NCBI RefSeq assembly: GCF_020515625.1
Contig: NZ_JAIWPJ010000001.1
Span: 992,001-1,056,000 of the forward strand
Direction of reading: 5' to 3'
Source of the DNA: Natrinema amylolyticum
GTDB lineage: Archaea > Halobacteriota > Halobacteria > Halobacteriales > Natrialbaceae
Length of the DNA stretch: 64,000 nucleotides
Below, one piece after another: positions 1 through 64,000 of this stretch. Each line of letters starts with the position of its first letter. Position 1 is the stretch's first letter. The notes under the pieces were generated by a model. The model did no database searches and was not told the origin of the DNA. It saw only the letters and a program-made list of their open reading frames with translations. Made by a program: the position numbers and the translations under genes.

Positions 1-1
1 C

Positions 2-1051
2 ACTGGTGACACCCGCGACGGCGTTCGAGCCGAGGGCCACGGCCCCCATCGGAGCTATCTCGAGGTCCGCGAGATCGTCGCCGACATGGACCTCGACCCG
101 GCGGTCGAACGCGACGCGCTCGCGATCTTCGAGTTGCTCGGCGAGGCCGAGGCGAGCGTCCACGGCGAGTCTCTCGAGGAGATTCACTTCCACGAGGTCG
201 GGGCCGACGACGCCATCGCGGACGTAGTCGGCGTGGCGGCCCTGCTCCACGATCTCGACCCCGATCGCGTCGTGACGACGCCGCTTTCGACCGGCGGCGG
301 GACGGTGACGATGAGCCACGGCGAGTATCCCGTTCCGACGCCAGCGGTCATCGAGATCGCCGAACGCGCCGACTGGTCGCTGCGCGGCGGGCCGGTCGAC
401 GCGGAACTGCTCACGCCCACCGGCGCGGCGATTCTGGGCCACGTCGCCGACGGCGTCGACTCGCTGCCCGCGCTCGACCTCGAGGCCTCGGGCAACGGCG
501 CGGGCGGCTACGACCTCGATCCGCATCCGAACGTCCTGCGGGTGCTGGTCGGTACCGGTGAGGGAACTCTCGTCAAAGACGATATCGCGGTCCTCGAGAC
601 GAACCTCGACGACGCGACGCCCGAAGTGCTGGGCGGACTGCAGGAGACTCTCGCGGATGCGGGCGCGCGAGACGTTTCTGTTCTCCCCGCGACGATGAAG
701 AAGTCCCGGCCCGGCCACCTCGTGAAGGTCATCTGCAAGCCTGCGGATCGAGAACGGATCGCTCGGCGATTGGCCGAAGAGACCGGAACGCTCGGGGTTC
801 GCGACACGGGTGTGACGCATCGATGGATCGCGGACCGAGAGTTCGAGACCGTGACGCTCGAGATCGACGGCGAGGAGTACGAGGTCACCGTGAAGATCGC
901 GAGCGATGCCGGCGGGGAGGTCTACGACGTGAGCGCGGAGTACGACGATGCAAAAGAGGTCGCGCAGGAAACTGGATTGGCGACTCGAGACGTGCTTCGC
1001 CGAGCAGAAGTCGCAGTTAAATCACCGGCTGAAAGTAGCAGAAATTACTAA
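2..1051 (+). CDS. larC: LarC-type nickel-insertion protein, 5' end missing
   Basis: This is the C-terminal 349 residues of a LarC family protein, the CTP-dependent nickel chelatase that loads Ni into the pyridinium-dithiocarboxylate mononucleotide cofactor of lactate racemase and related enzymes. The frame is open from base 2, so the true start lies outside the window. Family signatures are HFHEVGADDAI near fragment residue 62, GAGGYDLDPHPNVLRV in the middle, LETNLDDATPEVLG, and the C-terminal KSRPGHLVKVI block. In Lactobacillus the two LarC parts are joined by programmed frameshifting; here they are in one frame. No larA, larB or larE is seen, so the client enzyme is unknown. Family assignment is firm and function is inferred from the family. 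Confidence 0.9.
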   Translation, partial: TGDTRDGVRAEGHGPHRSYLEVREIVADMDLDPAVERDALAIFELLGEAEASVHGESLEEIHFHEVGADDAIADVVGVAALLHDLDPDRVVTTPLSTGGGTVTMSHGEYPVPTPAVIEIAERADWSLRGGPVDAELLTPTGAAILGHVADGVDSLPALDLEASGNGAGGYDLDPHPNVLRVLVGTGEGTLVKDDIAVLETNLDDATPEVLGGLQETLADAGARDVSVLPATMKKSRPGHLVKVICKPADRERIARRLAEETGTLGVRDTGVTHRWIADREFETVTLEIDGEEYEVTVKIASDAGGEVYDVSAEYDDAKEVAQETGLATRDVLRRAEVAVKSPAESSRNY

Positions 1052-1094
1052 CCAATTCTGGTGTGTAGAGAGTTGTGACTCGGCTGTCTGTCGT

Positions 1095-1122
1095 CTAAAA
1101 AATAATAGCGGTCTTCGCGCTA
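1095..1122 (-). terminator. Hairpin and T-run after the small curlin-like gene
   Basis: On the minus strand, arms TAGCG and CGCTA (1106-1110 and 1118-1122) enclose a 7-base loop and are followed by a run of mostly T. The hairpin starts 2 bases after the stop codon of the minus-strand gene, as expected for an intrinsic-type terminator. The stem is short, so this is a moderate call. Confidence 0.5.
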
Positions 1123-1123
1123 A

Positions 1124-1555
1124 TCAGTTGAAGACGTCGTCGAAGTTGATGTCGTCGAAGTCGATGTCGGTGTTGAATTCGTCGTCATCGGTCGCGTCAG
1201 CGTCGGCATCGGCATCGGAACTAGCGTCGATGCTGTTCGAGGAGACCGTGGTCGTGTCCTCGACGTTGGCGTTGTTCGTCTGGTCGACGTCCTGCTGCTG
1301 GTACGCGTTCGTCTCGGCGTAGCTGTGGCCGGAACTACTGTACGAACTCGCGACCTGCGTCTGAGAGTTGCTGTTACTCTGATCGACGGCGATGTTGGTC
1401 GTCGCGGACGAGGTCTGGTTCACGTCATCGACATAAGAGTCGGCGTCTGCGTCGGCGTCGGCGTCAGGCTGTGCTGCTGCAGTTCCTGCGGCCGCTGTGA
1501 ACATGAGGCCGCCGATCAGTGCTACCGTCAGTGCGAGCGTGAGTGCGCGTTTCAT
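1124..1555 (-). CDS. Small secreted Q/N/S-rich protein with curlin-like motifs
   Basis: A 143-residue exported protein of unknown function. The start at 1555 is chosen because it gives a clean signal peptide (MKRALTLALTVALIGG, then AAAGTAAAQ as the likely cleavage region); an upstream in-frame start would only add 16 residues ahead of it. The mature part has Asp-Ala runs near both ends and a Q/N/S-rich centre with VDQSNSNSQTQ and DVDQTNNAN. The same V-D-Q-x-N-x-N pattern recurs in the large neighbour at 2255-3814, so the two may be partners, for example a minor subunit or nucleator and a major subunit. That pairing is inference. The Asp-Ala runs suit a surface polymer in high salt. No catalytic domain is visible. 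Confidence 0.75.
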   Translation of the reverse strand: MKRALTLALTVALIGGLMFTAAAGTAAAQPDADADADADSYVDDVNQTSSATTNIAVDQSNSNSQTQVASSYSSSGHSYAETNAYQQQDVDQTNNANVEDTTTVSSNSIDASSDADADADATDDDEFNTDIDFDDINFDDVFN

Positions 1556-2254
1556 AGTGGTTTCGGTCACCGTGTTTCGGTCGGGCACCACGCGTACGAC
1601 CACAACGGAGCGGAGAGTGCCCCTCGAGGAGAGAAACTCCTCGTCAGACAGCGCTGTTGCTCATCGCGAACAGGCTGCCTCCTCCCGGTCACTCCCCGCC
1701 GTGGCGCGTTGCCCAGTCGCTACTCATCACGGGGACCTATTTGAACCCGGCAAACGGTTTCGGGGCGAATAGCGGCATTAGAGCGCCTGATGGGGATGCT
1801 TATCGTCTCAGGGAAAACGTTCAGTTGCGCCCGGTCGAAAATTGTTGTCGTTTCGACGACGCTATCGAATTTTTCAGTTGTGTTTCACCTAGAGCGCTTC
1901 GCCGCTCCGTCCCCGAAATCTCTCCTGTGTAACGATTGAAACGCGACCGTGACGCGCTAATGGTCGAATTCGATCGCCAAAACTATTAGTACGTCGTTAC
2001 AGTCTTCACTCCTTTGATAAACCGCTGTCAGGATAGGCCCTAATCGGCTACAAGACGGTTCCGGTCGCGGAATTCCGTTCCGGAATCGGCCCCGGAAGTC
2101 GCCGGTTTCTCTCCGGAAGTAGTGGCCTTCGGATCCATAGGCCGCTTCATACTGCTTCCAACCTGTCGATAACAAAGGGACTCATGCGGATAGGATGGTT
2201 TGCGTCGCAGAGACTCAGAAACGAAAGACCATCACGATACAGATCACACGATCA
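1556..2254. other. Divergent intergenic region of about 0.7 kb
   Basis: This stretch separates the two divergently transcribed curlin-like genes and must hold both promoters. I see no convincing gene and no TATA box placed well enough to annotate. The divergent layout fits shared regulation of the two secreted proteins. Confidence 0.5.
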
Positions 2255-3814
2255 ATGACAAACACTACAACGAGACGCTCACGAGCTACGACAATCCTTA
2301 TGGCCTGTATGATCGCCCTGTCCATGGTGGCAGCCGGTGTACCGGCCGCTACCGCGGGTGGGGAGGGAGAATTGGACGCCGGAACAGTACACGCACTCGA
2401 GGACGGTGAGGAACTGTATCTGATCTTCGGTGCCGACCTCGACGGCCAGTCGCTCGAAGAGTACGTCGACGAGCACGCGGAGGGCACGAGCGGCTCCGCC
2501 GCTGAGATCATTCAGCACCAAGACGTCGACCAGGTAAACATCAACGAACAGGGCTCCGCGGTGTCGATCGCGATCGACGGTGGCGAGGCGACCGCCATCC
2601 AGGAGGCCAACCAAGAGAACGACAACGTCCAGAGCGGTGAGGTGACCGCCGAGAGCCGCAACGTCGAGAGCGCGGAAACCCAGTTCGAGGACGTGGGGAC
2701 CGTCAACGTCATCATCGGCAACGGCGGCGACCAGCAGTTCGACGGCTGGGCGGTCAAGGACAAGAAGGGTGACGACGAGACGGTCACGCAGGAGGCCGTC
2801 GCCGGCGTGGCTCAGTCCCAGGCGGTCGGACAGGTCAACTACAACAACCAGAGCACTGCCTTCGCGTTCGCGATGGACGACAGCGAGGCGACCGCGCTCC
2901 AGCAGTCCTACCAGCGAAACGAGAACCTCCAGGAAGGTATGGCCAACGCGTCCAACGTCTACCTCGGTGACGGTGAATTCGGTCACAAGAAGGACAAGAA
3001 AGGCGATAGCCACGACACGGACGCGGGCCAAGGTGCGAGCGCACTGCTCGAGCAGTCACAGGACGTCGATCAGACGAACGTCAACGAACAGGGCGGTGCC
3101 GTCGCCATCGCGATCGGCGAGAACAGTACCGCCACGGCGATCCAGTTCACCGATCAGAGCAACCTCAACGAACAGATCGGGAGCGCCAGCGCCTCGAACC
3201 TGATGGCGTCGGCCGCCGGGATGAACGTCGCGACCGCGGGCGACGTCGACAGTCAGACCCTGTCGACCGAGACTGAGGTCCACAAGCCGGACAAGAAATC
3301 CGACGACGGTGCCGAGCAGACCGCAACCGCCGGCGTGGCTCAGGATCAGGAGGTCGAACAGCGGAACATCAACCTCCAGAACAGCGCCCTGGCGATCGCC
3401 CAGAACAACAGCGAATCCACCGCGATCCAGCTGGCCTACCAGCAGAACTACAACGCACAGGTCGGCTACGCGGACGCGCTGAACGTCTACGCGAGCCCGG
3501 GCTACGTCTCCGACGACGTCACGCGAACCTCGAGTACGACCGTGACGGTCGACGGAAACGCGGGCATGGCCAACCCCGGCATGTCGTACGATTACGCCGG
3601 TAACGCCACGCAGACGAACGACGTCGAACAGCAGGCGAGTGCAGCCATCGAACAGAGTCAGTTCATCACCCAGGAGAACCTGAACGAACAGCACACCTCC
3701 GTCGCGATCGCCGAGGACGGCGGGAGTGCCGGGAGTTCGCAGGTGAGCCTCCAAGAGAACGAGAACGTCCAGCTCACGTCCGTCGCCTCGACGAACACCT
3801 GGGTTGGCGCGTAA
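2255..3814 (+). CDS. Secreted five-repeat curlin-like protein
   Basis: A 519-residue exported protein. The start at 2255 is preferred over 2195 because it places a TRRSR signal core and a hydrophobic stretch at the N-terminus, ending near AATAGG. After a short acidic region come five repeats of about 52 residues at roughly 85-136, 185-236, 265-317, 361-412 and 465-516. Each has the form Q-x-Q-x-V-x-Q-x-N-x-N-x-Q, a small alternating A/I/V block, then T-A-I-Q-x3-Q-x-N-x-N-x-Q. This two-half layout with regularly spaced Q and N resembles the curlin repeats of CsgA-type functional amyloid. Linkers between repeats contain lysine patches such as KDKKGDD, unusual in an acidic proteome. No enzyme motif is seen. 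A fibre-forming or adhesive matrix protein is inferred, not shown. Confidence 0.8.
   Translation: MTNTTTRRSRATTILMACMIALSMVAAGVPAATAGGEGELDAGTVHALEDGEELYLIFGADLDGQSLEEYVDEHAEGTSGSAAEIIQHQDVDQVNINEQGSAVSIAIDGGEATAIQEANQENDNVQSGEVTAESRNVESAETQFEDVGTVNVIIGNGGDQQFDGWAVKDKKGDDETVTQEAVAGVAQSQAVGQVNYNNQSTAFAFAMDDSEATALQQSYQRNENLQEGMANASNVYLGDGEFGHKKDKKGDSHDTDAGQGASALLEQSQDVDQTNVNEQGGAVAIAIGENSTATAIQFTDQSNLNEQIGSASASNLMASAAGMNVATAGDVDSQTLSTETEVHKPDKKSDDGAEQTATAGVAQDQEVEQRNINLQNSALAIAQNNSESTAIQLAYQQNYNAQVGYADALNVYASPGYVSDDVTRTSSTTVTVDGNAGMANPGMSYDYAGNATQTNDVEQQASAAIEQSQFITQENLNEQHTSVAIAEDGGSAGSSQVSLQENENVQLTSVASTNTWVGA
2507..3802 (+). repeat. Five diverged protein-level repeats within the curlin-like gene
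   Basis: Repeat units encoded at about 2507-2662, 2807-2962, 3047-3205, 3335-3490 and 3647-3802 share the Q-x-N-x-N-x-Q pattern twice per unit. Start-to-start spacing varies from 80 to 104 codons because the linkers differ. They are similar at protein level and diverged at DNA level, so this is not a recent expansion. Confidence 0.8.
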
Positions 3815-3834
3815 CGCAATCGCAGTCCGTCACA

Positions 3835-3877
3835 CGGTCGGTTTTCGACCGACGTGACTGACAGTTCCGTTTCTTTT
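3835..3877 (+). terminator. Hairpin with T-rich tail after the curlin-like gene
   Basis: Arms CGGTCG (3835-3840) and CGACCG (3846-3851) enclose a 5-base T-rich loop, with a T-rich stretch at 3870-3877. It sits about 20 bases past the stop codon. The T-tract is some 18 bases from the stem, so the call is moderate. Confidence 0.45.
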
Positions 3878-4155
3878 GGAGCCGCTCTACGAGCAGTTCG
3901 ATGTGTTCTCGAGAACCGCTTCTGTCCGTTGGAAACCACGTGCTCCCGGTGATGACGTCCGTGCATCGCTGACGCTTTCGATCGGACGAGGCGCGGCCGA
4001 CTCCGGGCGTGATACGCGGTGTCGATGCGAGAGGGACGACTCGTCGGCGGGATCCGTTTCTTCTGACTCGCTCGTTCCGAAGGGCGCGACGGGTCGTATC
4101 CGAGACGAACCTGCTGGTAGGAGCTATAATTGAAAGCGTGTGGTATCGGTATCCG
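3878..4155. other. Spacer before the YdjM-like gene
   Basis: With the terminator, this completes a gap of about 340 bases. The frame of the next gene is open through much of it, but the upstream peptide is Arg-rich and unlike a haloarchaeal protein, so I treat it as non-coding. No other feature is seen. Confidence 0.4.
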
Positions 4156-4686
4156 ATGTTGCCACCTGGACATGTTGCAGTCGGCTACTTGGCGTTCTCG
4201 CTCCTCCGACGGGCGTGGCACGGCGACGTCCCGTCAGATGTGTCGATACCGTGGCTCGTCGTCGGGTCGCAAGTACCGGACTTGATCGATAAACCGCTGG
4301 CCTGGTCGTTCGGTATCCTTTCGTCGAGTCGGTCGCTCGCTCACTCACTGCTATTTGCTGTCCCACTCGTGTTACTCGTCGATCACTGGCTCCGACGGCG
4401 TAACCGATCAGCCGCCGGCGAAGGGTTCGCCGTCGGGTACCTCTCACATCTCGCTACCGACGCGATACCGGCGCTCCGAGACGGACCCGAATGGGTGACC
4501 TTCCTGGTCTGGCCCCTGTTAGCGCCGCCGCAATACGCTTCGCGACCGCCGCTCTGGCCGCCCTCCGTCTACTTCAGTTCGGCCGAACTCGCGGTCGGAA
4601 TCGCCGTCGCCGTCCTCTGGATCGCCGACGGTCTGCCGGGGCTCGGATACGCTCAGTCCGTGCGCAATCGACTGTTGAACAGGTAA
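4156..4686 (+). CDS. YdjM/DUF457-like membrane protein
   Basis: A 176-residue polytopic membrane protein. The start at 4156 gives MLPPGHVAVGYL, the usual beginning of the YdjM (DUF457, metal-dependent hydrolase-like) family; the 49 codons upstream encode Arg-rich sequence with no family features. Conserved polar positions include GHVAVGYL, VPDLIDKPLAW, SLAHSLL and GYLSHLATDAIP, whose His and Asp residues may bind metal in the membrane. About four hydrophobic segments are visible. The biochemical role of the family is not established. It stands between surface-protein genes with no tight operon partner. An alternative reading is a small membrane phosphatase or hydrolase; the sequence cannot decide. 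Confidence 0.75.
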   Translation: MLPPGHVAVGYLAFSLLRRAWHGDVPSDVSIPWLVVGSQVPDLIDKPLAWSFGILSSSRSLAHSLLFAVPLVLLVDHWLRRRNRSAAGEGFAVGYLSHLATDAIPALRDGPEWVTFLVWPLLAPPQYASRPPLWPPSVYFSSAELAVGIAVAVLWIADGLPGLGYAQSVRNRLLNR

Positions 4687-4864
4687 CGGGTCTGCTGTGA
4701 CGGCCATGGTCCGATCAGTTTTCGTGATACTCGGCCCCGATCAGCGCTCTCCCGTGAGCTCTCGGGACACCCGTCGGAGGGACGACGGTTCCCTTGGGGG
4801 AAGACTCGACTGCTGATCGCGTAGAGGCGGTTGTGCCTCGGGACCGGAAGGACGCGATCGCCGA

Positions 4865-5584
4865 CTACGACTGATTCCGCTCGTCTTCGATATGCAACTT
4901 GTCCATGTAAGCGGTCATATCCTGGGGTGCGGGGTCCGTGTTCCCGTGATAGAAATTGCACCAGAACTCCTGAATACGAATGTCCTCCGTGTCGCGCCAG
5001 TGCCAGTCGTCACTGTTGTAGACGCGGTTCTGATTGACCCACCCTTGCAACACACCGTCGCTCTCACCCGGCGTGTTCAACTCGATGTACTGGTCGATTT
5101 TATACCAGCGTTCCGTCTCGAGGGACGTGTCCCACCACGCGTGCGACCCGTACGTGTCCATCCCGACGTGGTAGACGTAGTTTCCGATCCTGATATTTCC
5201 GTCGTCGTCCGGCGTATCGAAGACGCCGCGGGCCGACCACCCGTTCGTACCATCGGTCACCCGACTCCCCCACCCACCTTCCCGCTCCGTTCCTGCGTAC
5301 CGTCCGGCGAACCCGGGGAGTTTCCCGTCGGTCGCCGGCTGGAACGTCTCGTCGAGGTACAGCCAGTACGACGCATACATCGATTCCGGCTCCGTCTCCT
5401 CGAGGCCGTAACTGAGGTCCGCGCCGTAATGTGACCCCGACGGGAAGAACACTTCACACGCTGTGGAATCGGATTCGGAGTTCGATTCGGACGCGGGGCC
5501 CGCTTCGATCGACACGTGGTCATCGTGGAACCGCTCGGAAAACGATTCGAGTACGTTCTGTTCGTTGAACGAGATGAGGGTCAT
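4865..5584 (-). CDS. Polysaccharide-lyase-like protein, no signal peptide
   Basis: A 239-residue protein matching the C-terminal domain at 6025-7761 and the protein at 11664-12611. Shared blocks are GKLPGFAG, GGWG, DGTNGWSARG, GNYVYHVGMD, W-x-x-I-D-Q-Y-I-x-L-N-T-P-G and DGVLQGWVN. This layout (K-L-P-G, then G-W-S-A-R, then Y-V-Y-H) resembles concanavalin-type polysaccharide lyases of the PL14/PL20 kind, which cleave uronate-containing glycans. Unlike its two paralogues it starts almost directly with the domain and has no signal peptide; the frame is closed by a stop a few codons upstream of the ATG. It may be a 5'-truncated copy, or be exported otherwise. Substrate is unknown. It is divergent from the next gene. 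Confidence 0.65.
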   Translation of the reverse strand: MTLISFNEQNVLESFSERFHDDHVSIEAGPASESNSESDSTACEVFFPSGSHYGADLSYGLEETEPESMYASYWLYLDETFQPATDGKLPGFAGRYAGTEREGGWGSRVTDGTNGWSARGVFDTPDDDGNIRIGNYVYHVGMDTYGSHAWWDTSLETERWYKIDQYIELNTPGESDGVLQGWVNQNRVYNSDDWHWRDTEDIRIQEFWCNFYHGNTDPAPQDMTAYMDKLHIEDERNQS

Positions 5585-6024
5585 TGTATCGTGGCCCTCT
5601 ATCGGCTACCCCGTCGTCAATCTTCTGGACCATTCGATAGTTGACACGTAACGCAGCCCAATAGCCGGCACGGTTCGGCGAGGAATCGTGGCCCTGGGCC
5701 ACGCAATCCGTGATACCTCGCCGTTCATCCCCAGTGAAACCGCCCGCCCCAGACGCCCAATAGATAGTGTTGTCAGGGAGTAACGCCGAGGACCGTGTTC
5801 GAACCGGTCTTTCTCACCCACGAATTCCCGACGGCGAATCGGACCCCGTTCGTCGCTCAGCAGTAGTACCATCGATCACCGTTCTCCCCTCGAGTGGAGA
5901 GGCGACCGCCGGCTTTCGCCGATACGCGTTCCTGCCAGTTATGTTGAGATTAAATATCCCATTATTTAAAAAGCCTTCACATATGACTCTCAAATCTTTT
6001 TGTGACTCTCTCTAAGTTGAGTGT
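5585..6024. other. Divergent promoter region between two lyase-like genes
   Basis: About 440 bases separate the minus-strand lyase-like gene from the plus-strand one. The right half is AT-rich. A TATA-like box at 5962-5973 lies about 57 bases ahead of the ATG at 6025, suggesting a leader of roughly 25-30 bases. No gene is seen. Confidence 0.5.
5962..5973 (+). promoter_or_regulatory. TATA-like box for the Tat-exported lyase-like gene
   Basis: The AT-only core TTATTTAAAA stands in otherwise GC-rich DNA upstream of the ATG at 6025. Transcription would start near 5995-6000. Placement and composition are the only evidence. Confidence 0.4.
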
Positions 6025-7761
6025 ATGTCTAAGGAGACGGACACGGACCGTGACACATCAAAACGATCGGCGGTCGGAAGCTCGGATCTCGACGCCCGTA
6101 CTGAGGAGGCGGGGAGAGCGAACAACATAACTCGTCTTCGGAGCGCGGCGAAGAACAATTTCGGGCGTCGGTCGCTTTTGAAACTGATCGGTGCGGGTTC
6201 GATCCCGTTCGCCGCCGGCTCGGCTACAGCCGCTAGTTCCGGTACTTCTCGGAACTCACTTTGGTCGTTCATCACCGAGGAAAGCGCTCAAGCCATTGAC
6301 TACGAGTTTATCGTTCAGCGCAGTACCGATGGGCTCTCGGTGGAGTTCACTAACGCGGAATACCAATCGCCGAGCGGTCAGGGAATCGAGGGCGGTACGT
6401 GGTCGTCGAGAGACTTCATCGACCAGATCAGCGACGACGTGATCCACGCCGGTGGCGCTACCGGCGTAGGCTTCGGCGACGCGTTTAACGTCACTGGCGA
6501 GGTCGTCGCCATCTGGATCGATAGTTCCGACATGATGTGGGTCGAACAGGACCGGGAAGAAGTGGTCGACAGCGACCTGTTCCTCGACGAACCACCGACC
6601 CCGAGCGAATATCCGAAAGACACGTCGACGTCCGACGGGTCCGACGGATCAAACGAGACGAAAAGCCCGATTTGGGCATATATCACTGGAAACGGTGCCG
6701 GGGTCACTTCTTACGAGATGATCGTCAAACCCAGTGCGGATGGACTCGCAGTGAAGTTCACCGACGCGGGATACGAATCGCCGAGCGGCCAGGGGATCGA
6801 GGGCGGTACGTGGTCGTCGAGAGACTTCATCGATCAGATCAGCGACGACGTGATCCACGCCGGCGGCGCCACCGGTGGTGGCTACGGCGACGCGTTCGAC
6901 GTTACCGGCGAGGTCGTCGCCATCTGGATCGAGGACTCCGACGCGATGTGGGTCGAACGGGGCGGCACGGAAGTTGTCGACAGCGACCTGTTCCTCGACG
7001 AACCACCGAACCCGAACGAGTGGACTGACGATTCGACCTCCTCTAGCGAGACGGCACCCGACTTCACGGAAACGTTCGGTTCGGGAACGGGAGCGTTCGA
7101 TAGCGGCTGGCGGATGGACACGATGACGGCCGTCACGTCTCCTACGGCGCCCAGCGGGAACGATGCGGCGTTGCAGACGACGACCCAGAGCGGAGCTCAC
7201 GTCGGCGGTCACGGTTACATCGAGATGGATCGAGCGGTCGGGTACCAGCCCGAGGAACTACACCAACGCTACTGGGTGTACTTCGGCGAGAACACGAACC
7301 CACAGGACGACTGTAAGGCACCCGGATTCAGCGGTGATCCGAACCGAAACCTCTCCGGAACGACCGCGCCGGACGGCTACAACGGATGGTCGGCGCGAGG
7401 ATCGTACCACGCCGCGTCCGGCGGCATCGAACCCGGCTTCTACGTCTACCACGTCGACCAACCGGATTGGTGGGGGACGTACGAAAGGTGGGGTGTGACG
7501 CTGAACCGCTCGCAGTGGTATCAGATCGATCAGTACATCGATCTGAACACGCCGGGAGAGAACGACGGCGTGCTGAAAGGGTGGGTCGACGGCGAGGAAG
7601 TGTACTCGCGTTCGAATTGGCGATGGCGGGACACGAGCGATCTGCCGGTTCACGCGTTCTGGCACGACTTCTATCACGGCGGGAACGCGACGGCCAGCAA
7701 CACGTACTCCATCTACACCGACGAGTACCAGTGTTGGGCCGAGCAAGGCCAGATACTGTAG
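6025..7761 (+). CDS. Tat-exported protein: two unknown repeats plus lyase-like domain
   Basis: A 578-residue exported protein in three parts. Residues 1-71 form a long twin-arginine signal: GRRSLLKLIGAG around R48-R49, then a hydrophobic core and AAGSATAA. Residues about 79-191 and 216-328 are two copies of one domain, sharing the block SPSGQGIEGGTWSSRDFI, the block DDVIHAGGAT and the ending VVDSDLFLDEPP. I do not recognise this domain; a carbohydrate-binding or adhesion role is plausible. Residues about 346-578 are the polysaccharide-lyase-like domain, with APGFSG, YNGWSARGSY, GFYVYHV, IDQYIDLNTPGENDGVL and GWVDGEEVY. The architecture suggests a secreted glycan-active enzyme with two binding modules. 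Linkers are Ser/Thr/Asp-rich. Substrate is inferred only from family resemblance. Confidence 0.75.
   Translation: MSKETDTDRDTSKRSAVGSSDLDARTEEAGRANNITRLRSAAKNNFGRRSLLKLIGAGSIPFAAGSATAASSGTSRNSLWSFITEESAQAIDYEFIVQRSTDGLSVEFTNAEYQSPSGQGIEGGTWSSRDFIDQISDDVIHAGGATGVGFGDAFNVTGEVVAIWIDSSDMMWVEQDREEVVDSDLFLDEPPTPSEYPKDTSTSDGSDGSNETKSPIWAYITGNGAGVTSYEMIVKPSADGLAVKFTDAGYESPSGQGIEGGTWSSRDFIDQISDDVIHAGGATGGGYGDAFDVTGEVVAIWIEDSDAMWVERGGTEVVDSDLFLDEPPNPNEWTDDSTSSSETAPDFTETFGSGTGAFDSGWRMDTMTAVTSPTAPSGNDAALQTTTQSGAHVGGHGYIEMDRAVGYQPEELHQRYWVYFGENTNPQDDCKAPGFSGDPNRNLSGTTAPDGYNGWSARGSYHAASGGIEPGFYVYHVDQPDWWGTYERWGVTLNRSQWYQIDQYIDLNTPGENDGVLKGWVDGEEVYSRSNWRWRDTSDLPVHAFWHDFYHGGNATASNTYSIYTDEYQCWAEQGQIL
6259..7008 (+). 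repeat. Two in-gene domain repeats, offset 411 bases
   Basis: The two copies of the unknown domain begin near 6259 and 6670. The middle of each (for example 6381-6470 and 6792-6881) is nearly identical at DNA level, while the edges have diverged. This points to a fairly recent internal duplication or to gene conversion between copies. Confidence 0.8.
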
Positions 7762-7856
7762 CGCGTACCGGATGTCCTCTCCGAGGGGACCTGTGATTCG
7801 CCGGAGTCTCGATCGAGAGGCCGCTCGAGCCTAATTCACGGGTAATAAACCGATTC

Positions 7857-7873
7857 TATTCGGTGACCGAATA
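7857..7873. terminator. Perfect short hairpin between convergent genes
   Basis: Arms TATTCGG (7857-7863) and CCGAATA (7867-7873) enclose a 3-base loop. It lies between the plus-strand lyase-like gene and the minus-strand carbamoyltransferase gene, so it could stop either transcript. No T-run follows on either strand. Confidence 0.35.
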
Positions 7874-8014
7874 TTGGCCGACGGCGGTTCTACCCGGACA
7901 GGCCGCAATCTTCGCCGGACGGAGCACGACGTTCTGTCCGATTCGGTGATCCTGCGGCCCTTCATCTCGATCGACTCCGAATCGATACCGGACCATCGCG
8001 GCGATCGCCCCCAC

Positions 8015-9733
8015 TCATTTTTCGATGAGGAGATCCTCGAGAACGAGGAGATCGAGGCCCATTCCGTAGAAGTCTTTCAGGGCCTCTCGCGGCCTCGTAA
8101 CGATGGGCTCTCCGTGGTCGTTGAACGACGTATTCAGGAGAACCGGAACGTCGGTGATCGCCTCGAACTCCGAGATGAGACGGTGGTACCGGGGGTTCTG
8201 TTCCTCACGAACGGTCTGCGGTCGGGTCGTCTCGTCACCCGGGTGCAGAACCGCCGCGATTTCGTCGCGGGAGTCGTCCCTGACGTCGAAGGTCTTGATC
8301 ATATAGGGTGCCGGCTCGGGGTCGACGAGATACTCGTCGACGGCTGACTCGAGCATGGAGGGCGCGAACGGTCGCCACTCCTCCCGGTGTTTCACGTAGC
8401 GGTTGACCCGGTCTCGCGACTCGGTGGACCGGGGGTCGGCGAGGATGCTTCGATTCCCGAGCGCTCTCGGCCCCATCTCGAGTCGGCCCTGGAACCAGCC
8501 GACGAGCGCGCCGTCGGCGATCCGTTCTGCGACGGTGCGTGCGAGATCATCGGGCCTCTCGTAGTCGAGTTTGTTCGTCTGAAGGAGCGCTTCGATCTCC
8601 TCGGTCGAATACGCTGGCCCCCAGTACGTCGTCGACATGTCCGGCACGTCACCGGGGCGTTTGTCGACCATTCCGCCGCCCACGGCGAGTCCCGCGTCGT
8701 GTGCGACCGGTTGAATAAAGACGTCCGCTACGGCAGCAGACTCCATCACTCGCTTGTTCATCTTGCAGTTGAGAGCGACGCCGCCCGCGAGCGCAACGTT
8801 CTCGATGCCTTCCCGTCGACAGGACGCTTCGACGATATCGACCACGATCTCCTCCAATAGCTTCTGGGCGGTGTATGCGAGGTCTTTCTCCCACTGCGTG
8901 AACTCCTCGGGGCGGTCCTTCATCGATCGACCGAACAGTTTCTCGAGCCGTTCGGCGGCCCGGGTCGTGTGGCCGTCGTGAGTGAGCTTCCGAACGTCGT
9001 AGTCGACGCCGGTGTCGATGATCTGTCGGAGCCGCTGTTCGATGGCAGGGTTGTCATCGCCGTACGGAGCGAGGCCCATGACCTTTCCTTCGCCGTTGAA
9101 CGCACGAAAGCCGAGGAACTCGGTCACGGCGGCGTAAAAGTAACCGAGACTGTTCGGAAACTCGTACGTCCGGAGTCGCGTCAGCCCGGTTCGATCGCCG
9201 CGCCAGACGACGGTCGAGTCGTACTCGCCCCGTCCGTCAATGGTGAGGACGATAGCACGGTCGAATCCGGAGGGATGAAACGCACTCGCAGCGTGACAGG
9301 CGTGATGGGCGAACCGCTCGATCGGTGGAATCGGGGTCCCGAACTCCGCCTCGAGTCGGCGTTCGAACTGGCGGACGGGAAAAAACCGGTCAACGCCGAG
9401 TTGTTTGACGTCTCTTCCGAGCCGATACCCTCGCTCGAGTACCGTCCCGTTCGAAATGTCTCTCGAGACGATACCCCGCCAGATATTGAGCTCGAGTTCT
9501 CGTCGGTACGGAAGGACGATGCGATCGACATCCGGTAGTTCCAGATCTCGGTGGTCCAGACAGGCCTGAATAGCGTTGGTCGGAAACGAGTCTACCGCGT
9601 GTTTATTCCGTGTAAACCGCTCTTCTTCGACGCCATAGAGGAGTTCTTCTCGATCGAAGAGAACAGCGCCGGGATCGTGACGCCCGAACGAACTATTCGT
9701 GGCTGGCTTTACCACCAGCGAGTATCGTGTCAT
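8015..9733 (-). CDS. NodU/CmcH-family carbamoyltransferase
   Basis: A 572-residue enzyme that would carbamoylate a hydroxyl group, probably on a sugar of the surface polymer made by this locus, using carbamoyl phosphate and ATP. The N-terminal Kae1-like part has VEEERFTRNKH, HHACHAASAF at about 143-152 and LTIDGRGEYDS. The C-terminal part has GWFQGRMEMGPRA-type sequence (seen here as GRLEMGPRALGNRSIL) and EWRPFAPSML. Length matches the family. The ATG at 9733 is preferred to a GTG at 9760 because a TATA box at 9763-9774 would place the transcript start only about 10 bases ahead of it. Neighbours are a DegT-type enzyme and glycosyltransferases. The sugar acceptor cannot be told from sequence. 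Confidence 0.88.
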   Translation of the reverse strand: MTRYSLVVKPATNSSFGRHDPGAVLFDREELLYGVEEERFTRNKHAVDSFPTNAIQACLDHRDLELPDVDRIVLPYRRELELNIWRGIVSRDISNGTVLERGYRLGRDVKQLGVDRFFPVRQFERRLEAEFGTPIPPIERFAHHACHAASAFHPSGFDRAIVLTIDGRGEYDSTVVWRGDRTGLTRLRTYEFPNSLGYFYAAVTEFLGFRAFNGEGKVMGLAPYGDDNPAIEQRLRQIIDTGVDYDVRKLTHDGHTTRAAERLEKLFGRSMKDRPEEFTQWEKDLAYTAQKLLEEIVVDIVEASCRREGIENVALAGGVALNCKMNKRVMESAAVADVFIQPVAHDAGLAVGGGMVDKRPGDVPDMSTTYWGPAYSTEEIEALLQTNKLDYERPDDLARTVAERIADGALVGWFQGRLEMGPRALGNRSILADPRSTESRDRVNRYVKHREEWRPFAPSMLESAVDEYLVDPEPAPYMIKTFDVRDDSRDEIAAVLHPGDETTRPQTVREEQNPRYHRLISEFEAITDVPVLLNTSFNDHGEPIVTRPREALKDFYGMGLDLLVLEDLLIEK

Positions 9734-9762
9734 GTTTGGGCCAACTGTATTCTGAATCACCC

Positions 9763-9774
9763 GTAAATATAATA
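9763..9774 (-). promoter_or_regulatory. TATA box for the carbamoyltransferase
   Basis: On the minus strand this reads TATTATATTTAC, an isolated AT-rich block in GC-rich DNA. It lies about 36 bases upstream of the ATG at 9733, so initiation some 26 bases downstream would give a very short leader. Confidence 0.5.
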
Positions 9775-9891
9775 CCCGTTATAGGTAGCGGAGAAATTAT
9801 CGCTCCGGTGAACGAACATATCAGACGGATTTCGAAGACGCTCGAAGACGAGGGAACGGCAGAAGAGCGGATCTCAGAGCGAACGAATCGA

Positions 9892-11016
9892 TCAGTCGTG
9901 GCGTAGTTCCGGGGAACGATCGGGGGAGTGTGAACGAGGAGACACCGCGCGCGGCCCGTAGTACGTCCGAAGATCCCGAATTAATTTCGTTACATCATCG
10001 TGATCCATCTCGGCGATCGGAAACGTGACGATGTTGTCGGCCAGGAATCGCGTCCCAGAATAGCGGTGTCGGGGGCCCGAATGCTCGGAGACGAGTCCCC
10101 ACGGTTCGTTCCAGATGGCTCGGACGCAATTGCCTCGAGATCTGAGGTATTCGATCAGTGCGTCGCGGTCCCCGGGGGCGGTCGCGGAAAGGACGTAGTG
10201 GACTCGTCCGGCGGTATCGGGCTGAACCTCGAAGCCGTACGTCTCGAGTACTCTCCGGAGGGAGGTCGCGATCGATCGGTGCTCCCCGAGCGCTCGCGGA
10301 AATTCCCGTCGAAGGTATCGATCGAAGAGCCACTGGTTGAGCGGGTCGAGTCGTCGGACGGACGGCTCCTCTCCACCGTTCAGGAGATACTGTTCGGTCT
10401 CCTGAGTGACGTAGTGTCTGTCACCGATGAGCCGGTCGTACGACGTCCTGATCCGTTCCTTGTGTGGAAGTTCCCCCGGAAGTACGGTGTACAGGAACTT
10501 CACGAACAGATCGATATTGATCGAGGGAGACGTTAGTTCGACTTCCGACTGGGACGGTGCGCTCGCGAGAACGCCACCGGTGAACAAGGGCGACACTTTC
10601 GACAGGGAAAAAATGGCGTAGTCACCGAACCCACCGACCGATCTGCCATCGCGCCGTGCACAGAGCGCCCTCGCGCAGTCTTCGATCAAGACGACGTCCT
10701 CCTCCCGACACCGGTCGACCCATCGCTCTATGGGGACTGGCAATCCGAACGCGTGGACAACCAACGCAGCGTCGACGTCTCGTAAGTGGGACTTCGCTCG
10801 ATCGAAATCGAGATGATACGTGTCCGTATCGACATCAACAAAGACGGGGTCTATCTCGTACCGTTCGCAAATCGGTCGAAGAAACGGTTCATCGATAAAC
10901 GCTGGAACGAGCACTTTCGACCCACTCAGAGACTCTCGTTGCACGATTTTCTCGAGTGCCGCACTTCCCGACACAGTATACGCGACTGAGCGGTTCGCTG
11001 GGAACGGGTCAACCAT
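9892..11016 (-). CDS. DegT/DnrJ/EryC1-type PLP aminotransferase-like enzyme
   Basis: A 374-residue member of the DegT/DnrJ/EryC1/StrS family. These PLP enzymes usually transfer an amino group to a keto-sugar nucleotide. Visible features are GSAALEKIV near the N-terminus, DVDTDTYHLD at 61-70, VVHAFGLPVP, IEDCARALCA at 111-120 (where the family usually has an Asp followed by Ala/His) and FSLSKVSPLFTGG with the likely PLP lysine K140. It would supply an amino sugar for the surface polymer. It lies 158 bases upstream of the carbamoyltransferase on the same strand, so they may be co-transcribed, although the carbamoyltransferase appears to have its own promoter. Some DegT members are dehydratases, so the reaction is uncertain. 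Confidence 0.8.
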   Translation of the reverse strand: MVDPFPANRSVAYTVSGSAALEKIVQRESLSGSKVLVPAFIDEPFLRPICERYEIDPVFVDVDTDTYHLDFDRAKSHLRDVDAALVVHAFGLPVPIERWVDRCREEDVVLIEDCARALCARRDGRSVGGFGDYAIFSLSKVSPLFTGGVLASAPSQSEVELTSPSINIDLFVKFLYTVLPGELPHKERIRTSYDRLIGDRHYVTQETEQYLLNGGEEPSVRRLDPLNQWLFDRYLRREFPRALGEHRSIATSLRRVLETYGFEVQPDTAGRVHYVLSATAPGDRDALIEYLRSRGNCVRAIWNEPWGLVSEHSGPRHRYSGTRFLADNIVTFPIAEMDHDDVTKLIRDLRTYYGPRAVSPRSHSPDRSPELRHD

Positions 11017-11663
11017 TCCATGAGAAAACGGAATCGATTAGGGATAAGTGACTGTGTTAGTACACAGTTATATAATAGCGAGAATGTCGTGAGAGAGAGT
11101 ACTAAAAACGTTCAGCCGAGGGTAAAGTGATAGTGAGCGGATAGTAGGTTCAGTTGCTACTTAGTAGCAGATATACTAAATCGCGTGCCAGAACTGATTT
11201 TGAAGCTGAGTTTCTAATACACTATTACCCCGACAGGACTACTGTGGGCGTCTTACGGCTTGAACCACGGCTTTCCTGAGGGGCTATCAGTTATCAGCCG
11301 CCAATGTCGTATAACTGACAACCGGTCCGCTCGATAGTCTTTGGAAATAGCAATAAGCTATTTATATCGGTAGTAGATTGTTGGAGTTCGAATCGAGGAC
11401 TCTGCCCGCAACAATGCTGATACTCAGAACTACAAGCGAAGTACTGTGTTATGATCAACTAACCAACAAATTTCGATGGGGCTTCGTACCCGTAAACGTG
11501 GAGTCTGGTTGTGCGCAACGAGGGAAAGTACTACCACCCTATGATACTTTTCCTATATAAAACATAGAACGAAACGAAATACCGGTTGAAGCGGGACAAT
11601 CGGTTTAATCGCTGAACAGTTAGTAGGGGCGGAGACGGAAGTATCCGGGCCCGATAAAATAGT
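11017..11663. other. AT-rich divergent gap of about 0.65 kb
   Basis: This region is clearly poorer in G+C than its flanks and holds no gene I can support. TATA-like patches occur, for example TATTTATAT near 11360. A 30-40 base segment around 11255-11290 recalls the ends of IS200/IS605-type elements, but no transposase remains. The AT-rich character and lack of genes suggest a scar of past rearrangement. Confidence 0.4.
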
Positions 11664-12611
11664 ATGAAGGGAACGCGTCGAGAAGTACTCGCTATTTTCG
11701 GAGTTGTCGCGGGAAGCCTAGCAATTATCATACAGAGAGTCAATCCGATGACGTCGGACGACTCTGACGGAAATTCGAGCACCACCGGTTCAGAGGCCGG
11801 CAACGATTCGGAAAACGGGAACGGCTCGAGAAATGTCAATCCGCCGGAAGCCGTTAATCCGCCGAAAGATGTAGAGGTGGCCGAAGGGATCGAGATGTTC
11901 ACCGATCTCTACGTCGATTTCCGCGACTGGAGTTGGACGGACAAGTTCACCGAGAGCGATCCCATCGGAAACGTCTATCTGACCAGCGACCCGGCCTACT
12001 ACGAACGCTCGCTCCGCGTCGAGATCCCGGAAGGAACCCACTACGGAACGTCGCTCCACTACTCATTTTCGGAAGAGTCGTGGGGGGAACCGGAATCGCT
12101 CTGGGCGAGTTACTACGTGTACTTCCCCGAATCGTTCGATCCCGAGGATCAAGTCGGCAAACTTCCCGGTCCGGCGGGAACCTACGAGAACGGCGGGTGG
12201 GGCGGGAGGCGATCCAACGGAACGAACGGGTGGTCGGCACGAATGGGATTTAGGCGCGACGGTTCCGACAGAGTCGGACTCGATTACTACGTGTATCACG
12301 CCGATATGGACGGCTACTTCGGCGATTTGTTCCACTGGGACCGCTCCGTTTCGAAGGGGCAGTGGCACCGAATCGATGAGTACATTCGACTGAACGATCC
12401 GGGACGAAATAACGGGGTCCTCGCGGGGTGGGTGAACGGAGAGAAAGCGTACGACCGGCGGGACATTCGGTTTCGGGAGACGTCCGAGTTAAAGATCGAA
12501 GACTACTGGTTCACCGTTTACTGGGGTGGCATGTCCACCTCGCCGGCGAACAACGAAATACTGTTCGACAGTCTCACGGTTCGGAGGCCGGTATATAACC
12601 CTCAGGGGTAG
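11664..12611 (+). CDS. Membrane-anchored or exported lyase-like protein
   Basis: A 315-residue protein with an N-terminal export segment (TRREVLAIFGVVAGSLAIII, containing a twin-Arg pair and a hydrophobic core), a Ser/Asn/Gly/Asp-rich linker to about residue 70, and a C-terminal polysaccharide-lyase-like domain. The domain shares with its paralogues at 4865-5584 and 6025-7761 the blocks GKLPGPAGTYENGGWGG, GTNGWSARMGF, YYVYHADMDGYFGD, W-H-R-I-D-E-Y-I-R-L-N-D-P-G and NGVLAGWVNGEKAYDRRD. It probably acts on a uronate-containing glycan outside the cell; that is inference from the fold. It stands at the edge of the glycosyltransferase block, suggesting a role in trimming or releasing the polymer made there. 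Confidence 0.7.
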   Translation: MKGTRREVLAIFGVVAGSLAIIIQRVNPMTSDDSDGNSSTTGSEAGNDSENGNGSRNVNPPEAVNPPKDVEVAEGIEMFTDLYVDFRDWSWTDKFTESDPIGNVYLTSDPAYYERSLRVEIPEGTHYGTSLHYSFSEESWGEPESLWASYYVYFPESFDPEDQVGKLPGPAGTYENGGWGGRRSNGTNGWSARMGFRRDGSDRVGLDYYVYHADMDGYFGDLFHWDRSVSKGQWHRIDEYIRLNDPGRNNGVLAGWVNGEKAYDRRDIRFRETSELKIEDYWFTVYWGGMSTSPANNEILFDSLTVRRPVYNPQG

Positions 12612-13021
12612 CGAAGCAGTCGGTATCCCCCCTCTGGTGATGACTCTTTGCTGTCCGGTCGGGTGAAAGGCTGTCGGAGACGCCAACTAGTAGTGAGGAG
12701 ACGGCGAGTGCCGGTTTGACCGATCTATTTCGGAACGACAGATGGCATTATTTATAAAAATCATCGATTCCCGGACAAATGTTTATTGACCCACCGATAA
12801 TAGGGGAGTGCGTATCGACGAGGATGTCTCCCTACGGTTTCAGGATGCGATGACTGATGGGTTGCGTCGGGGAAGGGGCAAAGCCGTATCGAGATCAGGG
12901 GGATTCACTCCCCTGTAACAGAACCACCTCCCGCTGCTCGGTCAGTTCGGGAGGCTACTGTCCGATCCGTTCGATGGCGGAGAAAATCCGGTTAGATCCT
13001 ATCACCACGTCTATCACCAGC
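12612..13021. other. Leader region ahead of the first GT4 gene
   Basis: About 410 bases without a supported gene. A TATA-like box at 12751-12759 implies a transcript with a leader of more than 200 bases before the ATG at 13022. The reading frame of the glycosyltransferase is open upstream to 12857, but those 55 residues lack any family feature. Confidence 0.4.
12751..12759 (+). promoter_or_regulatory. TATA-like box upstream of the glycosyltransferase block
   Basis: TTTATAAAA is the best TATA match in this gap. It would start a transcript near 12785 that covers the two overlapping GT4 genes. Confidence 0.4.
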
Positions 13022-14137
13022 ATGAAAGTACTGCACCTCCCGTATTTCGAGAACAATCCGTACCACCACGAGTTAGGCGACGCACTCGAGCAACGGGGCG
13101 TCTCTGTCCAGTTCTCGACCGGGTATCCGAGAGACATCGTACGAACAGTATTCGAAAACGGAATCCCCGATGTCCTCCACTTGCACTGGATCTCGTGGTT
13201 TCTAATCTCAGATAACCGACTATTGTCGGTTATCAAAGCGACCGTATTTATCGCCGCGGTGATCTGCGCAAAACTGCTTGGCATCAGAATCGTCTGGACG
13301 GTACACAACTTCCTCGAGCACGAGCGCCGCGATCCGCGACTCGAGCGATTCTTCAAACGTCACCTCGTCCGGTATCTGTTCGACGATGTCATCGTCCACT
13401 GTGAGTCGGCGAAAGATCAGCTCGTAACCGTCTACGATCTCCCGCACTCCGTCACCTCGAAGCTGACAACGGTTCCGCACGGAAATTACGTCGATGCCTA
13501 CGAGAATCGGATTTCAGGCGAGGGGGCGACCGAGAACCTCGGTCTCCCCGAGAGTGCGACCGTCATCGTGTTTTTCGGCTCGATCAAGCCGTACAAGCGC
13601 GTCCCCGAACTGATCGAGACGTTTTCCCATATCGACGAGGAGAACGTCCGACTTCTCATCGCGGGCAACCCGATGAACGACGACGTCGCGCGCTCGGTCG
13701 GTGCGGTCGCACGCCGCGACGACCGCGTCGAAACGGCCCTCGAGTTCGTCCCCGTCGAGGAGGTGCAAGTGTATATGAACGCGGCCGACGTCGTCGTACT
13801 ACCGTTCGAGGATATTCTGTCCTCCGGGAGCGTACTCCTCGCCATGTCGTTCGGGAATCCGATCGTCGCTCCGCGAGACGGGTGTCTGCCCGAAATTCTC
13901 GCCGACCAGCACGAGTTGCTTTACGACTCCGACGATGAGTCCGGACTCGAGGACGCTCTCGAGCGCGTACTCTCGACCGATCTCGACGAACTCGGACGGC
14001 GAAATTACGAACGGGCACTGACGTTCGACTGGGACACGATCGCCGACCGAACGTACAGCGTTTACACCGGTCGACCGGTATCGCCACCCGCTATGACTGA
14101 AAAACGAACCATCTCCGATACGACCTCAGATCAATGA
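13022..14137 (+). CDS. GT4-type glycosyltransferase (first of pair)
   Basis: A 371-residue GT-B fold glycosyltransferase, family GT4, likely adding a sugar to a lipid-linked surface glycan at the inner membrane face. The start at 13022 (MKVLHLPYFENNPYHHELG) begins the first Rossmann domain; 55 upstream codons are not family-like. The C-terminal donor domain has FGSIKPYKRVPELIETF, LLIAGNP and VLPFEDILSSGSVLLAMS, followed by GNPIVAPRDGCLPEI. This subfamily has SSGS-VLLAMS where classical GT4 enzymes have the second Glu of the E-x7-E motif, so retaining chemistry by that residue is not assured. A hydrophobic segment near residues 65-90 may associate with the membrane. The stop overlaps the next start by 4 bases, showing translational coupling. 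Donor and acceptor are unknown. Confidence 0.82.
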   Translation: MKVLHLPYFENNPYHHELGDALEQRGVSVQFSTGYPRDIVRTVFENGIPDVLHLHWISWFLISDNRLLSVIKATVFIAAVICAKLLGIRIVWTVHNFLEHERRDPRLERFFKRHLVRYLFDDVIVHCESAKDQLVTVYDLPHSVTSKLTTVPHGNYVDAYENRISGEGATENLGLPESATVIVFFGSIKPYKRVPELIETFSHIDEENVRLLIAGNPMNDDVARSVGAVARRDDRVETALEFVPVEEVQVYMNAADVVVLPFEDILSSGSVLLAMSFGNPIVAPRDGCLPEILADQHELLYDSDDESGLEDALERVLSTDLDELGRRNYERALTFDWDTIADRTYSVYTGRPVSPPAMTEKRTISDTTSDQ

Positions 14138-15315
14138 GCGACACGCGAAAATCACCGACGGCGTCTCAGATACGTCGGAACGACCACCGGCGAAGCGAAT
14201 CGAAAGGTCACGTCGCCGTCTTTCAAACCGCGATGGAAATCGGCGGGATCGAACGAGTGTTGCTCAATCTGATCCAGGAGTTGGACGATCGCGGATATAC
14301 CGTCGACCTGGTGCTCACTCGATCGGAGGGTGAGTTCCTGTCCGAAGTTCCCGATGCGGTCAGTATCGTCGATCTCGATCCGACAGCCGTCCCCGGAGTC
14401 GGCGTTTTCTCGGCCGTCCCGTCACTGATCCGCTATCTTCGCCGAGCGGAACCTGAAGCGCTTCTCTCGGGGAAACCGCACACGAACCTCGTTGCGCTCA
14501 TCGCTAGTCGCCTCTCGGGAGTGGAGATACGAACGATACTCGGCCTCAACGCGATGCTCTCGCATCACTTAGAAACTACGGATACGCTGAAATACCGTAC
14601 AATTATACTGCTCTCGAAGTACCTGTATCGGTTCGCCGACGAAATCGTCGTCGCCTCCGAGGGATCGAAGATGGACGCCGCGACTGTCCTCGAGATGCCG
14701 ATGGACACGATGCGGGTGATACACAATCCGGTCGTGACACCACGGTTGTTAGAACGGGCGGACGAGCCCCTCGATCACCCGTGGTTCAGTGACGACGCCC
14801 CCCCTGTCGTGCTGAGCGTTGGTCGTCTCCACCCGCATAAGGACTACGCGAACCTCATACGTGCGTTTGCACGAGTGCGGGCGACCAGGGACGCCAAACT
14901 CGTCATTATCGGTGAAGGCGATCGGAGGGACCAGTTGACAGCGCTCGTCGAGGAGCTCGGCCTCGAAGATGACGTCTCGCTTCCCGGTAGCGAGACGAAC
15001 CCGTATCCGTACATGCGACGGGCATCGGTTTTCGCTCTCTCTTCGATCACCGAAGCGCTGCCGTTAGCGCTGATCGAGGCGATGGCCTGTACGTGTCCGG
15101 TCATAGCGACCGACTGCTCGAGCGGACCGGTTGAAATCCTCGACGGGGGTCGGGTCGGTCCGCTAGTTCCACCGAACGATCCCGACGCGCTCGCTGAGGC
15201 GATCATCGATACGCTGGACGATCCCCCCGACGAAGCGATACTGCGCGAGCGAGCGATGGACTTCTCGGTAGCGACGATCGCGGACGAGTACGAGCAGGCG
15301 TTGTTCCCGGAGTAG
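14134..15315 (+). CDS. GT4-type glycosyltransferase (second of pair)
   Basis: A 393-residue GT4 glycosyltransferase. After a polar N-terminal tail of about 25 residues, the acceptor domain has the glycine-rich FQTAMEIGGIERVLLNLIQ. The donor domain has VLSVGRLHPHKDYANLIRAF, LVIIGEGDRRDQL, SLPGSETNPYPYMRRASVF and SSITEALPLALIEAMACTCPVIATD, which includes an intact E-x7-E. The resemblance is to polymer-synthesis enzymes that recognise N-acetylhexosamines, but donor and linkage cannot be read from sequence. Coupled to the preceding glycosyltransferase through a 4-base overlap, it probably adds the next sugar on the same chain. Confidence 0.88.
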   Translation: MSDTRKSPTASQIRRNDHRRSESKGHVAVFQTAMEIGGIERVLLNLIQELDDRGYTVDLVLTRSEGEFLSEVPDAVSIVDLDPTAVPGVGVFSAVPSLIRYLRRAEPEALLSGKPHTNLVALIASRLSGVEIRTILGLNAMLSHHLETTDTLKYRTIILLSKYLYRFADEIVVASEGSKMDAATVLEMPMDTMRVIHNPVVTPRLLERADEPLDHPWFSDDAPPVVLSVGRLHPHKDYANLIRAFARVRATRDAKLVIIGEGDRRDQLTALVEELGLEDDVSLPGSETNPYPYMRRASVFALSSITEALPLALIEAMACTCPVIATDCSSGPVEILDGGRVGPLVPPNDPDALAEAIIDTLDDPPDEAILRERAMDFSVATIADEYEQALFPE

Positions 15316-15563
15316 CGAACGGCCGGGGGACGCTTCATCGCCTCGCCGACTCGTGCGACGGGTGAAAACGATCCCGCTCGACGGACGTTTTCGGCCTTGC
15401 GATCGAAGGGGCCCGGTAATAGCCCGGTATCGAGAGCCCCGAATAATCCTATGTTACTCGGTTTCCGAACGTGGACCGGTGATCAATTATAAATGCTATG
15501 TCGCCGAATCGATGATGCGGATACCAACCGATTCGAATCGGAAGCGGAGTATTCCCTCGTGTG

Positions 15564-15767
15564 ATGAGCTCGCGTGACCGACTCTCAGTCTCGATTCTGA
15601 CCGTCGTACTCCTCGGCGTCGGCAGTATGGCGTACCTCCTCGTTCAGAGCTACGTCTTGCTCGAAATGGAGGGCGCAGGAACGACCGATATCGTTCGCAC
15701 AGCGTGGTTCGTTGCGCTGGCCGTCGGAATAGCGTTGGTAGGCATCGCGACGCTTTTCGAGAAATAA
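15564..15767 (+). CDS. Small two-helix membrane protein
   Basis: A 67-residue protein with two hydrophobic helices, about residues 9-30 (SILTVVLLGVGSMAYLLVQ) and 46-63 (WFVALAVGIALVGIATLF). A GTG one codon upstream could also start it. No family is recognised. Codon use and the acidic loop suit the host, and its place between two surface-glycan genes suggests a minor membrane role. It is short, so coding status is likely but not certain. Confidence 0.55.
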   Translation: MSSRDRLSVSILTVVLLGVGSMAYLLVQSYVLLEMEGAGTTDIVRTAWFVALAVGIALVGIATLFEK

Positions 15768-15845
15768 TCTCGGGAGCGATCAATACCTGGTTTCGCGCCG
15801 TCACGCTCCTACGGATTCATGTCCGCGATTGCGGTCGCTATACGT

Positions 15846-16874
15846 ATGAGTATCAGGATCGAAAGACTCGAGGGGGAGAAACTCGATCAGTGGGACTCGT
15901 ACGTCGACCGATCCTCGCACGCGTTACCGTTTCACCGTCGATCAGCGCTCGAGTCGATCGCTCGACACCACGGTCAGCGGGGACATCCGCTCGTCGGATA
16001 CAAAGGACAGGAACCCGTCGGACTCTTTCCCCTCTTCGAGACGAAAATAGGTCCGTTCACGGCCGTCGGATCGCCGCCGGTCGAGACCGAAATCGCATAC
16101 ATGGGGCCGTTACAGATCGGGTTGGACGGCGCAAAACAGCGGAAAGTGGAGACGGCTCGTCGTCGATTCATCGAGGGTTCGCTCGAATGGATCGACACCA
16201 GACTCGATCCGGATCTCGTTCACGTTCAGTGTGCGAACGGGTTTACGGATGCGCGCCCGTTTCTCTGGAACGACTTCGAGGTCACGCCCACGTACACGTA
16301 CGTCGTCCCTCTCGACAGCGATCCCGACGAGCTGCTCGCGTCGTTCTCGTCGGACGCCCGTCAGAATATCCGCCAGTTCGAAGAATCAGACGGAACCGTC
16401 GAGATCGGAGGGGTCGACGCCCTCGAAACGATCAACGGACTGGCTCGATCTCGGCTCGAGGAGAAAGGGCTCGAGCACAACCTTTCGACGGCGTTCCTCG
16501 AAGACCTCTACGAGGAGCTCGGACCGGACTGCGTTCGACCGTACGTTTGCGCCGTGGACGGCGAGGTCGTCGGTGGGATGCTCACGCTGAAGGGCAGCGG
16601 AACCATCTATCGCTGGGTCGGCGGTGCAGTCCCCGAGGTCGATCTACCCGTAAATGAGGGCATCGACTGGCGAATCATCCGAGACGGGATCGAAGACGGG
16701 CTCGACCGATACGATTTGCACGGAGCGATGGAGCGAGGGGTCAGCGAGTACAAATCGAAGTTCAACCCCGAACTGACGCCGCTGTACGAGATCGAGCGGA
16801 AGTCCTCGAGAATGAAGGCCGCCTCGGGGGTGCTCCATCAGGTGCCGGAGTCGATCAGCTCCATGATTAACTGA
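15846..16874 (+). CDS. FemAB/GNAT-fold transferase (first copy)
   Basis: A 342-residue protein of the FemAB-like, two-GNAT-domain superfamily (BioF2-type). Start at 15846 gives MSIRIERLEGEKLDQWDSYV, the usual beginning; an ATG at 15819 adds nine residues without family character. Blocks include LPFHRRSALESIARHH, PVGLFPLFE, SSDARQNIRQFEES, GGMLTLKGSGTIYRWVGG and LDRYDLHGAMERGVSEYKSKFN. In bacteria FemAB proteins transfer amino acids from aminoacyl-tRNA to peptidoglycan peptides. Archaea lack peptidoglycan, so this one may acylate or aminoacylate a sugar of the surface polymer. A second copy lies at 22041-23096. It faces a convergent gene 6 bases downstream. Confidence 0.78.
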   Translation: MSIRIERLEGEKLDQWDSYVDRSSHALPFHRRSALESIARHHGQRGHPLVGYKGQEPVGLFPLFETKIGPFTAVGSPPVETEIAYMGPLQIGLDGAKQRKVETARRRFIEGSLEWIDTRLDPDLVHVQCANGFTDARPFLWNDFEVTPTYTYVVPLDSDPDELLASFSSDARQNIRQFEESDGTVEIGGVDALETINGLARSRLEEKGLEHNLSTAFLEDLYEELGPDCVRPYVCAVDGEVVGGMLTLKGSGTIYRWVGGAVPEVDLPVNEGIDWRIIRDGIEDGLDRYDLHGAMERGVSEYKSKFNPELTPLYEIERKSSRMKAASGVLHQVPESISSMIN

Positions 16875-16880
16875 CGCTAC

Positions 16881-17942
16881 TCAGGCCTCGAAGAGGCCGA
16901 TCGACCAGTGATGATTGCCGAATATGCGTTGTAATCCGATGTTCCCGTCGACCACGCATCGCCACTGACCGTCGACGTAGACCGAGTCGAGGTGATGCAT
17001 TTTACCGGCGTTCCAGCCGATCAATCGCTCATCCGGTTCGAGGACGGGCGACTGGGGATGTTCGTGGTCCTCGTAGCTCTCTGGTGTGAGCCGGGTCACC
17101 TCGAACGCCCTGAGTTTGGATCCGTATCCGGCGGTGCAGTCCTGTAAATATAGGAGGATTCGATCGTGTCCGACGATCGGTCGGCCACCGGGTCGGCCGC
17201 CGGTCGGCCGGTCCGAGACGACGGGATTCTCGGGATGAGGGGTCCAGCCGTCGGCCACCAGTTCGTCGCTGTAGTAGGCGTAGAGGTTGCGGCCGTCTCC
17301 ACCGATGCTCCACCAGCGGTCGTCGAATCGGAACGTGACGACGTCGTTCAGTCGATGCGTCGGAGAAACGAGCGTCGCGCATTCGGTCCACGACTCGGGA
17401 AAGTGGCTCGCCCGGTACAGTTTGATGTCTCTGGGCTCCCAGTTAACGTGGTCCCACCGGTCGGGAATCATGTAGTGGCTGCCCTCCCACTCGAAGACGT
17501 ACGGAAAGGCGATATGGGTGTCGGTCCGGAGGACGACGTCCGTAAACGACCACGTCGCGCCGGCGTCGCGGCTCCTCGCGTGACCGATGACGGCCGGCGG
17601 ATCGCGATGTCCGTTGAAGATCTCGAAGAACAAATGCCAGGTATCGGATTGGACGAACACGAACGGATCGGCGACGAATTCGGCAGTCCCGTACCCGAAG
17701 ACATCGGCGGCAGTCAGGACCGGGTTATCGATCCCGCGGGCAGGCCGTGGTGACAGCGGTTCGTGGTGGGGAAACTCGTGAGCGATCGGCGGGATCATCG
17801 TCGCCGTCGTGTCGCTGTTGATCGGAGACGGTGCGTTCGACGGCCGGGCGGACTGGCGACCGTGAGTGATCACTTTGCCCGCCTTCCATCGCAGATCCTT
17901 CACTGCCGAAACGGTGCGGAGAAACGCGTTTCTGGAACTCAT
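16881..17942 (-). CDS. GINT1/GH43-like beta-propeller protein
   Basis: A 353-residue protein resembling the five-bladed propeller found at the N-terminus of glucosamine inositolphosphorylceramide transferase and in GH43-like hydrolases. Signature blocks are FVADPFVFVQSDTWHLFFE, IGHARSRDAGATWSF, HIAFPYVFEWEGSHYMIP, IKLYRASHFPESW, and RLIGWNAGKMHHLDSVYVDGQ split by short loops. The N-terminal 60 residues are polar, with no signal peptide, so it likely works in the cytoplasm. Members are common in O-antigen and exopolysaccharide clusters, where they are thought to recognise or modify glycans; the exact reaction is unknown. It begins a minus-strand group that continues with a membrane protein and a flippase. 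Confidence 0.75.
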   Translation of the reverse strand: MSSRNAFLRTVSAVKDLRWKAGKVITHGRQSARPSNAPSPINSDTTATMIPPIAHEFPHHEPLSPRPARGIDNPVLTAADVFGYGTAEFVADPFVFVQSDTWHLFFEIFNGHRDPPAVIGHARSRDAGATWSFTDVVLRTDTHIAFPYVFEWEGSHYMIPDRWDHVNWEPRDIKLYRASHFPESWTECATLVSPTHRLNDVVTFRFDDRWWSIGGDGRNLYAYYSDELVADGWTPHPENPVVSDRPTGGRPGGRPIVGHDRILLYLQDCTAGYGSKLRAFEVTRLTPESYEDHEHPQSPVLEPDERLIGWNAGKMHHLDSVYVDGQWRCVVDGNIGLQRIFGNHHWSIGLFEA

Positions 17943-18082
17943 GTGATCGGAGAGCGGTTGTGTAGCAGTCCGGCCGTGCGCATCACAGCAGCGACCCGGT
18001 GAAGCGGTCGGCCGTCGAGACGAGATCGTATCAATTTGCGGAATGTAGCAGTCATGTCCGTAAAACGCGTTCGGCAGTCAGC

Positions 18083-19876
18083 TCAGTCACTGTCGCCGTC
18101 CGCCGATCTGACAATGTAGTTGTCGAACTCTCCGTTCGTGTAGACGTGGTCGACGGTCGAATCGTTCTCTAATCGCTGGTATTCCGACGGCGTGTGGCGC
18201 CAGTTCTCGGGGTAGTTGGGATAGAGACTGGGATTTTCGATCCGTGCGAGTTCCGTAACGCGGAGGTAGGTGTCCGTCTCGTAACTCTGCCCCGCCGTCG
18301 AATTGTTATCGTAGCCGAAGTGATCCGGCGGTGCCGTATCCCGCTCGCGAATCTCCCAGGTGGGTTCGGTCCCCATCGACTGATAGTCGATGTGTCGATG
18401 CTGCAAGACTCCATCGTCTTGGGCGGGCATCGTCTCGTTCTCGTTATCGAGCGCCCACTCCATCCCCTCGATCTCCCGATCGGTCACTTGGAGGTTCTCG
18501 TTGCCGGTGAACGGGGAGGGAAAGAGCAAAAACACCGAGAGGAAGACCAGAATCAGTAGGAACCCGTACATCGAGAACGTGAGGAGTTGCTTGGTACGTC
18601 GGTTCCGCAGGGTACGACGCATCGATAGGTATCCGAACCCGACGAGGATGCCACCGGCCAAGAGCCCGTATCGAGTGAACCTGAGCGGTTCGAAAATGAC
18701 GTCAAGGAAAAACGCGACCGCGCCGAACGCGAACGAGACGAGGAAGATACCGGCGAGCCAAACGACGTACGTGTCGACGGCCACTCTCCCGTGGTAGCGT
18801 TCGTAGCCGAGATAGCCCAGGATCACCAGCGTGACCGAACCGACGATCGCCTCCATGCCGTAGGAGGCGATACCGCTTTGCAACAGGTCGATGAGGCTCG
18901 GTGAGACTCTGTCCGCAACCGTCGAGACGTGCTCGAATTGTGACGGTCCGCGGCCGGTGACGACCGATGCGCTGCTCAATATGACCGTATCGAATCGAGA
19001 ATACCATGCGAAGAGCACGACGAGCACGATGAGACTGATCGAAACCGACGGGACCGGCTTTCGACCGGCGACGAACTGGCTCAACCGCGGATACTTCGAA
19101 AGCACCTGTGCGATGGCGAAAAACCCGACGATGAGGAGACCGGTCAACGGATGGTAGAAGACGGTCGCGAACACCAGAACGAGCATCGCGACCGTCGACC
19201 AGATCGCGTTCCGTTCCTGGGATTTCAGACAGTAGAGGACGACTATCGGACTCAGGAGGAAGCTCAGATTGTACGGCGTAACGTGGAGGTGACTGAACCC
19301 GACGAACAGGAGCGACGCGAACGGGAGGACGACGATGAACTCCCGTCTCTCCGGGAACAGATACCGAAGCAGCGAGTAGACCCCGAGAAGGAACGCGATC
19401 GAGAAAATCGGTGAGATCGCCTGCATGATATTGATCGGCTCGATTCCGGTGAGAAACGAGAGCGACGCTGCGAGCAGATGCATCATCGGATAGTAATTGT
19501 CCGGCTGAAGCGCGTGATTGACAGTGACGTAATCGATACCGCCGGCGAACGTGAGCGTGTCCGCTCGCCCCATCACGTACTGATAGCGCAGCGTCGGTAG
19601 AACGAGGAGGAGTCCGCTCGCGGTTACGAGCAACGCGTATCCCCGCTTCCAGTAGCCGGTAATGCGCGACGAAGTGGCATCCTCGAGGACGAGGAGCTGT
19701 CCGACGAAAATCGTCAGAACGATCGATATCCAAAACGCGGTCGGATAGGCCGTATAGATCGATATCTCGTATCCGGTGGCCTGCGGAGTCGTTGCGACAA
19801 CGAGGGCCGCATACGAGAGCAAGGCGGTACCCACCAAGAGCAAGACTCGCAGATACGCCTTGCGGCCCGGATTCAT
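18083..19876 (-). CDS. Large polytopic membrane protein, GT-C-like or polymerase candidate
   Basis: A 597-residue protein with about 11-13 hydrophobic helices in the first 470 residues and a soluble C-terminal domain of about 130 residues containing EWALDNENETMPAQDDG and VYTNGEFDNYIVRSADG. The start at 19876 is chosen because a GGGAGGTG sequence just upstream is a strong ribosome binding site; a GTG two codons earlier is less likely. The layout of many helices, a tail reading like a donor-site domain, and a Tyr/Asp-containing first large loop (VTVNHALQPDNYYPMMHL) resembles GT-C glycosyltransferases that use polyprenyl-phosphate sugars. A role as glycosyltransferase or chain polymerase is inferred from position between a propeller protein and a flippase. 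No clear family name can be given. Confidence 0.6.
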   Translation of the reverse strand: MNPGRKAYLRVLLLVGTALLSYAALVVATTPQATGYEISIYTAYPTAFWISIVLTIFVGQLLVLEDATSSRITGYWKRGYALLVTASGLLLVLPTLRYQYVMGRADTLTFAGGIDYVTVNHALQPDNYYPMMHLLAASLSFLTGIEPINIMQAISPIFSIAFLLGVYSLLRYLFPERREFIVVLPFASLLFVGFSHLHVTPYNLSFLLSPIVVLYCLKSQERNAIWSTVAMLVLVFATVFYHPLTGLLIVGFFAIAQVLSKYPRLSQFVAGRKPVPSVSISLIVLVVLFAWYSRFDTVILSSASVVTGRGPSQFEHVSTVADRVSPSLIDLLQSGIASYGMEAIVGSVTLVILGYLGYERYHGRVAVDTYVVWLAGIFLVSFAFGAVAFFLDVIFEPLRFTRYGLLAGGILVGFGYLSMRRTLRNRRTKQLLTFSMYGFLLILVFLSVFLLFPSPFTGNENLQVTDREIEGMEWALDNENETMPAQDDGVLQHRHIDYQSMGTEPTWEIRERDTAPPDHFGYDNNSTAGQSYETDTYLRVTELARIENPSLYPNYPENWRHTPSEYQRLENDSTVDHVYTNGEFDNYIVRSADGDSD

Positions 19877-19996
19877 TGGCACCTCCCTACTCGAGCCTCC
19901 CTAATGACGTTTGTCGTGGTAAGGGGGCGTAGCATCGCATTGAAGGGGCGAAATCAGTCTTTGTGGGAGCGAGTATCGGCGGACCGTCGCGAGTCC

Positions 19997-21499
19997 CTAG
20001 CCGTCCCCTGACGGGAGCATCCGCTGAAGCCGATCGGGGGATCGCTCGAGCATGTAGGAGATGTCGTCATTGTCGATCGCGCCGACCGTTACGGCCGTTA
20101 ATAGAAAGATGACGAGGCCGACCGGCGGCACGGCGAAGAGCGAGACGAAGGGGGAGGCGATGATCGTGTCGAGCGGATAGATGACGCTGCCCGTAACGAG
20201 GGTCGTCGCGAGAATGCGACCGAAGCGGAGATCCCCGATCGGTTCGAAGCCGAGCGTTCGGGCGCTCCAGACGTGAAAGAGGAGCATGGAGCCGTAACTG
20301 ATACTCGTCGCGACGGCCGCACCGTTCGTTCCGTACAGCGGAATGAGCAGGAGGTTGAGAACGATATTGAGCGCGACGGCGGCACCAGTCGCGTAGATGA
20401 GCGCCCTGAGGTTTCCTTTCCCCTGACCGATCGCGAAGATCGGACGCGCGACTGCGAAGCCGACAACGCCGATCAAGAGGAGTCGGAGCGGCGTGATCGA
20501 GGCCGTGAATTCCTCGCCGTAGTAGAGCGGGACGAACGAATCCGCGAGCACCGCGATACCGACGCAGAACAGCATCGTCACGAGGAAGACGTACCGAGTC
20601 GCGAGCGCCGAAATTTCGCTGATCCGATCCAGGCGGTCGTTCGACCATAGCTCCGACGACGAGTGGAGAAGGGCGAGCTGGACTGCGAACGGAACGACCC
20701 ACAGGAAGTCGGCGATGACGATCGCCGCCTGATAGTAGCCGGCCTGTTCGCTTCCGGCGAGCGGGTGAAGGAGAAGGATGTCCGTGTACAGCAGCGCGTT
20801 CAGGAGAAACATCAGGACGATGGTCCGGTTGTTGAACGCCAGTAGCGTCCGGCGCGGAAAGTCCGGCGGCGTCCGGCGGAAGATCGACGAGAACGAAACC
20901 ATTCGCGAGAGCATGACGAACGCGACGGCCGCGGAGACGAACACTGCGACGATGTGTCCGATGAGAACGCCGGAGACGCCCAATCCGGCGTAAACGAGGC
21001 CGATCGCGATCGGCCAGAAGAAGAGTTTCTCCAGGATCATCAGCGGTTCGGAGAGATGCTCGTTGCCGAGTCCCATCAGTACGCTACGACCGACGGCACG
21101 TAGTTGTCGGGCGATTAGCAACACCCCGAGCAGGTAAAAGTACGTCTCGAACTGCGGATCCAGGACGAACTCGATCACACCAACGCGCGCCGCGATAGCG
21201 ATAACGATAGCACTTGGAACGACAAAGAGCACTGCAACGCGGAAGTAGAAGCCGAACACGTAATTCTGCCACTCTTCCGTCTCGCGTTCCTCGGCGATGT
21301 ATTTCCGCACGCCATCGAAGACGCCGCCGTTGACGAACACCCACGCGACGCCGAGGAAGGAGAGCATGAACGCGTAGTCGCCGTACTGGGAACTCCCCAG
21401 GAACCGGACGAGAAACGGCGTGAGCGGGAACGCCAGCAGCATGACGACGACGTTTGAACCCGCGATAGAGATGATTCCCCGGAGGATGTCTCGAGACAT
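19997..21499 (-). CDS. Wzx-type oligosaccharide flippase
   Basis: A 500-residue polytopic protein of the MOP superfamily, polysaccharide transport branch. About 12-14 helices span the protein. The N-terminus LRGIISIAGSNVVVMLLAF with LTPFLVRFLGSSQYGDYAFM is typical of RfbX/Wzx proteins, as is the later NAALYATGAAVALNIVLNLL-like stretch (seen as YATGAAVALNIVLNLLLIPL). It should flip a polyprenyl-linked sugar unit across the membrane for polymerisation or attachment outside. Length is normal. It is 120 bases upstream of the polytopic membrane protein on the same strand, so they probably form one transcript, with the flippase first. Confidence 0.88.
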   Translation of the reverse strand: MSRDILRGIISIAGSNVVVMLLAFPLTPFLVRFLGSSQYGDYAFMLSFLGVAWVFVNGGVFDGVRKYIAEERETEEWQNYVFGFYFRVAVLFVVPSAIVIAIAARVGVIEFVLDPQFETYFYLLGVLLIARQLRAVGRSVLMGLGNEHLSEPLMILEKLFFWPIAIGLVYAGLGVSGVLIGHIVAVFVSAAVAFVMLSRMVSFSSIFRRTPPDFPRRTLLAFNNRTIVLMFLLNALLYTDILLLHPLAGSEQAGYYQAAIVIADFLWVVPFAVQLALLHSSSELWSNDRLDRISEISALATRYVFLVTMLFCVGIAVLADSFVPLYYGEEFTASITPLRLLLIGVVGFAVARPIFAIGQGKGNLRALIYATGAAVALNIVLNLLLIPLYGTNGAAVATSISYGSMLLFHVWSARTLGFEPIGDLRFGRILATTLVTGSVIYPLDTIIASPFVSLFAVPPVGLVIFLLTAVTVGAIDNDDISYMLERSPDRLQRMLPSGDG

Positions 21500-22040
21500 C
21501 TATCGCTTATTCACCACCGATCGGTATAGCGTGGCCGCCGGAAATCGAAGCGGTCCCGGCCGTATGATTATCGTCTGTCACTGCTCGGTGCAAATCGGCG
21601 TTCCGCGCTCGTGGTCCGGAACCGGAACGCGCTCGTACTGATCTGGGATGGCCGATGCCGAGGACCCTCTGGCCCGCTCGCGGAGCGCCAATCTCGGCGG
21701 CGGATCTCGTACCCTCGAGCCGATCGCCGCCGCTGGAGCGGTCGGGTCCGTCACTGGAACGAGTTCGCCATCCCGACCGCTCCCGAACCTGCAACCGATA
21801 CCGTCGGATTCTGGATCCTCGTCGCCGATAGTCGTCCCTAGATTCGACATCTGGTCATCACGGTCCACGCAACCTGCCACACCGGAACACAAAAGTCCAC
21901 ACCATGCTTCCAACCGGTTCTACGGTGCGTTACTCCCGTCGGGCCGCGGCCAGTACTCTCCTCGCGACCGAATCGCGTGGTGTCTTACGAACGCGGTCCG
22001 CCGGGATATCCGCTCTCGAGTCGGCCCGGTACGTATTCGC
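21500..22040. other. Gap of about 0.54 kb without a supported gene
   Basis: Open frames exist here on both strands, but they are Arg/Ser/Pro-rich and lack the Asp/Glu excess of haloarchaeal proteins. No hairpin with a T-run and no clean TATA box was seen. It may carry the flippase promoter on the minus strand. Confidence 0.4.
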
Positions 22041-23096
22041 TCACTCAGTCGAGGACTCATACCGCTGGTACGCACGCCGTCCTGCACGGAAGAGCCCCCA
22101 CAGTGCCCGCGAGCATCCCTTCTCCCACGAGACGACCGGAACGACCTCGCCGCCGAACTTCTCCTTGAATTTGAACAACCCGTCATCGAAATCGGCGGGC
22201 GTCATCCCGAGATCGTACGTCTCGTACCCGTTCTCGATTCCCCACTTCATTGCGCGCTCGTGAATCAGCTCCGAGGCGTTGTATTCGAAGTCCGTCTCCG
22301 TCACCCCCGAAAAGAAGTAGTGAAGTGACGACCGTTCGTCGTCGAGCAAGTAAAAGAGCATTCCTCGTTCTTCCCCGTCGACCGAGAGCGAGAACACTTT
22401 GATGCGGTCTCGGAACTCCAGCAGCGCCGCGAAGAAGCCCAGCGGATACGGGGTCGACTCGAGGCGTTCCATGACCGAGCAGTAGTTCAGGTAGAACTGA
22501 TCGATCGTCTCGCGCGCGATTTCCCTGTCGACGACCTCGACGTTTTCGGCGTGTCCGTTACGGATGCTTCGGCGTCGGGAACTGCTCATTTCCGCGAGGA
22601 TCGTCTCCCAGCCCTTTCGCAGATCGACCACGAACCGGCAGTTCGCGACGTTCGGACTGTAACCGTTGGCCGCGAATTGCGACTGATATTGGACGGTAGC
22701 GGTATCGAGTGGCCGAAAGAGGTGGGTGATCACCTCTCGACCGCAGCGGGCATCGATTTCCTCGAACAACAGCTCTAAGCAGGCGGCCTCGTCCGTCGTC
22801 GTTATCGGTCCGCCGAATCCGGGTTCGGTAGAGAGCAGGCGTTTGAACGGTGTCTTGTCGATATCCGTGACGAAGTTCGGACAGATCCCGACGAGGTTGT
22901 CCTTCTTGTATATGACGGCGTGACTCGGCGTGAGTTTCGTCCCGTCTTCGATCGCAGCGAGCCACTCGTAACGGTGGAAGACGCTGCTATGTTCGGCTTG
23001 GTCGACGACGTGATTCCACTGGTTCTCGTTTACGCTCCCGATCGTTTCGATACGTTCTGATCGCAGATCAGTCGCGTCCTGGTTTCCTCTTCCCAT
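22041..23096 (-). CDS. FemAB/GNAT-fold transferase (second copy)
   Basis: A 351-residue FemAB-like protein, a distant paralogue of the one at 15846-16874. Blocks include ENQWNHVVDQAEHSSVFHR, YEWLAAIEDGTKL, LVGICPNFV, MSSSRRRSIRNGHAENVEV, ERGMLFYLLDDERSSLHYFF and ASELIHERAMKWGIENGYE, then YDLGMTPADFDDGLFKFKEK, which matches the C-terminal signature of FemAB proteins in exopolysaccharide clusters. It probably transfers an acyl or aminoacyl group to a glycan or lipid-linked intermediate. A TATA-like CCTATAATACC at about 23132-23142 on the minus strand fits a short leader. Substrate is unknown. Confidence 0.8.
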   Translation of the reverse strand: MGRGNQDATDLRSERIETIGSVNENQWNHVVDQAEHSSVFHRYEWLAAIEDGTKLTPSHAVIYKKDNLVGICPNFVTDIDKTPFKRLLSTEPGFGGPITTTDEAACLELLFEEIDARCGREVITHLFRPLDTATVQYQSQFAANGYSPNVANCRFVVDLRKGWETILAEMSSSRRRSIRNGHAENVEVVDREIARETIDQFYLNYCSVMERLESTPYPLGFFAALLEFRDRIKVFSLSVDGEERGMLFYLLDDERSSLHYFFSGVTETDFEYNASELIHERAMKWGIENGYETYDLGMTPADFDDGLFKFKEKFGGEVVPVVSWEKGCSRALWGLFRAGRRAYQRYESSTE

Positions 23097-24036
23097 TATT
23101 GACCGCAGTCCGTAGATTATCGGGAACGACGGTATTATAGGCTAGCGGTGGATGCAGGGCTAAGACGTCGAATATCAGACTTTCAGTCCGGCGAACGTGT
23201 CACTCGCGTCTGTCAGCGCAGCCACCGCCGCATCGAGGGCTGGGGCGGACGACTGGTCGATCGAAACGGATCATTCCGCCGACCGGAGCGGTGATCCTTC
23301 GCTCGTGGCGAACGGGTATCGCGAACAGTCCACGAGTTGTTCACTCCGATACCCGCGGATATCCGTCGTTCTACGGTCGCGTACCCGCCGGCCACTTCGA
23401 CTCGTTGTCCTCCCATTTGAGCAATGCTCCGTTTCCAATAGCCATTATTAGATCTGCCTTACACATCACTGCCGCCGCCCGGGAGCGGTAAACAGAACAA
23501 TTTCGGTCGAAACGATGAATAATCCGAGTAGCTCCGAATTTTTATTGGCAATAACCATACGATCTGTCCCTATCGCGAACCCAGTAACGTGATTTTCCCA
23601 CGCGTCCCGTCGTCCGTTTCTGTCCGCCTTTAGCGATCGTTTCGTTACCCTGATCGTCGCTCTATTCGATATGAGCGTCGGTAGCCGCCCTCCGTCTCGC
23701 GATTCGTGGTGTCACCTGAGCCGATATACGCGGGCCCAGAACGGCGCAACACAGTGACGGGACACGTCGATCGATTGTGAGCGACAGCGGAACTGGGTCG
23801 CGTATCAATGAGTCTATGAGGCGAGACGCCGGTTCCACGGTCACTCTCTCTTGTACGTTATACGATTCAACCGAGAGCGGTGTTTAAGCGATAGATCTGG
23901 AATACCTCACCACTCACTGGAGCGCGCTCGAGGAGCCGGAACACCCGGGATCGGAGAGCGGGCGGCGCTCCGAGCTGAGTAGCTATCGTGAAAATGTTTC
24001 CAGGACCCCATCGCTCGAGACCGGAGAGGAAAGACC
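23097..24036. other. Gap of about 0.94 kb, no supported gene
   Basis: The largest empty stretch in the window. Frames on both strands are short and Arg/Ser-rich. It contains a two-part inverted repeat at 23313-23355, described separately, and an AT-rich patch near 23530-23560. It lies between divergent genes, so both promoters are here. I cannot exclude an untranslated RNA. Confidence 0.4.
23313..23355. repeat. Two-part inverted repeat in the large gap
   Basis: Outer arms CGGGTATCG (23313-23321) and CGATACCCG (23347-23355) are perfect 9-base complements. Inside them GAACA and TGTTC pair as a second stem. The result is a 43-base folded unit with an internal loop. No T-run follows, so it looks more like a structured RNA or protein site than a simple terminator. 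Confidence 0.5.
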
Positions 24037-25149
24037 ATGAGTGACGATTCCGAGATCGCGATCGTTCTCGGTACGCGACCCGAGATCATCAAGCTCGCGC
24101 CGGTTATTCGCGAGTGTCAGGAGCGATCGATCCCGTACACGGTCATCCATACCGGGCAGCACTACTCCGAGTCGCTAACTGACGTCTTCTTCTCGGAGTT
24201 GGGACTCCCGGAACCGGAGTACGAACTCGCGGTCGGTTCCGGCAGTCACGGACAGCAGACGGGAGAGATGATCATCGGAATCGAGGAGGCGCTCCTCGAG
24301 GCGGAACCGGACACGGTCCTCGTCCAAGGGGATACCAACTCCGTGCTCGCTGGTGCGATCGCGACGAGCAAGCTTCCGATCGATCTCGGCCACGTCGAAG
24401 CCGGACTGCGGAGTCACGATCGAACGATGCCGGAGGAGCGGAATCGAATCGTGGCAGACCACACTTCGGAGTATCTGTTCGCACCGACGGACCAGGCGAG
24501 GCGGGCGCTGTGCGACGAAGGGGTTCCCGACGAGTGGATCTACGTCACCGGTAACACGGTCGTCGATGCGGTCGAACAGAACAAGAGTGTGGCCCTCGAG
24601 CGGACGGCGATCTTTGACGAACACGATCTCACGCGCGGCGAGTTCTGTCTGCTCACGGCCCACCGAGCGGAGACGGTCGACGACGAGGAGCGGTTCGCAT
24701 CGCTGCTCGAGGGTGCCAGTCGAGTCGCCGACGCCCTCGAGATGGAGATCATCTACCCCATTCACCCGCGCGCAGCGAACGCGGTGGAGGAGTTCGACCT
24801 CGAGATTCCCGACGGCGTTCGAACCATCGAGCCACAGAAGTACCTCGATTTCCTCGCGCTCGAGAGCGGGGCCGCGCTCGTGTTGACCGACTCGGGCGGG
24901 ATCCAGGAAGAAACCTGTATCTTGGGCGTCCCGTGTGTGACCCTGCGTGAGAACACCGAGCGACCGGAAACGCTCGAGGTGGGCGCGAACGTGTTGGTCG
25001 GGACTGACCCCCAGGAGATACACGACGGAGCGCTCGAAATGATCGACCGGACGCCCGACTGGACGAACCCGTTCGGGGACGGCGAGGCGGCCGGCCGGAT
25101 CGTCGACACGGTACTGCACGGTGAGGCACCGATGGAGGTTGCGAAATGA
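24037..25149 (+). CDS. wecB: UDP-N-acetylglucosamine 2-epimerase
   Basis: A 370-residue non-hydrolysing UDP-GlcNAc 2-epimerase, which interconverts UDP-GlcNAc and UDP-ManNAc. It begins with IVLGTRPEIIKLAPVIREC, and shows VIHTGQHYSESLTDVFF, VLVQGDTNSVLAGAIA, GHVEAGLRSHDRTMPEERNR, YVTGNTVVDAV, LLTAHRAETVDDEERF, IIYPIHPR and TDSGGIQEETCILGVPCVTL. All are hallmarks of the family, and the Asp, Glu and His residues needed for catalysis are in place. The stop overlaps the next start by 4 bases, so it is coupled to wecC and makes its substrate. It opens a three-gene plus-strand operon. Confidence 0.95.
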   Translation: MSDDSEIAIVLGTRPEIIKLAPVIRECQERSIPYTVIHTGQHYSESLTDVFFSELGLPEPEYELAVGSGSHGQQTGEMIIGIEEALLEAEPDTVLVQGDTNSVLAGAIATSKLPIDLGHVEAGLRSHDRTMPEERNRIVADHTSEYLFAPTDQARRALCDEGVPDEWIYVTGNTVVDAVEQNKSVALERTAIFDEHDLTRGEFCLLTAHRAETVDDEERFASLLEGASRVADALEMEIIYPIHPRAANAVEEFDLEIPDGVRTIEPQKYLDFLALESGAALVLTDSGGIQEETCILGVPCVTLRENTERPETLEVGANVLVGTDPQEIHDGALEMIDRTPDWTNPFGDGEAAGRIVDTVLHGEAPMEVAK

Positions 25150-26438
25150 GCAGCGTCTGCGTCCACGGACTCGGTTACATCGGACTGCCGACGGCAGCGA
25201 TGTTCGCCAACTACGGCCACGACGTCGTCGGGTTCGACGTCGACGAGGAACTGGTCGACGAACTCAATAGCGGAGAGATCCGCATCGACGAGCCCGGTCT
25301 CAGAGCGTTCGTCACCCAGGCGCTCGAGTCCGGGAAACTGGTCATCGACGACGAGATCCCGCCCTCGAAGTATCACATCATCTGCGTCCCGACGCCGCTG
25401 GATCGCGAGACGAAACGGGTCGATCTCTCGTACGTCAGCCGGTCGGCGGAAGCAATCGCCCCCGAACTCAGGACCGGTGATACCGTCATTCTCGAGTCGA
25501 CCGTTCCGCCCGGAACGACGGTCGGCACCGTCCAGCCGATCCTCGAACGCTCCGGACTCGACGCGGGCGAAGACGTCGCCCTCGTCCACTGTCCGGAGAC
25601 GGTCCTTCCGGGGAACATCATCACGGAACTCAGGGAAAACGATCGGATCATCGGCGGCGTCAACGGCGTTTCGACGGAGGCGGCCGTTCGCCTCTACGAG
25701 TCGTTCGTCGAGAGCGAGATCAGAACGATGGTCGACGCGACGACCGCCGAATTCGTCAAGCTCATCCAGAACACGTACAGAGATACGAACATCGCGTTGG
25801 CGAACGAGATCGCGAAGCTCGCTGCCGACTACGGCGTCGACTCCCGGGAAGCGATCCGATTGGCGAACACGCATCCCCGCGTCGACATCCACCAGCCCGG
25901 GCCGGGTGTCGGCGGTCACTGTCTTCCCATCGACCCGTGGTTCCTCGGTCACGAATCCGACGCCCTCGACCTGATCGCCCACGCCCGTGAAGTCAACGAC
26001 GGGATGGCGAGCTACATCGTCGACCGCCTCGAGGACGAACTGGGAACGGTGAGCGAACGGAAGGTGGCGATTCTCGGCGTCGCATACAAGGGAAACGTCG
26101 GCGACACGCGAATGAGTCCCGGGCTGAACCTCGGAGACGAACTCCAAGAGCGAGCGGTGGGCGAGTCGCCCCTCGAGACGCGAGCGGACGGCGACGAGCC
26201 GATTCACCTCTCGTTTCACGATCCGCACGTGACCGACCAGTCGCTCGCCCTCGAACCGTTCGACGAGGCGGTGGCGGACGCCGACGCGCTCGTCGTGTCG
26301 ACCGATCACAAGGAGTACGAGACGCTGGATCCGGCGGCTGTCGAGCAGAAGATGGCGGGCGATCTCGTCGTCGACACCAAGTCGATCCTCGACGAGGCGG
26401 CGTGGAACGCAACCGATCTCGAGTTGATCCGACTGTAA
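25146..26438 (+). CDS. wecC: UDP-ManNAc 6-dehydrogenase
   Basis: A 430-residue nucleotide-sugar dehydrogenase that would oxidise UDP-ManNAc to UDP-ManNAcA with two NAD. The NAD site is VHGLGYIGLPTAAMF, the substrate region has CVPTPLDRETKRVDLSYV, STVPPGTT and HCPETVLPGNII, and the catalytic Cys is in GVGGHCLPIDPWFLG. The C-terminal domain has LGVAYKGNVGDTRMSP, followed by a loop longer than usual before HDPHV. The HCPE and PGNII pattern favours the WecC branch over UDP-glucose dehydrogenase. It is preceded in the same operon by wecB, which makes its substrate, and followed after one base by a glycosyltransferase. A second dehydrogenase of the superfamily is at 30343-31800. Confidence 0.92.
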   Translation: MSSVCVHGLGYIGLPTAAMFANYGHDVVGFDVDEELVDELNSGEIRIDEPGLRAFVTQALESGKLVIDDEIPPSKYHIICVPTPLDRETKRVDLSYVSRSAEAIAPELRTGDTVILESTVPPGTTVGTVQPILERSGLDAGEDVALVHCPETVLPGNIITELRENDRIIGGVNGVSTEAAVRLYESFVESEIRTMVDATTAEFVKLIQNTYRDTNIALANEIAKLAADYGVDSREAIRLANTHPRVDIHQPGPGVGGHCLPIDPWFLGHESDALDLIAHAREVNDGMASYIVDRLEDELGTVSERKVAILGVAYKGNVGDTRMSPGLNLGDELQERAVGESPLETRADGDEPIHLSFHDPHVTDQSLALEPFDEAVADADALVVSTDHKEYETLDPAAVEQKMAGDLVVDTKSILDEAAWNATDLELIRL

Positions 26439-26439
26439 C

Positions 26440-27702
26440 ATGCCCCGCACAATCATCGTCACCCAGAATTTTCCGCCGGACAGTTTGGGAAACGCTTCTC
26501 GCATCCACGACAACGCGAGGCATCTCGCTGCGGACGACGAGTGGGAGGTGACGGTGCTCGCTCCGCCACCGACGTTCCCGTTCGGGTCGTTCGAGCGCTC
26601 GTGGGAACGCTCTCGGACTTACGAGCGAGACGGCATGACCGTCCACCGACTGTGGGCGTGGCAGCCGACGACCGAGGATCCGGGGCTCGCCAGCCGCCTC
26701 CTCTACTACGTGCTCTTCCCGCTCCACGCGCTGCTGTGGCTGACGATCAACTATCGGTCGTTCGACGTAATCTTCCTCTCGTCGCCGCCGGTGTTCGTCG
26801 GCATCGCCGGGCTTCCGTTCGCCCTCCTCGATCGAAAACCGCTGGTCGTCGACGTCCGCGACCTGTGGATCGACAGTGCGATCGAACTGGACTTTATCGA
26901 GGAGGGCGGCCTCTTCGAACGATTCAGTCGAGCGTACGAGCGCGTTCTCCTCGAGGCCGCCGATCGGATCACCGTGACGACCGCCCTCCTCGGGTCGCGG
27001 CTGGCGGCCACCTACGGCATCGACGAGGAGAAGATCCACCACATCCCGAACGGCGTCGACGTCGATCGGTACACGCCCACCGAGACGGAGACGGAGGGGA
27101 CGAAGACAATCGTCTACACCGGTAACGTCGGTCACGCACAGGACCTCGAGTCGTGCATCCGTGCGGTGGGGCGACTCGAGCGCTCGGACGTCGTCTTCCG
27201 CATCGTCGGCGACGGCGACCGAGCCCCCGCACTCAAGCGTCTCGTCGCCGAGGAAGGGTTAGAGGACGTCGTCGAGTTCGAAGGCCTGGTCCCGCGAGAG
27301 GCGGTGCCCGGCTACATCGAAGACGCCGAGGTCGGCCTCGCGCCCATCAAGTCCGACGAGGCGCTGGAGTACGCGGTGCCGACGAAGACCTTCGAGTATC
27401 TGGCCTGTAAAGTGCCGGTCGTCGCGACGGGATCCGGCGAGATCGAGTCGGTGATCGAGTCCTCCGGCGGCGGCGTCGTCGTCGACAACGATCCCGACGC
27501 GATCGCGACGGTTCTCGATCGGTATCTGGACGACCCGCAGCGACGCGAGCGGCTCGGCGAGCGGGGACGGCGTCACATCGAAGCCCACTACGATCGGGCC
27601 GCTACCGCTCGACGACTCGGAACGGTCCTCGAAGACGCCTGCGGAGGCGGTTCGGGGACGTCGTCGCCGCGAGGGCGACCGGCGACGACCGAAGCCGAAT
27701 AG
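26440..27702 (+). CDS. GT4-type glycosyltransferase, WbuB-like
   Basis: A 420-residue GT4 enzyme that starts one base after the wecC stop, so the three genes form an operon. The acceptor domain has IIVTQNFPPDSLGNASRIH and VDVRDLWIDSAIEL; a hydrophobic segment (LLYYVLFPLHALLWLTI) may hold it to the membrane. The donor domain has IVYTGNVGHAQDLE, FRIVGDGDRAPALKRL, VEFEGLVPREAVPGYIEDAE and VPTKTFEYLACKVPVVAT, where Glu of FEYLA matches the second Glu of E-x7-E. The operon suggests that it uses UDP-ManNAcA or UDP-ManNAc as donor. That is inference. The C-terminal 25 residues are Gly/Thr/Pro-rich and probably disordered. Confidence 0.88.
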   Translation: MPRTIIVTQNFPPDSLGNASRIHDNARHLAADDEWEVTVLAPPPTFPFGSFERSWERSRTYERDGMTVHRLWAWQPTTEDPGLASRLLYYVLFPLHALLWLTINYRSFDVIFLSSPPVFVGIAGLPFALLDRKPLVVDVRDLWIDSAIELDFIEEGGLFERFSRAYERVLLEAADRITVTTALLGSRLAATYGIDEEKIHHIPNGVDVDRYTPTETETEGTKTIVYTGNVGHAQDLESCIRAVGRLERSDVVFRIVGDGDRAPALKRLVAEEGLEDVVEFEGLVPREAVPGYIEDAEVGLAPIKSDEALEYAVPTKTFEYLACKVPVVATGSGEIESVIESSGGGVVVDNDPDAIATVLDRYLDDPQRRERLGERGRRHIEAHYDRAATARRLGTVLEDACGGGSGTSSPRGRPATTEAE

Positions 27703-27735
27703 CGTCTCGAACTGTCGCGACGTCGTCCGACCGTT

Positions 27736-28665
27736 CTACTGATTCACGAGCGTCTGCAGGCCCTCCTCGAGATCGATTTCGGCGTCGAAACCGAGCATCC
27801 GCTCGGCCCTGGAGACGTCCGCGCGGCTGTGGCGGATATCGCCCGGGCGACCCTCGACGTGTTCGATCGGGGAGTCCGAGCCGGTCAACTCGCGGATCGC
27901 CTCGGCGAGTTCGTTGATCGTCACGCTCTCGCCGGTCGCGACGTTGAACGCCTCGCCGACGGCGTCCGTGGTCGCCGCAGCGATGTTAGCCCGCACGACG
28001 TCGTCGACATGAATGAAATCGCGAGTCTGCTGTCCGTCCCCCTGGACGGTAATCGGCTCGCCGGCTCGAGCCTGTTCGAGGAAGATACCGATGACGCCGC
28101 TGTAATCGCCGCCGGACTGGCCCGGACCGTAGACGTTGAAGTACCGAAGGGCGACAGTCGGCAGATCGTACAGCTCGTTGTATAGCCGCGTGTACCGGTC
28201 CGCGGTCAGTTTCTCGAGTCCGTACGGCGACGAGGGGGCCGGGGTAGCGTCTTCGGAGACCGGAAGGGTCTCCGGCGCACCGTAGATCGCGGTACTCGAC
28301 GCCGTGACGACGCGAGATCCCGCCTCTCGTGCGGCTTCCAGGACGGTTACCGTCCCTTGGATATTTCTCGAGTTGCTCTCGATCGGATCTTCGATGGACC
28401 GTTCGACGCTCGGATTCGCCGCCTCGTGGAACACGATATCGGTCCCCGTCATCGCCTCGCGGACCGTTTCCCGATCGCGAACGTCTCCCTCGATGAACGC
28501 GGCATCGTCGGGGATCTCTCCAGCGCCCCCCGTCGAGAGGTCGTCCAGTACGCGTACGTCGTTGTCGCCGACGAGCGCCGAGGCGAGGTGGCTCCCGATG
28601 AAGCCAGCACCGCCCGTAATCAAGATGGTTCGTCCCGCAAGCGAGTGAGAGAGTGTGTCCGACAT
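27736..28665 (-). CDS. SDR-type NDP-sugar epimerase/dehydratase (first copy)
   Basis: A 309-residue extended SDR enzyme, similar to UDP-glucose 4-epimerases. The NAD site is ILITGGAGFIGSHLASAL, the active-site region has ASSTAIYGAPETLPVSED and the catalytic Tyr-x3-Lys is SPYGLEK. Downstream are LRYFNVYGPGQSGGDYSGVI, VQGDGQQTRDFIHVDDV and AFNVATGESVTINELAEAI. It probably epimerises UDP-glucose or UDP-GlcNAc at C4, but the SDR family is broad. A GGAGGTGA ribosome binding site at about 28669-28676 overlaps the stop of the upstream GT2 gene, linking the two. It ends a four-gene minus-strand operon that starts at 31800 and converges on the wecBC operon. Confidence 0.88.
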   Translation of the reverse strand: MSDTLSHSLAGRTILITGGAGFIGSHLASALVGDNDVRVLDDLSTGGAGEIPDDAAFIEGDVRDRETVREAMTGTDIVFHEAANPSVERSIEDPIESNSRNIQGTVTVLEAAREAGSRVVTASSTAIYGAPETLPVSEDATPAPSSPYGLEKLTADRYTRLYNELYDLPTVALRYFNVYGPGQSGGDYSGVIGIFLEQARAGEPITVQGDGQQTRDFIHVDDVVRANIAAATTDAVGEAFNVATGESVTINELAEAIRELTGSDSPIEHVEGRPGDIRHSRADVSRAERMLGFDAEIDLEEGLQTLVNQ

Positions 28666-28668
28666 CGG

Positions 28669-29391
28669 TCACCTCCGAGCGAACTGCTCGAGAGTGGTAC
28701 TCGTCTCGGGTCGGTTCCACCACGTGACGTTCGGATAGAGGAATTTGAGCCCGTCGTAGTAGGTGAGGGAGGACTCCTCGTCCGCGTAGATACAAGAGAT
28801 GGGGACTTCGTCGATCCCCGCACCGAGCGAGTCGAACGCCAAGATCTCTTCGACGCCGATCTGAAAGTCGTTCGAGAACGATCGATACGGCGTCTGTGCG
28901 AGTACGTTCGCGTCCATCGCCCGATAGCCACACGGCGGATCGTGGACCCGTTTCCCGAGCCGGAGGCTCGTCGCCAGCGCGACGATCCGGTTCCCGAACC
29001 GCCTGTCGAGCGGCATCGCATCTCGAAAGGACGGATCCGCGAACCGATTCCCGAGTACGTACTGGCAGTCGGACCGTTCCAACTTCCGGGAGAACCGATG
29101 GAGTTCGTCAGGATCGTGCTGGCCGTCGGCGTCGAGGCGGAAGATCACGTCGACGCCGAGTTCGATCGCACGCTCGTAGCCGCGTTTGATCGCGCCGCCG
29201 TAGTCGCGGTTCCGTTCGTTCGACAGTAACAGTGCGTCGGTCGCTTCGACGCGAGCGGCGGTCTCGTCGCTCGAGCAGTCGTCGACGACGATCGTGTGGT
29301 CGACGAGTCCGGTTTCCCCGATCCGGGCGATGACGTCCTGTACGTGCGATTCCTCGTTGTGCGCCGGAAGGACGGCTGCCGTGTCTGTCAT
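28669..29391 (-). CDS. GT2-type glycosyltransferase, DPM1-like
   Basis: A 240-residue GT2 enzyme with GT-A fold. The start at 29391 gives MTDTAAVLPAHNEESHVQDV and overlaps the upstream stop by 4 bases; extending upstream adds non-family sequence. Motifs are VVDDCSSDETAARV, LLSNERNRDYGGAIKRGYE, IFRLDADGQHDPDELHRF (metal-binding D-x-D) and DPPCGYRAMDANVL. The similarity is to dolichol-phosphate mannose/glucose synthases, with no membrane helices at the C-terminus. It would charge a polyprenyl phosphate with a hexose or transfer a sugar directly. If it makes polyprenyl-P-sugar, the GT-C-like protein at 18083-19876 could use it. The sugar is unknown. Confidence 0.85.
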   Translation of the reverse strand: MTDTAAVLPAHNEESHVQDVIARIGETGLVDHTIVVDDCSSDETAARVEATDALLLSNERNRDYGGAIKRGYERAIELGVDVIFRLDADGQHDPDELHRFSRKLERSDCQYVLGNRFADPSFRDAMPLDRRFGNRIVALATSLRLGKRVHDPPCGYRAMDANVLAQTPYRSFSNDFQIGVEEILAFDSLGAGIDEVPISCIYADEESSLTYYDGLKFLYPNVTWWNRPETSTTLEQFARR

Positions 29392-30350
29392 GAGGATGAT
29401 GGCGAGGACGATTCCCGCTTCCGTCGCTGCTCGAAGTACTCGATCGTCCGTTTGATACCTTCGCGGACCGTCGTCGTCGGTTCGTATCCCAACCGGGTTT
29501 CCGCGCGGGAAACGTCGGCACACCGGCGTTCGATGCGGTAGGGTCGGGGGTGTTCCACGTGTACTGCTTCTGCGCCGTCGACCACGTCGGCAACTGCCAT
29601 GGCGAGCGATCGGATCTTGGTCTCGGTCCCCGTTCCGATGTTGAACGTCTCGTTCCGGCCCTCCGGACCCAGCGCGGCTATCGTACAGTCGACGGCGTCG
29701 GAGATGAACGTGAAGTCTCGCGTCTGGTGACCGTCGCCGTGGATCTCGATCGGCTCGCCCGAGAGCGCTCGGTCGACGAAGATCGGAATGACGTAGCCGT
29801 ACGCCGAGCTGTCCTGACGCGGACCGTACGCGTTGAAGTACCGAACGATCGTGTGATCGAGGTCGCGTTTCGACGTGTACGCTCTGACGAAGCGTTCGCT
29901 CGCCAGTTTCGCGACGGCGTAGTTGGTTTCCGGAGCCAGCGAGTCGTCTTCGTGGTACGGAACGTCCGGGACGTCGCCGTACACCTCCGACGTCGAGGCG
30001 AAGAGGACGCGGTCCACGTCCGACTCGGCGGCCGCGTCGAGGACGGTTCGGGTTCCGTCGATGTTGACTCGGAGTACCTCGAGGGGCTTCTGGAGGGTGC
30101 GACGGACGCCCATCATGGCCGCCATGTGGACGACGACGTCGTGACCGTCGACTGCGTCTCGGACCGCAGCCGTATCACAGACGTCGGCGTTCACGATCCG
30201 CTCGGACGGGAGGAAGGAGAGATGTCGCTCACTACCGACCGAGAAGTCATCCAGAACGGTCACCGTGTTCTCGGACAGCAACTGTTCGGCCACGTGGCTG
30301 CCGATGAATCCCGCGCCGCCGGTCACCAGCACGCGCTTGTCGCTAATCAT
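29388..30350 (-). CDS. SDR-type NDP-sugar epimerase/dehydratase (second copy)
   Basis: A 320-residue extended SDR enzyme. The start at 30350 (MISDKRVLVTGGAGFIGSHV) is chosen over 30380, which adds ten residues with no family support. The catalytic region has FASTSEVYGDVPDVPYHEDD and TNYAVAKLASERFV (Tyr-x3-Lys), then VRYFNAYGPRQDSSAYGYVI, HGDGHQTRDFTFISDAVD and ETFNIGTGTETKI. The resemblance is to UDP-glucuronate decarboxylase or 4-epimerase types; YFNAYGPRQ is common in both. It overlaps the dehydrogenase gene upstream by 8 bases. With a dehydrogenase directly ahead, a uronic-acid epimerase or decarboxylase role is attractive but unproved. Confidence 0.85.
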   Translation of the reverse strand: MISDKRVLVTGGAGFIGSHVAEQLLSENTVTVLDDFSVGSERHLSFLPSERIVNADVCDTAAVRDAVDGHDVVVHMAAMMGVRRTLQKPLEVLRVNIDGTRTVLDAAAESDVDRVLFASTSEVYGDVPDVPYHEDDSLAPETNYAVAKLASERFVRAYTSKRDLDHTIVRYFNAYGPRQDSSAYGYVIPIFVDRALSGEPIEIHGDGHQTRDFTFISDAVDCTIAALGPEGRNETFNIGTGTETKIRSLAMAVADVVDGAEAVHVEHPRPYRIERRCADVSRAETRLGYEPTTTVREGIKRTIEYFEQRRKRESSSPSSS

Positions 30351-31800
30351 CCGTCTCCCTCCGATTCTCTCCCCGTCCATCCGCCTGAACGCCGCTCGTC
30401 GGTTCGGTGACCTGCGGATGCTGCGACCAGTTCGGATCGATATCGCGCGGGCGTATCAATCCGCTCTCAGCGACGGCGTCCGGATCGAGCGTCTTCTGGG
30501 GGTCGATCAGAATCGGATCGGGAGCCATCGCGGCAGCCAGTGCCGACGGATCGAACCGATGGAACAGGTCATGCCCCGTCGCCACCACGACGACGTCGGC
30601 GTTACGTACCGCCGCGATCACACTCGAGTTGTTTCCGATGCCGGTCTCTTCGATCTCTTCACCCGGCGGATACTGGGAATCGAACGCCTCGACGGAGACG
30701 TTCTCGTTCCGAAGCAACTCGATCAACTCGACTGCCGGACTGTTTCTGATGTCTTTGACGTTCGGCTTGTACGTGACGCCGAGCACTGACACGACAGTAG
30801 ACGAACGGGACTTGCCGACGCCGTCGATCGTCTGCAGGATTTTGTCCGCGTACCACTTCGGCATCGAATCGTTGATTTCGCGGGCGGCCGGGATCAACGC
30901 TAGATCGGCCCCTCGTTCTTCCGCGGCGGATCGAAAGTAGTGCGGATCGATCGGCAAACAGTGGCCGCCGACACCGAGTCCCGGTTCGTAGCGATGGAAG
31001 TTCCACTTCGTATCGGCCCCATCGATCACCTCCGAAATGTCGATGCCGAGGCGCTCCGTCGCGGACGCGAATTCGTTTACCAGCGCGATGTTGACGTCTC
31101 GTTGGATATTCTCGACCAGTTTCGTCGTTTCGGCGACCTCGAGTGACGATACCGGGGCGGTGGTATCAGCGATATCCTCGTATAATTCCGCGGTCAGGTC
31201 ACGCCACGCGTCATCGATCGACCCGACGACCCGCGCCGTTCGTTTGGACTCGTCGTTCCCGGGACTATACCGCTCCGGGACGTGTGAGACGCCGAAGTCG
31301 GAACCAGCGTCGAGCCCGGAACGCTCGAGTTCCGGGAGCACATCGTTTCGCGTACAGCCCGGATAGACGGTGCTCTGGACGACGACCAGGTTGTCCTCCT
31401 CGAGGACGCTCGATACGTCCCGGGCGGCGGCCTGAACGGCGGAGAGATCCGGCGAATTGTCCGCAGATAATGGTGTAGGAACACTGATAACGTACACGTC
31501 CGCGCTGGCGGCCTCCGATATCCGCGTCGTCACTTCACAGTTCCCGTCGTCGATATGCTCCTCTAGCTCTTCCGTTTCGAACGGCGAGTTGCCGTCACGA
31601 ACTGCCTCGACGAGCGCGTCGTCCGTATCGACACCAACGACGGGATACTCCGAGCGACTGAACGCCAGTGCGGAGTTGTATCCGACGAAACCGAGGCCGA
31701 CGCACGCGACGCGAACGATCTCGGAGAGATCTCCCGTTTGGTCGGTGTCGGCAGGATCGGACCCCGTCTGGTCGGTGTCGGCGGGATCGAACCGTTTCAT
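30343..31800 (-). CDS. Second nucleotide-sugar dehydrogenase, WbpA/TviB-like
   Basis: A 485-residue dehydrogenase of the UDP-glucose/UDP-ManNAc family, first gene of a minus-strand operon. The NAD site is VACVGLGFVGYNSALAFS. Further blocks are ISVPTPLSADNSPDLSAV, VVQSTVYPGCTRNDVLPEL, SHVPERYSPGNDESKRTARV and GVGGHCLPIDPHYF with the catalytic Cys. SPGN and the TVYPGCT pattern recall enzymes that oxidise UDP-HexNAc (WbpA, WbpO, TviB). It has a 25-residue extra N-terminus with a direct repeat of DPADTDQTG, noted separately. Together with WecC it means the cell can make two different uronic-acid donors, or the same donor from two sources. Substrate is inferred. Confidence 0.88.
   Translation of the reverse strand: MKRFDPADTDQTGSDPADTDQTGDLSEIVRVACVGLGFVGYNSALAFSRSEYPVVGVDTDDALVEAVRDGNSPFETEELEEHIDDGNCEVTTRISEAASADVYVISVPTPLSADNSPDLSAVQAAARDVSSVLEEDNLVVVQSTVYPGCTRNDVLPELERSGLDAGSDFGVSHVPERYSPGNDESKRTARVVGSIDDAWRDLTAELYEDIADTTAPVSSLEVAETTKLVENIQRDVNIALVNEFASATERLGIDISEVIDGADTKWNFHRYEPGLGVGGHCLPIDPHYFRSAAEERGADLALIPAAREINDSMPKWYADKILQTIDGVGKSRSSTVVSVLGVTYKPNVKDIRNSPAVELIELLRNENVSVEAFDSQYPPGEEIEETGIGNNSSVIAAVRNADVVVVATGHDLFHRFDPSALAAAMAPDPILIDPQKTLDPDAVAESGLIRPRDIDPNWSQHPQVTEPTSGVQADGRGENRRETDD
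31729..31788 (-). repeat. 30-base tandem repeat in the dehydrogenase 5' end
   Basis: Two adjacent 30-base units encode the ten-residue unit DPADTDQTG plus one residue twice, just after the first four codons. The units differ at a few bases. This adds an acidic disordered tail outside the NAD domain and could have arisen by slippage. Confidence 0.7.
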
Positions 31801-32471
31801 CGGACGATTCCCCGGCGCTGTGTCCGATTCCTGCTTTTCCGTGAGGCGCTTTTACTACTATCGCGTCGGCCCGTGGACGTTCCCGGTGACCGACCGAGCA
31901 TCGGGGGCGACGTTCGGACGAACGATCGGTGAGAGGCAATTGCTGCTGTATGTATAGACTGTGCCGGCATAGCTACCGGGTCTAGTGGGGTTCCGCGCAA
32001 AAGCGTCGTATACTGTTACGGCGATCGCCCACGTATTACGTTATATCATCGCCTCCGCATATCAGAACGGCGATTGCGCACGAATCGTTTTAGCCGGCAA
32101 CAGTTTGTTTCTCGGATCGTAATTTACTATAATATGTCAAAATTGCAGCCGCTGTATGCTAGTTGTCATATATAGCACCAAATCGGTTCGAACGGGCTAC
32201 TCTGATCGTCGATATGGATCCACTCATCCCCTCTCTGGCGGATATGAGCTTTTCTCACCCCAGTATTACCAATTGCTATATCTCCGGTGTGTGAGTGTCA
32301 TACTCGCCGTGGAATCGACCGACAGAATTCGAGATATCCGTCGGAAATAGCGCATAGTTCGTTATTTTGTGGTAATCCTCGATAACTGCGACTTACCGCC
32401 GTCGACCGGACCGAAAGCAACCGTCAACGATACGACGGTTTTAGGTCCTCGCTGCGCACAGAGTACTGTCA
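31801..32471. other. AT-rich gap of about 0.67 kb
   Basis: This region between the divergent dehydrogenase and small membrane protein is AT-rich in its centre (about 32090-32290). It holds a short palindrome GGCGATCGCC near 32020. No supported gene is present. It must carry the promoter for the four-gene minus-strand operon. Confidence 0.4.
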
Positions 32472-32753
32472 ATGACTACCGAACGTCGGCTGTGGTTCGT
32501 TCGCGGACAAGTCGCCTGGATGGTCGTGACGATACTCGCATTATCGGTGCTGAGCGTGTTCTCCTACGAGTCGTTCTTCATCGTCTCTCTCATCGGTTTT
32601 CTCGTGGTGACGGAACTGACTGCGCCCGCCGTCGCGACTCCGGCGTGGCGCAAGCGGGTACGGTGGCTCATTGCGCTCGGATTGGTCGGGTTCGCACTCG
32701 TCATTGCCAGACGGATTTCCGTCACGGTATCCACCGGTCTCGTGGCGTGGTGA
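32472..32753 (+). CDS. Small three-helix membrane protein
   Basis: A 93-residue membrane protein with hydrophobic segments at about 13-32 (VAWMVVTILALSVLSVFSY), 34-52 (FFIVSLIGFLVVTELTAPA) and 64-80 (WLIALGLVGFALVIARR). Charges follow the positive-inside rule. No family is recognised. An AT-rich GGTTTTAGG about 33 bases upstream may be its TATA box. It stands alone between a dehydrogenase operon and a convergent gene inside the glycan locus. Coding status is likely given the regular helices. Confidence 0.6.
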   Translation: MTTERRLWFVRGQVAWMVVTILALSVLSVFSYESFFIVSLIGFLVVTELTAPAVATPAWRKRVRWLIALGLVGFALVIARRISVTVSTGLVAW

Positions 32754-32968
32754 GACCTCGGACCGCAACTGGTACACTGCGCGAAACTCCGACGGCTCCC
32801 GCCGCTGAACCGATCTCGAGTGCCCGCTCCGTCGCGTCTCGCCTCGTCGACGGGTGGACACCGTGAGCGAGTTCGGTCGTGGGATCGGGACGGGGAGACG
32901 GGTGATCGCCGCGTGTGGAGTTAGTCTCCGCTCGCGAGCGGATTCGAACTCGTTACTCGGAGAGACAG

Positions 32969-33883
32969 TTACGGATCGGTATCATCGTCAGACGCGTTCC
33001 ACTGGCAGTTCACGACCCACTCGGTCCGATCGTCCCCCGGCGTGACCTCGAGTGAAACCGGTCGCTCGAGACCGGCGGCGAACCCGACTGCGAGGAACGA
33101 TGCAATCGGATGATCGAACCGATCGACGTCGCCGAGTGCGCTCCCCGATATCGCGATCGTGGCGCTCCCGCGTCCGTCCGCGTAATCGACGCTGGGATCG
33201 ACGCGCTCGGCGAGTTCGAACTGCTCGACGAGGGCGTCCGCGAGGGAGACGGCGAGTTCGGGCGGTGCGTCGGGGAGATCATCGGACAACGTCCGGTCGA
33301 ACTCCCGAAGGAGACCTGCACCGGTCGACTCGAGGATCACTCCTTCCTGTCGACTGTCGTCTCCACAGATCGATCCGTCGAGCGTGTCGGGAACGTCATA
33401 CTCCGATCGTTCGGGAACGAAGAGCCGAGCTCCGTCGCGGCCGTCGGGGACGTAAATATGCTCGTCTCTGAGGCTCAACTCGTCGGCAATGGTCGCACCG
33501 TTGGTTGCGACGGCAGTGTAAATCCCCTCGCAGACCGCTGCATCGAGGAACCGGCCGTATGAGAGGTAATACGTCAACAGACCACCGAACAGCCCGGTAG
33601 CTCCGATGGCAAACAGCACTCCCTGTGAATCGCGAAATACGATCGCAGCCAGACCTGACAGCGCGCCGAGGAGAGCCAGACAGAGCCCCATTCGTCGATA
33701 TGGGGACCCGTTCGGAGTGTTTCCGCCTCGAAGTCGCTCGTTCTCTTCACGAAGCCGCTCGTTCTCTTTGGTCAACAGAGTGACCCGTTCCGTGAGTTCG
33801 GACCGATCCGCCTCGTCGACCTGAACCGCGATGCCGTCGGTGTCCCGCGAGAGATCGTCTCCGTCGAAATTATTCGCGCTCAT
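32969..33883 (-). CDS. Haloarchaeal membrane protein with coiled coil
   Basis: A 304-residue protein of unknown function. The start at 33883 (MSANNFDGDDLSRD) is chosen because codons upstream are Arg/Pro-rich. Residues about 25-55 form a short coiled coil (ELTERVTLLTKENERLREEN and similar heptads). Two membrane helices follow at about 65-110 (MGLCLALLGALSGLAAIVF and VLFAIGATGLFGGLLTYYL). The rest, about 190 residues, is soluble and mixed alpha/beta with ATIADELSLRDEHIYVPDG, RDGARLFVPERSEYD and ATIAISGSALGDVDRFDHP. Proteins of this shape seem to be haloarchaea-specific. No catalytic motif is seen. It lies inside the polysaccharide locus but is not operon-linked. Confidence 0.65.
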   Translation of the reverse strand: MSANNFDGDDLSRDTDGIAVQVDEADRSELTERVTLLTKENERLREENERLRGGNTPNGSPYRRMGLCLALLGALSGLAAIVFRDSQGVLFAIGATGLFGGLLTYYLSYGRFLDAAVCEGIYTAVATNGATIADELSLRDEHIYVPDGRDGARLFVPERSEYDVPDTLDGSICGDDSRQEGVILESTGAGLLREFDRTLSDDLPDAPPELAVSLADALVEQFELAERVDPSVDYADGRGSATIAISGSALGDVDRFDHPIASFLAVGFAAGLERPVSLEVTPGDDRTEWVVNCQWNASDDDTDP

Positions 33884-34529
33884 GCGTTGCTCGATATGAA
33901 TCGGCGGTCGCGTCGATCTCGCCCCCGGTGAGGGCGCTGATTCACGAGAGCGTCTGCCGGTTTCGTCTCGATGAGGGCGGCGAATCCACCACCTCTCCGA
34001 CCGAACCACCGCGGGCGAACGACGCTATCAACGTCGTGACCGGAAGCGGGGCGATGAGGTCGCCGGCGCTCAGCGGTCTTGGAACGGACGGAGTCCGGAT
34101 CGACGCGACTCGAGGACGCAGCTGAGATCGCTGCCGGTAGACACTCGTCGAAGAGCAGTAATCGACCCCGATCGCACGTGAGACGCATATTCTCGTGCTA
34201 TGCCGAACGGATGTTTGAAACCAGTGGTCGTAACAGAGCGGTATGACGATATTATTCCCCTCGTCACGAGGTCCGCGACGAGACAGTCTCTCTCAATATC
34301 TTGTTGTTGGTGATCGCAAAGTCAGACCCTGTACTGGAATGGGGACGGTACGCAGACCGGTCACCTCGCCGTCGAGTCGTTCCGGCGAACTCCGCCTCGC
34401 GATCCGACTTCCATCGATTCGAACGTCCCCGAACGGACGCCACGACGGATCGAAATCCGGCGCAGATACGACAGAGCCCGTGACTGTCGGCCGGCCAATT
34501 TTACGGGCCGACGACGTGGTCGGCAATTG
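33884..34529. other. Divergent gap of about 0.65 kb
   Basis: No supported gene. Frames here give Arg/Ser-rich peptides. The region separates a minus-strand membrane protein from the DUF1616-like gene and should hold both promoters. The DUF1616-like ATG at 34530 is preceded by ACGTGGTCGGCAATTG with no clear ribosome binding site. Confidence 0.4.
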
Positions 34530-35579
34530 ATGACCGCCGATCGACCGTCCCGCCCCCGTCGGCTCGACAGAGTTCCGATAGATCTCGTCGGAATACTCGC
34601 CGTGACGTTACTCGTAAATATCGCTGTCTTCGCACCGATCTTTCGCGAAACGTCGCTCGACGTTCCCCTGGGATTCCTGTTCGTTTTCTTCGTCCCGGGG
34701 TACGTTCTCGTCGCGACTCTCTTCCCCGAGGCCGATCGGTCTGCTGCTGGCGCGGGACCGTCGGTACCCGATGATCGAACCGCCTCGGTATCGAACTCCC
34801 CGTGGCAGACGGAGATCGACGGTTTCGAACGGATCGTTCTCTCGTTCGGTCTGAGCGTCGCTATCGTTCCCGGTTCCGCACTCCTCCTGAACTACACGCC
34901 GTGGGGAATCGGGCCGGTATCGCTACTGGCCGCGACGACGGCCATCACGCTGCTACTGACGATCACGGCCACCGCCCGACGGCTGCGACTTTCCGAGGAG
35001 GAGCGGTTCCGAGTACCCGTCCGAGGCTGGTTGACGTCGGTCCGATCCACACTGGTCGGCCCGACCGATCGAGGCGAGACGGTAATTACCGTGCTACTCG
35101 TTGCGTCGATCTTGCTCGCTGTCGGCGGTGTCGGCTATGCGGCGACCACTCCTTCCGGCGGAGAGCAGTTCTCTGAGGTGTATCTCTTGAGCGAGGACGG
35201 GGACGGTGAACTGGTCGCCGGGGAGTACCCGACCGAATTCGAACGCGGCGAACGTCAAGAACTGGTCGTCGGGATCGAGAACAACGAACACGAGACGGTG
35301 AATTACACGACTGTCGTCGTCGAACAGGCCGTCGAGTCGGACGGTGACGACCTCGTCATCACCGACCAACAGGAGATTGACCGGTTTGAAACGCGACTCG
35401 ATTCGGGAGAAACGTGGCGGCAGGAACACGGTATCGAACCGACGATCGGCGGCGAGAACGTCCGCTTTTTGTGGCTAGTCTATCTCGGTGGTGACGTTCC
35501 GGAGGACCCGTCAATGGAGAACGCAGCGTATGCCGTCCATCTCTGGGCCGACGTAGACGAGTCGAACGGGGACCCCTGA
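34530..35579 (+). CDS. DUF1616-like membrane protein
   Basis: A 349-residue protein with four to five hydrophobic helices in the first half (VGILAVTLLVNIAVFAPIF, LGFLFVFFVPGYVLVATLFP, IVLSFGLSVAIVPGSALLL, LLAATTAITLLLTITATAR) and one near residue 190, then a soluble outer domain of about 150 residues beginning YLLSEDGDGELVAGEYPTEF. The PLGFLFVFFVPGYVLVATLFP block is the DUF1616 hallmark. The outer domain with GENVRFLWLVYLGGD looks like an immunoglobulin-type beta domain. Such proteins are frequent in archaeal glycan and S-layer regions; their activity is unknown. It precedes the nucleotidylyltransferase by about 440 bases. Confidence 0.75.
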   Translation: MTADRPSRPRRLDRVPIDLVGILAVTLLVNIAVFAPIFRETSLDVPLGFLFVFFVPGYVLVATLFPEADRSAAGAGPSVPDDRTASVSNSPWQTEIDGFERIVLSFGLSVAIVPGSALLLNYTPWGIGPVSLLAATTAITLLLTITATARRLRLSEEERFRVPVRGWLTSVRSTLVGPTDRGETVITVLLVASILLAVGGVGYAATTPSGGEQFSEVYLLSEDGDGELVAGEYPTEFERGERQELVVGIENNEHETVNYTTVVVEQAVESDGDDLVITDQQEIDRFETRLDSGETWRQEHGIEPTIGGENVRFLWLVYLGGDVPEDPSMENAAYAVHLWADVDESNGDP

Positions 35580-36017
35580 GACCGGGCGAACGAACTCGAG
35601 CTCTCGAGCGATAACGCCGAATCGAACCGGAGCGAGACTGTGTACTGTCCGCCGAGTGTAACTTCACTCGCTCGGGATCTGAATCGCCATTAGAACCTGA
35701 TATCGGACGATCAGTTCAAATCCTGTATTGATAGGAGCGAAACGATCGGAGCGGCGCGTGTGAACAATTGTTCTTCTGATGGATAGCAGCCGTCCGACCG
35801 CGAAGACGGCTACTGACCCGAGAAGCGGCGAGACTTCACCGAGCGGTTCATCCTCGTTCGTTCGACGCGGCGACGAAACGGCGTCACGGTTCTGTCGTAC
35901 GATAAGAAACTATTTACCGAATTTCCATAATGTTGCCCCGAATATACGAGACATATTGTATATTTCGCCGACAATACTTTCAGAGGTTCAAAACAAGCGG
36001 GCGTAAGCGGAGTGAAT
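35580..36017. other. Gap upstream of the nucleotidylyltransferase operon
   Basis: About 440 bases. The last 150 are AT-rich with a TATA-like TGTATATTT at 35957-35965, which could start a transcript near 35987 for the nucleotidylyltransferase and glmS genes. No gene is supported. Confidence 0.4.
35957..35965 (+). promoter_or_regulatory. TATA-like box for the nucleotidylyltransferase-glmS operon
   Basis: TGTATATTT sits 53 bases ahead of the ATG at 36018 in locally AT-rich DNA, the best-placed TATA match in this gap. Confidence 0.4.
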
Positions 36018-37202
36018 ATGGATGTGAAGACGGCTATTGTACTAGCTGCTGGTGAAGGAAATCGACTGCGGCCGCTCACTCGGAACCGACCAAAGCCGAT
36101 GCTCCCCGCGGCGACGAAACCGATTCTCGAACACGTCTTCGATCAGCTCGTTGATGCCGGACTCTCGGAAATAGTCGTCGTCGTCGGATACAGGTGTAAT
36201 CGCGTCCAGTCGTACTTCGGATCGACGTACCGAAACGTCCCGCTCACGTATGTCACTCAGGAGAAACAACTCGGAACCGGTCACGCCCTACTTGCCGCTG
36301 AATCCGCTGTAGACGGCGGCTGTCTCGTTATCAACGGAGACCAGATCGTCGATAGCCGAATCATTCGGGAGACGATAGCAGGACACGAAAATGACTCCGC
36401 TGCGACCCTCGGGTTACTGCAGCGCCCAAATATCGAAGAGTACGGCGGCGTCATCGTTGACAACGGACGCGTAACGAGCATCGTCGAAAATCCCCGCGAT
36501 GACCGCGACTACTTTCTCAACGCCGGCGTCTACGTTCTCGAGCCGGCAGTGTTCGATGCAGTTCGAACGGCAGAGCCGAGCACCGGCGAACATCACTTGG
36601 TAGACGACCTGTCAACACTCATCGACTCGGAAGAAATCGTCCGCGGCGTGGTTTCCGAGGGGCTCTGGGTAGATGCTACCTATCCCTGGGACCTGCTCGA
36701 CGTCTCGTTCGAGTTGTTCGACGCAGGAGTCGTCGATGGCAGTCGACCGCCTGACAGTCGCCACGGGACGACCGTTCACGAGTCGGCGGTGATTCGCGAA
36801 CCGGTCGTCGTCGATCAGGACTGCGTCGTCGGACCGGGTTCCGTCGTCGGACCGTACGTGTGTCTCGGCGAGAACGCGACCGTCGGCTCGAACGCGGTCG
36901 TCGAAGAAAGCGTCATCGACGCCGACACGCGCATCGAAGCCAACGCGACGGCGCTCGAGTGCGTTACCGGCGTCGGCGTGACGATCGGGGCGGGATCGAT
37001 CATCGGCGGTGGCCCCGGGGACGTTCGCGTCGAGGACCGAATCTTCGAGGACGAATCGCTCGGCGCGCTGCTGGCGGATCGAGCCAGCGATAGGGGCGGA
37101 GTCACGTACGTCCCCGGTTCGATCGTCGGCCCTGACGTGGACGTGCATCCGGGAACGACCGTTCGCGGAACGCTCACTGAGGGCACGGAGGTGCGGTCCT
37201 AA
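36018..37202 (+). CDS. GlmU-like bifunctional sugar-1-phosphate nucleotidylyltransferase
   Basis: A 394-residue two-domain enzyme. The N-terminal nucleotidylyltransferase begins VKTAIVLAAGEGNRLRPLT with the signature RPKPMLPAATKPILEH, then VGYRCNRVQSYFG, QLGTGHALLAAE, VINGDQIVD and IVENP. From about residue 255 there are left-handed beta-helix repeats (CVVGPGSVVGPYVCLGENA, NAVVEESVIDADTRIEANA and similar) as in GlmU acetyltransferases. It would make UDP-GlcNAc from glucosamine- or N-acetylglucosamine-1-phosphate, perhaps with the acetylation. An ATG at 36018 is used; a GTG at 36012 is possible. The last base overlaps the first of the glmS start, so they are coupled. Confidence 0.9.
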   Translation: MDVKTAIVLAAGEGNRLRPLTRNRPKPMLPAATKPILEHVFDQLVDAGLSEIVVVVGYRCNRVQSYFGSTYRNVPLTYVTQEKQLGTGHALLAAESAVDGGCLVINGDQIVDSRIIRETIAGHENDSAATLGLLQRPNIEEYGGVIVDNGRVTSIVENPRDDRDYFLNAGVYVLEPAVFDAVRTAEPSTGEHHLVDDLSTLIDSEEIVRGVVSEGLWVDATYPWDLLDVSFELFDAGVVDGSRPPDSRHGTTVHESAVIREPVVVDQDCVVGPGSVVGPYVCLGENATVGSNAVVEESVIDADTRIEANATALECVTGVGVTIGAGSIIGGGPGDVRVEDRIFEDESLGALLADRASDRGGVTYVPGSIVGPDVDVHPGTTVRGTLTEGTEVRS

Positions 37203-39010
37203 TGTGTGGTATCATCGGATACACCCCGACTCGGACGGACCACCACTCGAATAGAGATATCCTCAACGTGTTGATGGATGGGCTCTCCGACCTCGAGTAC
37301 CGGGGATACGACTCGGCGGGAGTGGCGATCGCGAACGCGTCGGTCTCGGTGTACAAGCGAAACGGGGAACTGTCGGAACTCGAAGAGATGGTTCCGAACG
37401 GACCGATCGACGGATACGCCGGAATCGGGCACACTCGGTGGAGTACGCACGGCCCGCCCTCGGACGAGAATGCCCATCCACATACCGACTGCGACGGTTC
37501 CGTCGCAGTCGTTCACAACGGAATCATCGAAAACTACCGAGTACTCCGCGACGAACTCGAAGCCGCAGGCCACGAGTTCGACAGCGAAACTGACACCGAA
37601 GTCATTCCACACCTGATCGAAACGTCGCTCGAGCAGGGAGCAGACATCGAGACGGCATTCCGACGCGCGATCGATCGGTTGAACGGAAGTTTCGCCGTCG
37701 CAGCGGTATTCTCCGGGTCCGAAGCGGTTTACGCGACGCGAAACCAGTCGCCGCTCGTCCTCGGAATCGGCGACGACGGCTATCACTTGGCGAGCGACGT
37801 CCCGGCGTTTCTCGAGTACACCGATCAGGTCGTCTATCTGCAAGACGATCAGTTCGCGAAGCTCAGTCCAGCGGGCGTCGAGATCTCCGACAAGCGAGGC
37901 ACGGTCGTTGACATGCCCGTCAAAACGGTAGAGTGGGACCCGGAAGAGGCCGGCAAGAGCGGTTACGATCACTACATGCTCAAGGAGATCAACGAGCAGC
38001 CACGAGCGATTCGCAACTGTATCCGCGGACGGACCGACGAAATGGCCGGAACCGTGTCGATCGACGAACTCGACGGAATCGATCGACCGAAACGCATCCA
38101 CCTCGTGTCCTGCGGGACGTCTTACCACGCCTCACTGTACGCTGCTCGGCTGTTTCGCGCGGGTGGCATTCCGGCCACGGCCTTCTATGCGAGCGAATAC
38201 GATGCGGGCGCGGTACCGATCGACGGAGATACGCTCGTCATCGGCGTCACCCAAAGCGGCGAGACGGCCGATACGCTCGGTGCACTTCGGGATGCGAATC
38301 GGAGGGGTGCCGAGACGTTAGCGGTGACGAACGTAGTCGGTAGCTCGGCGTCGCGCGAGACCGATCACGTCATGTACATTCGCGCCGGCCCGGAGATCAG
38401 CGTCGCTGCAACGAAGACCTTCGCCTCCCAGCAGGTCGCGCTGGCGATGCTCTCGAGTACCCTGACTGACGAGTGTTCTCGCGAGTTCGTCGAAGGACTT
38501 CGAGCGTTGCCCGACCAGATTCAGTCGATTCTGGACCAGTCCCGTGCGACAGAGATCGCCGACGTCTACGCGAACTCGGACGCGTATTTCGTCATCGGCC
38601 GCGGATACAGCGCACCGGTGGCGCTCGAGGGCGCGTTGAAGATGAAGGAGATTACCTACAAACACGCCGAGGGCTTCCCCGGCGGCGAGTTGAAACACGG
38701 GCCACTGGCACTGGTGACCGAACGGACACCAGTGATCGCGATAGTCACCGGTGAATCGAACGCCGAGGAGATGATCGGGAACATGAAGGAAGTCGAAGCT
38801 CGCGAAGCGCCCGTGATCGCGGTGACGGATTCGCCGGATGTAGTCGAGAATTACGCCGATCACATCTTGCGAATTCCCCAGACGGCGTGGCAGTTCACAC
38901 CGATTCTGGCGAACGTACAGTTACAACTGCTCGCGTACTGGACTGCGAATCAACTGGGCCGTTCGATCGACAAACCCAGAAACCTCGCGAAGAGCGTGAC
39001 CGTCAAATGA
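37202..39010 (+). CDS. glmS: Glutamine-fructose-6-phosphate aminotransferase
   Basis: A 602-residue isomerising enzyme that makes glucosamine-6-phosphate from fructose-6-phosphate and glutamine, first committed step to UDP-GlcNAc. The N-terminal nucleophile amidotransferase starts MCGIIGYTPTR with the catalytic Cys2; YRGYDSAGVAI, HTRWSTHG and VVHNGIIENY follow. Two SIS domains follow, with SCGTSYHASLYAARLF, GVTQSGETADTLGAL, AGPEISVAATKTFASQQ, FVIGRGYSAPVALEGALKMK, HAEGFPGGELKHGPLAL and the C-terminal PRNLAKSVTVK. All key regions are intact and length is typical. It shares an operon with the GlmU-like enzyme and feeds wecB and wecC. GlmM is not in the window. Confidence 0.97.
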   Translation: MCGIIGYTPTRTDHHSNRDILNVLMDGLSDLEYRGYDSAGVAIANASVSVYKRNGELSELEEMVPNGPIDGYAGIGHTRWSTHGPPSDENAHPHTDCDGSVAVVHNGIIENYRVLRDELEAAGHEFDSETDTEVIPHLIETSLEQGADIETAFRRAIDRLNGSFAVAAVFSGSEAVYATRNQSPLVLGIGDDGYHLASDVPAFLEYTDQVVYLQDDQFAKLSPAGVEISDKRGTVVDMPVKTVEWDPEEAGKSGYDHYMLKEINEQPRAIRNCIRGRTDEMAGTVSIDELDGIDRPKRIHLVSCGTSYHASLYAARLFRAGGIPATAFYASEYDAGAVPIDGDTLVIGVTQSGETADTLGALRDANRRGAETLAVTNVVGSSASRETDHVMYIRAGPEISVAATKTFASQQVALAMLSSTLTDECSREFVEGLRALPDQIQSILDQSRATEIADVYANSDAYFVIGRGYSAPVALEGALKMKEITYKHAEGFPGGELKHGPLALVTERTPVIAIVTGESNAEEMIGNMKEVEAREAPVIAVTDSPDVVENYADHILRIPQTAWQFTPILANVQLQLLAYWTANQLGRSIDKPRNLAKSVTVK

Positions 39011-39056
39011 GTACCGGTTACGCGATCGGCTGAATTCGACCGTCTGACCGACTGTC

Positions 39057-39815
39057 CTACTCCTCCCGCTTCCCCTTCTCGTCGCCGGATTCGTCCCGAT
39101 GCTCCGTCAGGGCCTCGTCGATGGTCAACTCGCCGGCAGCGACCCGACGGGCCAGCACCTCGTCGATCGCTCGGTTGTGCTCGCTCGCTTCGCGCGAGCG
39201 GTCCTTGATGACCTGAATCTCGCCCTCCGTCGGCTCGATCTCGCGGGCGTCGACCACCTCCCCCTCGAGCCGAGCGATGTTGACCGCGGCGAGGACGTCG
39301 CCCATCCCTCGGGCCCCCGTGCCGAGATAAGGAGTCGTTCCGGTCTCGTCGACGAGTTCGACTTTAAGCGCATCGAGCTCGTTGACCAGTTTCGCGCTCT
39401 CGAGGCGGGAGCCGTCGCCGATCCGGACGACCGGGGACGGCGCGTCGGCCGCTTCGCGCTGAATCACGTCGACGGCGTCGCCGAGCGGGACCTGGAAGGT
39501 CGCGACGATCGTCTCGCCGGTCAGGACGGCGATACCGGGCCGCTGGCCCGGGTCGACGCCGATGATCGTCCGCCCACCGTCGCCGCGAACTGCGGCCAAC
39601 GCCTGATCGACCGCGCGCCGGGGGTCGTCCGGATCGGCGACGATCGTCGTCACGTCCGCGAAGTCGTCGGCGTCGTCAGTTCCAGTGACGACGACGGTGG
39701 CCCGTTCGGGGAGGTCCTCGTCGGGTTCGACGGTCGTAAACGTCGTTCCGCGGTCGCGGAGCTCGTTGACGACGCCGTGGTACACCTCGAAGTCTGACGT
39801 TGCGACGACGATCAC
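39057..39815 (-). CDS. RuvC/RNase H-fold protein
   Basis: A 252-residue protein conserved in haloarchaea. After an N-terminal domain of about 80 residues (MIVVATSDFEVYHGVVNEL) there is an RNase H-fold strand with the acidic residue in TIIGVDPGQRPGIAVLTGE, as in RuvC-like nucleases, followed by a second conserved block with ESAKLVNELDALKVELVDE. A short charged C-terminal tail ends KGKREE. Start is GTG at 39815. Holliday-junction resolvase or other structure-specific nuclease activity is a fold-based inference; the full acidic triad is not obvious by eye. The radB gene directly upstream on the other strand supports a DNA-repair connection. It converges with glmS. Confidence 0.65.
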   Translation of the reverse strand: MIVVATSDFEVYHGVVNELRDRGTTFTTVEPDEDLPERATVVVTGTDDADDFADVTTIVADPDDPRRAVDQALAAVRGDGGRTIIGVDPGQRPGIAVLTGETIVATFQVPLGDAVDVIQREAADAPSPVVRIGDGSRLESAKLVNELDALKVELVDETGTTPYLGTGARGMGDVLAAVNIARLEGEVVDAREIEPTEGEIQVIKDRSREASEHNRAIDEVLARRVAAGELTIDEALTEHRDESGDEKGKREE

Positions 39816-40133
39816 ACCGAAGGGTTCGCCCTCGCGACGAATAAACGTACTCGAACGGTCGGTATCGACCGCGGGCCGACCGGGGATCGGGTGTCACGAA
39901 GACATAACGTTACGCGTTGGACTGAGAATCGACCGGGATGCACACAGGTCAGTGGAGATAGACGTGTGCGAGGAATGCGGAGCGGTGCGAGGGTGGGATG
40001 GAACACGCTTAACCGCTACGCGAGCACCCCGCTCGTCTGCATCACGAACCGAGTCAGTAGTGGACGTCCGATACCGATACCGATCTCCGGCCCGTTCCGG
40101 GGCCTTTTTGCGCGTTCCCTGTCAACTGAAACC
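39816..40133. other. Divergent gap between RNase H-like gene and radB
   Basis: A 318-base spacer with the promoters of both genes. The radB frame is open through it, but the upstream peptide is Arg/Gly/Ser-rich and not RadB-like, so it is treated as non-coding. No clean TATA box was picked. Confidence 0.4.
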
Positions 40134-40868
40134 GTGACCGACGAGCCGATTTCAACCGGTTGTGGCCCGGTCGACGAGTTGCTCGGTGGGGGGTTCGAAC
40201 GCGGGACCGTCACGCAGTTGTACGGCCCGCCGGCCGCCGGGAAGACGAATATCGCGCTGTCGGCGGCCGTCGAAACGGCCGTCGACAGCGGGACCGCGGT
40301 CTACATCGACACCGAGGGCGTCTCGGTCGACCGCTTCCAGCAGTTGCTCGAGGCCAAAACCGGCAACGGGCCGTCTCGAGACGGTGAGGAGACCGACGAC
40401 ATCGAAGCCGTCGCCTCGCGAATCGTCATCGAGGACGTCCTGGACTTCGAGGAACAGGCGGAGGCCGTCCGCGACGCCGAGGAGTTCGCCGAGCGCGCGG
40501 AACTGATCGTCCTTGACAGCGCGACCGGCTTCTACCGCCTCGAGCGCACGGCAGACGGCGACGAGGGCGAGGCGCTTCGGAGCGTCACCCGGCAGGTGAC
40601 GCATCTGCTCTCGCTCGCACGAAAATACGATCTCGCGGTCGTCCTGACGAATCAGGTCTTCGCCGATCCCGACTCCGATCGAACCCGCGGACTGGGCGGC
40701 AACACCTTAGAGCACTGGACCGGAACGGTCGTCCGCCTCGAGCGCTTCCGCGGCGGGAAGCGACGCGCGACCCTGGAGAAACACCGCTCGAAACCCGCCG
40801 GCGAGTCGGTACAGTTCCGGATTACCGAGACCGGGCTCGAGGGCGAAGACGGAACCGGCCGCGCCTGA
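40134..40868 (+). CDS. radB: DNA repair and recombination protein RadB
   Basis: A 244-residue RecA-superfamily ATPase, the archaeal RadB paralogue of RadA, which assists homologous recombination. The GTG start at 40134 gives VTDEPISTGCGPVDELLGGG, the usual RadB beginning without the N-terminal helix-hairpin-helix domain of RadA. Walker A is GPPAAGKT; Walker B region is ELIVLDSATGFY; further blocks are VYIDTEGVSVDRFQQLLEA, ARKYDLAVVLTNQVFAD and NTLEHWTGTVVRLER. Length matches RadB proteins. Upstream in-frame codons do not look coding. It is divergent from the RNase H-like gene, supporting a repair neighbourhood. Confidence 0.92.
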   Translation: MTDEPISTGCGPVDELLGGGFERGTVTQLYGPPAAGKTNIALSAAVETAVDSGTAVYIDTEGVSVDRFQQLLEAKTGNGPSRDGEETDDIEAVASRIVIEDVLDFEEQAEAVRDAEEFAERAELIVLDSATGFYRLERTADGDEGEALRSVTRQVTHLLSLARKYDLAVVLTNQVFADPDSDRTRGLGGNTLEHWTGTVVRLERFRGGKRRATLEKHRSKPAGESVQFRITETGLEGEDGTGRA

Positions 40869-41103
40869 CTCGCGTCGTCCCGGCGCGCCGATCCTCGCAG
40901 CGCTCGCCTCGTTTCGCGGCTGAATCCCTGCACTGCCCGCCTCGTTTCGCGGCCGAACCGTCTCTCGTGTCCACGCCGGTATCGATCGTTTCATCGACGC
41001 GAACCGCCCACAGACGACTCGATCCCGATTTCGACACTGCGGCAAAAATACGCGACCGTCGGTTCGATGACCCGGTCCGATGGCCTCGAGCACGGGTGAC
41101 CGA

Positions 41104-42261
41104 TCAGATCTGGTTGAGCTTCCGCAGGAGTTGGCCGCGGTACTCCTGGTCGCTGGTGACGCCCTTGAGTTCGAGGACGTTGCGCTCGAGTTTGTCGAGT
41201 GCGACCCGGAAGGAGTTCTCCGCGCCGTACCCTTCACCGGTGCCGGCGACCTGGTCCTTGTTGGTACGCAGGCGGATCTGACACTGCACGAGCGGGGTGC
41301 CACGGAGCTTCTCGTTGTGTTCGTGGAAGCGGACGTGGGCGTGCATCACCTGCATGTCGGCGTACTTGTCCGAGACGTCCTCGATGCTCTGGACGATCGA
41401 CTCCCGAGTGATGGTGTCGAGCATCGAGATGTTCGTGATCTGGACGTCCATGTGTTCCTCCTCGGTGAACGTCAGCGCGCGCAGGACGTCCGTCTTGGTG
41501 ATGACGCCGATGACGACGCGGTCGTCGTCCGCCGGCGTGACCATCAGTCCCGCGTAGTCCTTGTCGAGCATCGTTTCGACGGCATCCTTGGCGGTGGCGT
41601 CGAGCGTCGTCGTCTCGACGGGACTGTTCATAATGTCGTAGACCGGGACGTCGAGCAGGCGCTGCGTGTCGCCGACCCGATCGCCGGTCGTCGTCGTGTG
41701 GTTCTCCCGAATGACGAAGTCGGCGATGTCGTGAGTCGTCACGACCCCGGAGAGGTAGCCGTTCTCGTTCATGATCGGGAGTCGAGAGATGCCGTGCTCG
41801 CGCAGGAGGTTGATCGCCTTGCCGATCCCGTCGTCCTCGGTGAGCGTGACCGGATCGGCGGTGTAGATGTCCTCGACGGTCAACGTGTCGAGGTTCTCCA
41901 GGACCGCCTCGAGAATGGCGTCGTCGGTGATGACGCCCCAGAGCTCGCCGTTCTCGAAGACCGGCGCGACCTTGGCGTTGCTCTCGACGAGCACGCGTGC
42001 GGTCTCTCGGACGTCTTCCTGCCGGTCGACCTTGGGCGACGGCGTGCTCCGGCTCGGTTTGGTGAGTGCCGCGACCTTGGCGTCGTCCTCGACGTGGGAT
42101 TGGAGGATCTCCCGCTCGCTGATGACGCCCTCGTACTCCCCGTCGTCGGTGACGATGATTCCCTTGGGGTTGCCGTTCTCGAACATTGAACGGACCTTCC
42201 CCATGCGTGTGCCGACGTCGACTTCGATGAACTCCGTGGTGGCGATATCAGCGATATTCAT
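41104..42261 (-). CDS. Four-CBS protein with HPF-like C-terminal domain
   Basis: A 385-residue protein. Four CBS motifs are seen at about 1-60 (MNIADIATTEFIEVDVGT), 75-125, 130-190 and 200-265, each with the G-V-I/V-T/S-x-x-D/E ending such as GVISEREIL, GVITDDAIL, GVVTTHDIAD and GVITKTDVL. CBS pairs bind adenine nucleotides. The last 115 residues, starting MDVQITNIS, carry a beta-alpha-beta3-alpha pattern with VHAHVRFHEH-like strands (seen as VMHAHVRFHEHN), LVQCQIRLRTNKD and NSFRVALDKLERNVLELKG. This looks like the ribosome-hibernation factor HPF/YfiA fold. A role linking energy state to ribosomes is an inference. The start at 42261 fits a TATA box at 42289-42300. Earlier starts add no family sequence. 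Confidence 0.75.
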   Translation of the reverse strand: MNIADIATTEFIEVDVGTRMGKVRSMFENGNPKGIIVTDDGEYEGVISEREILQSHVEDDAKVAALTKPSRSTPSPKVDRQEDVRETARVLVESNAKVAPVFENGELWGVITDDAILEAVLENLDTLTVEDIYTADPVTLTEDDGIGKAINLLREHGISRLPIMNENGYLSGVVTTHDIADFVIRENHTTTTGDRVGDTQRLLDVPVYDIMNSPVETTTLDATAKDAVETMLDKDYAGLMVTPADDDRVVIGVITKTDVLRALTFTEEEHMDVQITNISMLDTITRESIVQSIEDVSDKYADMQVMHAHVRFHEHNEKLRGTPLVQCQIRLRTNKDQVAGTGEGYGAENSFRVALDKLERNVLELKGVTSDQEYRGQLLRKLNQI

Positions 42262-42288
42262 CCTTCTAGGAGTACGTACTGTCGCAGA

Positions 42289-42300
42289 GGTATTTAACGT
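42289..42300 (-). promoter_or_regulatory. TATA box for the CBS/HPF-like gene
   Basis: On the minus strand this reads ACGTTAAATACC. It is about 33 bases upstream of the ATG at 42261, giving a leader of only a few bases. Confidence 0.45.
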
Positions 42301-42366
42301 ACTGCCCGTTTTATCCAGGGAGGACCAGCCCGGGGGTTTTTGCATCGGCCGTTGAATCGGCTGCCG

Positions 42367-42678
42367 ATGCCCGATATTAGCGTCTTCGGTCGCTACACCT
42401 ACCTCGTCACGGAGATCGTCTGGGGAGTCGTCGCCGCCCTCCTGCTCCGTCGCGCGAACGCGCTCCGGAAGGCGGCGGTCACGATCCTCGCGCTGTATCC
42501 CATCGCCTACGTCTGGGACCGATACACTCTCGCCGTGGGCGTCTTCGACATCAAACTCCGAACCGGCGTCGACGTCGCCGGCATCCCGCTCGAGGAGCAC
42601 CTGTTCATGGCGGTCGTCCCCGGACTCGTCATTGGGATCCACGAGACGATCTTCGGCGACGGAGCCGCGGACGGCTGA
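42367..42678 (+). CDS. Small lycopene-cyclase-domain membrane protein
   Basis: A 103-residue protein with three hydrophobic stretches matching one half of the heterodimeric CrtYc/CrtYd type lycopene cyclase: FGRYTYLVTEIVWGVVAALL, AVTILALYPIAYVWDRYTL and the signature GIPLEEHLFMAVVPGLVIG with two adjacent Glu residues. Full archaeal CrtY proteins contain two such units. Only one is here, so it may pair with another subunit or have another role. Start at 42367 gives MPDISVFGRYTYL. It is divergent from the CBS gene and followed by the CAP-domain gene on the same strand. Confidence 0.75.
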   Translation: MPDISVFGRYTYLVTEIVWGVVAALLLRRANALRKAAVTILALYPIAYVWDRYTLAVGVFDIKLRTGVDVAGIPLEEHLFMAVVPGLVIGIHETIFGDGAADG

Positions 42679-42798
42679 GACGCCCGCTCTCCGGCTCTCG
42701 ATAGACGATCTCGTCCTCCTCTCACTGAGTGGAAACGCCGTCTCACGACGTGTAAGCGACCGCGACTGTCTTGTGCCGAGCGGTGGACGCTCGATTCA

Positions 42799-43542
42799 AT
42801 GGACGGTCGGTGGTCCGCGGCGACGGCGCTCGACACGGCAGAGAGCACTGACCGCGCCCTGCTTCGGGGCGTCGTGAGTCTCCTCATCGCCGTCGCCCTC
42901 GTCTGTTCGCTCGCGCTCGGAACGGCACTGTTCGCACCGCAGCTCATCGACGGCCTCGGCCTCGAGAGCGACGTCTCTCCGAGTTCCGAGCCGCCGCCGG
43001 CCGGCGAGCGTAACCCCGCCGTGACCGACCCGGACGACCCCGGGAACTCGAGTTACGAAACCGACGTCGAGACGGTCGCCTCGCCCGCCGTCGAGGACTT
43101 CGTCCACGCCGAGATCAACGAGCGTCGGGCCGAACACGGCCTCGAGCCCCTCGAGTGGGACGGAACGGTCGCGTCGGTCGCCCGCGCTCACACCTACGAT
43201 ATGGCCCGCCGGGAGTACTTCTCACACACGAACCCCAACGGAGAGGGGCCCTACGACCGGTTCGAGGACGTCGACAGCTACTGTCAGGGCTACGGTGAGA
43301 ACATCGCCATGACGTGGGTCGATCGGCGCGTCCAGCGATCCGACGGCGACGACGTCGTCCGCTATCGGACCGCTGAGGACCTCGCGACCGGGCTGGTCAA
43401 TCAGTGGATGAACTCCACGGATCACCGACACGCGATCCTCGAGGAGGGCGAGACGCCCCGCTGGGATCGCGCCGGCGTCGGCGTCTACATCGCCGAGGAC
43501 GGTTCCGTCTACGCGGGCCAGAACTTCTGTCGCGAATGGTGA
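42799..43542 (+). CDS. Exported CAP (SCP/PR-1)-domain protein
   Basis: A 247-residue protein with an N-terminal hydrophobic segment at about 23-52 (LLRGVVSLLIAVALVCSLAL) that should anchor it or act as a signal, a Pro/Ser/Asp-rich linker, and a CAP domain from about residue 95. CAP hallmarks are VHAEINERRAEHGLEPLEWD, ARAHTYDMARREYFSHTNP, GYGENIAMTW, VNQWMNSTDHRHAIL and AGVGVYIAEDGSVYAGQNF. The His and Glu residues that often line a metal site are present. The role is unknown; bacterial relatives are surface or spore proteins. It follows the lycopene-cyclase-like gene by 120 bases and does not clearly share an operon. Confidence 0.88.
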   Translation: MDGRWSAATALDTAESTDRALLRGVVSLLIAVALVCSLALGTALFAPQLIDGLGLESDVSPSSEPPPAGERNPAVTDPDDPGNSSYETDVETVASPAVEDFVHAEINERRAEHGLEPLEWDGTVASVARAHTYDMARREYFSHTNPNGEGPYDRFEDVDSYCQGYGENIAMTWVDRRVQRSDGDDVVRYRTAEDLATGLVNQWMNSTDHRHAILEEGETPRWDRAGVGVYIAEDGSVYAGQNFCREW

Positions 43543-43662
43543 CCATCGGTCGGACACACTGTCTCGAGCCGTGATAGTTGTGACAGAAACGGCGTGACTG
43601 GACCGGCCACAGGAACTGCGAATCACTTACACGTTCTTAGACCTGACCGTCGTACGGACCGT

Positions 43663-44445
43663 ATGGAAATTCCCGAGACACTCACCGCGATCTACCGGAC
43701 GGCGAGTGACCGCGATCTGACCTTTCTCGCCGCCGGCTTCGCCTATTACGCGTTCGTCTCGCTGATACCGCTCGTCCTGCTCGCGCTCGTCGTCGGCTCG
43801 CTGCTCGGCGGCGAGCAGGCGGCCCAGCGGCTGATCACCGTCGCCGGCGACTTCCTCCCGGCGTCGGGCGAGCAGCTGGTCACCGAAGCGCTAACGACCG
43901 AATCGGGTCGCGCCGAGGCGACCGTCGTCGCGTTCCTCGTCGCTACCTGGGGCGCACTCAAGGTCTTTCGCGGCCTGAGCCTCGCGTTCGATAAGGTCTA
44001 CGACGAGGTGGCCGAAGACACGCTCGTCGATCAGATCAGGGACGGACTCACCGTGATCGTCGCCGGCGCGGTCGCACTCGTCCTCATGATCGGGATCGGC
44101 GCGGCGCTCCGTCTCGTTCCCGAGAGCGTGCCGTTCGCCGGTCTGCTCGGCTGGGTTGCCCTGCTGGCCGGGCTCGTCTTCGTCTTCCTGCCGATCTACT
44201 ACGTCCTCCCACCGATACCGGTCGAACTCGGCGAGGTCCTCCCGGGCGCGCTCTTCGCGGCCGTCGGCTGGACGATCCTCCAGCTCGGCTTTCAGCTCTA
44301 CGCGGCGAACGCCGGTCAGTACGAGGCCTACGGAGCCGTCGGTGCCGTCCTCCTGTTCGTCACTTGGCTCTACTTCGCCGGCATCATCATTCTCGTCGGT
44401 GCCGTCCTCAACGTCGTCCGAGCGCGTCCGCCGATCGCCGAGTAG
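43663..44445 (+). CDS. YihY/BrkB-family membrane protein
   Basis: A 260-residue polytopic membrane protein. The start at 43663 (MEIPETLTAIYRTASDRDLTF) directly precedes the family block AAGFAYYAFVSLIPLVLLAL. About six helices are seen, with GALKVFRGLSLAFDKVYD, GLTVIVAGAVALVLMIGIGA, YYVLPPIPVELGEVLPGALF and FVTWLYFAGIIILVGAVLN. YihY family proteins were once called ribonuclease BN but are better described as membrane proteins of unknown transport or envelope role. Length matches. No neighbouring gene clarifies the function. Confidence 0.85.
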   Translation: MEIPETLTAIYRTASDRDLTFLAAGFAYYAFVSLIPLVLLALVVGSLLGGEQAAQRLITVAGDFLPASGEQLVTEALTTESGRAEATVVAFLVATWGALKVFRGLSLAFDKVYDEVAEDTLVDQIRDGLTVIVAGAVALVLMIGIGAALRLVPESVPFAGLLGWVALLAGLVFVFLPIYYVLPPIPVELGEVLPGALFAAVGWTILQLGFQLYAANAGQYEAYGAVGAVLLFVTWLYFAGIIILVGAVLNVVRARPPIAE

Positions 44446-44526
44446 GCCGTCCCCGCGTCGGCCTCCGTCTCGGCCCGCCGAGCCCTGGGGGAAGGATTAT
44501 GTCCCCGGCAGCGACAGAGAATCACA

Positions 44527-45255
44527 ATGAGCGACGAGCAATCGACCACCACCGCGACCGACGACCCCGGCGCGGCCGACGAGACCGATTCGACGGGCAG
44601 TCCCGAACCCGGCGGCGGTCCCCAGCGCGTCGTCTCCGACGAGAGCGTCGACGACATCCTCGAGTCGCTGGATTCGACGGCGTCGGACAACGCAGCGGTC
44701 ACGACGAGCGACTCGAACGATTCCGTCACGACCGCGTTCGACGAAGAGGAGATTCCCGAAGCCGACGAGACGGCAGCCGACGACGCCGATCAGTCGGCGG
44801 CGGAAACGACCACCGCGACGGCCGACGACACGACCGCCGAAGCTGAAACCGAGACGGAGACGACCGACGCTCAGTCCGACGAGGGATCGACCGCGACCGA
44901 CGCCGCGACGGTCGACGCGGCCGCGTCCTCGCTCCCCGACGACGCCTCGCTCGAGGATCTCGCCGCCCGCGTCGAAGACGGAACCGTCACCGGCGCGGAC
45001 GTCCGCGCGTCCGAATCCGGCGCGGATCGGGAGTCGACCCCCGAGATCGACGACGTCGACCTCTCGATGGACGACCTCAAGACGAGCCAGAGCGGCGGGA
45101 CCGATACCGACGACGCGTTGCCCGACGACGCCGGGCCGCTCGCCGGGTCGGTCGACCGCGACTCGGTCCCGACCTCGTCCTCGAGCGACGATGGGAGCGA
45201 CGGGGACGACAGTCCGGGACTATTCGGCCGACTCAAGCGCCTCTTCTCGCGATAA
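44527..45255 (+). CDS. Acidic low-complexity protein with amphipathic tail
   Basis: A 242-residue protein rich in Asp, Glu, Thr, Ser and Ala, mostly disordered. Two short conserved-looking blocks stand out, SVDDILESLDSTAS and VDLSMDDLKTSQSG, and the C-terminus is a basic amphipathic helix GLFGRLKRLFSR that could bind a membrane or partner. The start is ATG 82 bases past the YihY stop. I do not recognise a family. The TTTTA-free upstream region gives no promoter. Its composition is extreme even for haloarchaea. It converges with the AEC transporter gene. Confidence 0.65.
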   Translation: MSDEQSTTTATDDPGAADETDSTGSPEPGGGPQRVVSDESVDDILESLDSTASDNAAVTTSDSNDSVTTAFDEEEIPEADETAADDADQSAAETTTATADDTTAEAETETETTDAQSDEGSTATDAATVDAAASSLPDDASLEDLAARVEDGTVTGADVRASESGADRESTPEIDDVDLSMDDLKTSQSGGTDTDDALPDDAGPLAGSVDRDSVPTSSSSDDGSDGDDSPGLFGRLKRLFSR

Positions 45256-45327
45256 GAGCGGGTCTACGGCTCCGATTTCTTTCCATCTCCGCTCGAGGGT
45301 CATCGACAGCGGCCGGAGGCGTCGGTT

Positions 45328-46236
45328 TCAGCTCACGAGCGTGATCAGGACGAACAGCGTCGCGACCGAGACGAGCGTCGTGACGAAGACGTTCAGCGAG
45401 GCGAACTCCCTGTCGCCGCCGAGTTCGTTCGCGAAGACGAACGTGGAGACGGCTGTCGGCGTCCCGAGCATCACCACGCAGGCGGTAAACGTCGCGGAGT
45501 CGACGGCGAGCGCGGAGAAGACGCCCCACGCGATGAGGGGCATCAGACAGATCTTGAGCGCAACGACGGCGGCGGTCGCACCGACGTCGATCGAGGGGAG
45601 GTCGACCTCGAGGGAAGCCCCGACGCAGAGCAAGGCGACAGGTAACGCGAGCGAGCCGACGGCGTCGAGACCGGTCGCGGCGGGCGACGGAATCGCGATC
45701 CCGATCGAGCCCACGGCCAGCCCGGCAATCAGCGTCAGCAGTACCGGGTTGGTCGCGAGCCCGCGGACCTCACGCGCGATCGACGTGTCGGCCCCGTTGA
45801 AAATCGAGAGCACCACGACCGTCAGCGGTACCTGCGTCAACGACATGACGCCCAGCACGACGCTCGCGATCGCCGTCACCGCCGGATCGAAGGTTGCAGC
45901 GACCAGGGGAAGTCCGAGGTAGCCCAGATTCGAGTGATAGGATTGGATGATCGCGACGCTCCGGCGCGCCCGCGAGCCGCGGTTCCGGTGGACGAGCCAA
46001 GCGACCCCCGCGGTCGCGAACAGCACGAACAGGAGTCCGCCGAGCAGTGCGGGGGAGAGGAGTTCCCCGATCGACCGATCGTAGGTCGAGACGAAGATCA
46101 GCGCCGGGAGCGCGACGTAGTAGGCGAGGGCGTTCAGCAGTTCGGTCCGGCGCGTATCGAGAATGCCGGTCGTCCGCAATCCAGCGCCAACCACCAACAC
46201 GACGAGCAACGACAACAGCCGACCGACGACTTCCAT
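45328..46236 (-). CDS. AEC (auxin efflux carrier)-type permease
   Basis: A 302-residue membrane transporter of the AEC/BART superfamily with about ten helices in two halves. Blocks include GLRTTGILDTRRTELLNALA and YVALPALIFVSTYDRS near the N-terminus, then YHSNLGYLGLPLVAATFDP, TQVPLTVVVLSIFNGAD, NPVLLTLIAGLAVGSIGIAI, LALPVALLCVGASLEVD and MLGTPTAVSTFVFANELGGD. AEC proteins export or import organic acids or amino acids. The substrate cannot be inferred here. Length and motifs are complete. It lies alone just before the integrated element. Confidence 0.9.
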   Translation of the reverse strand: MEVVGRLLSLLVVLVVGAGLRTTGILDTRRTELLNALAYYVALPALIFVSTYDRSIGELLSPALLGGLLFVLFATAGVAWLVHRNRGSRARRSVAIIQSYHSNLGYLGLPLVAATFDPAVTAIASVVLGVMSLTQVPLTVVVLSIFNGADTSIAREVRGLATNPVLLTLIAGLAVGSIGIAIPSPAATGLDAVGSLALPVALLCVGASLEVDLPSIDVGATAAVVALKICLMPLIAWGVFSALAVDSATFTACVVMLGTPTAVSTFVFANELGGDREFASLNVFVTTLVSVATLFVLITLVS

Positions 46237-46390
46237 GTCCCGGCCGAATCGACTCGCGGGTTTGTACCGTTCGATCCCGCTCGGGGGTGGGACGGCGTTT
46301 CACACCCGTCCTTGAGTCTGAGGGGCCAAGCCGACGGAGAGTCTCCGTTCATCGTCACAGTAATGACACTTAGTTTGATATATGAGACCA

Positions 46391-46537
46391 ATGTCATCGG
46401 ACGCAGCACGCCAGTGGGCCGGGAGACGAGAAACAACGAACCTGGTCCTCGGAACGAATATCGTAGTGCTCGCAGCCGGATTCATCCGGCTCGGCGACGT
46501 CGGTCCGTGGACGGGGAGCCTCTACAGCCACGAGTAG
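46391..46537 (+). CDS. Possible 48-residue membrane-associated peptide
   Basis: An ATG-initiated frame of 48 residues with a hydrophobic centre (NLVLGTNIVVLAAGFIRLGD) and polar ends. An AT-rich TTTGATATATG lies just upstream, but too close to serve as a TATA box for this start. It lies in the 350-base gap between the AEC transporter and the left end of the integrated element. No homologue is known to me. Coding status is uncertain. Confidence 0.35.
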   Translation: MSSDAARQWAGRRETTNLVLGTNIVVLAAGFIRLGDVGPWTGSLYSHE

Positions 46538-46593
46538 AGTCCTGCCTGCACTCACGAACGCGTCGCTCGCCGTCGGAGGTGTTCGCGAAAGAA

Positions 46594-46624
46594 GTAGTGG
46601 GTTGGAGCAGATTTGAACTGCCGG
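46594..46624. repeat. Left attachment repeat of the integrated element
   Basis: A 31-base exact copy of 49552-49582, which covers the 3' end of tRNA-Val. After one missing base the match continues for eight more. It marks the outer end of the integrated element, next to the integrase gene. Confidence 0.88.
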
Positions 46625-46681
46625 CTCCTCCACACCGTTCAAAGCGATTGTAACCGATTGGACTCCACCAACCAGTCCAAC

Positions 46682-47692
46682 ATGGCAAACATTGAAGAAA
46701 CGCCGAGAGCGGTCGTAGAACAGTTTCAGAAGGAGCGAGAGCATGAAGTACGGGAAAGTACTCTCATCAATCAGAAGTACCACCTCCGTTCCTTTATCGA
46801 ATGGACAGAGGAAACTGGACTCGAACAAATCGGGGCTCTGAATGGATTTATACTGAATCAATATAAGACATGGAGAAGAGAGAATTCAGAAATCAATGAA
46901 CAGACGCTCTACAATAATCTAACCACATTACGTGCCTTACTCGGATGGTGTGAGCAACGAGAATTGGTAGAAGAAGGTCTGACTGAAAAGCTGGATATTC
47001 CTAAGCCAGAGAATCCGGTCAAAAATGAGACAATCGCACCCGAGCGAGCAAATCAGATTTTAGAGTACTATCATCGGTTCGAATATGCCTCTCGTGACCA
47101 TGTCTTGTTCTATCTTCTCTATCACACGGGAATGAGAGTTGGTACTGTCCATGCGTTAGATGTGGGTGATTGGGAGTCAGAAGAAGGGTTACTACATATT
47201 CGACACCGTCCAGAGCAAGGTACACCGCTCAAGAACGGAAAAGATGGACAGCGAGCTGTGGCTATCTCCAAAGATGGTCTTATAACTGCTCTTTCAGACT
47301 ATATCCGACACAACCGACTCGAGAAGGTAGATGAGAACGACCGGAAGCCCCTCTTTCCTACTAGACAGGGGAGGGCTTCGACACAAACACTTCGACTGTA
47401 TGTAGAACATCTCAGCGAACCTTGCCAATATACTGGAGAATGCCCCCATGGGAAGGATTTAGAATCATGTGACGCACGCCGAAAAATGCGAGACTCATAT
47501 GAGTGCCCATCGGCAGTAAGTCCTCACCCAATTCGGCGGAGTGCGATAACAGACCATCTGAATTCAGATGTACCAAAGGATGTGGTTTCTGACCGCATGA
47601 ACGTAAGCCAGAAAGTGCTGGATAAGCACTATGATGCAAGGACAGAAGAAGAAAAAGCGAATACACGGAAGCAATACCTTGACAACATATGA
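46682..47692 (+). CDS. Tyrosine-type site-specific integrase
   Basis: A 336-residue tyrosine recombinase. The ATG at 46682 (MANIEETPRAVVEQFQKERE) begins the SAM-like core-binding domain; the frame stays open back into the attachment repeat but those codons are not family-like. The catalytic part has Arg in YHTGMRVGTVHALDVGDW, a likely Lys in GTPLKNGKDGQRAVAIS, His-x2-Arg in SPHPIRRSAITDHLNSD and the nucleophile Tyr in VLDKHYDARTEEEK. Cys and His residues in CQYTGECPHGKDLESCD and DSYECPSAVSPH suggest a zinc-binding insert typical of haloarchaeal integrases. It would catalyse recombination at tRNA-Val. The gene reads away from the left repeat. Confidence 0.92.
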   Translation: MANIEETPRAVVEQFQKEREHEVRESTLINQKYHLRSFIEWTEETGLEQIGALNGFILNQYKTWRRENSEINEQTLYNNLTTLRALLGWCEQRELVEEGLTEKLDIPKPENPVKNETIAPERANQILEYYHRFEYASRDHVLFYLLYHTGMRVGTVHALDVGDWESEEGLLHIRHRPEQGTPLKNGKDGQRAVAISKDGLITALSDYIRHNRLEKVDENDRKPLFPTRQGRASTQTLRLYVEHLSEPCQYTGECPHGKDLESCDARRKMRDSYECPSAVSPHPIRRSAITDHLNSDVPKDVVSDRMNVSQKVLDKHYDARTEEEKANTRKQYLDNI

Positions 47693-47973
47693 AATGAAGG
47701 ATTGGTAAGGAATAGTCATAAAACTACCAATTCAGTTCCTTTATCCGACGAGAAGGGAAATCGTTAATCTTGTAACCATATGTTCTCCCACCAATAATTA
47801 TTATTGGTGATAACTTATATGGTTCTCTAATATCCTTTTGCGGAGGACTTATTTAAGAAGCGTCAGTCGCTCTCGCTCCCTCCGCTTCCCGTCGAATAAG
47901 TTGACTTAATGAAGGTTCTGCAAGTAAGGATTCTTCTTCATTGCTGCCTTCACTTATAAGAATGCAATAGGGT
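47693..47973. other. Convergent gap in the element, mostly a compound dyad
   Basis: A 281-base AT-rich stretch between the convergent integrase and cyclin-like genes. Its main feature is the symmetric dyad at 47774-47824. No gene is seen. A GGGTTTATATACCC block overlaps the end of the next gene. Confidence 0.45.
47774..47824. promoter_or_regulatory. Compound symmetric dyad in the element
   Basis: An inner palindrome has 10-base arms CACCAATAAT (47789-47798) and ATTATTGGTG (47800-47809) around one central base. An outer pair AACCATAT (47774-47781) and ATATGGTT (47817-47824) lies exactly seven bases beyond it on both sides. The symmetry about 47799 is complete. It suits an operator or origin bound by dimers, or a bidirectional terminator for the two converging genes. 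Confidence 0.6.
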
Positions 47974-48618
47974 TTATATACCCCCTCTATCTTGCCACCG
48001 GTTTTCGAACGATCGATAATTCCTATCTCTGATACGGTCTCTATATGACTGCTGTTCTAATTTAGCATACTGGCGTTGTATCTCACTTTCACACAAATCA
48101 ATACTCTCTGCTATATCTGAAAAGAGACTATCCTGATGTTCCTTTCTCTGATTATAGTGGTACGTGCGATTAGTATCATCTCTATGTACAGAAAGGGCAC
48201 AGACGCAAAATGCTACAAGTTCAGCCTTGACACCACAGGTTTGGAGATCAATCTCCATGAACCATCGGTAGGATCTCTCACATTGCTTCTTTGTGAGATC
48301 TAACTGTGCCGATAGGGATTTAATCAAGTGGCTATTAAGTTGGTATGTGATGTATTCTTCATTATTCCATTTTAGATTCTGTATTCCTGAATTATAAGCG
48401 TCTAGATGTTTGTATTTCTCTGAATTGTAAGAGTTAGAATTTACATTAGATATGTCGTGAATGCGGGTAGCATTGTTAGTATCTGGTTTTGTTAGAGAAT
48501 ATTCCAATAATTCTATCAATTCAGTGTTGGTGAGCCATGGTCTATTTTGTTTCGCAGACCAATCACTAAAGGTCTGGACTTTTTCTTTTGGTCTTTGCGC
48601 ATTAGAGGCCATTGTCAT
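47974..48618 (-). CDS. Element protein with possible TFB/cyclin-like fold
   Basis: A 214-residue protein of unknown function encoded by the element. An alternative ATG lies two codons in. Residues about 1-90 are polar and Asn-rich with repeated NSNSYNSEKYKH-type sequence. From about 95 the pattern LIKSLSAQLDLTKKQCERSY, WFMEIDLQTCGVKAELVAFC, VCALSVHRDDTNRTYHYNQR and DSLFSDIAESIDLCESEIQR, then QYAKLEQQ, looks like the second cyclin repeat and end helix of archaeal TFB: helices, an AAA-like hydrophobic helix, then an Ile-Ala-Glu and Glu-x-Glu-Ile-x-x-x-Tyr ending. No zinc ribbon is seen. A regulator of element transcription or replication is possible. The similarity is faint and made by eye. Confidence 0.55.
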   Translation of the reverse strand: MTMASNAQRPKEKVQTFSDWSAKQNRPWLTNTELIELLEYSLTKPDTNNATRIHDISNVNSNSYNSEKYKHLDAYNSGIQNLKWNNEEYITYQLNSHLIKSLSAQLDLTKKQCERSYRWFMEIDLQTCGVKAELVAFCVCALSVHRDDTNRTYHYNQRKEHQDSLFSDIAESIDLCESEIQRQYAKLEQQSYRDRIRDRNYRSFENRWQDRGGI

Positions 48619-48673
48619 GATGCAAGAGGGAGAAATAGATGGCTCTCCAAAGTGGATCGCCTAACGCAAAATT

Positions 48674-48694
48674 CCCTCTCTTACAAAGAGAGGG
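48674..48694. repeat. Strong hairpin upstream of the cyclin-like gene
   Basis: Arms CCCTCTCTT (48674-48682) and AAGAGAGGG (48686-48694) are perfect and separated by three bases. It lies about 55 bases ahead of the minus-strand gene start, inside its likely leader or promoter, so an operator or leader structure is plausible. A second CCCTCT on the minus strand occurs about 50 bases further downstream. Confidence 0.55.
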
Positions 48695-48850
48695 TATCAA
48701 CTTAACATCTTTGATATCTCTGGAGCCAGTGACAAAATCTGATTATTTTCTAGAGGGGTTACTTACACTCATACGTTTTCGAATTCGCTCAATGTTCCAA
48801 CCCTCCACTGCCTTCTCGTCAAATGAAGGACACCTATACATATTATCATT

Positions 48851-48860
48851 AAATATATAT
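48851..48860 (+). promoter_or_regulatory. TATA box for the element membrane protein
   Basis: AAATATATAT is centred about 27 bases upstream of the ATG at 48883, exactly the spacing for a leaderless archaeal transcript. Confidence 0.6.
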
Positions 48861-48882
48861 TCCTAAGAACTTCAGAAATGGT

Positions 48883-49236
48883 ATGGTCTCCGCAAAAAAG
48901 GCAGGAATTGCATTTTGGTTTAAGGCGTTTGGTATTAGTCTAGTTTTCTCTTTCCTTATTGGTCCACTCATCTCCTCTGGAAACTTTGTACTAGTGTATT
49001 TAACAAGTGCTGTGGCCGGCCTTTCCATTGTAATAATACTGTTTAGAGATATAGAGAAATTCACTAAAAAGCTCATTTCGGAGTCACGGGCTAAGGAACC
49101 AAGTCGGAAGACTGACTCGAATTGGAAAGGCGGTACAAATTCTGGAAATACTTCGGAAGACGGCTGGTACAAAGATGGAAGCCAAGAAGATGCAAAGGAA
49201 ACATACGAAGAAGCCACTTCTGGAAATAAGAGCTAG
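48883..49236 (+). CDS. Element small membrane protein
   Basis: A 117-residue protein with two hydrophobic helices at about 10-31 (AFWFKAFGISLVFSFLIGPL) and 34-54 (FVLVYLTSAVAGLSIVIILF), followed by a polar Lys/Glu/Ser/Asn-rich tail of about 60 residues. The ATG at 48883 is placed about 27 bases after a TATA box, which supports both the gene and the leaderless start. The tail is less acidic than host proteins, in keeping with foreign origin. No family is recognised. Its position next to the tRNA end resembles small envelope or maintenance proteins of haloarchaeal mobile elements, but no function can be assigned. Confidence 0.7.
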   Translation: MVSAKKAGIAFWFKAFGISLVFSFLIGPLISSGNFVLVYLTSAVAGLSIVIILFRDIEKFTKKLISESRAKEPSRKTDSNWKGGTNSGNTSEDGWYKDGSQEDAKETYEEATSGNKS

Positions 49237-49551
49237 TGCGATCGAAGTATAATGTGACCTATTGATAGAGTTGCCCTGTTTTTCCTGTACTGATAGAAGA
49301 GAGGTCTAAGACCATAGTATACCTAAGAAGGGAGATGCTGCCTGTTATGCCTACTCTTTTATTTTGCCCTCTTCTAGTATAGGGGAGTAAATATATATGG
49401 CTACAATCTAACTTCCTATTTGGATCTAATCGGTAGCACTCGCTGGGGATGGTTGCTTCCCGCAATGAATTGAGAGCAAAAACTCCGATCTCAGAGGGGA
49501 ATCTTAGGAAAAAGTCCCCTCCGTAATGCGGTTCACACGACCGGAGGGAGT
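49237..49551. other. Right end of the element, no gene
   Basis: A 315-base AT-rich stretch. Frames are short. A TATA-like AAATATATAT near 49389 has no coding frame after it. The right part contains the terminator of tRNA-Val. Confidence 0.4.
49508..49550 (-). terminator. Terminator downstream of tRNA-Val
   Basis: On the minus strand, arms built on CTCCG and CGGAGGG around an 18-base loop are followed by TTTTT (49510-49514 on the plus strand reads A). It lies directly after the tRNA 3' end, in element DNA, so the element appears to bring its own terminator for the tRNA. Confidence 0.5.
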
Positions 49552-49582
49552 GTAGTGGGTTGGAGCAGATTTGAACTGCCGG
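49552..49582. repeat. Right attachment repeat within tRNA-Val
   Basis: The 31-base copy of the left repeat. It covers the acceptor and T-arm half of tRNA-Val plus four bases beyond, so the tRNA stays functional after integration. Confidence 0.88.
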
Positions 49583-49630
49583 CCTCCTCCATGTCAAGGA
49601 GGTGTCGTAACCAGACTAGACCACCAACCC
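49556..49630 (-). tRNA. tRNA-Val(GAC)
   Basis: On the minus strand the 75-base gene folds as a complete cloverleaf: acceptor arms GGGTTGG and CCAACCC with discriminator A, an anticodon stem CCTCC/GGAGG around TTGACAT with anticodon GAC, and a T-loop TTCAAAT. It reads the Val codon GUC. CCA is not encoded. Its 3' half is the attachment site of the integrated element. Confidence 0.95.
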
Positions 49631-49814
49631 TGGTTGCGCTTTCGTCCGTGGCGTCCGTCGCCACCTCGTCTGCAATCAATCGTTGCTCCCCACACCAATT
49701 GAAGGTTTCGAATCGGTTGCCGTACGCGAGTCTCCCCCACGCACCCGGTCGATACGCTTAAGTCGATGTACTGATTTGGTCATTACAAGACAACTACGTA
49801 CATTGGTGTTCACT

Positions 49815-50837
49815 ATGCAGGAATACGTCGAACGAGTCACGGACGGGGAGGATCTCACGCAATCGGACGCTCGAGCCGCCTCGACGGCCGTTTTCGAGGA
49901 GGCGACGGAGGCACAGATCGGCGCACTGCTGGCGGCACTGCGCGCGAAGGGAGAGACGGAAGCCGAGATCGCGGGCTTCGCGGAAGGGATGCGCGACGCG
50001 GCCCGAACGATCACGCCCGAGCGAGAGCCGCTGGTCGACACCTGCGGCACGGGCGGCGACGATTACGACACGATCAACGTCTCGACGACGAGCGCGATCG
50101 TCGCGGCCGGAGCCGGCGTCCCGGTCGCCAAGCACGGCAACTACTCGGTCTCCTCCTCGTCGGGCAGCGCGGACGTCTTAGAGGAGGTCGGCGTGAACGT
50201 CGAGGCCGAACCGCCAGCCGTCGAGGAGGCTATCGAGGACGACGGCATCGGCTTCATGCTCGCGCCGGTGTTCCATCCGGCGATGAAGGCCGTCATCGGG
50301 CCGCGCAAGGAACTGGGCATGCGGACGATTTTCAACGTGCTCGGCCCGCTGACCAACCCCGCCGGCGCGGACGCACAGGTCGTCGGCGTCTACGATCCCG
50401 ATCTCGTGCCCGTGCTCGCGGACGCGCTGTCCCGGATGGACGTCGAGCGCGCGCTGGTCGTCCACGGCGCGGGGACCGACGAGATCGCTATCCACGGTGA
50501 GACGGTCGCCGCCGAAGTGACGGGTTCGGAGGTCGAGGAATACACCCTCGAGCCGGCCGATCTCGGGCTCAAGGAACACGACATCGAAGACATTTCCGGC
50601 GGCTCGCCCGAAGCGAACGCCGACGACATGCGCGGGATCGTCGAGGGGACGGTCACCGGCGCGAAGCGAGACGTCATCCTCGCGAACGCCGGCGCGGCGA
50701 TCTACGTCGCCGGCGAGGCCGACTCGCTCGAGGCCGGAGCCGACGCGGCCCGGGAGGCGATCGAGTCCGGTGCGGCGGCCCGGAAACTCGAGCGACTCCG
50801 CGGCGCGACGCCGGAGCCGGTAGAGGAGGGACGATGA
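49815..50837 (+). CDS. trpD: Anthranilate phosphoribosyltransferase
   Basis: A 340-residue enzyme joining anthranilate to PRPP, second step of tryptophan synthesis. The ATG at 49815 (MQEYVERVTDGEDLTQSDAR) begins the helical domain. Motifs are LVDTCGTGGDDYDTINVSTT for the PRPP pyrophosphate, VPVAKHGNYSVSSSSGSAD, FMLAPVFHPAMKAVIGPRKE, TIFNVLGPLTNPAGAD and VVHGAGTDEIAI. Tyr stands where most homologues have Arg after KHGN. The stop overlaps the trpF start by 4 bases. It opens the trpDFEG operon, whose order matches the known haloarchaeal arrangement with trpCBA elsewhere. A CTTAAG about 60 bases upstream could be the TATA element. Confidence 0.95.
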   Translation: MQEYVERVTDGEDLTQSDARAASTAVFEEATEAQIGALLAALRAKGETEAEIAGFAEGMRDAARTITPEREPLVDTCGTGGDDYDTINVSTTSAIVAAGAGVPVAKHGNYSVSSSSGSADVLEEVGVNVEAEPPAVEEAIEDDGIGFMLAPVFHPAMKAVIGPRKELGMRTIFNVLGPLTNPAGADAQVVGVYDPDLVPVLADALSRMDVERALVVHGAGTDEIAIHGETVAAEVTGSEVEEYTLEPADLGLKEHDIEDISGGSPEANADDMRGIVEGTVTGAKRDVILANAGAAIYVAGEADSLEAGADAAREAIESGAAARKLERLRGATPEPVEEGR

Positions 50838-51484
50838 CGCGCGTCAAGATCTGTGGACTGACCAGCGAAGTCGACCTCGAGGCAGCGATCGACGCGGGCG
50901 CGGACGCGGTCGGCATCATCTGTGACGTCTCGGTCGACACGCCGCGGGAGGTCTCGGTCGAACGGGCCGCGGCGCTCGCGGCGGCCACCCCGCCGTTCGT
51001 GACGAGCGTGCTCGTGACGATGCCCGCCGGCCCGAAGGAAGCGATCGAACTGGTCGAGGAGGTCGAACCCGACGCGATTCAGATCCACAGCGACATCCGG
51101 GTCGGCGACCTCGCCTATCTGCGCGCGAAACTCGAGACGGAACTCCTGCTCGCGGTCGACGCCGACGACGCGGCGACCGCCGAGACCTACGATGACGTCG
51201 TCGACGGCCTCATCGTCGACACGCCGGGCGAGGATGGGGGCGGTGGGACGGGACGGACCCACGACTGGGACCGGACGCGGCTGGCCGCCGTGGACCTCGA
51301 CTCCCCGCTGATCCTCGCGGGCGGACTGACGCCCGACAACGTCGGCGATGCGGTCCGAACCGTCGAGCCGTTCGCCGTCGACGTGGCCAGCGGCGTCGAG
51401 AACGACGGCGGCGTCAAGGACGTCGACGCCGTCCGATCGTTCGTCGACCGAGCCAAGAACGCCCACAGACCGGCGGAGCCGTAA
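50834..51484 (+). CDS. trpF: Phosphoribosylanthranilate isomerase
   Basis: A 216-residue TIM-barrel enzyme performing the Amadori rearrangement in tryptophan synthesis. The N-terminus MTRVKICGLTSEVDLEAAID contains the catalytic Cys in KICG, and the catalytic Asp is in the C-terminal PFAVDVASGVENDGGVKD. Other blocks are GADAVGIICDVSVDTPREV, VLVTMPAGPKEAIELVEEV and PDAIQIHSDIRVGDLAYL, then LILAGGLTPDNVGDAV. Length is normal. A Gly/Asp-rich loop (GEDGGGGTGRTHDWDR) precedes the phosphate site. Overlaps trpD by 4 bases and is 2 bases ahead of trpE. Confidence 0.95.
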   Translation: MTRVKICGLTSEVDLEAAIDAGADAVGIICDVSVDTPREVSVERAAALAAATPPFVTSVLVTMPAGPKEAIELVEEVEPDAIQIHSDIRVGDLAYLRAKLETELLLAVDADDAATAETYDDVVDGLIVDTPGEDGGGGTGRTHDWDRTRLAAVDLDSPLILAGGLTPDNVGDAVRTVEPFAVDVASGVENDGGVKDVDAVRSFVDRAKNAHRPAEP

Positions 51485-51486
51485 CC

Positions 51487-53225
51487 GTGACCGGACACGA
51501 CTCCGATTCGGTGCCGGCCGACCGGCCGGCGTTCGACATCGACCGGGAGACGTTCCGCGACCACGCGGGCACGAGCGAGGACCGGGCGGATCAGCCGGTC
51601 GTCGTCCACACCGTCGCGACGCTCGAGGTCGAGACGACACCGCTGTCCGCCTACGCCGCGCTCACCGGCCGCTCCGAGGCGATCGATCGCGAGCGCTCGC
51701 CGTACGCGTTCCTGCTCGAGAGCGCGGAGAAGACCGCCTCGAGCGATCCGGACGGGGCCTTCCGGCCGAGCGCTGCGGACGCCGAACGGCACGCGCGCTA
51801 CTCCTACGTCGGGTACGATCCCGAGGCCGTCGTGACGGTCGAATCCGGCGAGGCCACCGTCGAGGCGCTGTCCGACGACGCGCCGCTCGACTCGATTCGG
51901 ACCGACGCCGAGGGCGACACCGTCGACGCGCTCCGGGCCGCGATGCCGGACGTGCGCCTCGAGAACGCGCCGGACCACGACCGTCAGCATCTCGAGGGCG
52001 GATTGGTCGGCTTTCTGGCCTACGACGCCGTCTACGATCTCTGGCTCGAGGAGGTCGGCTGCGAGCGGCCGGACTCGCGGTTCCCGGACGCGCAGTTCCT
52101 CCTGACGACGAAGACGCTGGCGTTCGACGAGCGCGATGGCACGGTCTCGCTGGTCTGTACGCCGGTCCTCGAGGCCGACGACGACCCCGACGCGGTGTAC
52201 GACGCGCTGCAGGCGGAGGCCGCCGAGGTCGCGGCGACGCTACGCGAGGCTGATCGACCCGAGACGGGCGGATTCGTCCGCGAGGACGAGGTTGCGGGTC
52301 CCAGAGACGAGTACGAGGAGAGCGTTCGGCGGGCCAAAGAGCACGTCCTCGACGGCGACATCTACCAGGGCGTCATCTCGCGGACGCGAGAGCTCTACGG
52401 CGACGTCGACCCCATGGGCTTCTACGAGGCGATGCGCGAGGTGAACCCGTCGCCGTACATGTATCTGCTCGACCACGACGACCTGACCGTCGTCGGGGCC
52501 AGCCCCGAGACCCTGATCTCTGTCCGCGGGCGCGAAGTCATGTCGAATCCGATCGCCGGCACCTGCGACCGGGGCTCGAGCCCCGTCGAGGACCGCCGAC
52601 TGGCGGGCGAGATGCTGGCCGACGGCAAGGAACGCGCCGAGCACACGATGCTGGTCGATCTCGCGCGCAACGACGTGCGCCGCGTCTCCGAGCCGGGCTC
52701 GGTCCGCGTCGACGAGTTCATGAACGTCCTCAAGTACAGCCACGTCCAGCACATCGAGTCGACCGTGACGGGAACGTTGGCGGCCGACTCGGACGGGTTC
52801 GACGCGACTCGTGCCTCGTTCCCCGCCGGGACCCTCTCGGGAGCCCCGAAGATCCGGGCGATGGAGATCATCGACGACCTCGAGTCGAAACCTCGCGGCC
52901 TCTACGGCGGCGGCGTCGGTTACTACTCGTGGACGGGCGATACGGACTTCGCGATCGTCATTCGTACAGCGACCGTCGAAGAGGGCGCGGCGCCACGCGC
53001 CGCGGATGAGCGAGCGGGGAGGGACGACCCGCGAGACGAGGGCGACCGGGATCGAATCACGGTCCAGGCCGGCGCGGGGCTGGTCGCCGACAGCAATCCC
53101 ACCGCCGAGTACGAAGAGACCGAGCAGAAGATGGGCGGCGTCCTCGCCGCGCTCGAGGAGATCGAGCTCCCGGCCGGCGAGGCCGGTTCGGACGCGGACC
53201 GCGAAGCGACGCCGGAGGTGGGGCA

Positions 53226-53229
<4 letters not shown>
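51487..53229 (+). CDS. trpE: Anthranilate synthase component I
   Basis: A 580-residue chorismate-using subunit that forms anthranilate with TrpG. The start is GTG at 51487, two bases after trpF. Motifs of the chorismate-binding domain are RRAKEHVLDGDIYQGVISRT, NPSPYMYLLDHDDLTVVGAS, SNPIAGTCDRGSSPVEDRR, HTMLVDLARNDVRRVSEPGS, YSHVQHIESTVTGTL, PAGTLSGAPKIRAMEIIDDL and VQAGAGLVADSNPTAEYEET. About 25 highly charged residues (EEGAAPRAADERAGRDDPRD and following) are inserted before the QAGAG block, between beta-strands; other TrpE proteins usually have a short turn. The stop overlaps trpG by 4 bases. Confidence 0.95.
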
Positions 53230-53909
<680 letters not shown>

Positions 53910-54015
53910 ACGCGAATCGAGCCGCGGCGCTCTGGAGACGGATCGAGTCGAAAACGGATAGCGTTCTCGTAGCGGGGCGATTCGTCACTGGTATCGTCAG
54001 TTGTCCGAAGCCGTC

Positions 54016-54201
54016 TCAGACGCCGGGGAGCAACTCGAGTTGCCCGACCGCGTAGAGGGCCGCGAGGACGACTGCGGCGACGATGCCGACTCGGACGGCC
54101 AGTTTGATCGCGATTCGGAGCGCGATGACGGCGACCGCGAAGGCGGCGAGGACGGCCAACACCAGTAGGATCGGTGGTGCCGACGTCAGTGCATCGATCA
54201 T
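54016..54201 (-). CDS. Small hydrophobic membrane protein
   Basis: A 61-residue protein that is almost wholly hydrophobic: ILLVLAVLAAFAVAVIALRI, then a short charged break, then VRVGIVAAVVLAALYAVGQL. Two short helices or one bent hairpin are likely. No family is recognised. An AT-rich AGATTACG on the minus strand some 25-30 bases upstream may be its TATA box. It converges with trpG. Confidence 0.55.
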   Translation of the reverse strand: MIDALTSAPPILLVLAVLAAFAVAVIALRIAIKLAVRVGIVAAVVLAALYAVGQLELLPGV

Positions 54202-54286
54202 ACGCTATTTCCCACGCCCCAGGGACGTAATCTTTCTGGATAGCGTGACTAACTCGTGACGACGACTGACTCACAGAGACACATTT

Positions 54287-54433
54287 TCAAAAGAGAAAAT
54301 CACGGGACTGCGACGCCATCTCGTCGGTTACAGTCACTTTCAGTCCGGTCTGAAAATCGTTAAGGCGGTCCGCAACGTAGGTATCGTTGACCACACAGGC
54401 GGCCGTTTCGGCGGTCGCGGCAGACTGAATCAC
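54287..54433 (-). pseudogene. Possible short gene or remnant
   Basis: A GTG-initiated frame of 48 residues, containing AATAETAACVVNDTYVADRL and TGLKVTVTDEMASQ. The composition fits a real haloarchaeal protein better than a random frame, but an in-frame stop precedes the start by two codons, so it is either a very small protein or the 3' end of a lost gene. Confidence 0.25.
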
Positions 54434-54542
54434 GACAGGTTACAGAGACATCTCTGAAACTGAAGTTGTATTACTACAAGAAAAGTAGGACAACAACACC
54501 ACGTTTTATGAGGGATGCATGAATACCGAACCTTCGTCACGA

Positions 54543-54620
54543 ATGATGAGAGCAAGGAGCCCGACCCACGCCAGAATCGACACGCGGCGGCGGTATAGCG
54601 ACGAGGTGACCCGCGCATGA
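54543..54620 (+). CDS. Possible 25-residue leader peptide overlapping nrdJ
   Basis: An ATG-initiated frame of 25 codons, seven of them Arg, ends in TGA that overlaps the nrdJ ATG as ATGA. Such overlap is typical of translational coupling. There is no ribosome binding site for it, so it may be chance. Confidence 0.3.
   Translation: MMRARSPTHARIDTRRRYSDEVTRA
54603..54609 (+). promoter_or_regulatory. Ribosome binding site of nrdJ
   Basis: GAGGTGA lies seven bases ahead of the ATG at 54617 and supports that start. Confidence 0.6.
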
Positions 54621-57600
54621 GCGACGCCGAACTCTCCGCGGCGGATCTCACCCTCCCGATCAAGCGCACCGACGGGGACACCCTCGAGGAGCGATTGACC
54701 GACAACGCCTACAACAACATCCTCCCGGCTCGCTATCTCCGAAAGGACGCCAACGGTGACCTGATCGAGAGTCAGGAGGACCTCTTCGACCGCGTCGGTA
54801 AGAACATCGCCCTCGCGGAAGCGGTCTACGAGGCCAAAAAGCAAGACCGCGAGATCACGGTCACGCCCGACCAGCTGAAGCCCGACCACCCGCGCCGAGA
54901 CGAACTCGCCGAGGACGTCTTTGGCGAGGGTGTCACAGCCGACGACGACGTCGAAGCAGTACTCACCGAGCGCAACGTCAACAAGTTCGCCTACGATACG
55001 ATCGTCCCCGAACTCCCCGACGAGGTACGCGACCACGTCGAGGACGTCGCCGAGACCTTTACCGACGGGATGGAGTCGCTCTCCTTTATGCCGAACTCGC
55101 CGACGCTGATGAACGCGGGCGACGAACTCCAGCAGCTCTCTGCCTGTTTCGTCATGTCGCCCGACGACGACCTCTCGGATATTCACGAGACCGCCAAGAA
55201 GGCGGCAGAAGTCTTCCAGTCCGGCGGCGGCGTCGGCTACGGCTTCTGGCAGCTGCGTCCCTACGGTGACTCGGTCGGCTCGACCGGCGGCATCGCCTCC
55301 GGCCCGATCACCTTCATGCGGACCTACGACCAGCTCTGTGAGACGATCGCTCAGGGCGGGACCCGCCGCGGTGCCCAGATGGGCATCATGCGCGTCTCCC
55401 ATCCCGACGTCATCGAGTTCATCCACGCCAAGAACAAGGACGTCTCGCTCGCGCACACGCTGCGACTGAACGACCCCGACGACTACACCTACACCACCTT
55501 CTCGGAAGCCCTCGAGGAGGCCCGCGACCTGATCGACGAGGACGGGCGCGTGCCCAAACACCTGCGAAACGCCGTCGAGGGCCACCTCTCGAACTTCAAC
55601 ATCTCCGTCGGCGTCACCGACGACTTCATGGAGGCCGTCCAGAACGGCGAGGAGTACACCTTCACCAACCCGCGCACGGAAGAGCCTCACATCGCCACCG
55701 AGGAGACCAAGGAGATGTACAGCCGGTACGATCTCGGCGAGCACGTCGAGGTCGGCGAACCGCTTTCGGTCCCCGCGGAACTCGTCTGGGAGCGCATCGT
55801 ACAGGGCGCCCATGAGAACGGCGAACCGGGTGTCATCTACCTCGAGCGAGTCAACAAGGAACACTCCTTCGACGTCGAGAAGGAAGACGACCACCGGATG
55901 CTCGCGACGAACCCCTGTGGCGAGCAGCCCCTCGAGGAGTACGAGGCCTGTAACCTCGGTCACATCAACCTCTCGACGCTGGCGGATCTCGACGCCCCCG
56001 ACTGGCGCGTCTGGTCCGACGAGCACGGCGACGAGTACGACTCACAGGAAGCGGCCGTTTCGGCCTTCCTCGAGGAGGCCATCGACTTCGAGGAGTTCGA
56101 CGAGCGCATCGAGTACGGCACGCGTTTCCTCGAGAACGTCGTCACGATGTCGGACTTCCCGGTCGAAGAGATCGAGGAGAAGGTCCGAGACATGCGCAAG
56201 ATCGGTCTCGGCGTCATGGGTCTCGCACAGCTGTACGTCCAGCTCGGAATCAAGTACGGCAGCGACGAAGGGAACGAAGTCGCCAGTCAGCTGATGACCC
56301 ACATCAACCACGGCGCGAAGGCCAAGAGCCACGAACTGGCCGAAGAGCGCGGGTCGTTCAACGACTGGGACGAGTCCAAGTACGCGAACCCGACCGAGTA
56401 CCGCGAGTGGTTCGAGCGTCAGACCGGCGAGAGCGCGGACGACTGGGAGGACGGCTTCCCCATCCGTAACCACAACGTCACGACCATCGCCCCGACCGGG
56501 ACGACCTCGATGGTCGGCAACACGACGGGCGGCTGTGAGCCGATCTACAACGTCGCCTACTACAAGAACGTCACCGACGACGTCCAGGGCGACGAGATGT
56601 TGGTCGAATTCGACGACTACTTCCTCCGCGTCTTAGAGGACAACGACATCGACGTCGACGCCGTCAAGGAAGAGGCCCAAGAGCAGATGGCGACGAACCA
56701 GTTCGACGGCGTCGAAGGCCTCTCGACCGTGCCGGACGCGATCGGCGAACTGTTCGTCATCACCAGCGACCTCACCGCGAAACAGCACGCCGCAGTGCAG
56801 TGTGCCTGCCAGAACGGCGTCGACTCCGCCATCTCGAAGACGGTCAACGCGCCGAACGACTCCACACTCGAGGACGCCAAGGAGGTCTTCGAGTGGGTCT
56901 ACGAGAACGGCGGCAAGGGCGTCACCTACTACCGCGACGGCACCCGCAGCAAGCAGGTGCTGACCACGCGGGCAGACAACGCCGACTTCGCCGACGAGAC
57001 CGAGGCCGCTCAGGCCTTAGTCGAACAGATCGACGAGATCTTCGGCGGGCTCGAGGCCTTCCTCGAGAGCGAGGAAGTCCGTGATGTCCTCGAGGAGGAC
57101 GTCGGCTCGCTGGTCGACGACGACGACCGTCAGCCGGTCGAGATCGACTTCACCGAGAAGCGCGAGCGACCCGACGCGCTACAGGGCGTCAGCCAGCGCA
57201 TCGACACCGGCTACGGGAAAATCTACGTGACGATCAACGAGGATCCCGAGACCGGCCAGCCGTTCGAACTGTTCGCGAACATCGGCCACTCCGGCGGCTT
57301 CACGAACTCCTTCACCGAGGCGCTGGCGAAGGTCATCTCGACCTCGCTGCGCTCCGGCGTCGACCCCGAGGAGATCGTCGACGAACTCTGTGGCACGCGC
57401 AGTCCGAAGGTCGCCTGGGACAAGGGCGAACAGATCCAGTCCATCCCGGACGCCATCGGCACCGCGATGCGCCGATACCTCGACGGCGAGATCGACAAGC
57501 CGTACCCGAAACAGCAGACGCTCGAGGAGTCGGCCGACGCCGAGATCGCCGACTACGACGGTCCCAAGACCGACGGCGGCGCGGCCGCCGCGCAGGGCGA

Positions 57601-57742
57601 TTCGGCCGCGGATGACGACGACACGACTCAGGACCTCATCGACGCCGGCGAGTCGCCGGAGTGTCCCGACTGCGGCTCGATGACGCTGTACTTCTCCGAA
57701 GGCTGCAAGACGTGCGAATCCTGTGGCTGGAGCGAGTGCTGA
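54617..57742 (+). CDS. nrdJ: Adenosylcobalamin-dependent ribonucleotide reductase (class II)
   Basis: A 1041-residue class II reductase that makes deoxyribonucleotides using adenosylcobalamin to start the thiyl radical. The start at 54617 has a good ribosome binding site. The catalytic barrel shows MPNSPTLMNAGDELQQLSAC, FQSGGGVGYGFWQLRPYGD, GGTRRGAQMGIMRVSHPD, the active-site NPCGEQPLEEYEACNLGHIN (C434, E436), and APTGTTSMVGNTTGGCEPIY. The C-terminal tail has ECPDCGSMTLYFSEGCKTC followed by ESCGWSEC, a zinc-ribbon-like region that also carries the redox Cys pair for re-reduction. No intein interrupts it. A disordered Gly/Ala/Asp stretch lies just before the tail. Length fits the haloarchaeal enzymes. 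Confidence 0.96.
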   Translation: MSDAELSAADLTLPIKRTDGDTLEERLTDNAYNNILPARYLRKDANGDLIESQEDLFDRVGKNIALAEAVYEAKKQDREITVTPDQLKPDHPRRDELAEDVFGEGVTADDDVEAVLTERNVNKFAYDTIVPELPDEVRDHVEDVAETFTDGMESLSFMPNSPTLMNAGDELQQLSACFVMSPDDDLSDIHETAKKAAEVFQSGGGVGYGFWQLRPYGDSVGSTGGIASGPITFMRTYDQLCETIAQGGTRRGAQMGIMRVSHPDVIEFIHAKNKDVSLAHTLRLNDPDDYTYTTFSEALEEARDLIDEDGRVPKHLRNAVEGHLSNFNISVGVTDDFMEAVQNGEEYTFTNPRTEEPHIATEETKEMYSRYDLGEHVEVGEPLSVPAELVWERIVQGAHENGEPGVIYLERVNKEHSFDVEKEDDHRMLATNPCGEQPLEEYEACNLGHINLSTLADLDAPDWRVWSDEHGDEYDSQEAAVSAFLEEAIDFEEFDERIEYGTRFLENVVTMSDFPVEEIEEKVRDMRKIGLGVMGLAQLYVQLGIKYGSDEGNEVASQLMTHINHGAKAKSHELAEERGSFNDWDESKYANPTEYREWFERQTGESADDWEDGFPIRNHNVTTIAPTGTTSMVGNTTGGCEPIYNVAYYKNVTDDVQGDEMLVEFDDYFLRVLEDNDIDVDAVKEEAQEQMATNQFDGVEGLSTVPDAIGELFVITSDLTAKQHAAVQCACQNGVDSAISKTVNAPNDSTLEDAKEVFEWVYENGGKGVTYYRDGTRSKQVLTTRADNADFADETEAAQALVEQIDEIFGGLEAFLESEEVRDVLEEDVGSLVDDDDRQPVEIDFTEKRERPDALQGVSQRIDTGYGKIYVTINEDPETGQPFELFANIGHSGGFTNSFTEALAKVISTSLRSGVDPEEIVDELCGTRSPKVAWDKGEQIQSIPDAIGTAMRRYLDGEIDKPYPKQQTLEESADAEIADYDGPKTDGGAAAAQGDSAADDDDTTQDLIDAGESPECPDCGSMTLYFSEGCKTCESCGWSEC

Positions 57743-57864
57743 GCGCTGACTGAGGCCGTTTCGGCGACGTCTTTCTGCATCCGGTTCTCCTCTCCCCTCT
57801 CGTTTCGCGCTCGCCGAACACCGGAAACACTACACTTAGCATCGGCCGGCGAGAACGCTATCGT

Positions 57865-58041
57865 ATGACTGTCGACGGCGAGACGGAGTCGGACGGTGGT
57901 GTCGATACGGACGGCTCGAGCGATCGGACCGCCACCGGCCCGCGCTGTCCACACTGCGACGCGGCGATGTACAAGCGCCACTGCAAGTACGTCTGTCCCC
58001 AGCACGGGGTCATCATCGATTGCAGCGATCCCTTCCGCTGA
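57865..58041 (+). CDS. Small zinc-ribbon protein
   Basis: A 58-residue protein. The first 26 residues are acidic and disordered; the rest holds PRCPHCDAAMYKRHCKYVCP and QHGVIIDCSD, with four to five Cys and a His suitable for one zinc ion. This resembles the small CPxCG-type zinc-finger proteins common in haloarchaea, some of which affect swarming or biofilm. The ATG at 57865 is about 28 bases after an AT-rich ACACTTAGC, in keeping with a leaderless start. It follows nrdJ by 122 bases. Exact function unknown. Confidence 0.75.
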   Translation: MTVDGETESDGGVDTDGSSDRTATGPRCPHCDAAMYKRHCKYVCPQHGVIIDCSDPFR

Positions 58042-58223
58042 GCGCCGTCTCTCGAGTCTCTCGAACGAGAGAGAGGCCGTCGCGGACGACTTTGGTCGAG
58101 GAGTTACTGATCTGAGGAGTCGCTCGCCGGGGATTCCGACGACGAGTGATCGGCATCGGAGTTCACCTCACGGTCCGCTTCCGAATTCCATCCTTGCGAC
58201 TGCGGGACCCGTCAGTGACGCCG

Positions 58224-58988
58224 TTAGCTGTCCGTTGATCGGCTCGCACTGTCCGCGCCGTCCGTCCGCGTTCGGCTCCCCGTCCGAATCCTGTGGTAGG
58301 CGGGTCCGGCGAGGAGGAGAACGGCGGCGACGCCACAGGCCAGCGACAGCGCCACACCGACGCCCTCGAGCCCGCTCGCGGTGATCGTCGCCGCCGAGGC
58401 ACCGACGACGACCGCGGCGACCGTCCACGGGAGTTCGCCGATCACCGTTCCGATCACCAGTCGGCGAGCCTCGATGCCGCTGACCGCGGCGGCACACGTC
58501 GCGACGTCCGAGGGAATCGGTGCCAGTCGCGAGGCGATGACGCCGCGGAGCGGGCCCGCCGTCTCGTAGTAGCGCGCGACGGTCTCGCCGGCCCGCTCGA
58601 GGAGACCGCTGTCGGAGTCTTCACTGGATACGCCGGCGGTTCGAGGGTCGGCGTCTCGAGTCGCCTCGGCGTTATCGGTAGCCAGCCAGCGCGCCGCGAC
58701 GAAGACGGGAAGCACGGTCACGACGACGCCGGCGAGTGCGACGGGGATACCGACGGCGACGCCGTAGCCGTAGCCGACGACGACCGCGAGCGGCGTCGTC
58801 GGCCATGCGAGGAGGGGGCGCACGAGGTAGAGGCCGGCAACGAGGAGGCCGAACAGGAACGGATCCGCGGCGACGGCGTCGACGGTCCCGACGATCGCCG
58901 ACGGCGAGACGAGCACGCCCGCGGCGACCGCGCCGCTGGCCACGGCTACACCTGCGAGCGCGCGCGTTCGAACCGACCACATCGACAT
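58224..58988 (-). CDS. TVP38/TMEM64 (DedA-like) membrane protein
   Basis: A 254-residue polytopic protein of the VTT-domain superfamily. After an N-terminal helix come PFLFGLLVAGLYLVRPLLAW, TTPLAVVVGYGYGVAVGIPV and ALAGVVVTVLPVFVAARWLA, then an acidic loop of about 30 residues, and the core signature AGPLRGVIASRLAPIPSDVA, TCAAAVSGIEARRLVIGTVI and GELPWTVAAVVVGASA. Members are lipid scramblases or polyprenyl-phosphate recycling proteins; the exact function here is unknown. Such recycling would serve the surface-glycan pathway in this window, though the two loci are far apart. Two ATG starts two codons apart are possible. Confidence 0.82.
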   Translation of the reverse strand: MSMWSVRTRALAGVAVASGAVAAGVLVSPSAIVGTVDAVAADPFLFGLLVAGLYLVRPLLAWPTTPLAVVVGYGYGVAVGIPVALAGVVVTVLPVFVAARWLATDNAEATRDADPRTAGVSSEDSDSGLLERAGETVARYYETAGPLRGVIASRLAPIPSDVATCAAAVSGIEARRLVIGTVIGELPWTVAAVVVGASAATITASGLEGVGVALSLACGVAAVLLLAGPAYHRIRTGSRTRTDGADSASRSTDS

Positions 58989-59177
58989 CGGTCGACCATT
59001 TCGCTCGAGTACTGAAACCTTTGTGTCTCTCGCGGGTCGCGAGGGGATTTCTGGTGTGGAGAGCCCTACGAGCCGGTGCAGATCGAGCGCCGGCGGGACG
59101 AGTGGCTCGAGTGGCCGTCACTCGCGGGCCCCGTTCCCGTGGGATCTGGCCGCAGTCGCCGACCTAAAGGAAAGGGC

Positions 59178-59186
59178 TTTTATAAT
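59178..59186 (+). promoter_or_regulatory. TATA box for tRNA-Leu
   Basis: TTTTATAAT follows an A/G-rich stretch and lies about 42 bases upstream of tRNA-Leu, so transcription would begin some 15 bases ahead of the mature 5' end. Confidence 0.55.
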
Positions 59187-59223
59187 CACACTGGATACGA
59201 ATGAGTGCAGACAGAGACCGCGA

Positions 59224-59308
<85 letters not shown>

Positions 59309-59315
59309 TCGCATA

Positions 59316-59331
59316 GGTGGAACACTCCACC
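59316..59331 (+). terminator. Hairpin after tRNA-Leu
   Basis: Arms GGTGGA (59316-59321) and TCCACC (59326-59331) enclose four bases, eight bases past the tRNA. A second GTGAT/ATCAC stem lies further on. No T-run follows, so a termination or processing role is only possible. Confidence 0.35.
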
Positions 59332-59531
59332 ACAAACCGATGCAGGTGATCTCCCTCCGAGGACATCACCCACGCATAATTCCTTCCGACGCTACACCGA
59401 CGAGCGATAGCTTCGGTTATCACGACGGTTACTACTCGAGGATTAGGGTACCGTCGAGCCGAATCACTCGGCGGGGAATAGATCACGTCAAGTGATGAAT
59501 ACTTTTAGCAATGATGGACGAGTATTCGAAT

Positions 59532-59684
59532 ATGAGCTGGCAACTGCTGTTCAGTTACACGACTCTCGTCGGGCTGTTGTTCCTCGTCGCCGTTGTGGCC
59601 GCATCGTACGCGGGAACGACGATCGCACTGAAGCGGTTTTTCGGATCGGGAACCCGGAAACCCGCAGATAACGACCCTCGATAA
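59532..59684 (+). CDS. Small single-helix membrane protein
   Basis: A 50-residue protein with one long hydrophobic helix (LVGLLFLVAVVAASYAGTTI) and a basic C-terminal tail (ALKRFFGSGTRKPADNDPR). The start at 59532 is chosen because an ACTTTTAGCA block at 59501-59510 is centred 27 bases upstream, the spacing for a leaderless transcript; an ATG at 59511 in the same frame would overlap that box. No family is recognised. It lies between tRNA-Leu and the DUF420-like gene, which starts 85 bases downstream on the same strand. Confidence 0.6.
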   Translation: MSWQLLFSYTTLVGLLFLVAVVAASYAGTTIALKRFFGSGTRKPADNDPR

Positions 59685-59769
59685 CTGTTCGAGCCGCGTT
59701 AGCGGACCGGCGAGCGGGTCGCCCACCGGAGAGAGCAACCACTTTCCCGTTGCACTCGAACGTCCACAC

Positions 59770-60333
59770 ATGGAATACGTCCCTCGAGAGCGCGTGCGCC
59801 TCCTCACCGGCGTGTTGAGCGTCGTGTCGCTGGCGGTCGTCTTCGCGGCCGCGGGCGGACGAATTCCGTCCTCGAGCGTGCCGGCTGCCCCGGAGTGGGT
59901 CCTCGAGACGATCCCGCTCGTCAACGCCGTGCTCAGCGCCACCGCGATCGGCACGATCGCGGTCGGCTGGCGGGCGATCCGTCGCGGGCGAATCGAGCGC
60001 CATCGCGTCGCGATGATCGCCTCGTTCGGGCTGTTCGTGGCCTTCCTCGCGCTCTATCTCTACCGACTAACCGTGACCGGCGGGCCCCAGCCGTTCCCCG
60101 GCCCAGATCAGGTCTACCAGTTCGTCTATCTGCCGCTGCTGGCGATTCACATCTTCCTCGCGATCGTCTGCATCCCCCTGCTCTACTACGTGCTCTTGCT
60201 CGCGCTCTCCCGTCCGATCGCGGAGCTTCCGGACACGAGTCACGCCCGCATCGGCCGCGTCGCGGCGACGCTGTGGCTGATCTCCTTTTCGCTCGGGATC
60301 GTCGTGTTCGTCCTCCTGCACGTCGTCTACTGA
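59770..60333 (+). CDS. DUF420-family membrane protein
   Basis: A 187-residue protein with about five hydrophobic helices: LLTGVLSVVSLAVVFAAAGG, ETIPLVNAVLSATAIGTIAV, FGLFVAFLALYLYRLTVTG, VYLPLLAIHIFLAIVCIPLL and AATLWLISFSLGIVVFVLLH. The His after IH and near RHRVAM in the loop, and the order of helices, match the DUF420 family, which in some organisms assists cytochrome oxidase assembly. The start ATG at 59770 begins MEYVPRERVRLL. No oxidase gene is in the window, so the role is inferred from the family only. Confidence 0.8.
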   Translation: MEYVPRERVRLLTGVLSVVSLAVVFAAAGGRIPSSSVPAAPEWVLETIPLVNAVLSATAIGTIAVGWRAIRRGRIERHRVAMIASFGLFVAFLALYLYRLTVTGGPQPFPGPDQVYQFVYLPLLAIHIFLAIVCIPLLYYVLLLALSRPIAELPDTSHARIGRVAATLWLISFSLGIVVFVLLHVVY

Positions 60334-60387
60334 CTCGAGTCACCGGAAAACCGGACGTCGGCCCGTTTCGGACTCTGTCGGAATAGT

Positions 60388-60585
60388 TCAGTCGAGAATG
60401 TCACCGATACGGCGGGGCTCGCCCTGCAGGTTCGGCTGTTCGGCGACGATCTGCAGCACTTCGTGGTCGGTCACGTCGTAGTAGGACTTCTCGGTCGCTT
60501 CCTCGATGAGCTCCTGCTCGAGACGGAACTCGGTGCCTTCGTAGACGACGTCGACTCCCTTGTCGTCGAATGCGAGTGTAGTCAT
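60388..60585 (-). CDS. Small haloarchaeal protein, DUF5800-like
   Basis: A 65-residue acidic soluble protein beginning MTTLAFDDKGVDVVYEGTEF and containing RLEQELIEEATEKSYYDVTD and HEVLQIVAEQPNLQGEPRR. It matches from memory the small haloarchaeal DUF5800 family, whose function is unknown. The predicted fold is a short beta-hairpin followed by two helices. It converges with the DUF420-like gene. Confidence 0.75.
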   Translation of the reverse strand: MTTLAFDDKGVDVVYEGTEFRLEQELIEEATEKSYYDVTDHEVLQIVAEQPNLQGEPRRIGDILD

Positions 60586-60700
60586 GGCCGAACGTACGGG
60601 GTGGGGTAGTAAAAGCGAGGCGACTGTGATCGACGGCTGAAACGATACGAGGCCGAGAACAGCGGACGGGCGTCAGACGCACGACTGACGACGCGCGAGC

Positions 60701-60707
60701 TTTATTA
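60701..60707 (+). promoter_or_regulatory. TATA box for the bactofilin-like gene
   Basis: TTTATTA is centred about 29 bases upstream of the GTG at 60733, supporting a leaderless start there rather than at the GTG at 60709. Confidence 0.5.
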
Positions 60708-60732
60708 GGTGGTACTCCCTTTGGGCCCGAGT

Positions 60733-61593
60733 GTGGCCTTCAGCAGGGATCCGCTCGACGAACTCGTCGTTCCCGACGGCACGGAAACGCAGGAGCGCGA
60801 CCTCGTTACCGACGGGGATATCCTCGTCGGCGGGCGCTCGAGCATCGAGTTCGGCGTCCGCGGCGGGAACGTGCTCGCCGGCGAATCGGCCGAGTTCGGC
60901 GGGGCGATCGAGGCCGGCGGCGACTGCCGGCTCGACATGTGGTGTGACGTGGCCGAGAACGTCCTCGTCGGCGAGGACGCCTACATCGGCGAGCGCGTCC
61001 ACATCGGCGGCCGACTGAAAGTCGCCGGCGATCTCGACATCGGCGACGACGTGGAGATCGAGGACGGGTTCGAAGCCAACGGCTGGATCGTCATCCGGAA
61101 CCCGATGCCGACGATCGTCTTCCTGTTCGTCTACCTCAAACACCTCCTCCTGCTCGGCGAGGAAGACGCCGCCCAGCGGCTCATCTCCGAAATGGTCGAC
61201 GACGAGGGGGACGGTGAACCCGACGCGGAACCGCTCGTCGTCCCTCGGAACGCGACCGTCGGCGACGACGCCTGGCGCGTCTCGACGCCCGCGACGATCG
61301 GTGACGACTGCCGACTCCACGGCAACGTCCGCGCCGAGACGATCGATATCGGCAACGATACCACGATCTTCGGCAGCCTCCGTGCCCGCGGCGACATCAC
61401 CGTCGGTGCGGGGACCAAGATCCACGGCGATCTGACCACCCGCGACGGCGACGTCACGATCGGAGCGGATGCCCGCATCCTCGGCGACGTTTCCTCGGCC
61501 GACCTGGAACTCGGTCCGGACGCCGAGGTCGACGGGACGATCCGCGCCGACGGCGAGATCACGATGGGCACGACCGAGCGCGACCCCGAGTAA
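60733..61593 (+). CDS. Polymer-forming cytoskeletal (bactofilin-like) protein
   Basis: A 286-residue protein made of short beta-helix turns. The GTG at 60733 is preferred because of a TATA box about 29 bases upstream. From residue 20 there are strand repeats such as DILVGGRSSIEFGVRGGNVL, RLKVAGDLDIGDDVEIEDGF, a helical insert IVFLFVYLKHLLLLGEEDAA, then VRAETIDIGNDTTIFGSLRA, RGDITVGAGTKIHGDLTTRD, GDVTIGADARILGDVSSADL and ELGPDAEVDGTIRADGEITM. The resemblance is to bactofilins and polymer-forming cytoskeletal proteins, which assemble into membrane-linked filaments. The hydrophobic insert could bind the membrane. A filament or scaffold role is inferred. Confidence 0.75.
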   Translation: MAFSRDPLDELVVPDGTETQERDLVTDGDILVGGRSSIEFGVRGGNVLAGESAEFGGAIEAGGDCRLDMWCDVAENVLVGEDAYIGERVHIGGRLKVAGDLDIGDDVEIEDGFEANGWIVIRNPMPTIVFLFVYLKHLLLLGEEDAAQRLISEMVDDEGDGEPDAEPLVVPRNATVGDDAWRVSTPATIGDDCRLHGNVRAETIDIGNDTTIFGSLRARGDITVGAGTKIHGDLTTRDGDVTIGADARILGDVSSADLELGPDAEVDGTIRADGEITMGTTERDPE

Positions 61594-61825
61594 TTACCCC
61601 TTCTCCGCCGCTCGAGTTCGTTTCCCCGATAGCCGCCGGTCCACGATGACCCTGCTAGCAGCGCCTCTGGCGGACGCTATCGCGCGAACTGAACGGCGAA
61701 TCCTGCTCTCCAGCGACCGCTCGGCGCGGGTAGCGGTTTCTCTCGGCGATACGGACCCCTATTCTTAATACTGAGACTTACGACAGGGTATGACGAGCAT
61801 GGGAGAGAACAACAAGCAAGTAGAA

Positions 61826-61830
61826 CGGAG
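61826..61830 (+). promoter_or_regulatory. Ribosome binding site of etfB
   Basis: GGAGG ends six bases ahead of the ATG at 61837 and fixes that start. Confidence 0.6.
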
Positions 61831-61836
61831 GGTGTC

Positions 61837-62700
61837 ATGCGATCGATCGTTCTGACGAAGGGCGTTCCGGACTTCTCGGAGGGAGCCGTCTCGTTCGACG
61901 AGGACGGTCACTTAGAGCGGGGGAAGACGCCGACGGTGATGAACCCGAACGACGAGTTCGCGCTGCAGGCTGCACTTCAAACGAAGGTCCGCCACGGCGG
62001 CCACGTTAGCGGGATGAGCATGGGGCCGCCGGGATACGGCGACGTCCTCCAGGGGGCGATGGAAACGGTCTACACCGACGACAGCTATCTCCTCTCGGAT
62101 CGAGAACTCGCCGCCTCCGACACGTGGGCGACGGCGATCACGTTGAGCGCCGGCCTCGAGACGTATCAGGAGGAAGTCGCCGACATCGACCTCGTCTTTG
62201 CGGGGTTCAAGACGGCGGACGGAGAGACCGGCCAGACCGGGCCGCAGACGTGCTGGGCAATGGACTGGCCGATCGTCACACACGTCATCGCGCTCGACAT
62301 CGACCCCGACGAGCGGACCCTGCGCGCGAAACGGCTCGTCGAAGGGGATATCGACGAGATCGAGACGGTCGAAGCGCCTTTGCCCTGTTTCGTCGTCACC
62401 GATCCCGAGTTCGAGCCGACCTATCGGAAGGCGTCCCATCGATTGACGCACAAAGAGCTCCGGGCCGAAACCGAGGAGCGGGCCGCCGAACACGACGACC
62501 ATCTGACGACGTGGGATCACACCGATCTGAACCTCGATCCCGACTACATCGGGCTCGACGGCTCGCCCACGATCGTCTCCTCGGTCGATCCGATTCCCAA
62601 AGCACCGTCCGAGCGGGAGGCGACGATGATCGATCCCGACGACGGCATGGACGACGTCCTCGAGGAAATGCAACCCTACGCCGCGGGGGCGGGTGATTAG
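61837..62700 (+). CDS. etfB: Electron transfer flavoprotein subunit beta
   Basis: A 287-residue FixA/EtfB protein. It has the N-terminal MRSIVLTKGVPDFSEGAVSF, NPNDEFALQAALQTKVRHGG, GMSMGPPGYGDVLQGAMETV, YTDDSYLLSDRELAASDTWA and LVFAGFKTADGETGQTGPQT with the loop residues that clasp AMP or FAD. It joins with EtfA to carry electrons from acyl-CoA dehydrogenases or similar donors to a quinone pathway; the FixAB type may perform electron bifurcation. A strong ribosome binding site precedes it. The stop is one base from the next start, so the two subunits are co-translated. Confidence 0.9.
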   Translation: MRSIVLTKGVPDFSEGAVSFDEDGHLERGKTPTVMNPNDEFALQAALQTKVRHGGHVSGMSMGPPGYGDVLQGAMETVYTDDSYLLSDRELAASDTWATAITLSAGLETYQEEVADIDLVFAGFKTADGETGQTGPQTCWAMDWPIVTHVIALDIDPDERTLRAKRLVEGDIDEIETVEAPLPCFVVTDPEFEPTYRKASHRLTHKELRAETEERAAEHDDHLTTWDHTDLNLDPDYIGLDGSPTIVSSVDPIPKAPSEREATMIDPDDGMDDVLEEMQPYAAGAGD

Positions 62701-62701
62701 A

Positions 62702-64000
62702 ATGACAGCACTAGATCCGAACGATCACACGGTCGACGAACTGACCGAGAAACTCGAGACGGTCGACGACGAGGACGAACTGCAGGCGATCCTCGAGGCC
62801 GAGCGGGCCGGCCAAGATCGAGCGACGGCCCGGGAAGCGGTCCACCGGCGGCTCGAGGAGATCGGTGCCGAAGCCGACGGCGTCGCGGGAGACACGGAGA
62901 CCGAAGGCGAGTACGAGGAGACGAGAGAGGACGTCGGCGACGAAGCAGAGGGTGAGGAGGTAGACGAAGACGAAATCGACGAGTCGGAAACCGACGAATC
63001 GGAGACCGAGCCGGACGGAGCCGATGCGGAAGAGGCGGAGGAAGACGACGGGCTTTCCCACCCGACCCGCGACAAGAAACACGTCCGGGCGCTCGAGGAC
63101 GGCGACTACGCGGACATGTGGATCTTCTGTGAGACCCAGGGCGGGGAGTTGCTCGACGTCTCGAAGGAGATGCTCGGGAAGGGCCGCGAACTGATGGATC
63201 AGTTCGAGGCGGACTACGGCGACGAGGAGGACGTCGTCGCGTTCCTGATGGGCGACGACTGCGAGGCCCTCGCCGAGGAGTGCATCGCGTACGGGGCCGA
63301 CGTCGCGGTCTACCACGAGGACGAGCGCCTCGAGCGGTTCCTACACAAGCCCTACACTGAAATCGCGTCCCACATGGCTCGCGGCGAGGGGACCGTCGAG
63401 AGCACCGACTGGCGCGAGTACGACAAGCCGCGCTATATCCTGTTCCCGGCGACGAACAACGGCCGCGACCTCTCAGCGAAGGTCCAGGCCGAACTCGACT
63501 CCGGGCTGGCCTCGGACTGTTCGGACCTGTTCATCGAGGAAAACGAGATCTCGAACCCGGTCAAGACCGGCGAGCCCGGCGTCAAGAAGACCGTCGAGAA
63601 GGTCCTGCACATGAAGCGGCCCGACTTCTCGGGCTTCGAGTACTCGACGATCCTCTGTCTCGACAACCCGGATCGGGACTTCCATCCGCAGGGAGCGTCG
63701 GTCATCCCGGGCAGCTTCGAGCCGATGGAGCCGGACGCCGATCGCGAGGGACTGGTCGTCGAACACGAGATGGAGCTCCCCGACGACTGGTTCCGCGTCG
63801 AGATCACCGAGCACGATCAACTCGAGGCCGGTATCGATCTCACGGGCCACGACGTGATCGTCTGTCTCGGCCGCGGGATCGCGGACGATCCCACCGAGGG
63901 GATGGAGCTCGGCCTCGATCTGGTCGACGCGTTCGAGGACGCCGAACTCGGCATCACGCGGGGCATCGTCACCTCCTCCTATCAGTTCGAGGGTCACGTC
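62702..64000 (+). CDS. etfA: Electron transfer flavoprotein subunit alpha, 3' end missing
   Basis: The first 433 residues of a FixB/EtfA protein; the frame runs off the window. A long acidic first part (residues 1 to about 120, with EEVDEDEIDESETDESETEP and a coiled-coil-like start) is not in most EtfA proteins and is probably disordered; it ends in HPTRDKKHVRALEDGDYADM. The core follows: WIFCETQGGELLDVSKEMLG, VVAFLMGDDCEALAEECIAY, YILFPATNNGRDLSAKVQAE, then DLTGHDVIVCLGRGIADDPT, where the FAD domain begins. The ATG at 62702 is one base after the etfB stop. The conserved SGRP-type FAD motifs lie beyond the end. Confidence 0.9.
   Translation, partial: MTALDPNDHTVDELTEKLETVDDEDELQAILEAERAGQDRATAREAVHRRLEEIGAEADGVAGDTETEGEYEETREDVGDEAEGEEVDEDEIDESETDESETEPDGADAEEAEEDDGLSHPTRDKKHVRALEDGDYADMWIFCETQGGELLDVSKEMLGKGRELMDQFEADYGDEEDVVAFLMGDDCEALAEECIAYGADVAVYHEDERLERFLHKPYTEIASHMARGEGTVESTDWREYDKPRYILFPATNNGRDLSAKVQAELDSGLASDCSDLFIEENEISNPVKTGEPGVKKTVEKVLHMKRPDFSGFEYSTILCLDNPDRDFHPQGASVIPGSFEPMEPDADREGLVVEHEMELPDDWFRVEITEHDQLEAGIDLTGHDVIVCLGRGIADDPTEGMELGLDLVDAFEDAELGITRGIVTSSYQFEGHV

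Follow-up and report, generated by a model that had tools for sequence, protein, structure and literature searches.

A three-gene integrative element at a tRNA-Val gene of Natrinema amylolyticum is probably the smallest member of a haloarchaeal mini-element family with an RNA polymerase epsilon-like core protein

A 2,958-bp insert at a tRNA-Val gene of Natrinema amylolyticum is probably the smallest intact representative of a family of haloarchaeal mini-integrative elements that had not been recognized before; they range from 3 to 14 kb, and their epsilon-like core protein is predicted to associate with RNA polymerase. The window that was analyzed, to which all coordinates refer, is a stretch of 64,000 nt (NZ_JAIWPJ010000001.1, positions 992,001–1,056,000 of the forward strand; assembly GCF_020515625.1). 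The insert is AT-rich, with a GC content of 0.37–0.48 inside versus 0.62–0.72 outside, and contains three genes, which are an integrase gene (int), ORF2, and ORF3.

The boundaries of the element are defined by two exact copies of a direct repeat, located at 46594–46625 and 49552–49583 with a start-to-start distance of 2,958 bp. A preliminary description had correctly reported the repeat as exact, although its length is 32 nt and not 31. An exact pair of 32-mers is expected by chance about 7e-13 times in 5 kb. The right copy, the tRNA-proximal att site (minus strand), forms the 3′ end of the target gene, an intact tRNA-Val(GAC) at 49555–49630 on the minus strand (detected by ARAGORN; 60 bits with the Rfam tRNA model), and the left copy, the distal att site, repeats this tRNA 3′ end plus 3 nt on the same strand. 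The flank beyond the distal att site is homologous to the region downstream from tRNA-Val in congeners. In congeneric species the element was absent from the same site, with flanks 77–92% identical, and in three of these genomes (G015, G025, and G014) the homologous flank comes within ∼0.3–1.0 kb of this tRNA-Val, with no copy of the element between them. In the same three genomes the tRNA-Val is followed by ∼120–140 bp, a second att copy, which is exact or partly degraded, and then the shared flank, an arrangement suggestive of a relic left by an earlier occupant. In two other genomes (G010 and G008) there are low-GC stretches at this tRNA-Val, which were rejected as relatives, because their genes are unrelated and they have no SNJ2-type integrase. 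Hence, the insert combines a repeat of a tRNA 3′ end, an integrase gene inside it, and unoccupied sites in relatives, as expected of a tRNA-targeting integrative element. These data bear out the preliminary description in viewing it as foreign, AT-rich DNA integrated at tRNA-Val, with an intact tyrosine integrase and only two more genes.

The element side of the distal att site contains a decayed sequence resembling the 5′ half of tRNA-Val (46626–46678, minus strand), which extends over 53 nt and has a z score of 5.3 against dinucleotide shuffles. The abutment of this sequence on the distal repeat explains a spurious ARAGORN call of a tRNA-Gln at 46597–46678, which was rejected because it had no Rfam tRNA match. 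A similar likeness to the 5′ half of the element's own target tRNA was found in three related elements described below (L031, L035, and L090; z scores of 5.0–7.2), and it was absent in most other family elements compared. This suggests that some attP sites seem to have captured an entire tRNA gene, which later decayed outside the repeat.

The integrase gene (46682–47692, plus strand) encodes an intact protein of 336 aa, which matches PF00589 (E 1.8e-13) and phrog_1 and retains the catalytic residues R...HxxR...HY. Membership in the SNJ2 family of tyrosine integrases has been defined by the Phage_integrase domain with its catalytic residues and by an identity to family members of 30% or more across 60% of the protein (PMC8371274). 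The window's integrase has the domain and the residues, and is 39% identical to the integrase of SNJ2 and 42% identical to that of HHPV4, over 98%, which places it in this family. Its paralogue in the same genome is 47% identical, elsewhere in the family no integrase exceeded ∼48% identity, and there were no matches at E ≤ 1e-100 in 124 other species. The region between int and ORF2 contains an imperfect palindrome with 25-nt arms that are 76% complementary (47774–47824), which is a putative terminator or control site.

The remaining two genes differ in their distribution. ORF3 (48883–49236, plus strand) encodes 117 aa with a hydrophobic N-terminal half and a polar tail, and is predicted to be a membrane protein; no homologues were found in 100 genomes, phages, plasmids, or the other collections searched. 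As it is the sole gene left beside int and ORF2, it is probably the cargo of this element. A 75-aa ORF at 48639–48866 was not taken as a gene, because it overlaps the upstream region of ORF2 and has no matches. ORF2 itself (47974–48618, minus strand; 214 aa) had relatives in 11 other genomes among the 100 searched by sequence, and strong profile matches in ∼35–40 of the 392 genomes sampled from the order, while no homologues were found in plasmids.

The surroundings of 29 strong ORF2 loci were read over 18–19 kb each. In 22 of them, a tyrosine integrase adjoins ORF2 and/or repeats derived from a tRNA enclose it, in elements of 3–14 kb; the remaining seven loci were not resolved into elements. 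The elements include one of 3.7 kb at tRNA-Lys (L031), elements of 4.3–11.3 kb at tRNA-Thr (L034, L083, L086, L041, L084, L090, L035, and L038) and of 4.4–6.2 kb at tRNA-Ala (L085, L087, L033, L039, and L100), and elements of 8.5–14 kb at tRNA-Glu and tRNA-Leu (L091, L093, and L092), in which the integrase is different or was not identified. When the predicted genes of 22 elements were clustered, just two families were widespread, int with 23 members and ORF2 with 20, and the next family had four. The int gene begins beside the distal att site and ORF2 usually lies toward the tRNA end, the two being convergent in 13 of the 16 repeat-bounded elements tallied and not convergent in the other three. 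Hence, the circular form is predicted to have the order <-ORF2 - attP - int->, with the cargo on the opposite side. We define the family by an SNJ2-type integrase gene at the distal att site together with an ORF2 homologue within a tRNA-bounded element. The window's element has both, and it is the smallest found with the two core genes, in agreement with the very small size noted in the preliminary description.

The genes other than int and ORF2 vary between the elements, and they are often defense genes. The cargo of the sister elements includes a SoFic protein (PADLOC 2e-113), a SIR2 defense protein (PDC-S65, 4e-185) with a protein kinase next to it, restriction-methylation proteins of the Eco57I/type IIG kind, Mrr/type IV restriction proteins, a CARF protein (CARF3, 3.8e-84), and HNH nucleases; no replication families were among the 25 Pfam families listed, out of 47, for this cargo. 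The exchange of cargo can be followed in pairs of closely related elements. The two ends of L085 and L087, including ORF2 and int, are 87.6% and 90.9% identical, and their middle parts differ, with an HNH nuclease in one and SoFic in the other. L034 and L083 have in common int (89%) and a short stretch at the tRNA end, but not the ORF2 DNA or the cargo. Judged from these alignments, the differences in cargo on near-identical backbones are a case of modular exchange.

By profile comparison, ORF2 is distantly homologous to the RNA polymerase subunit epsilon of haloarchaea. Its profile weakly matched a chromosomal protein of 240–350 aa, which was present in well over 100 genomes, mostly once per genome; the closest copies with an annotation are called DNA-directed RNA polymerase subunit epsilon. 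In a profile–profile comparison (hhalign) the alignment of the ORF2 proteins with epsilon spanned 144 columns, took in the N-terminal (D/P)T..AT motif, and had an E value of 8e-11, while the reversed, column-shuffled, and integrase controls gave E values of 0.1–1. This homology over the conserved core places ORF2 in the RNA polymerase epsilon superfamily. The two kinds of protein differ, however, in that the rpoeps gene is chromosomal, mostly at one locus per genome, and encodes 240–350 aa, while ORF2 is shorter, divergent, and carried on mobile elements. The epsilon-containing polymerase efficiently transcribes native templates, and the biological relevance of the subunit has been called enigmatic in a review of haloarchaeal annotation issues (PMC8305020).

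AlphaFold models of ORF2 and its virus homologue, which rest on overlapping alignments, have a helical core with a pLDDT of ∼90, that of ORF2 being ∼89, and their best PDB matches were TFIIB core domains and cyclins. The best Foldseek match, TFIIB, had a probability of 1.00 but an E value of 0.06, the Foldseek E values being poor throughout (0.06 and above), and the VIA Z score of up to 11 over residues 82–196 falls short of what can be trusted for helical folds. Because helical folds match easily and the Foldseek E value is weak, a cyclin/TFIIB-like fold of ORF2, whose hallmark would be a cyclin box of five helices, is likely rather than proven. ORF2 differs from TFIIB/TFB proteins, which are recognized by two cyclin repeats, a Zn ribbon, and PF00382, since its model is a single cyclin-like unit and no match to PF00382 was found. 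When ORF2 was compared directly with a small number of TFB repeats by HMM, the result did not reach significance (P 0.12), and therefore the tie to TFB is by fold alone. The simplest reading of the epsilon homology is that ORF2 acts on transcription via the polymerase.

The ORF2 family is also found in viruses. Homologues were detected in 53 annotated haloviral records, and those that were read belong to Hafunaviridae-type tailed viruses, with 23–37% identity to ORF2. In these viruses the homologue precedes a gene for an ERCC4-type nuclease; one has an integrase nearby, and another has none in the stretch read. The Hafunaviridae proteins of phrog_12649 belong to the same family as ORF2 (E 1e-27), but they are encoded by viruses of 68–78 kb. 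The element, for its part, has no recognizable replication, particle, or transfer genes among its three genes, as the preliminary description had stated for the first two classes, and therefore it needs help to move. Its dependence on a helper virus or plasmid, which the preliminary description had suggested, is a plausible hypothesis, and the element is probably moved by a helper. The stronger proposal, that it is a true satellite of Hafunaviridae, in which helper infection would induce excision, the virus would replicate and package the element, and the shared ORF2 would couple it to viral transcription, is possible, if doubtful. It would agree with the viral ORF2 homologues, with the missing replication and particle genes, with the defense cargo of the relatives, and with the example of PICMI satellites of virulent phages, which are similarly minimal and carry defense genes (PMC10803314). 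However, no packaging or origin sequence was found in common between element and virus, a single common gene is weak evidence, and PICMIs have a primase, which the window's element does not.

Another explanation for the co-occurrence of int and ORF2 could be that ORF2 is an excisionase or integrase cofactor, a recombination directionality factor, and not a transcription protein. ORF2 is predicted to flank attP in the circle and co-occurs with int, and SNJ2 has two integrase helper proteins, one of them MarR-like (PMC8371274). On the other hand, ORF2 also accompanies a second type of integrase (L091 and L093), it occurs in tailed viruses, of which one has an integrase nearby and the other shows none within the stretch read, and its homology is to a polymerase subunit, so that we regard this role as unlikely.

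It is less probable still that the insert arose by deletion from a larger provirus or plasmid and kept int and two neighbors. The preliminary description had taken homologues confined to larger elements as a sign of such a remnant, and for ORF2 this is formally what was found, since every other ORF2-bearing member is larger (3.7–14 kb). That such elements decay is shown by the 120–140-bp att relics in congeners and by a 1.83-kb locus at tRNA-Val(CAC) in the same genome, which consists of int and one ORF (L042), and the attP of the window's element itself holds a decayed tRNA half. The remnant conclusion was, however, not adopted. The two repeats show no mismatch over 32 nt, the reading frames of int and ORF2 are open and fit the conserved core, and in other families relatives combine this core with small unrelated cargo instead of viral genes. 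Because int and ORF2, both of them intact in this insert, are all that the elements share, and their other genes are variable cargo, we view the window's element as a minimal member that may be poor in cargo, and not as a truncated virus. A role of ORF2 as the replication initiator of the excised circle, suggested by the expectation that a mobile circle needs some replication activity and by ORF2 being the only other conserved gene, is very unlikely given its epsilon homology and cyclin-like fold, its lack of a nuclease, helicase, or primase signature, and the absence of a conserved iteron array beside it; the search for iterons or motifs common to the elements between ORF2 and att gave little beyond the kinship of close elements.

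For the minimal element with an epsilon-like core protein the following course can be proposed. Int would recombine attP with the 3′ part of the tRNA gene, rebuilding the tRNA. ORF2, whose function is inferred from distant homology, would bind the host polymerase and turn on the promoters of the element when conditions favor excision, and perhaps it would also turn on those of a co-infecting virus. The element would then travel in the particles of a helper or by other host DNA transfer, because genes for transfer, replication, and particles are all missing from it. The small membrane protein ORF3 may serve as an antiviral effector protecting the host, by analogy with the habits of the family. 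On a tentative, broader view, these could form a separate class of ultra-small, satellite-like elements, in which an integrase and a captured epsilon paralogue that reprograms transcription of the host or of a virus to trigger excision and hitchhiking spread swappable antiviral genes, with the cellular epsilon and the mobile and viral ORF2 proteins forming one superfamily at the virus–host transcription interface.

Among known systems, the integrative pleolipoviruses SNJ2, HHPV4, and HRPV9 use integrases of the same family (38–42% identity) with classical tRNA targeting, and in them, as in the window's element, int is located at one end next to att. They are, however, 15–17 kb long compared to 3 kb, the att site of SNJ2 is 13 bp compared to 32 bp, and no pleolipovirus spike, membrane, or replication genes were found among the three genes of the element, which is thus not classed as a provirus. 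The PICMI, PICI, and P4-like satellites are likewise minimal, with an integrase, variable defense cargo in the family, and no transfer genes. In contrast to these phage satellites, the element is archaeal, is without primase or packaging genes (ORF2 and ORF3 gave no primase-like matches, which separates it from PICMI-type satellites), and has a polymerase-epsilon-like protein as its core. The bacterial PICMIs have a primase and a demonstrated helper (PMC10803314), while a helper of the element is hypothetical. The low-GC islands of Halorubrum ezzemoulense (PMC11078007) resemble it in having a GC content of 40–55%, an integrase, unannotated proteins, and some restriction-modification genes; in the parts of that article consulted, no conserved two-gene core or epsilon-like protein is described. 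Haloarchaea commonly contain tiny islands that are integrated at tRNA genes and carry unannotated genes, and whose mobility core is undefined in the literature searched. A two-gene core with cargo swapping provides a handle for finding such islands and their defense genes. The homology of ORF2 to epsilon makes the role of the core protein testable, as binding to the polymerase and the use of promoters can be compared among its cellular, viral, and mobile versions. The unexpected finding is this core protein, together with its relationship to a polymerase subunit of the host that is itself enigmatic.

On the element side of the attachment site, the window retains the target tRNA's 5′ half in decayed form (46626–46678), and the same arrangement was observed at three loci of sister elements inserted at other tRNAs (L031, L035 and L090). 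The position of this decayed half beside the att repeat suggests that attP, the joined site of the excised circle, may once have held a complete tRNA gene. Within the element, int and ORF2 are separated by an imperfect palindrome with 25-nt arms (47774–47824).

In three congeners without the element, a second att copy, exact or degraded, is located 120–140 bp from tRNA-Val (about 4652–4796 in L045; downstream of the tRNA gene in L048 and L049), and the intervening stretch is apparently a relic of an earlier insertion at the same site. The tRNA-Ala locus of another sister element (L039), which has three att copies at one tRNA gene (5050–5086, 10982–11017 and 14587–14623) and more than one integrase, consists of two elements accreted in tandem. 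The window's genome also contains an even smaller unit of 1.83 kb at tRNA-Val(CAC) (L042 8105–9964; G000:C1 near 331–333 kb), bounded by 28-nt repeats. It encodes one short ORF and an integrase, which is the closest paralogue of the 3-kb element's integrase in this genome (46–47%), and is probably a decayed element.

In tailed viruses of the Hafunaviridae, an ERCC4-type nuclease gene directly follows an ORF2 homologue (L051 3980–4983; L052 3992–4932), which could represent a conserved gene pair. Divergent paralogues of epsilon, the RNA polymerase subunit, are found on haloarchaeal plasmids (L129 750–1664; L130 2228–3289), where they bear a long C-terminal extension, and one of them lies two genes away from a recombinase gene.
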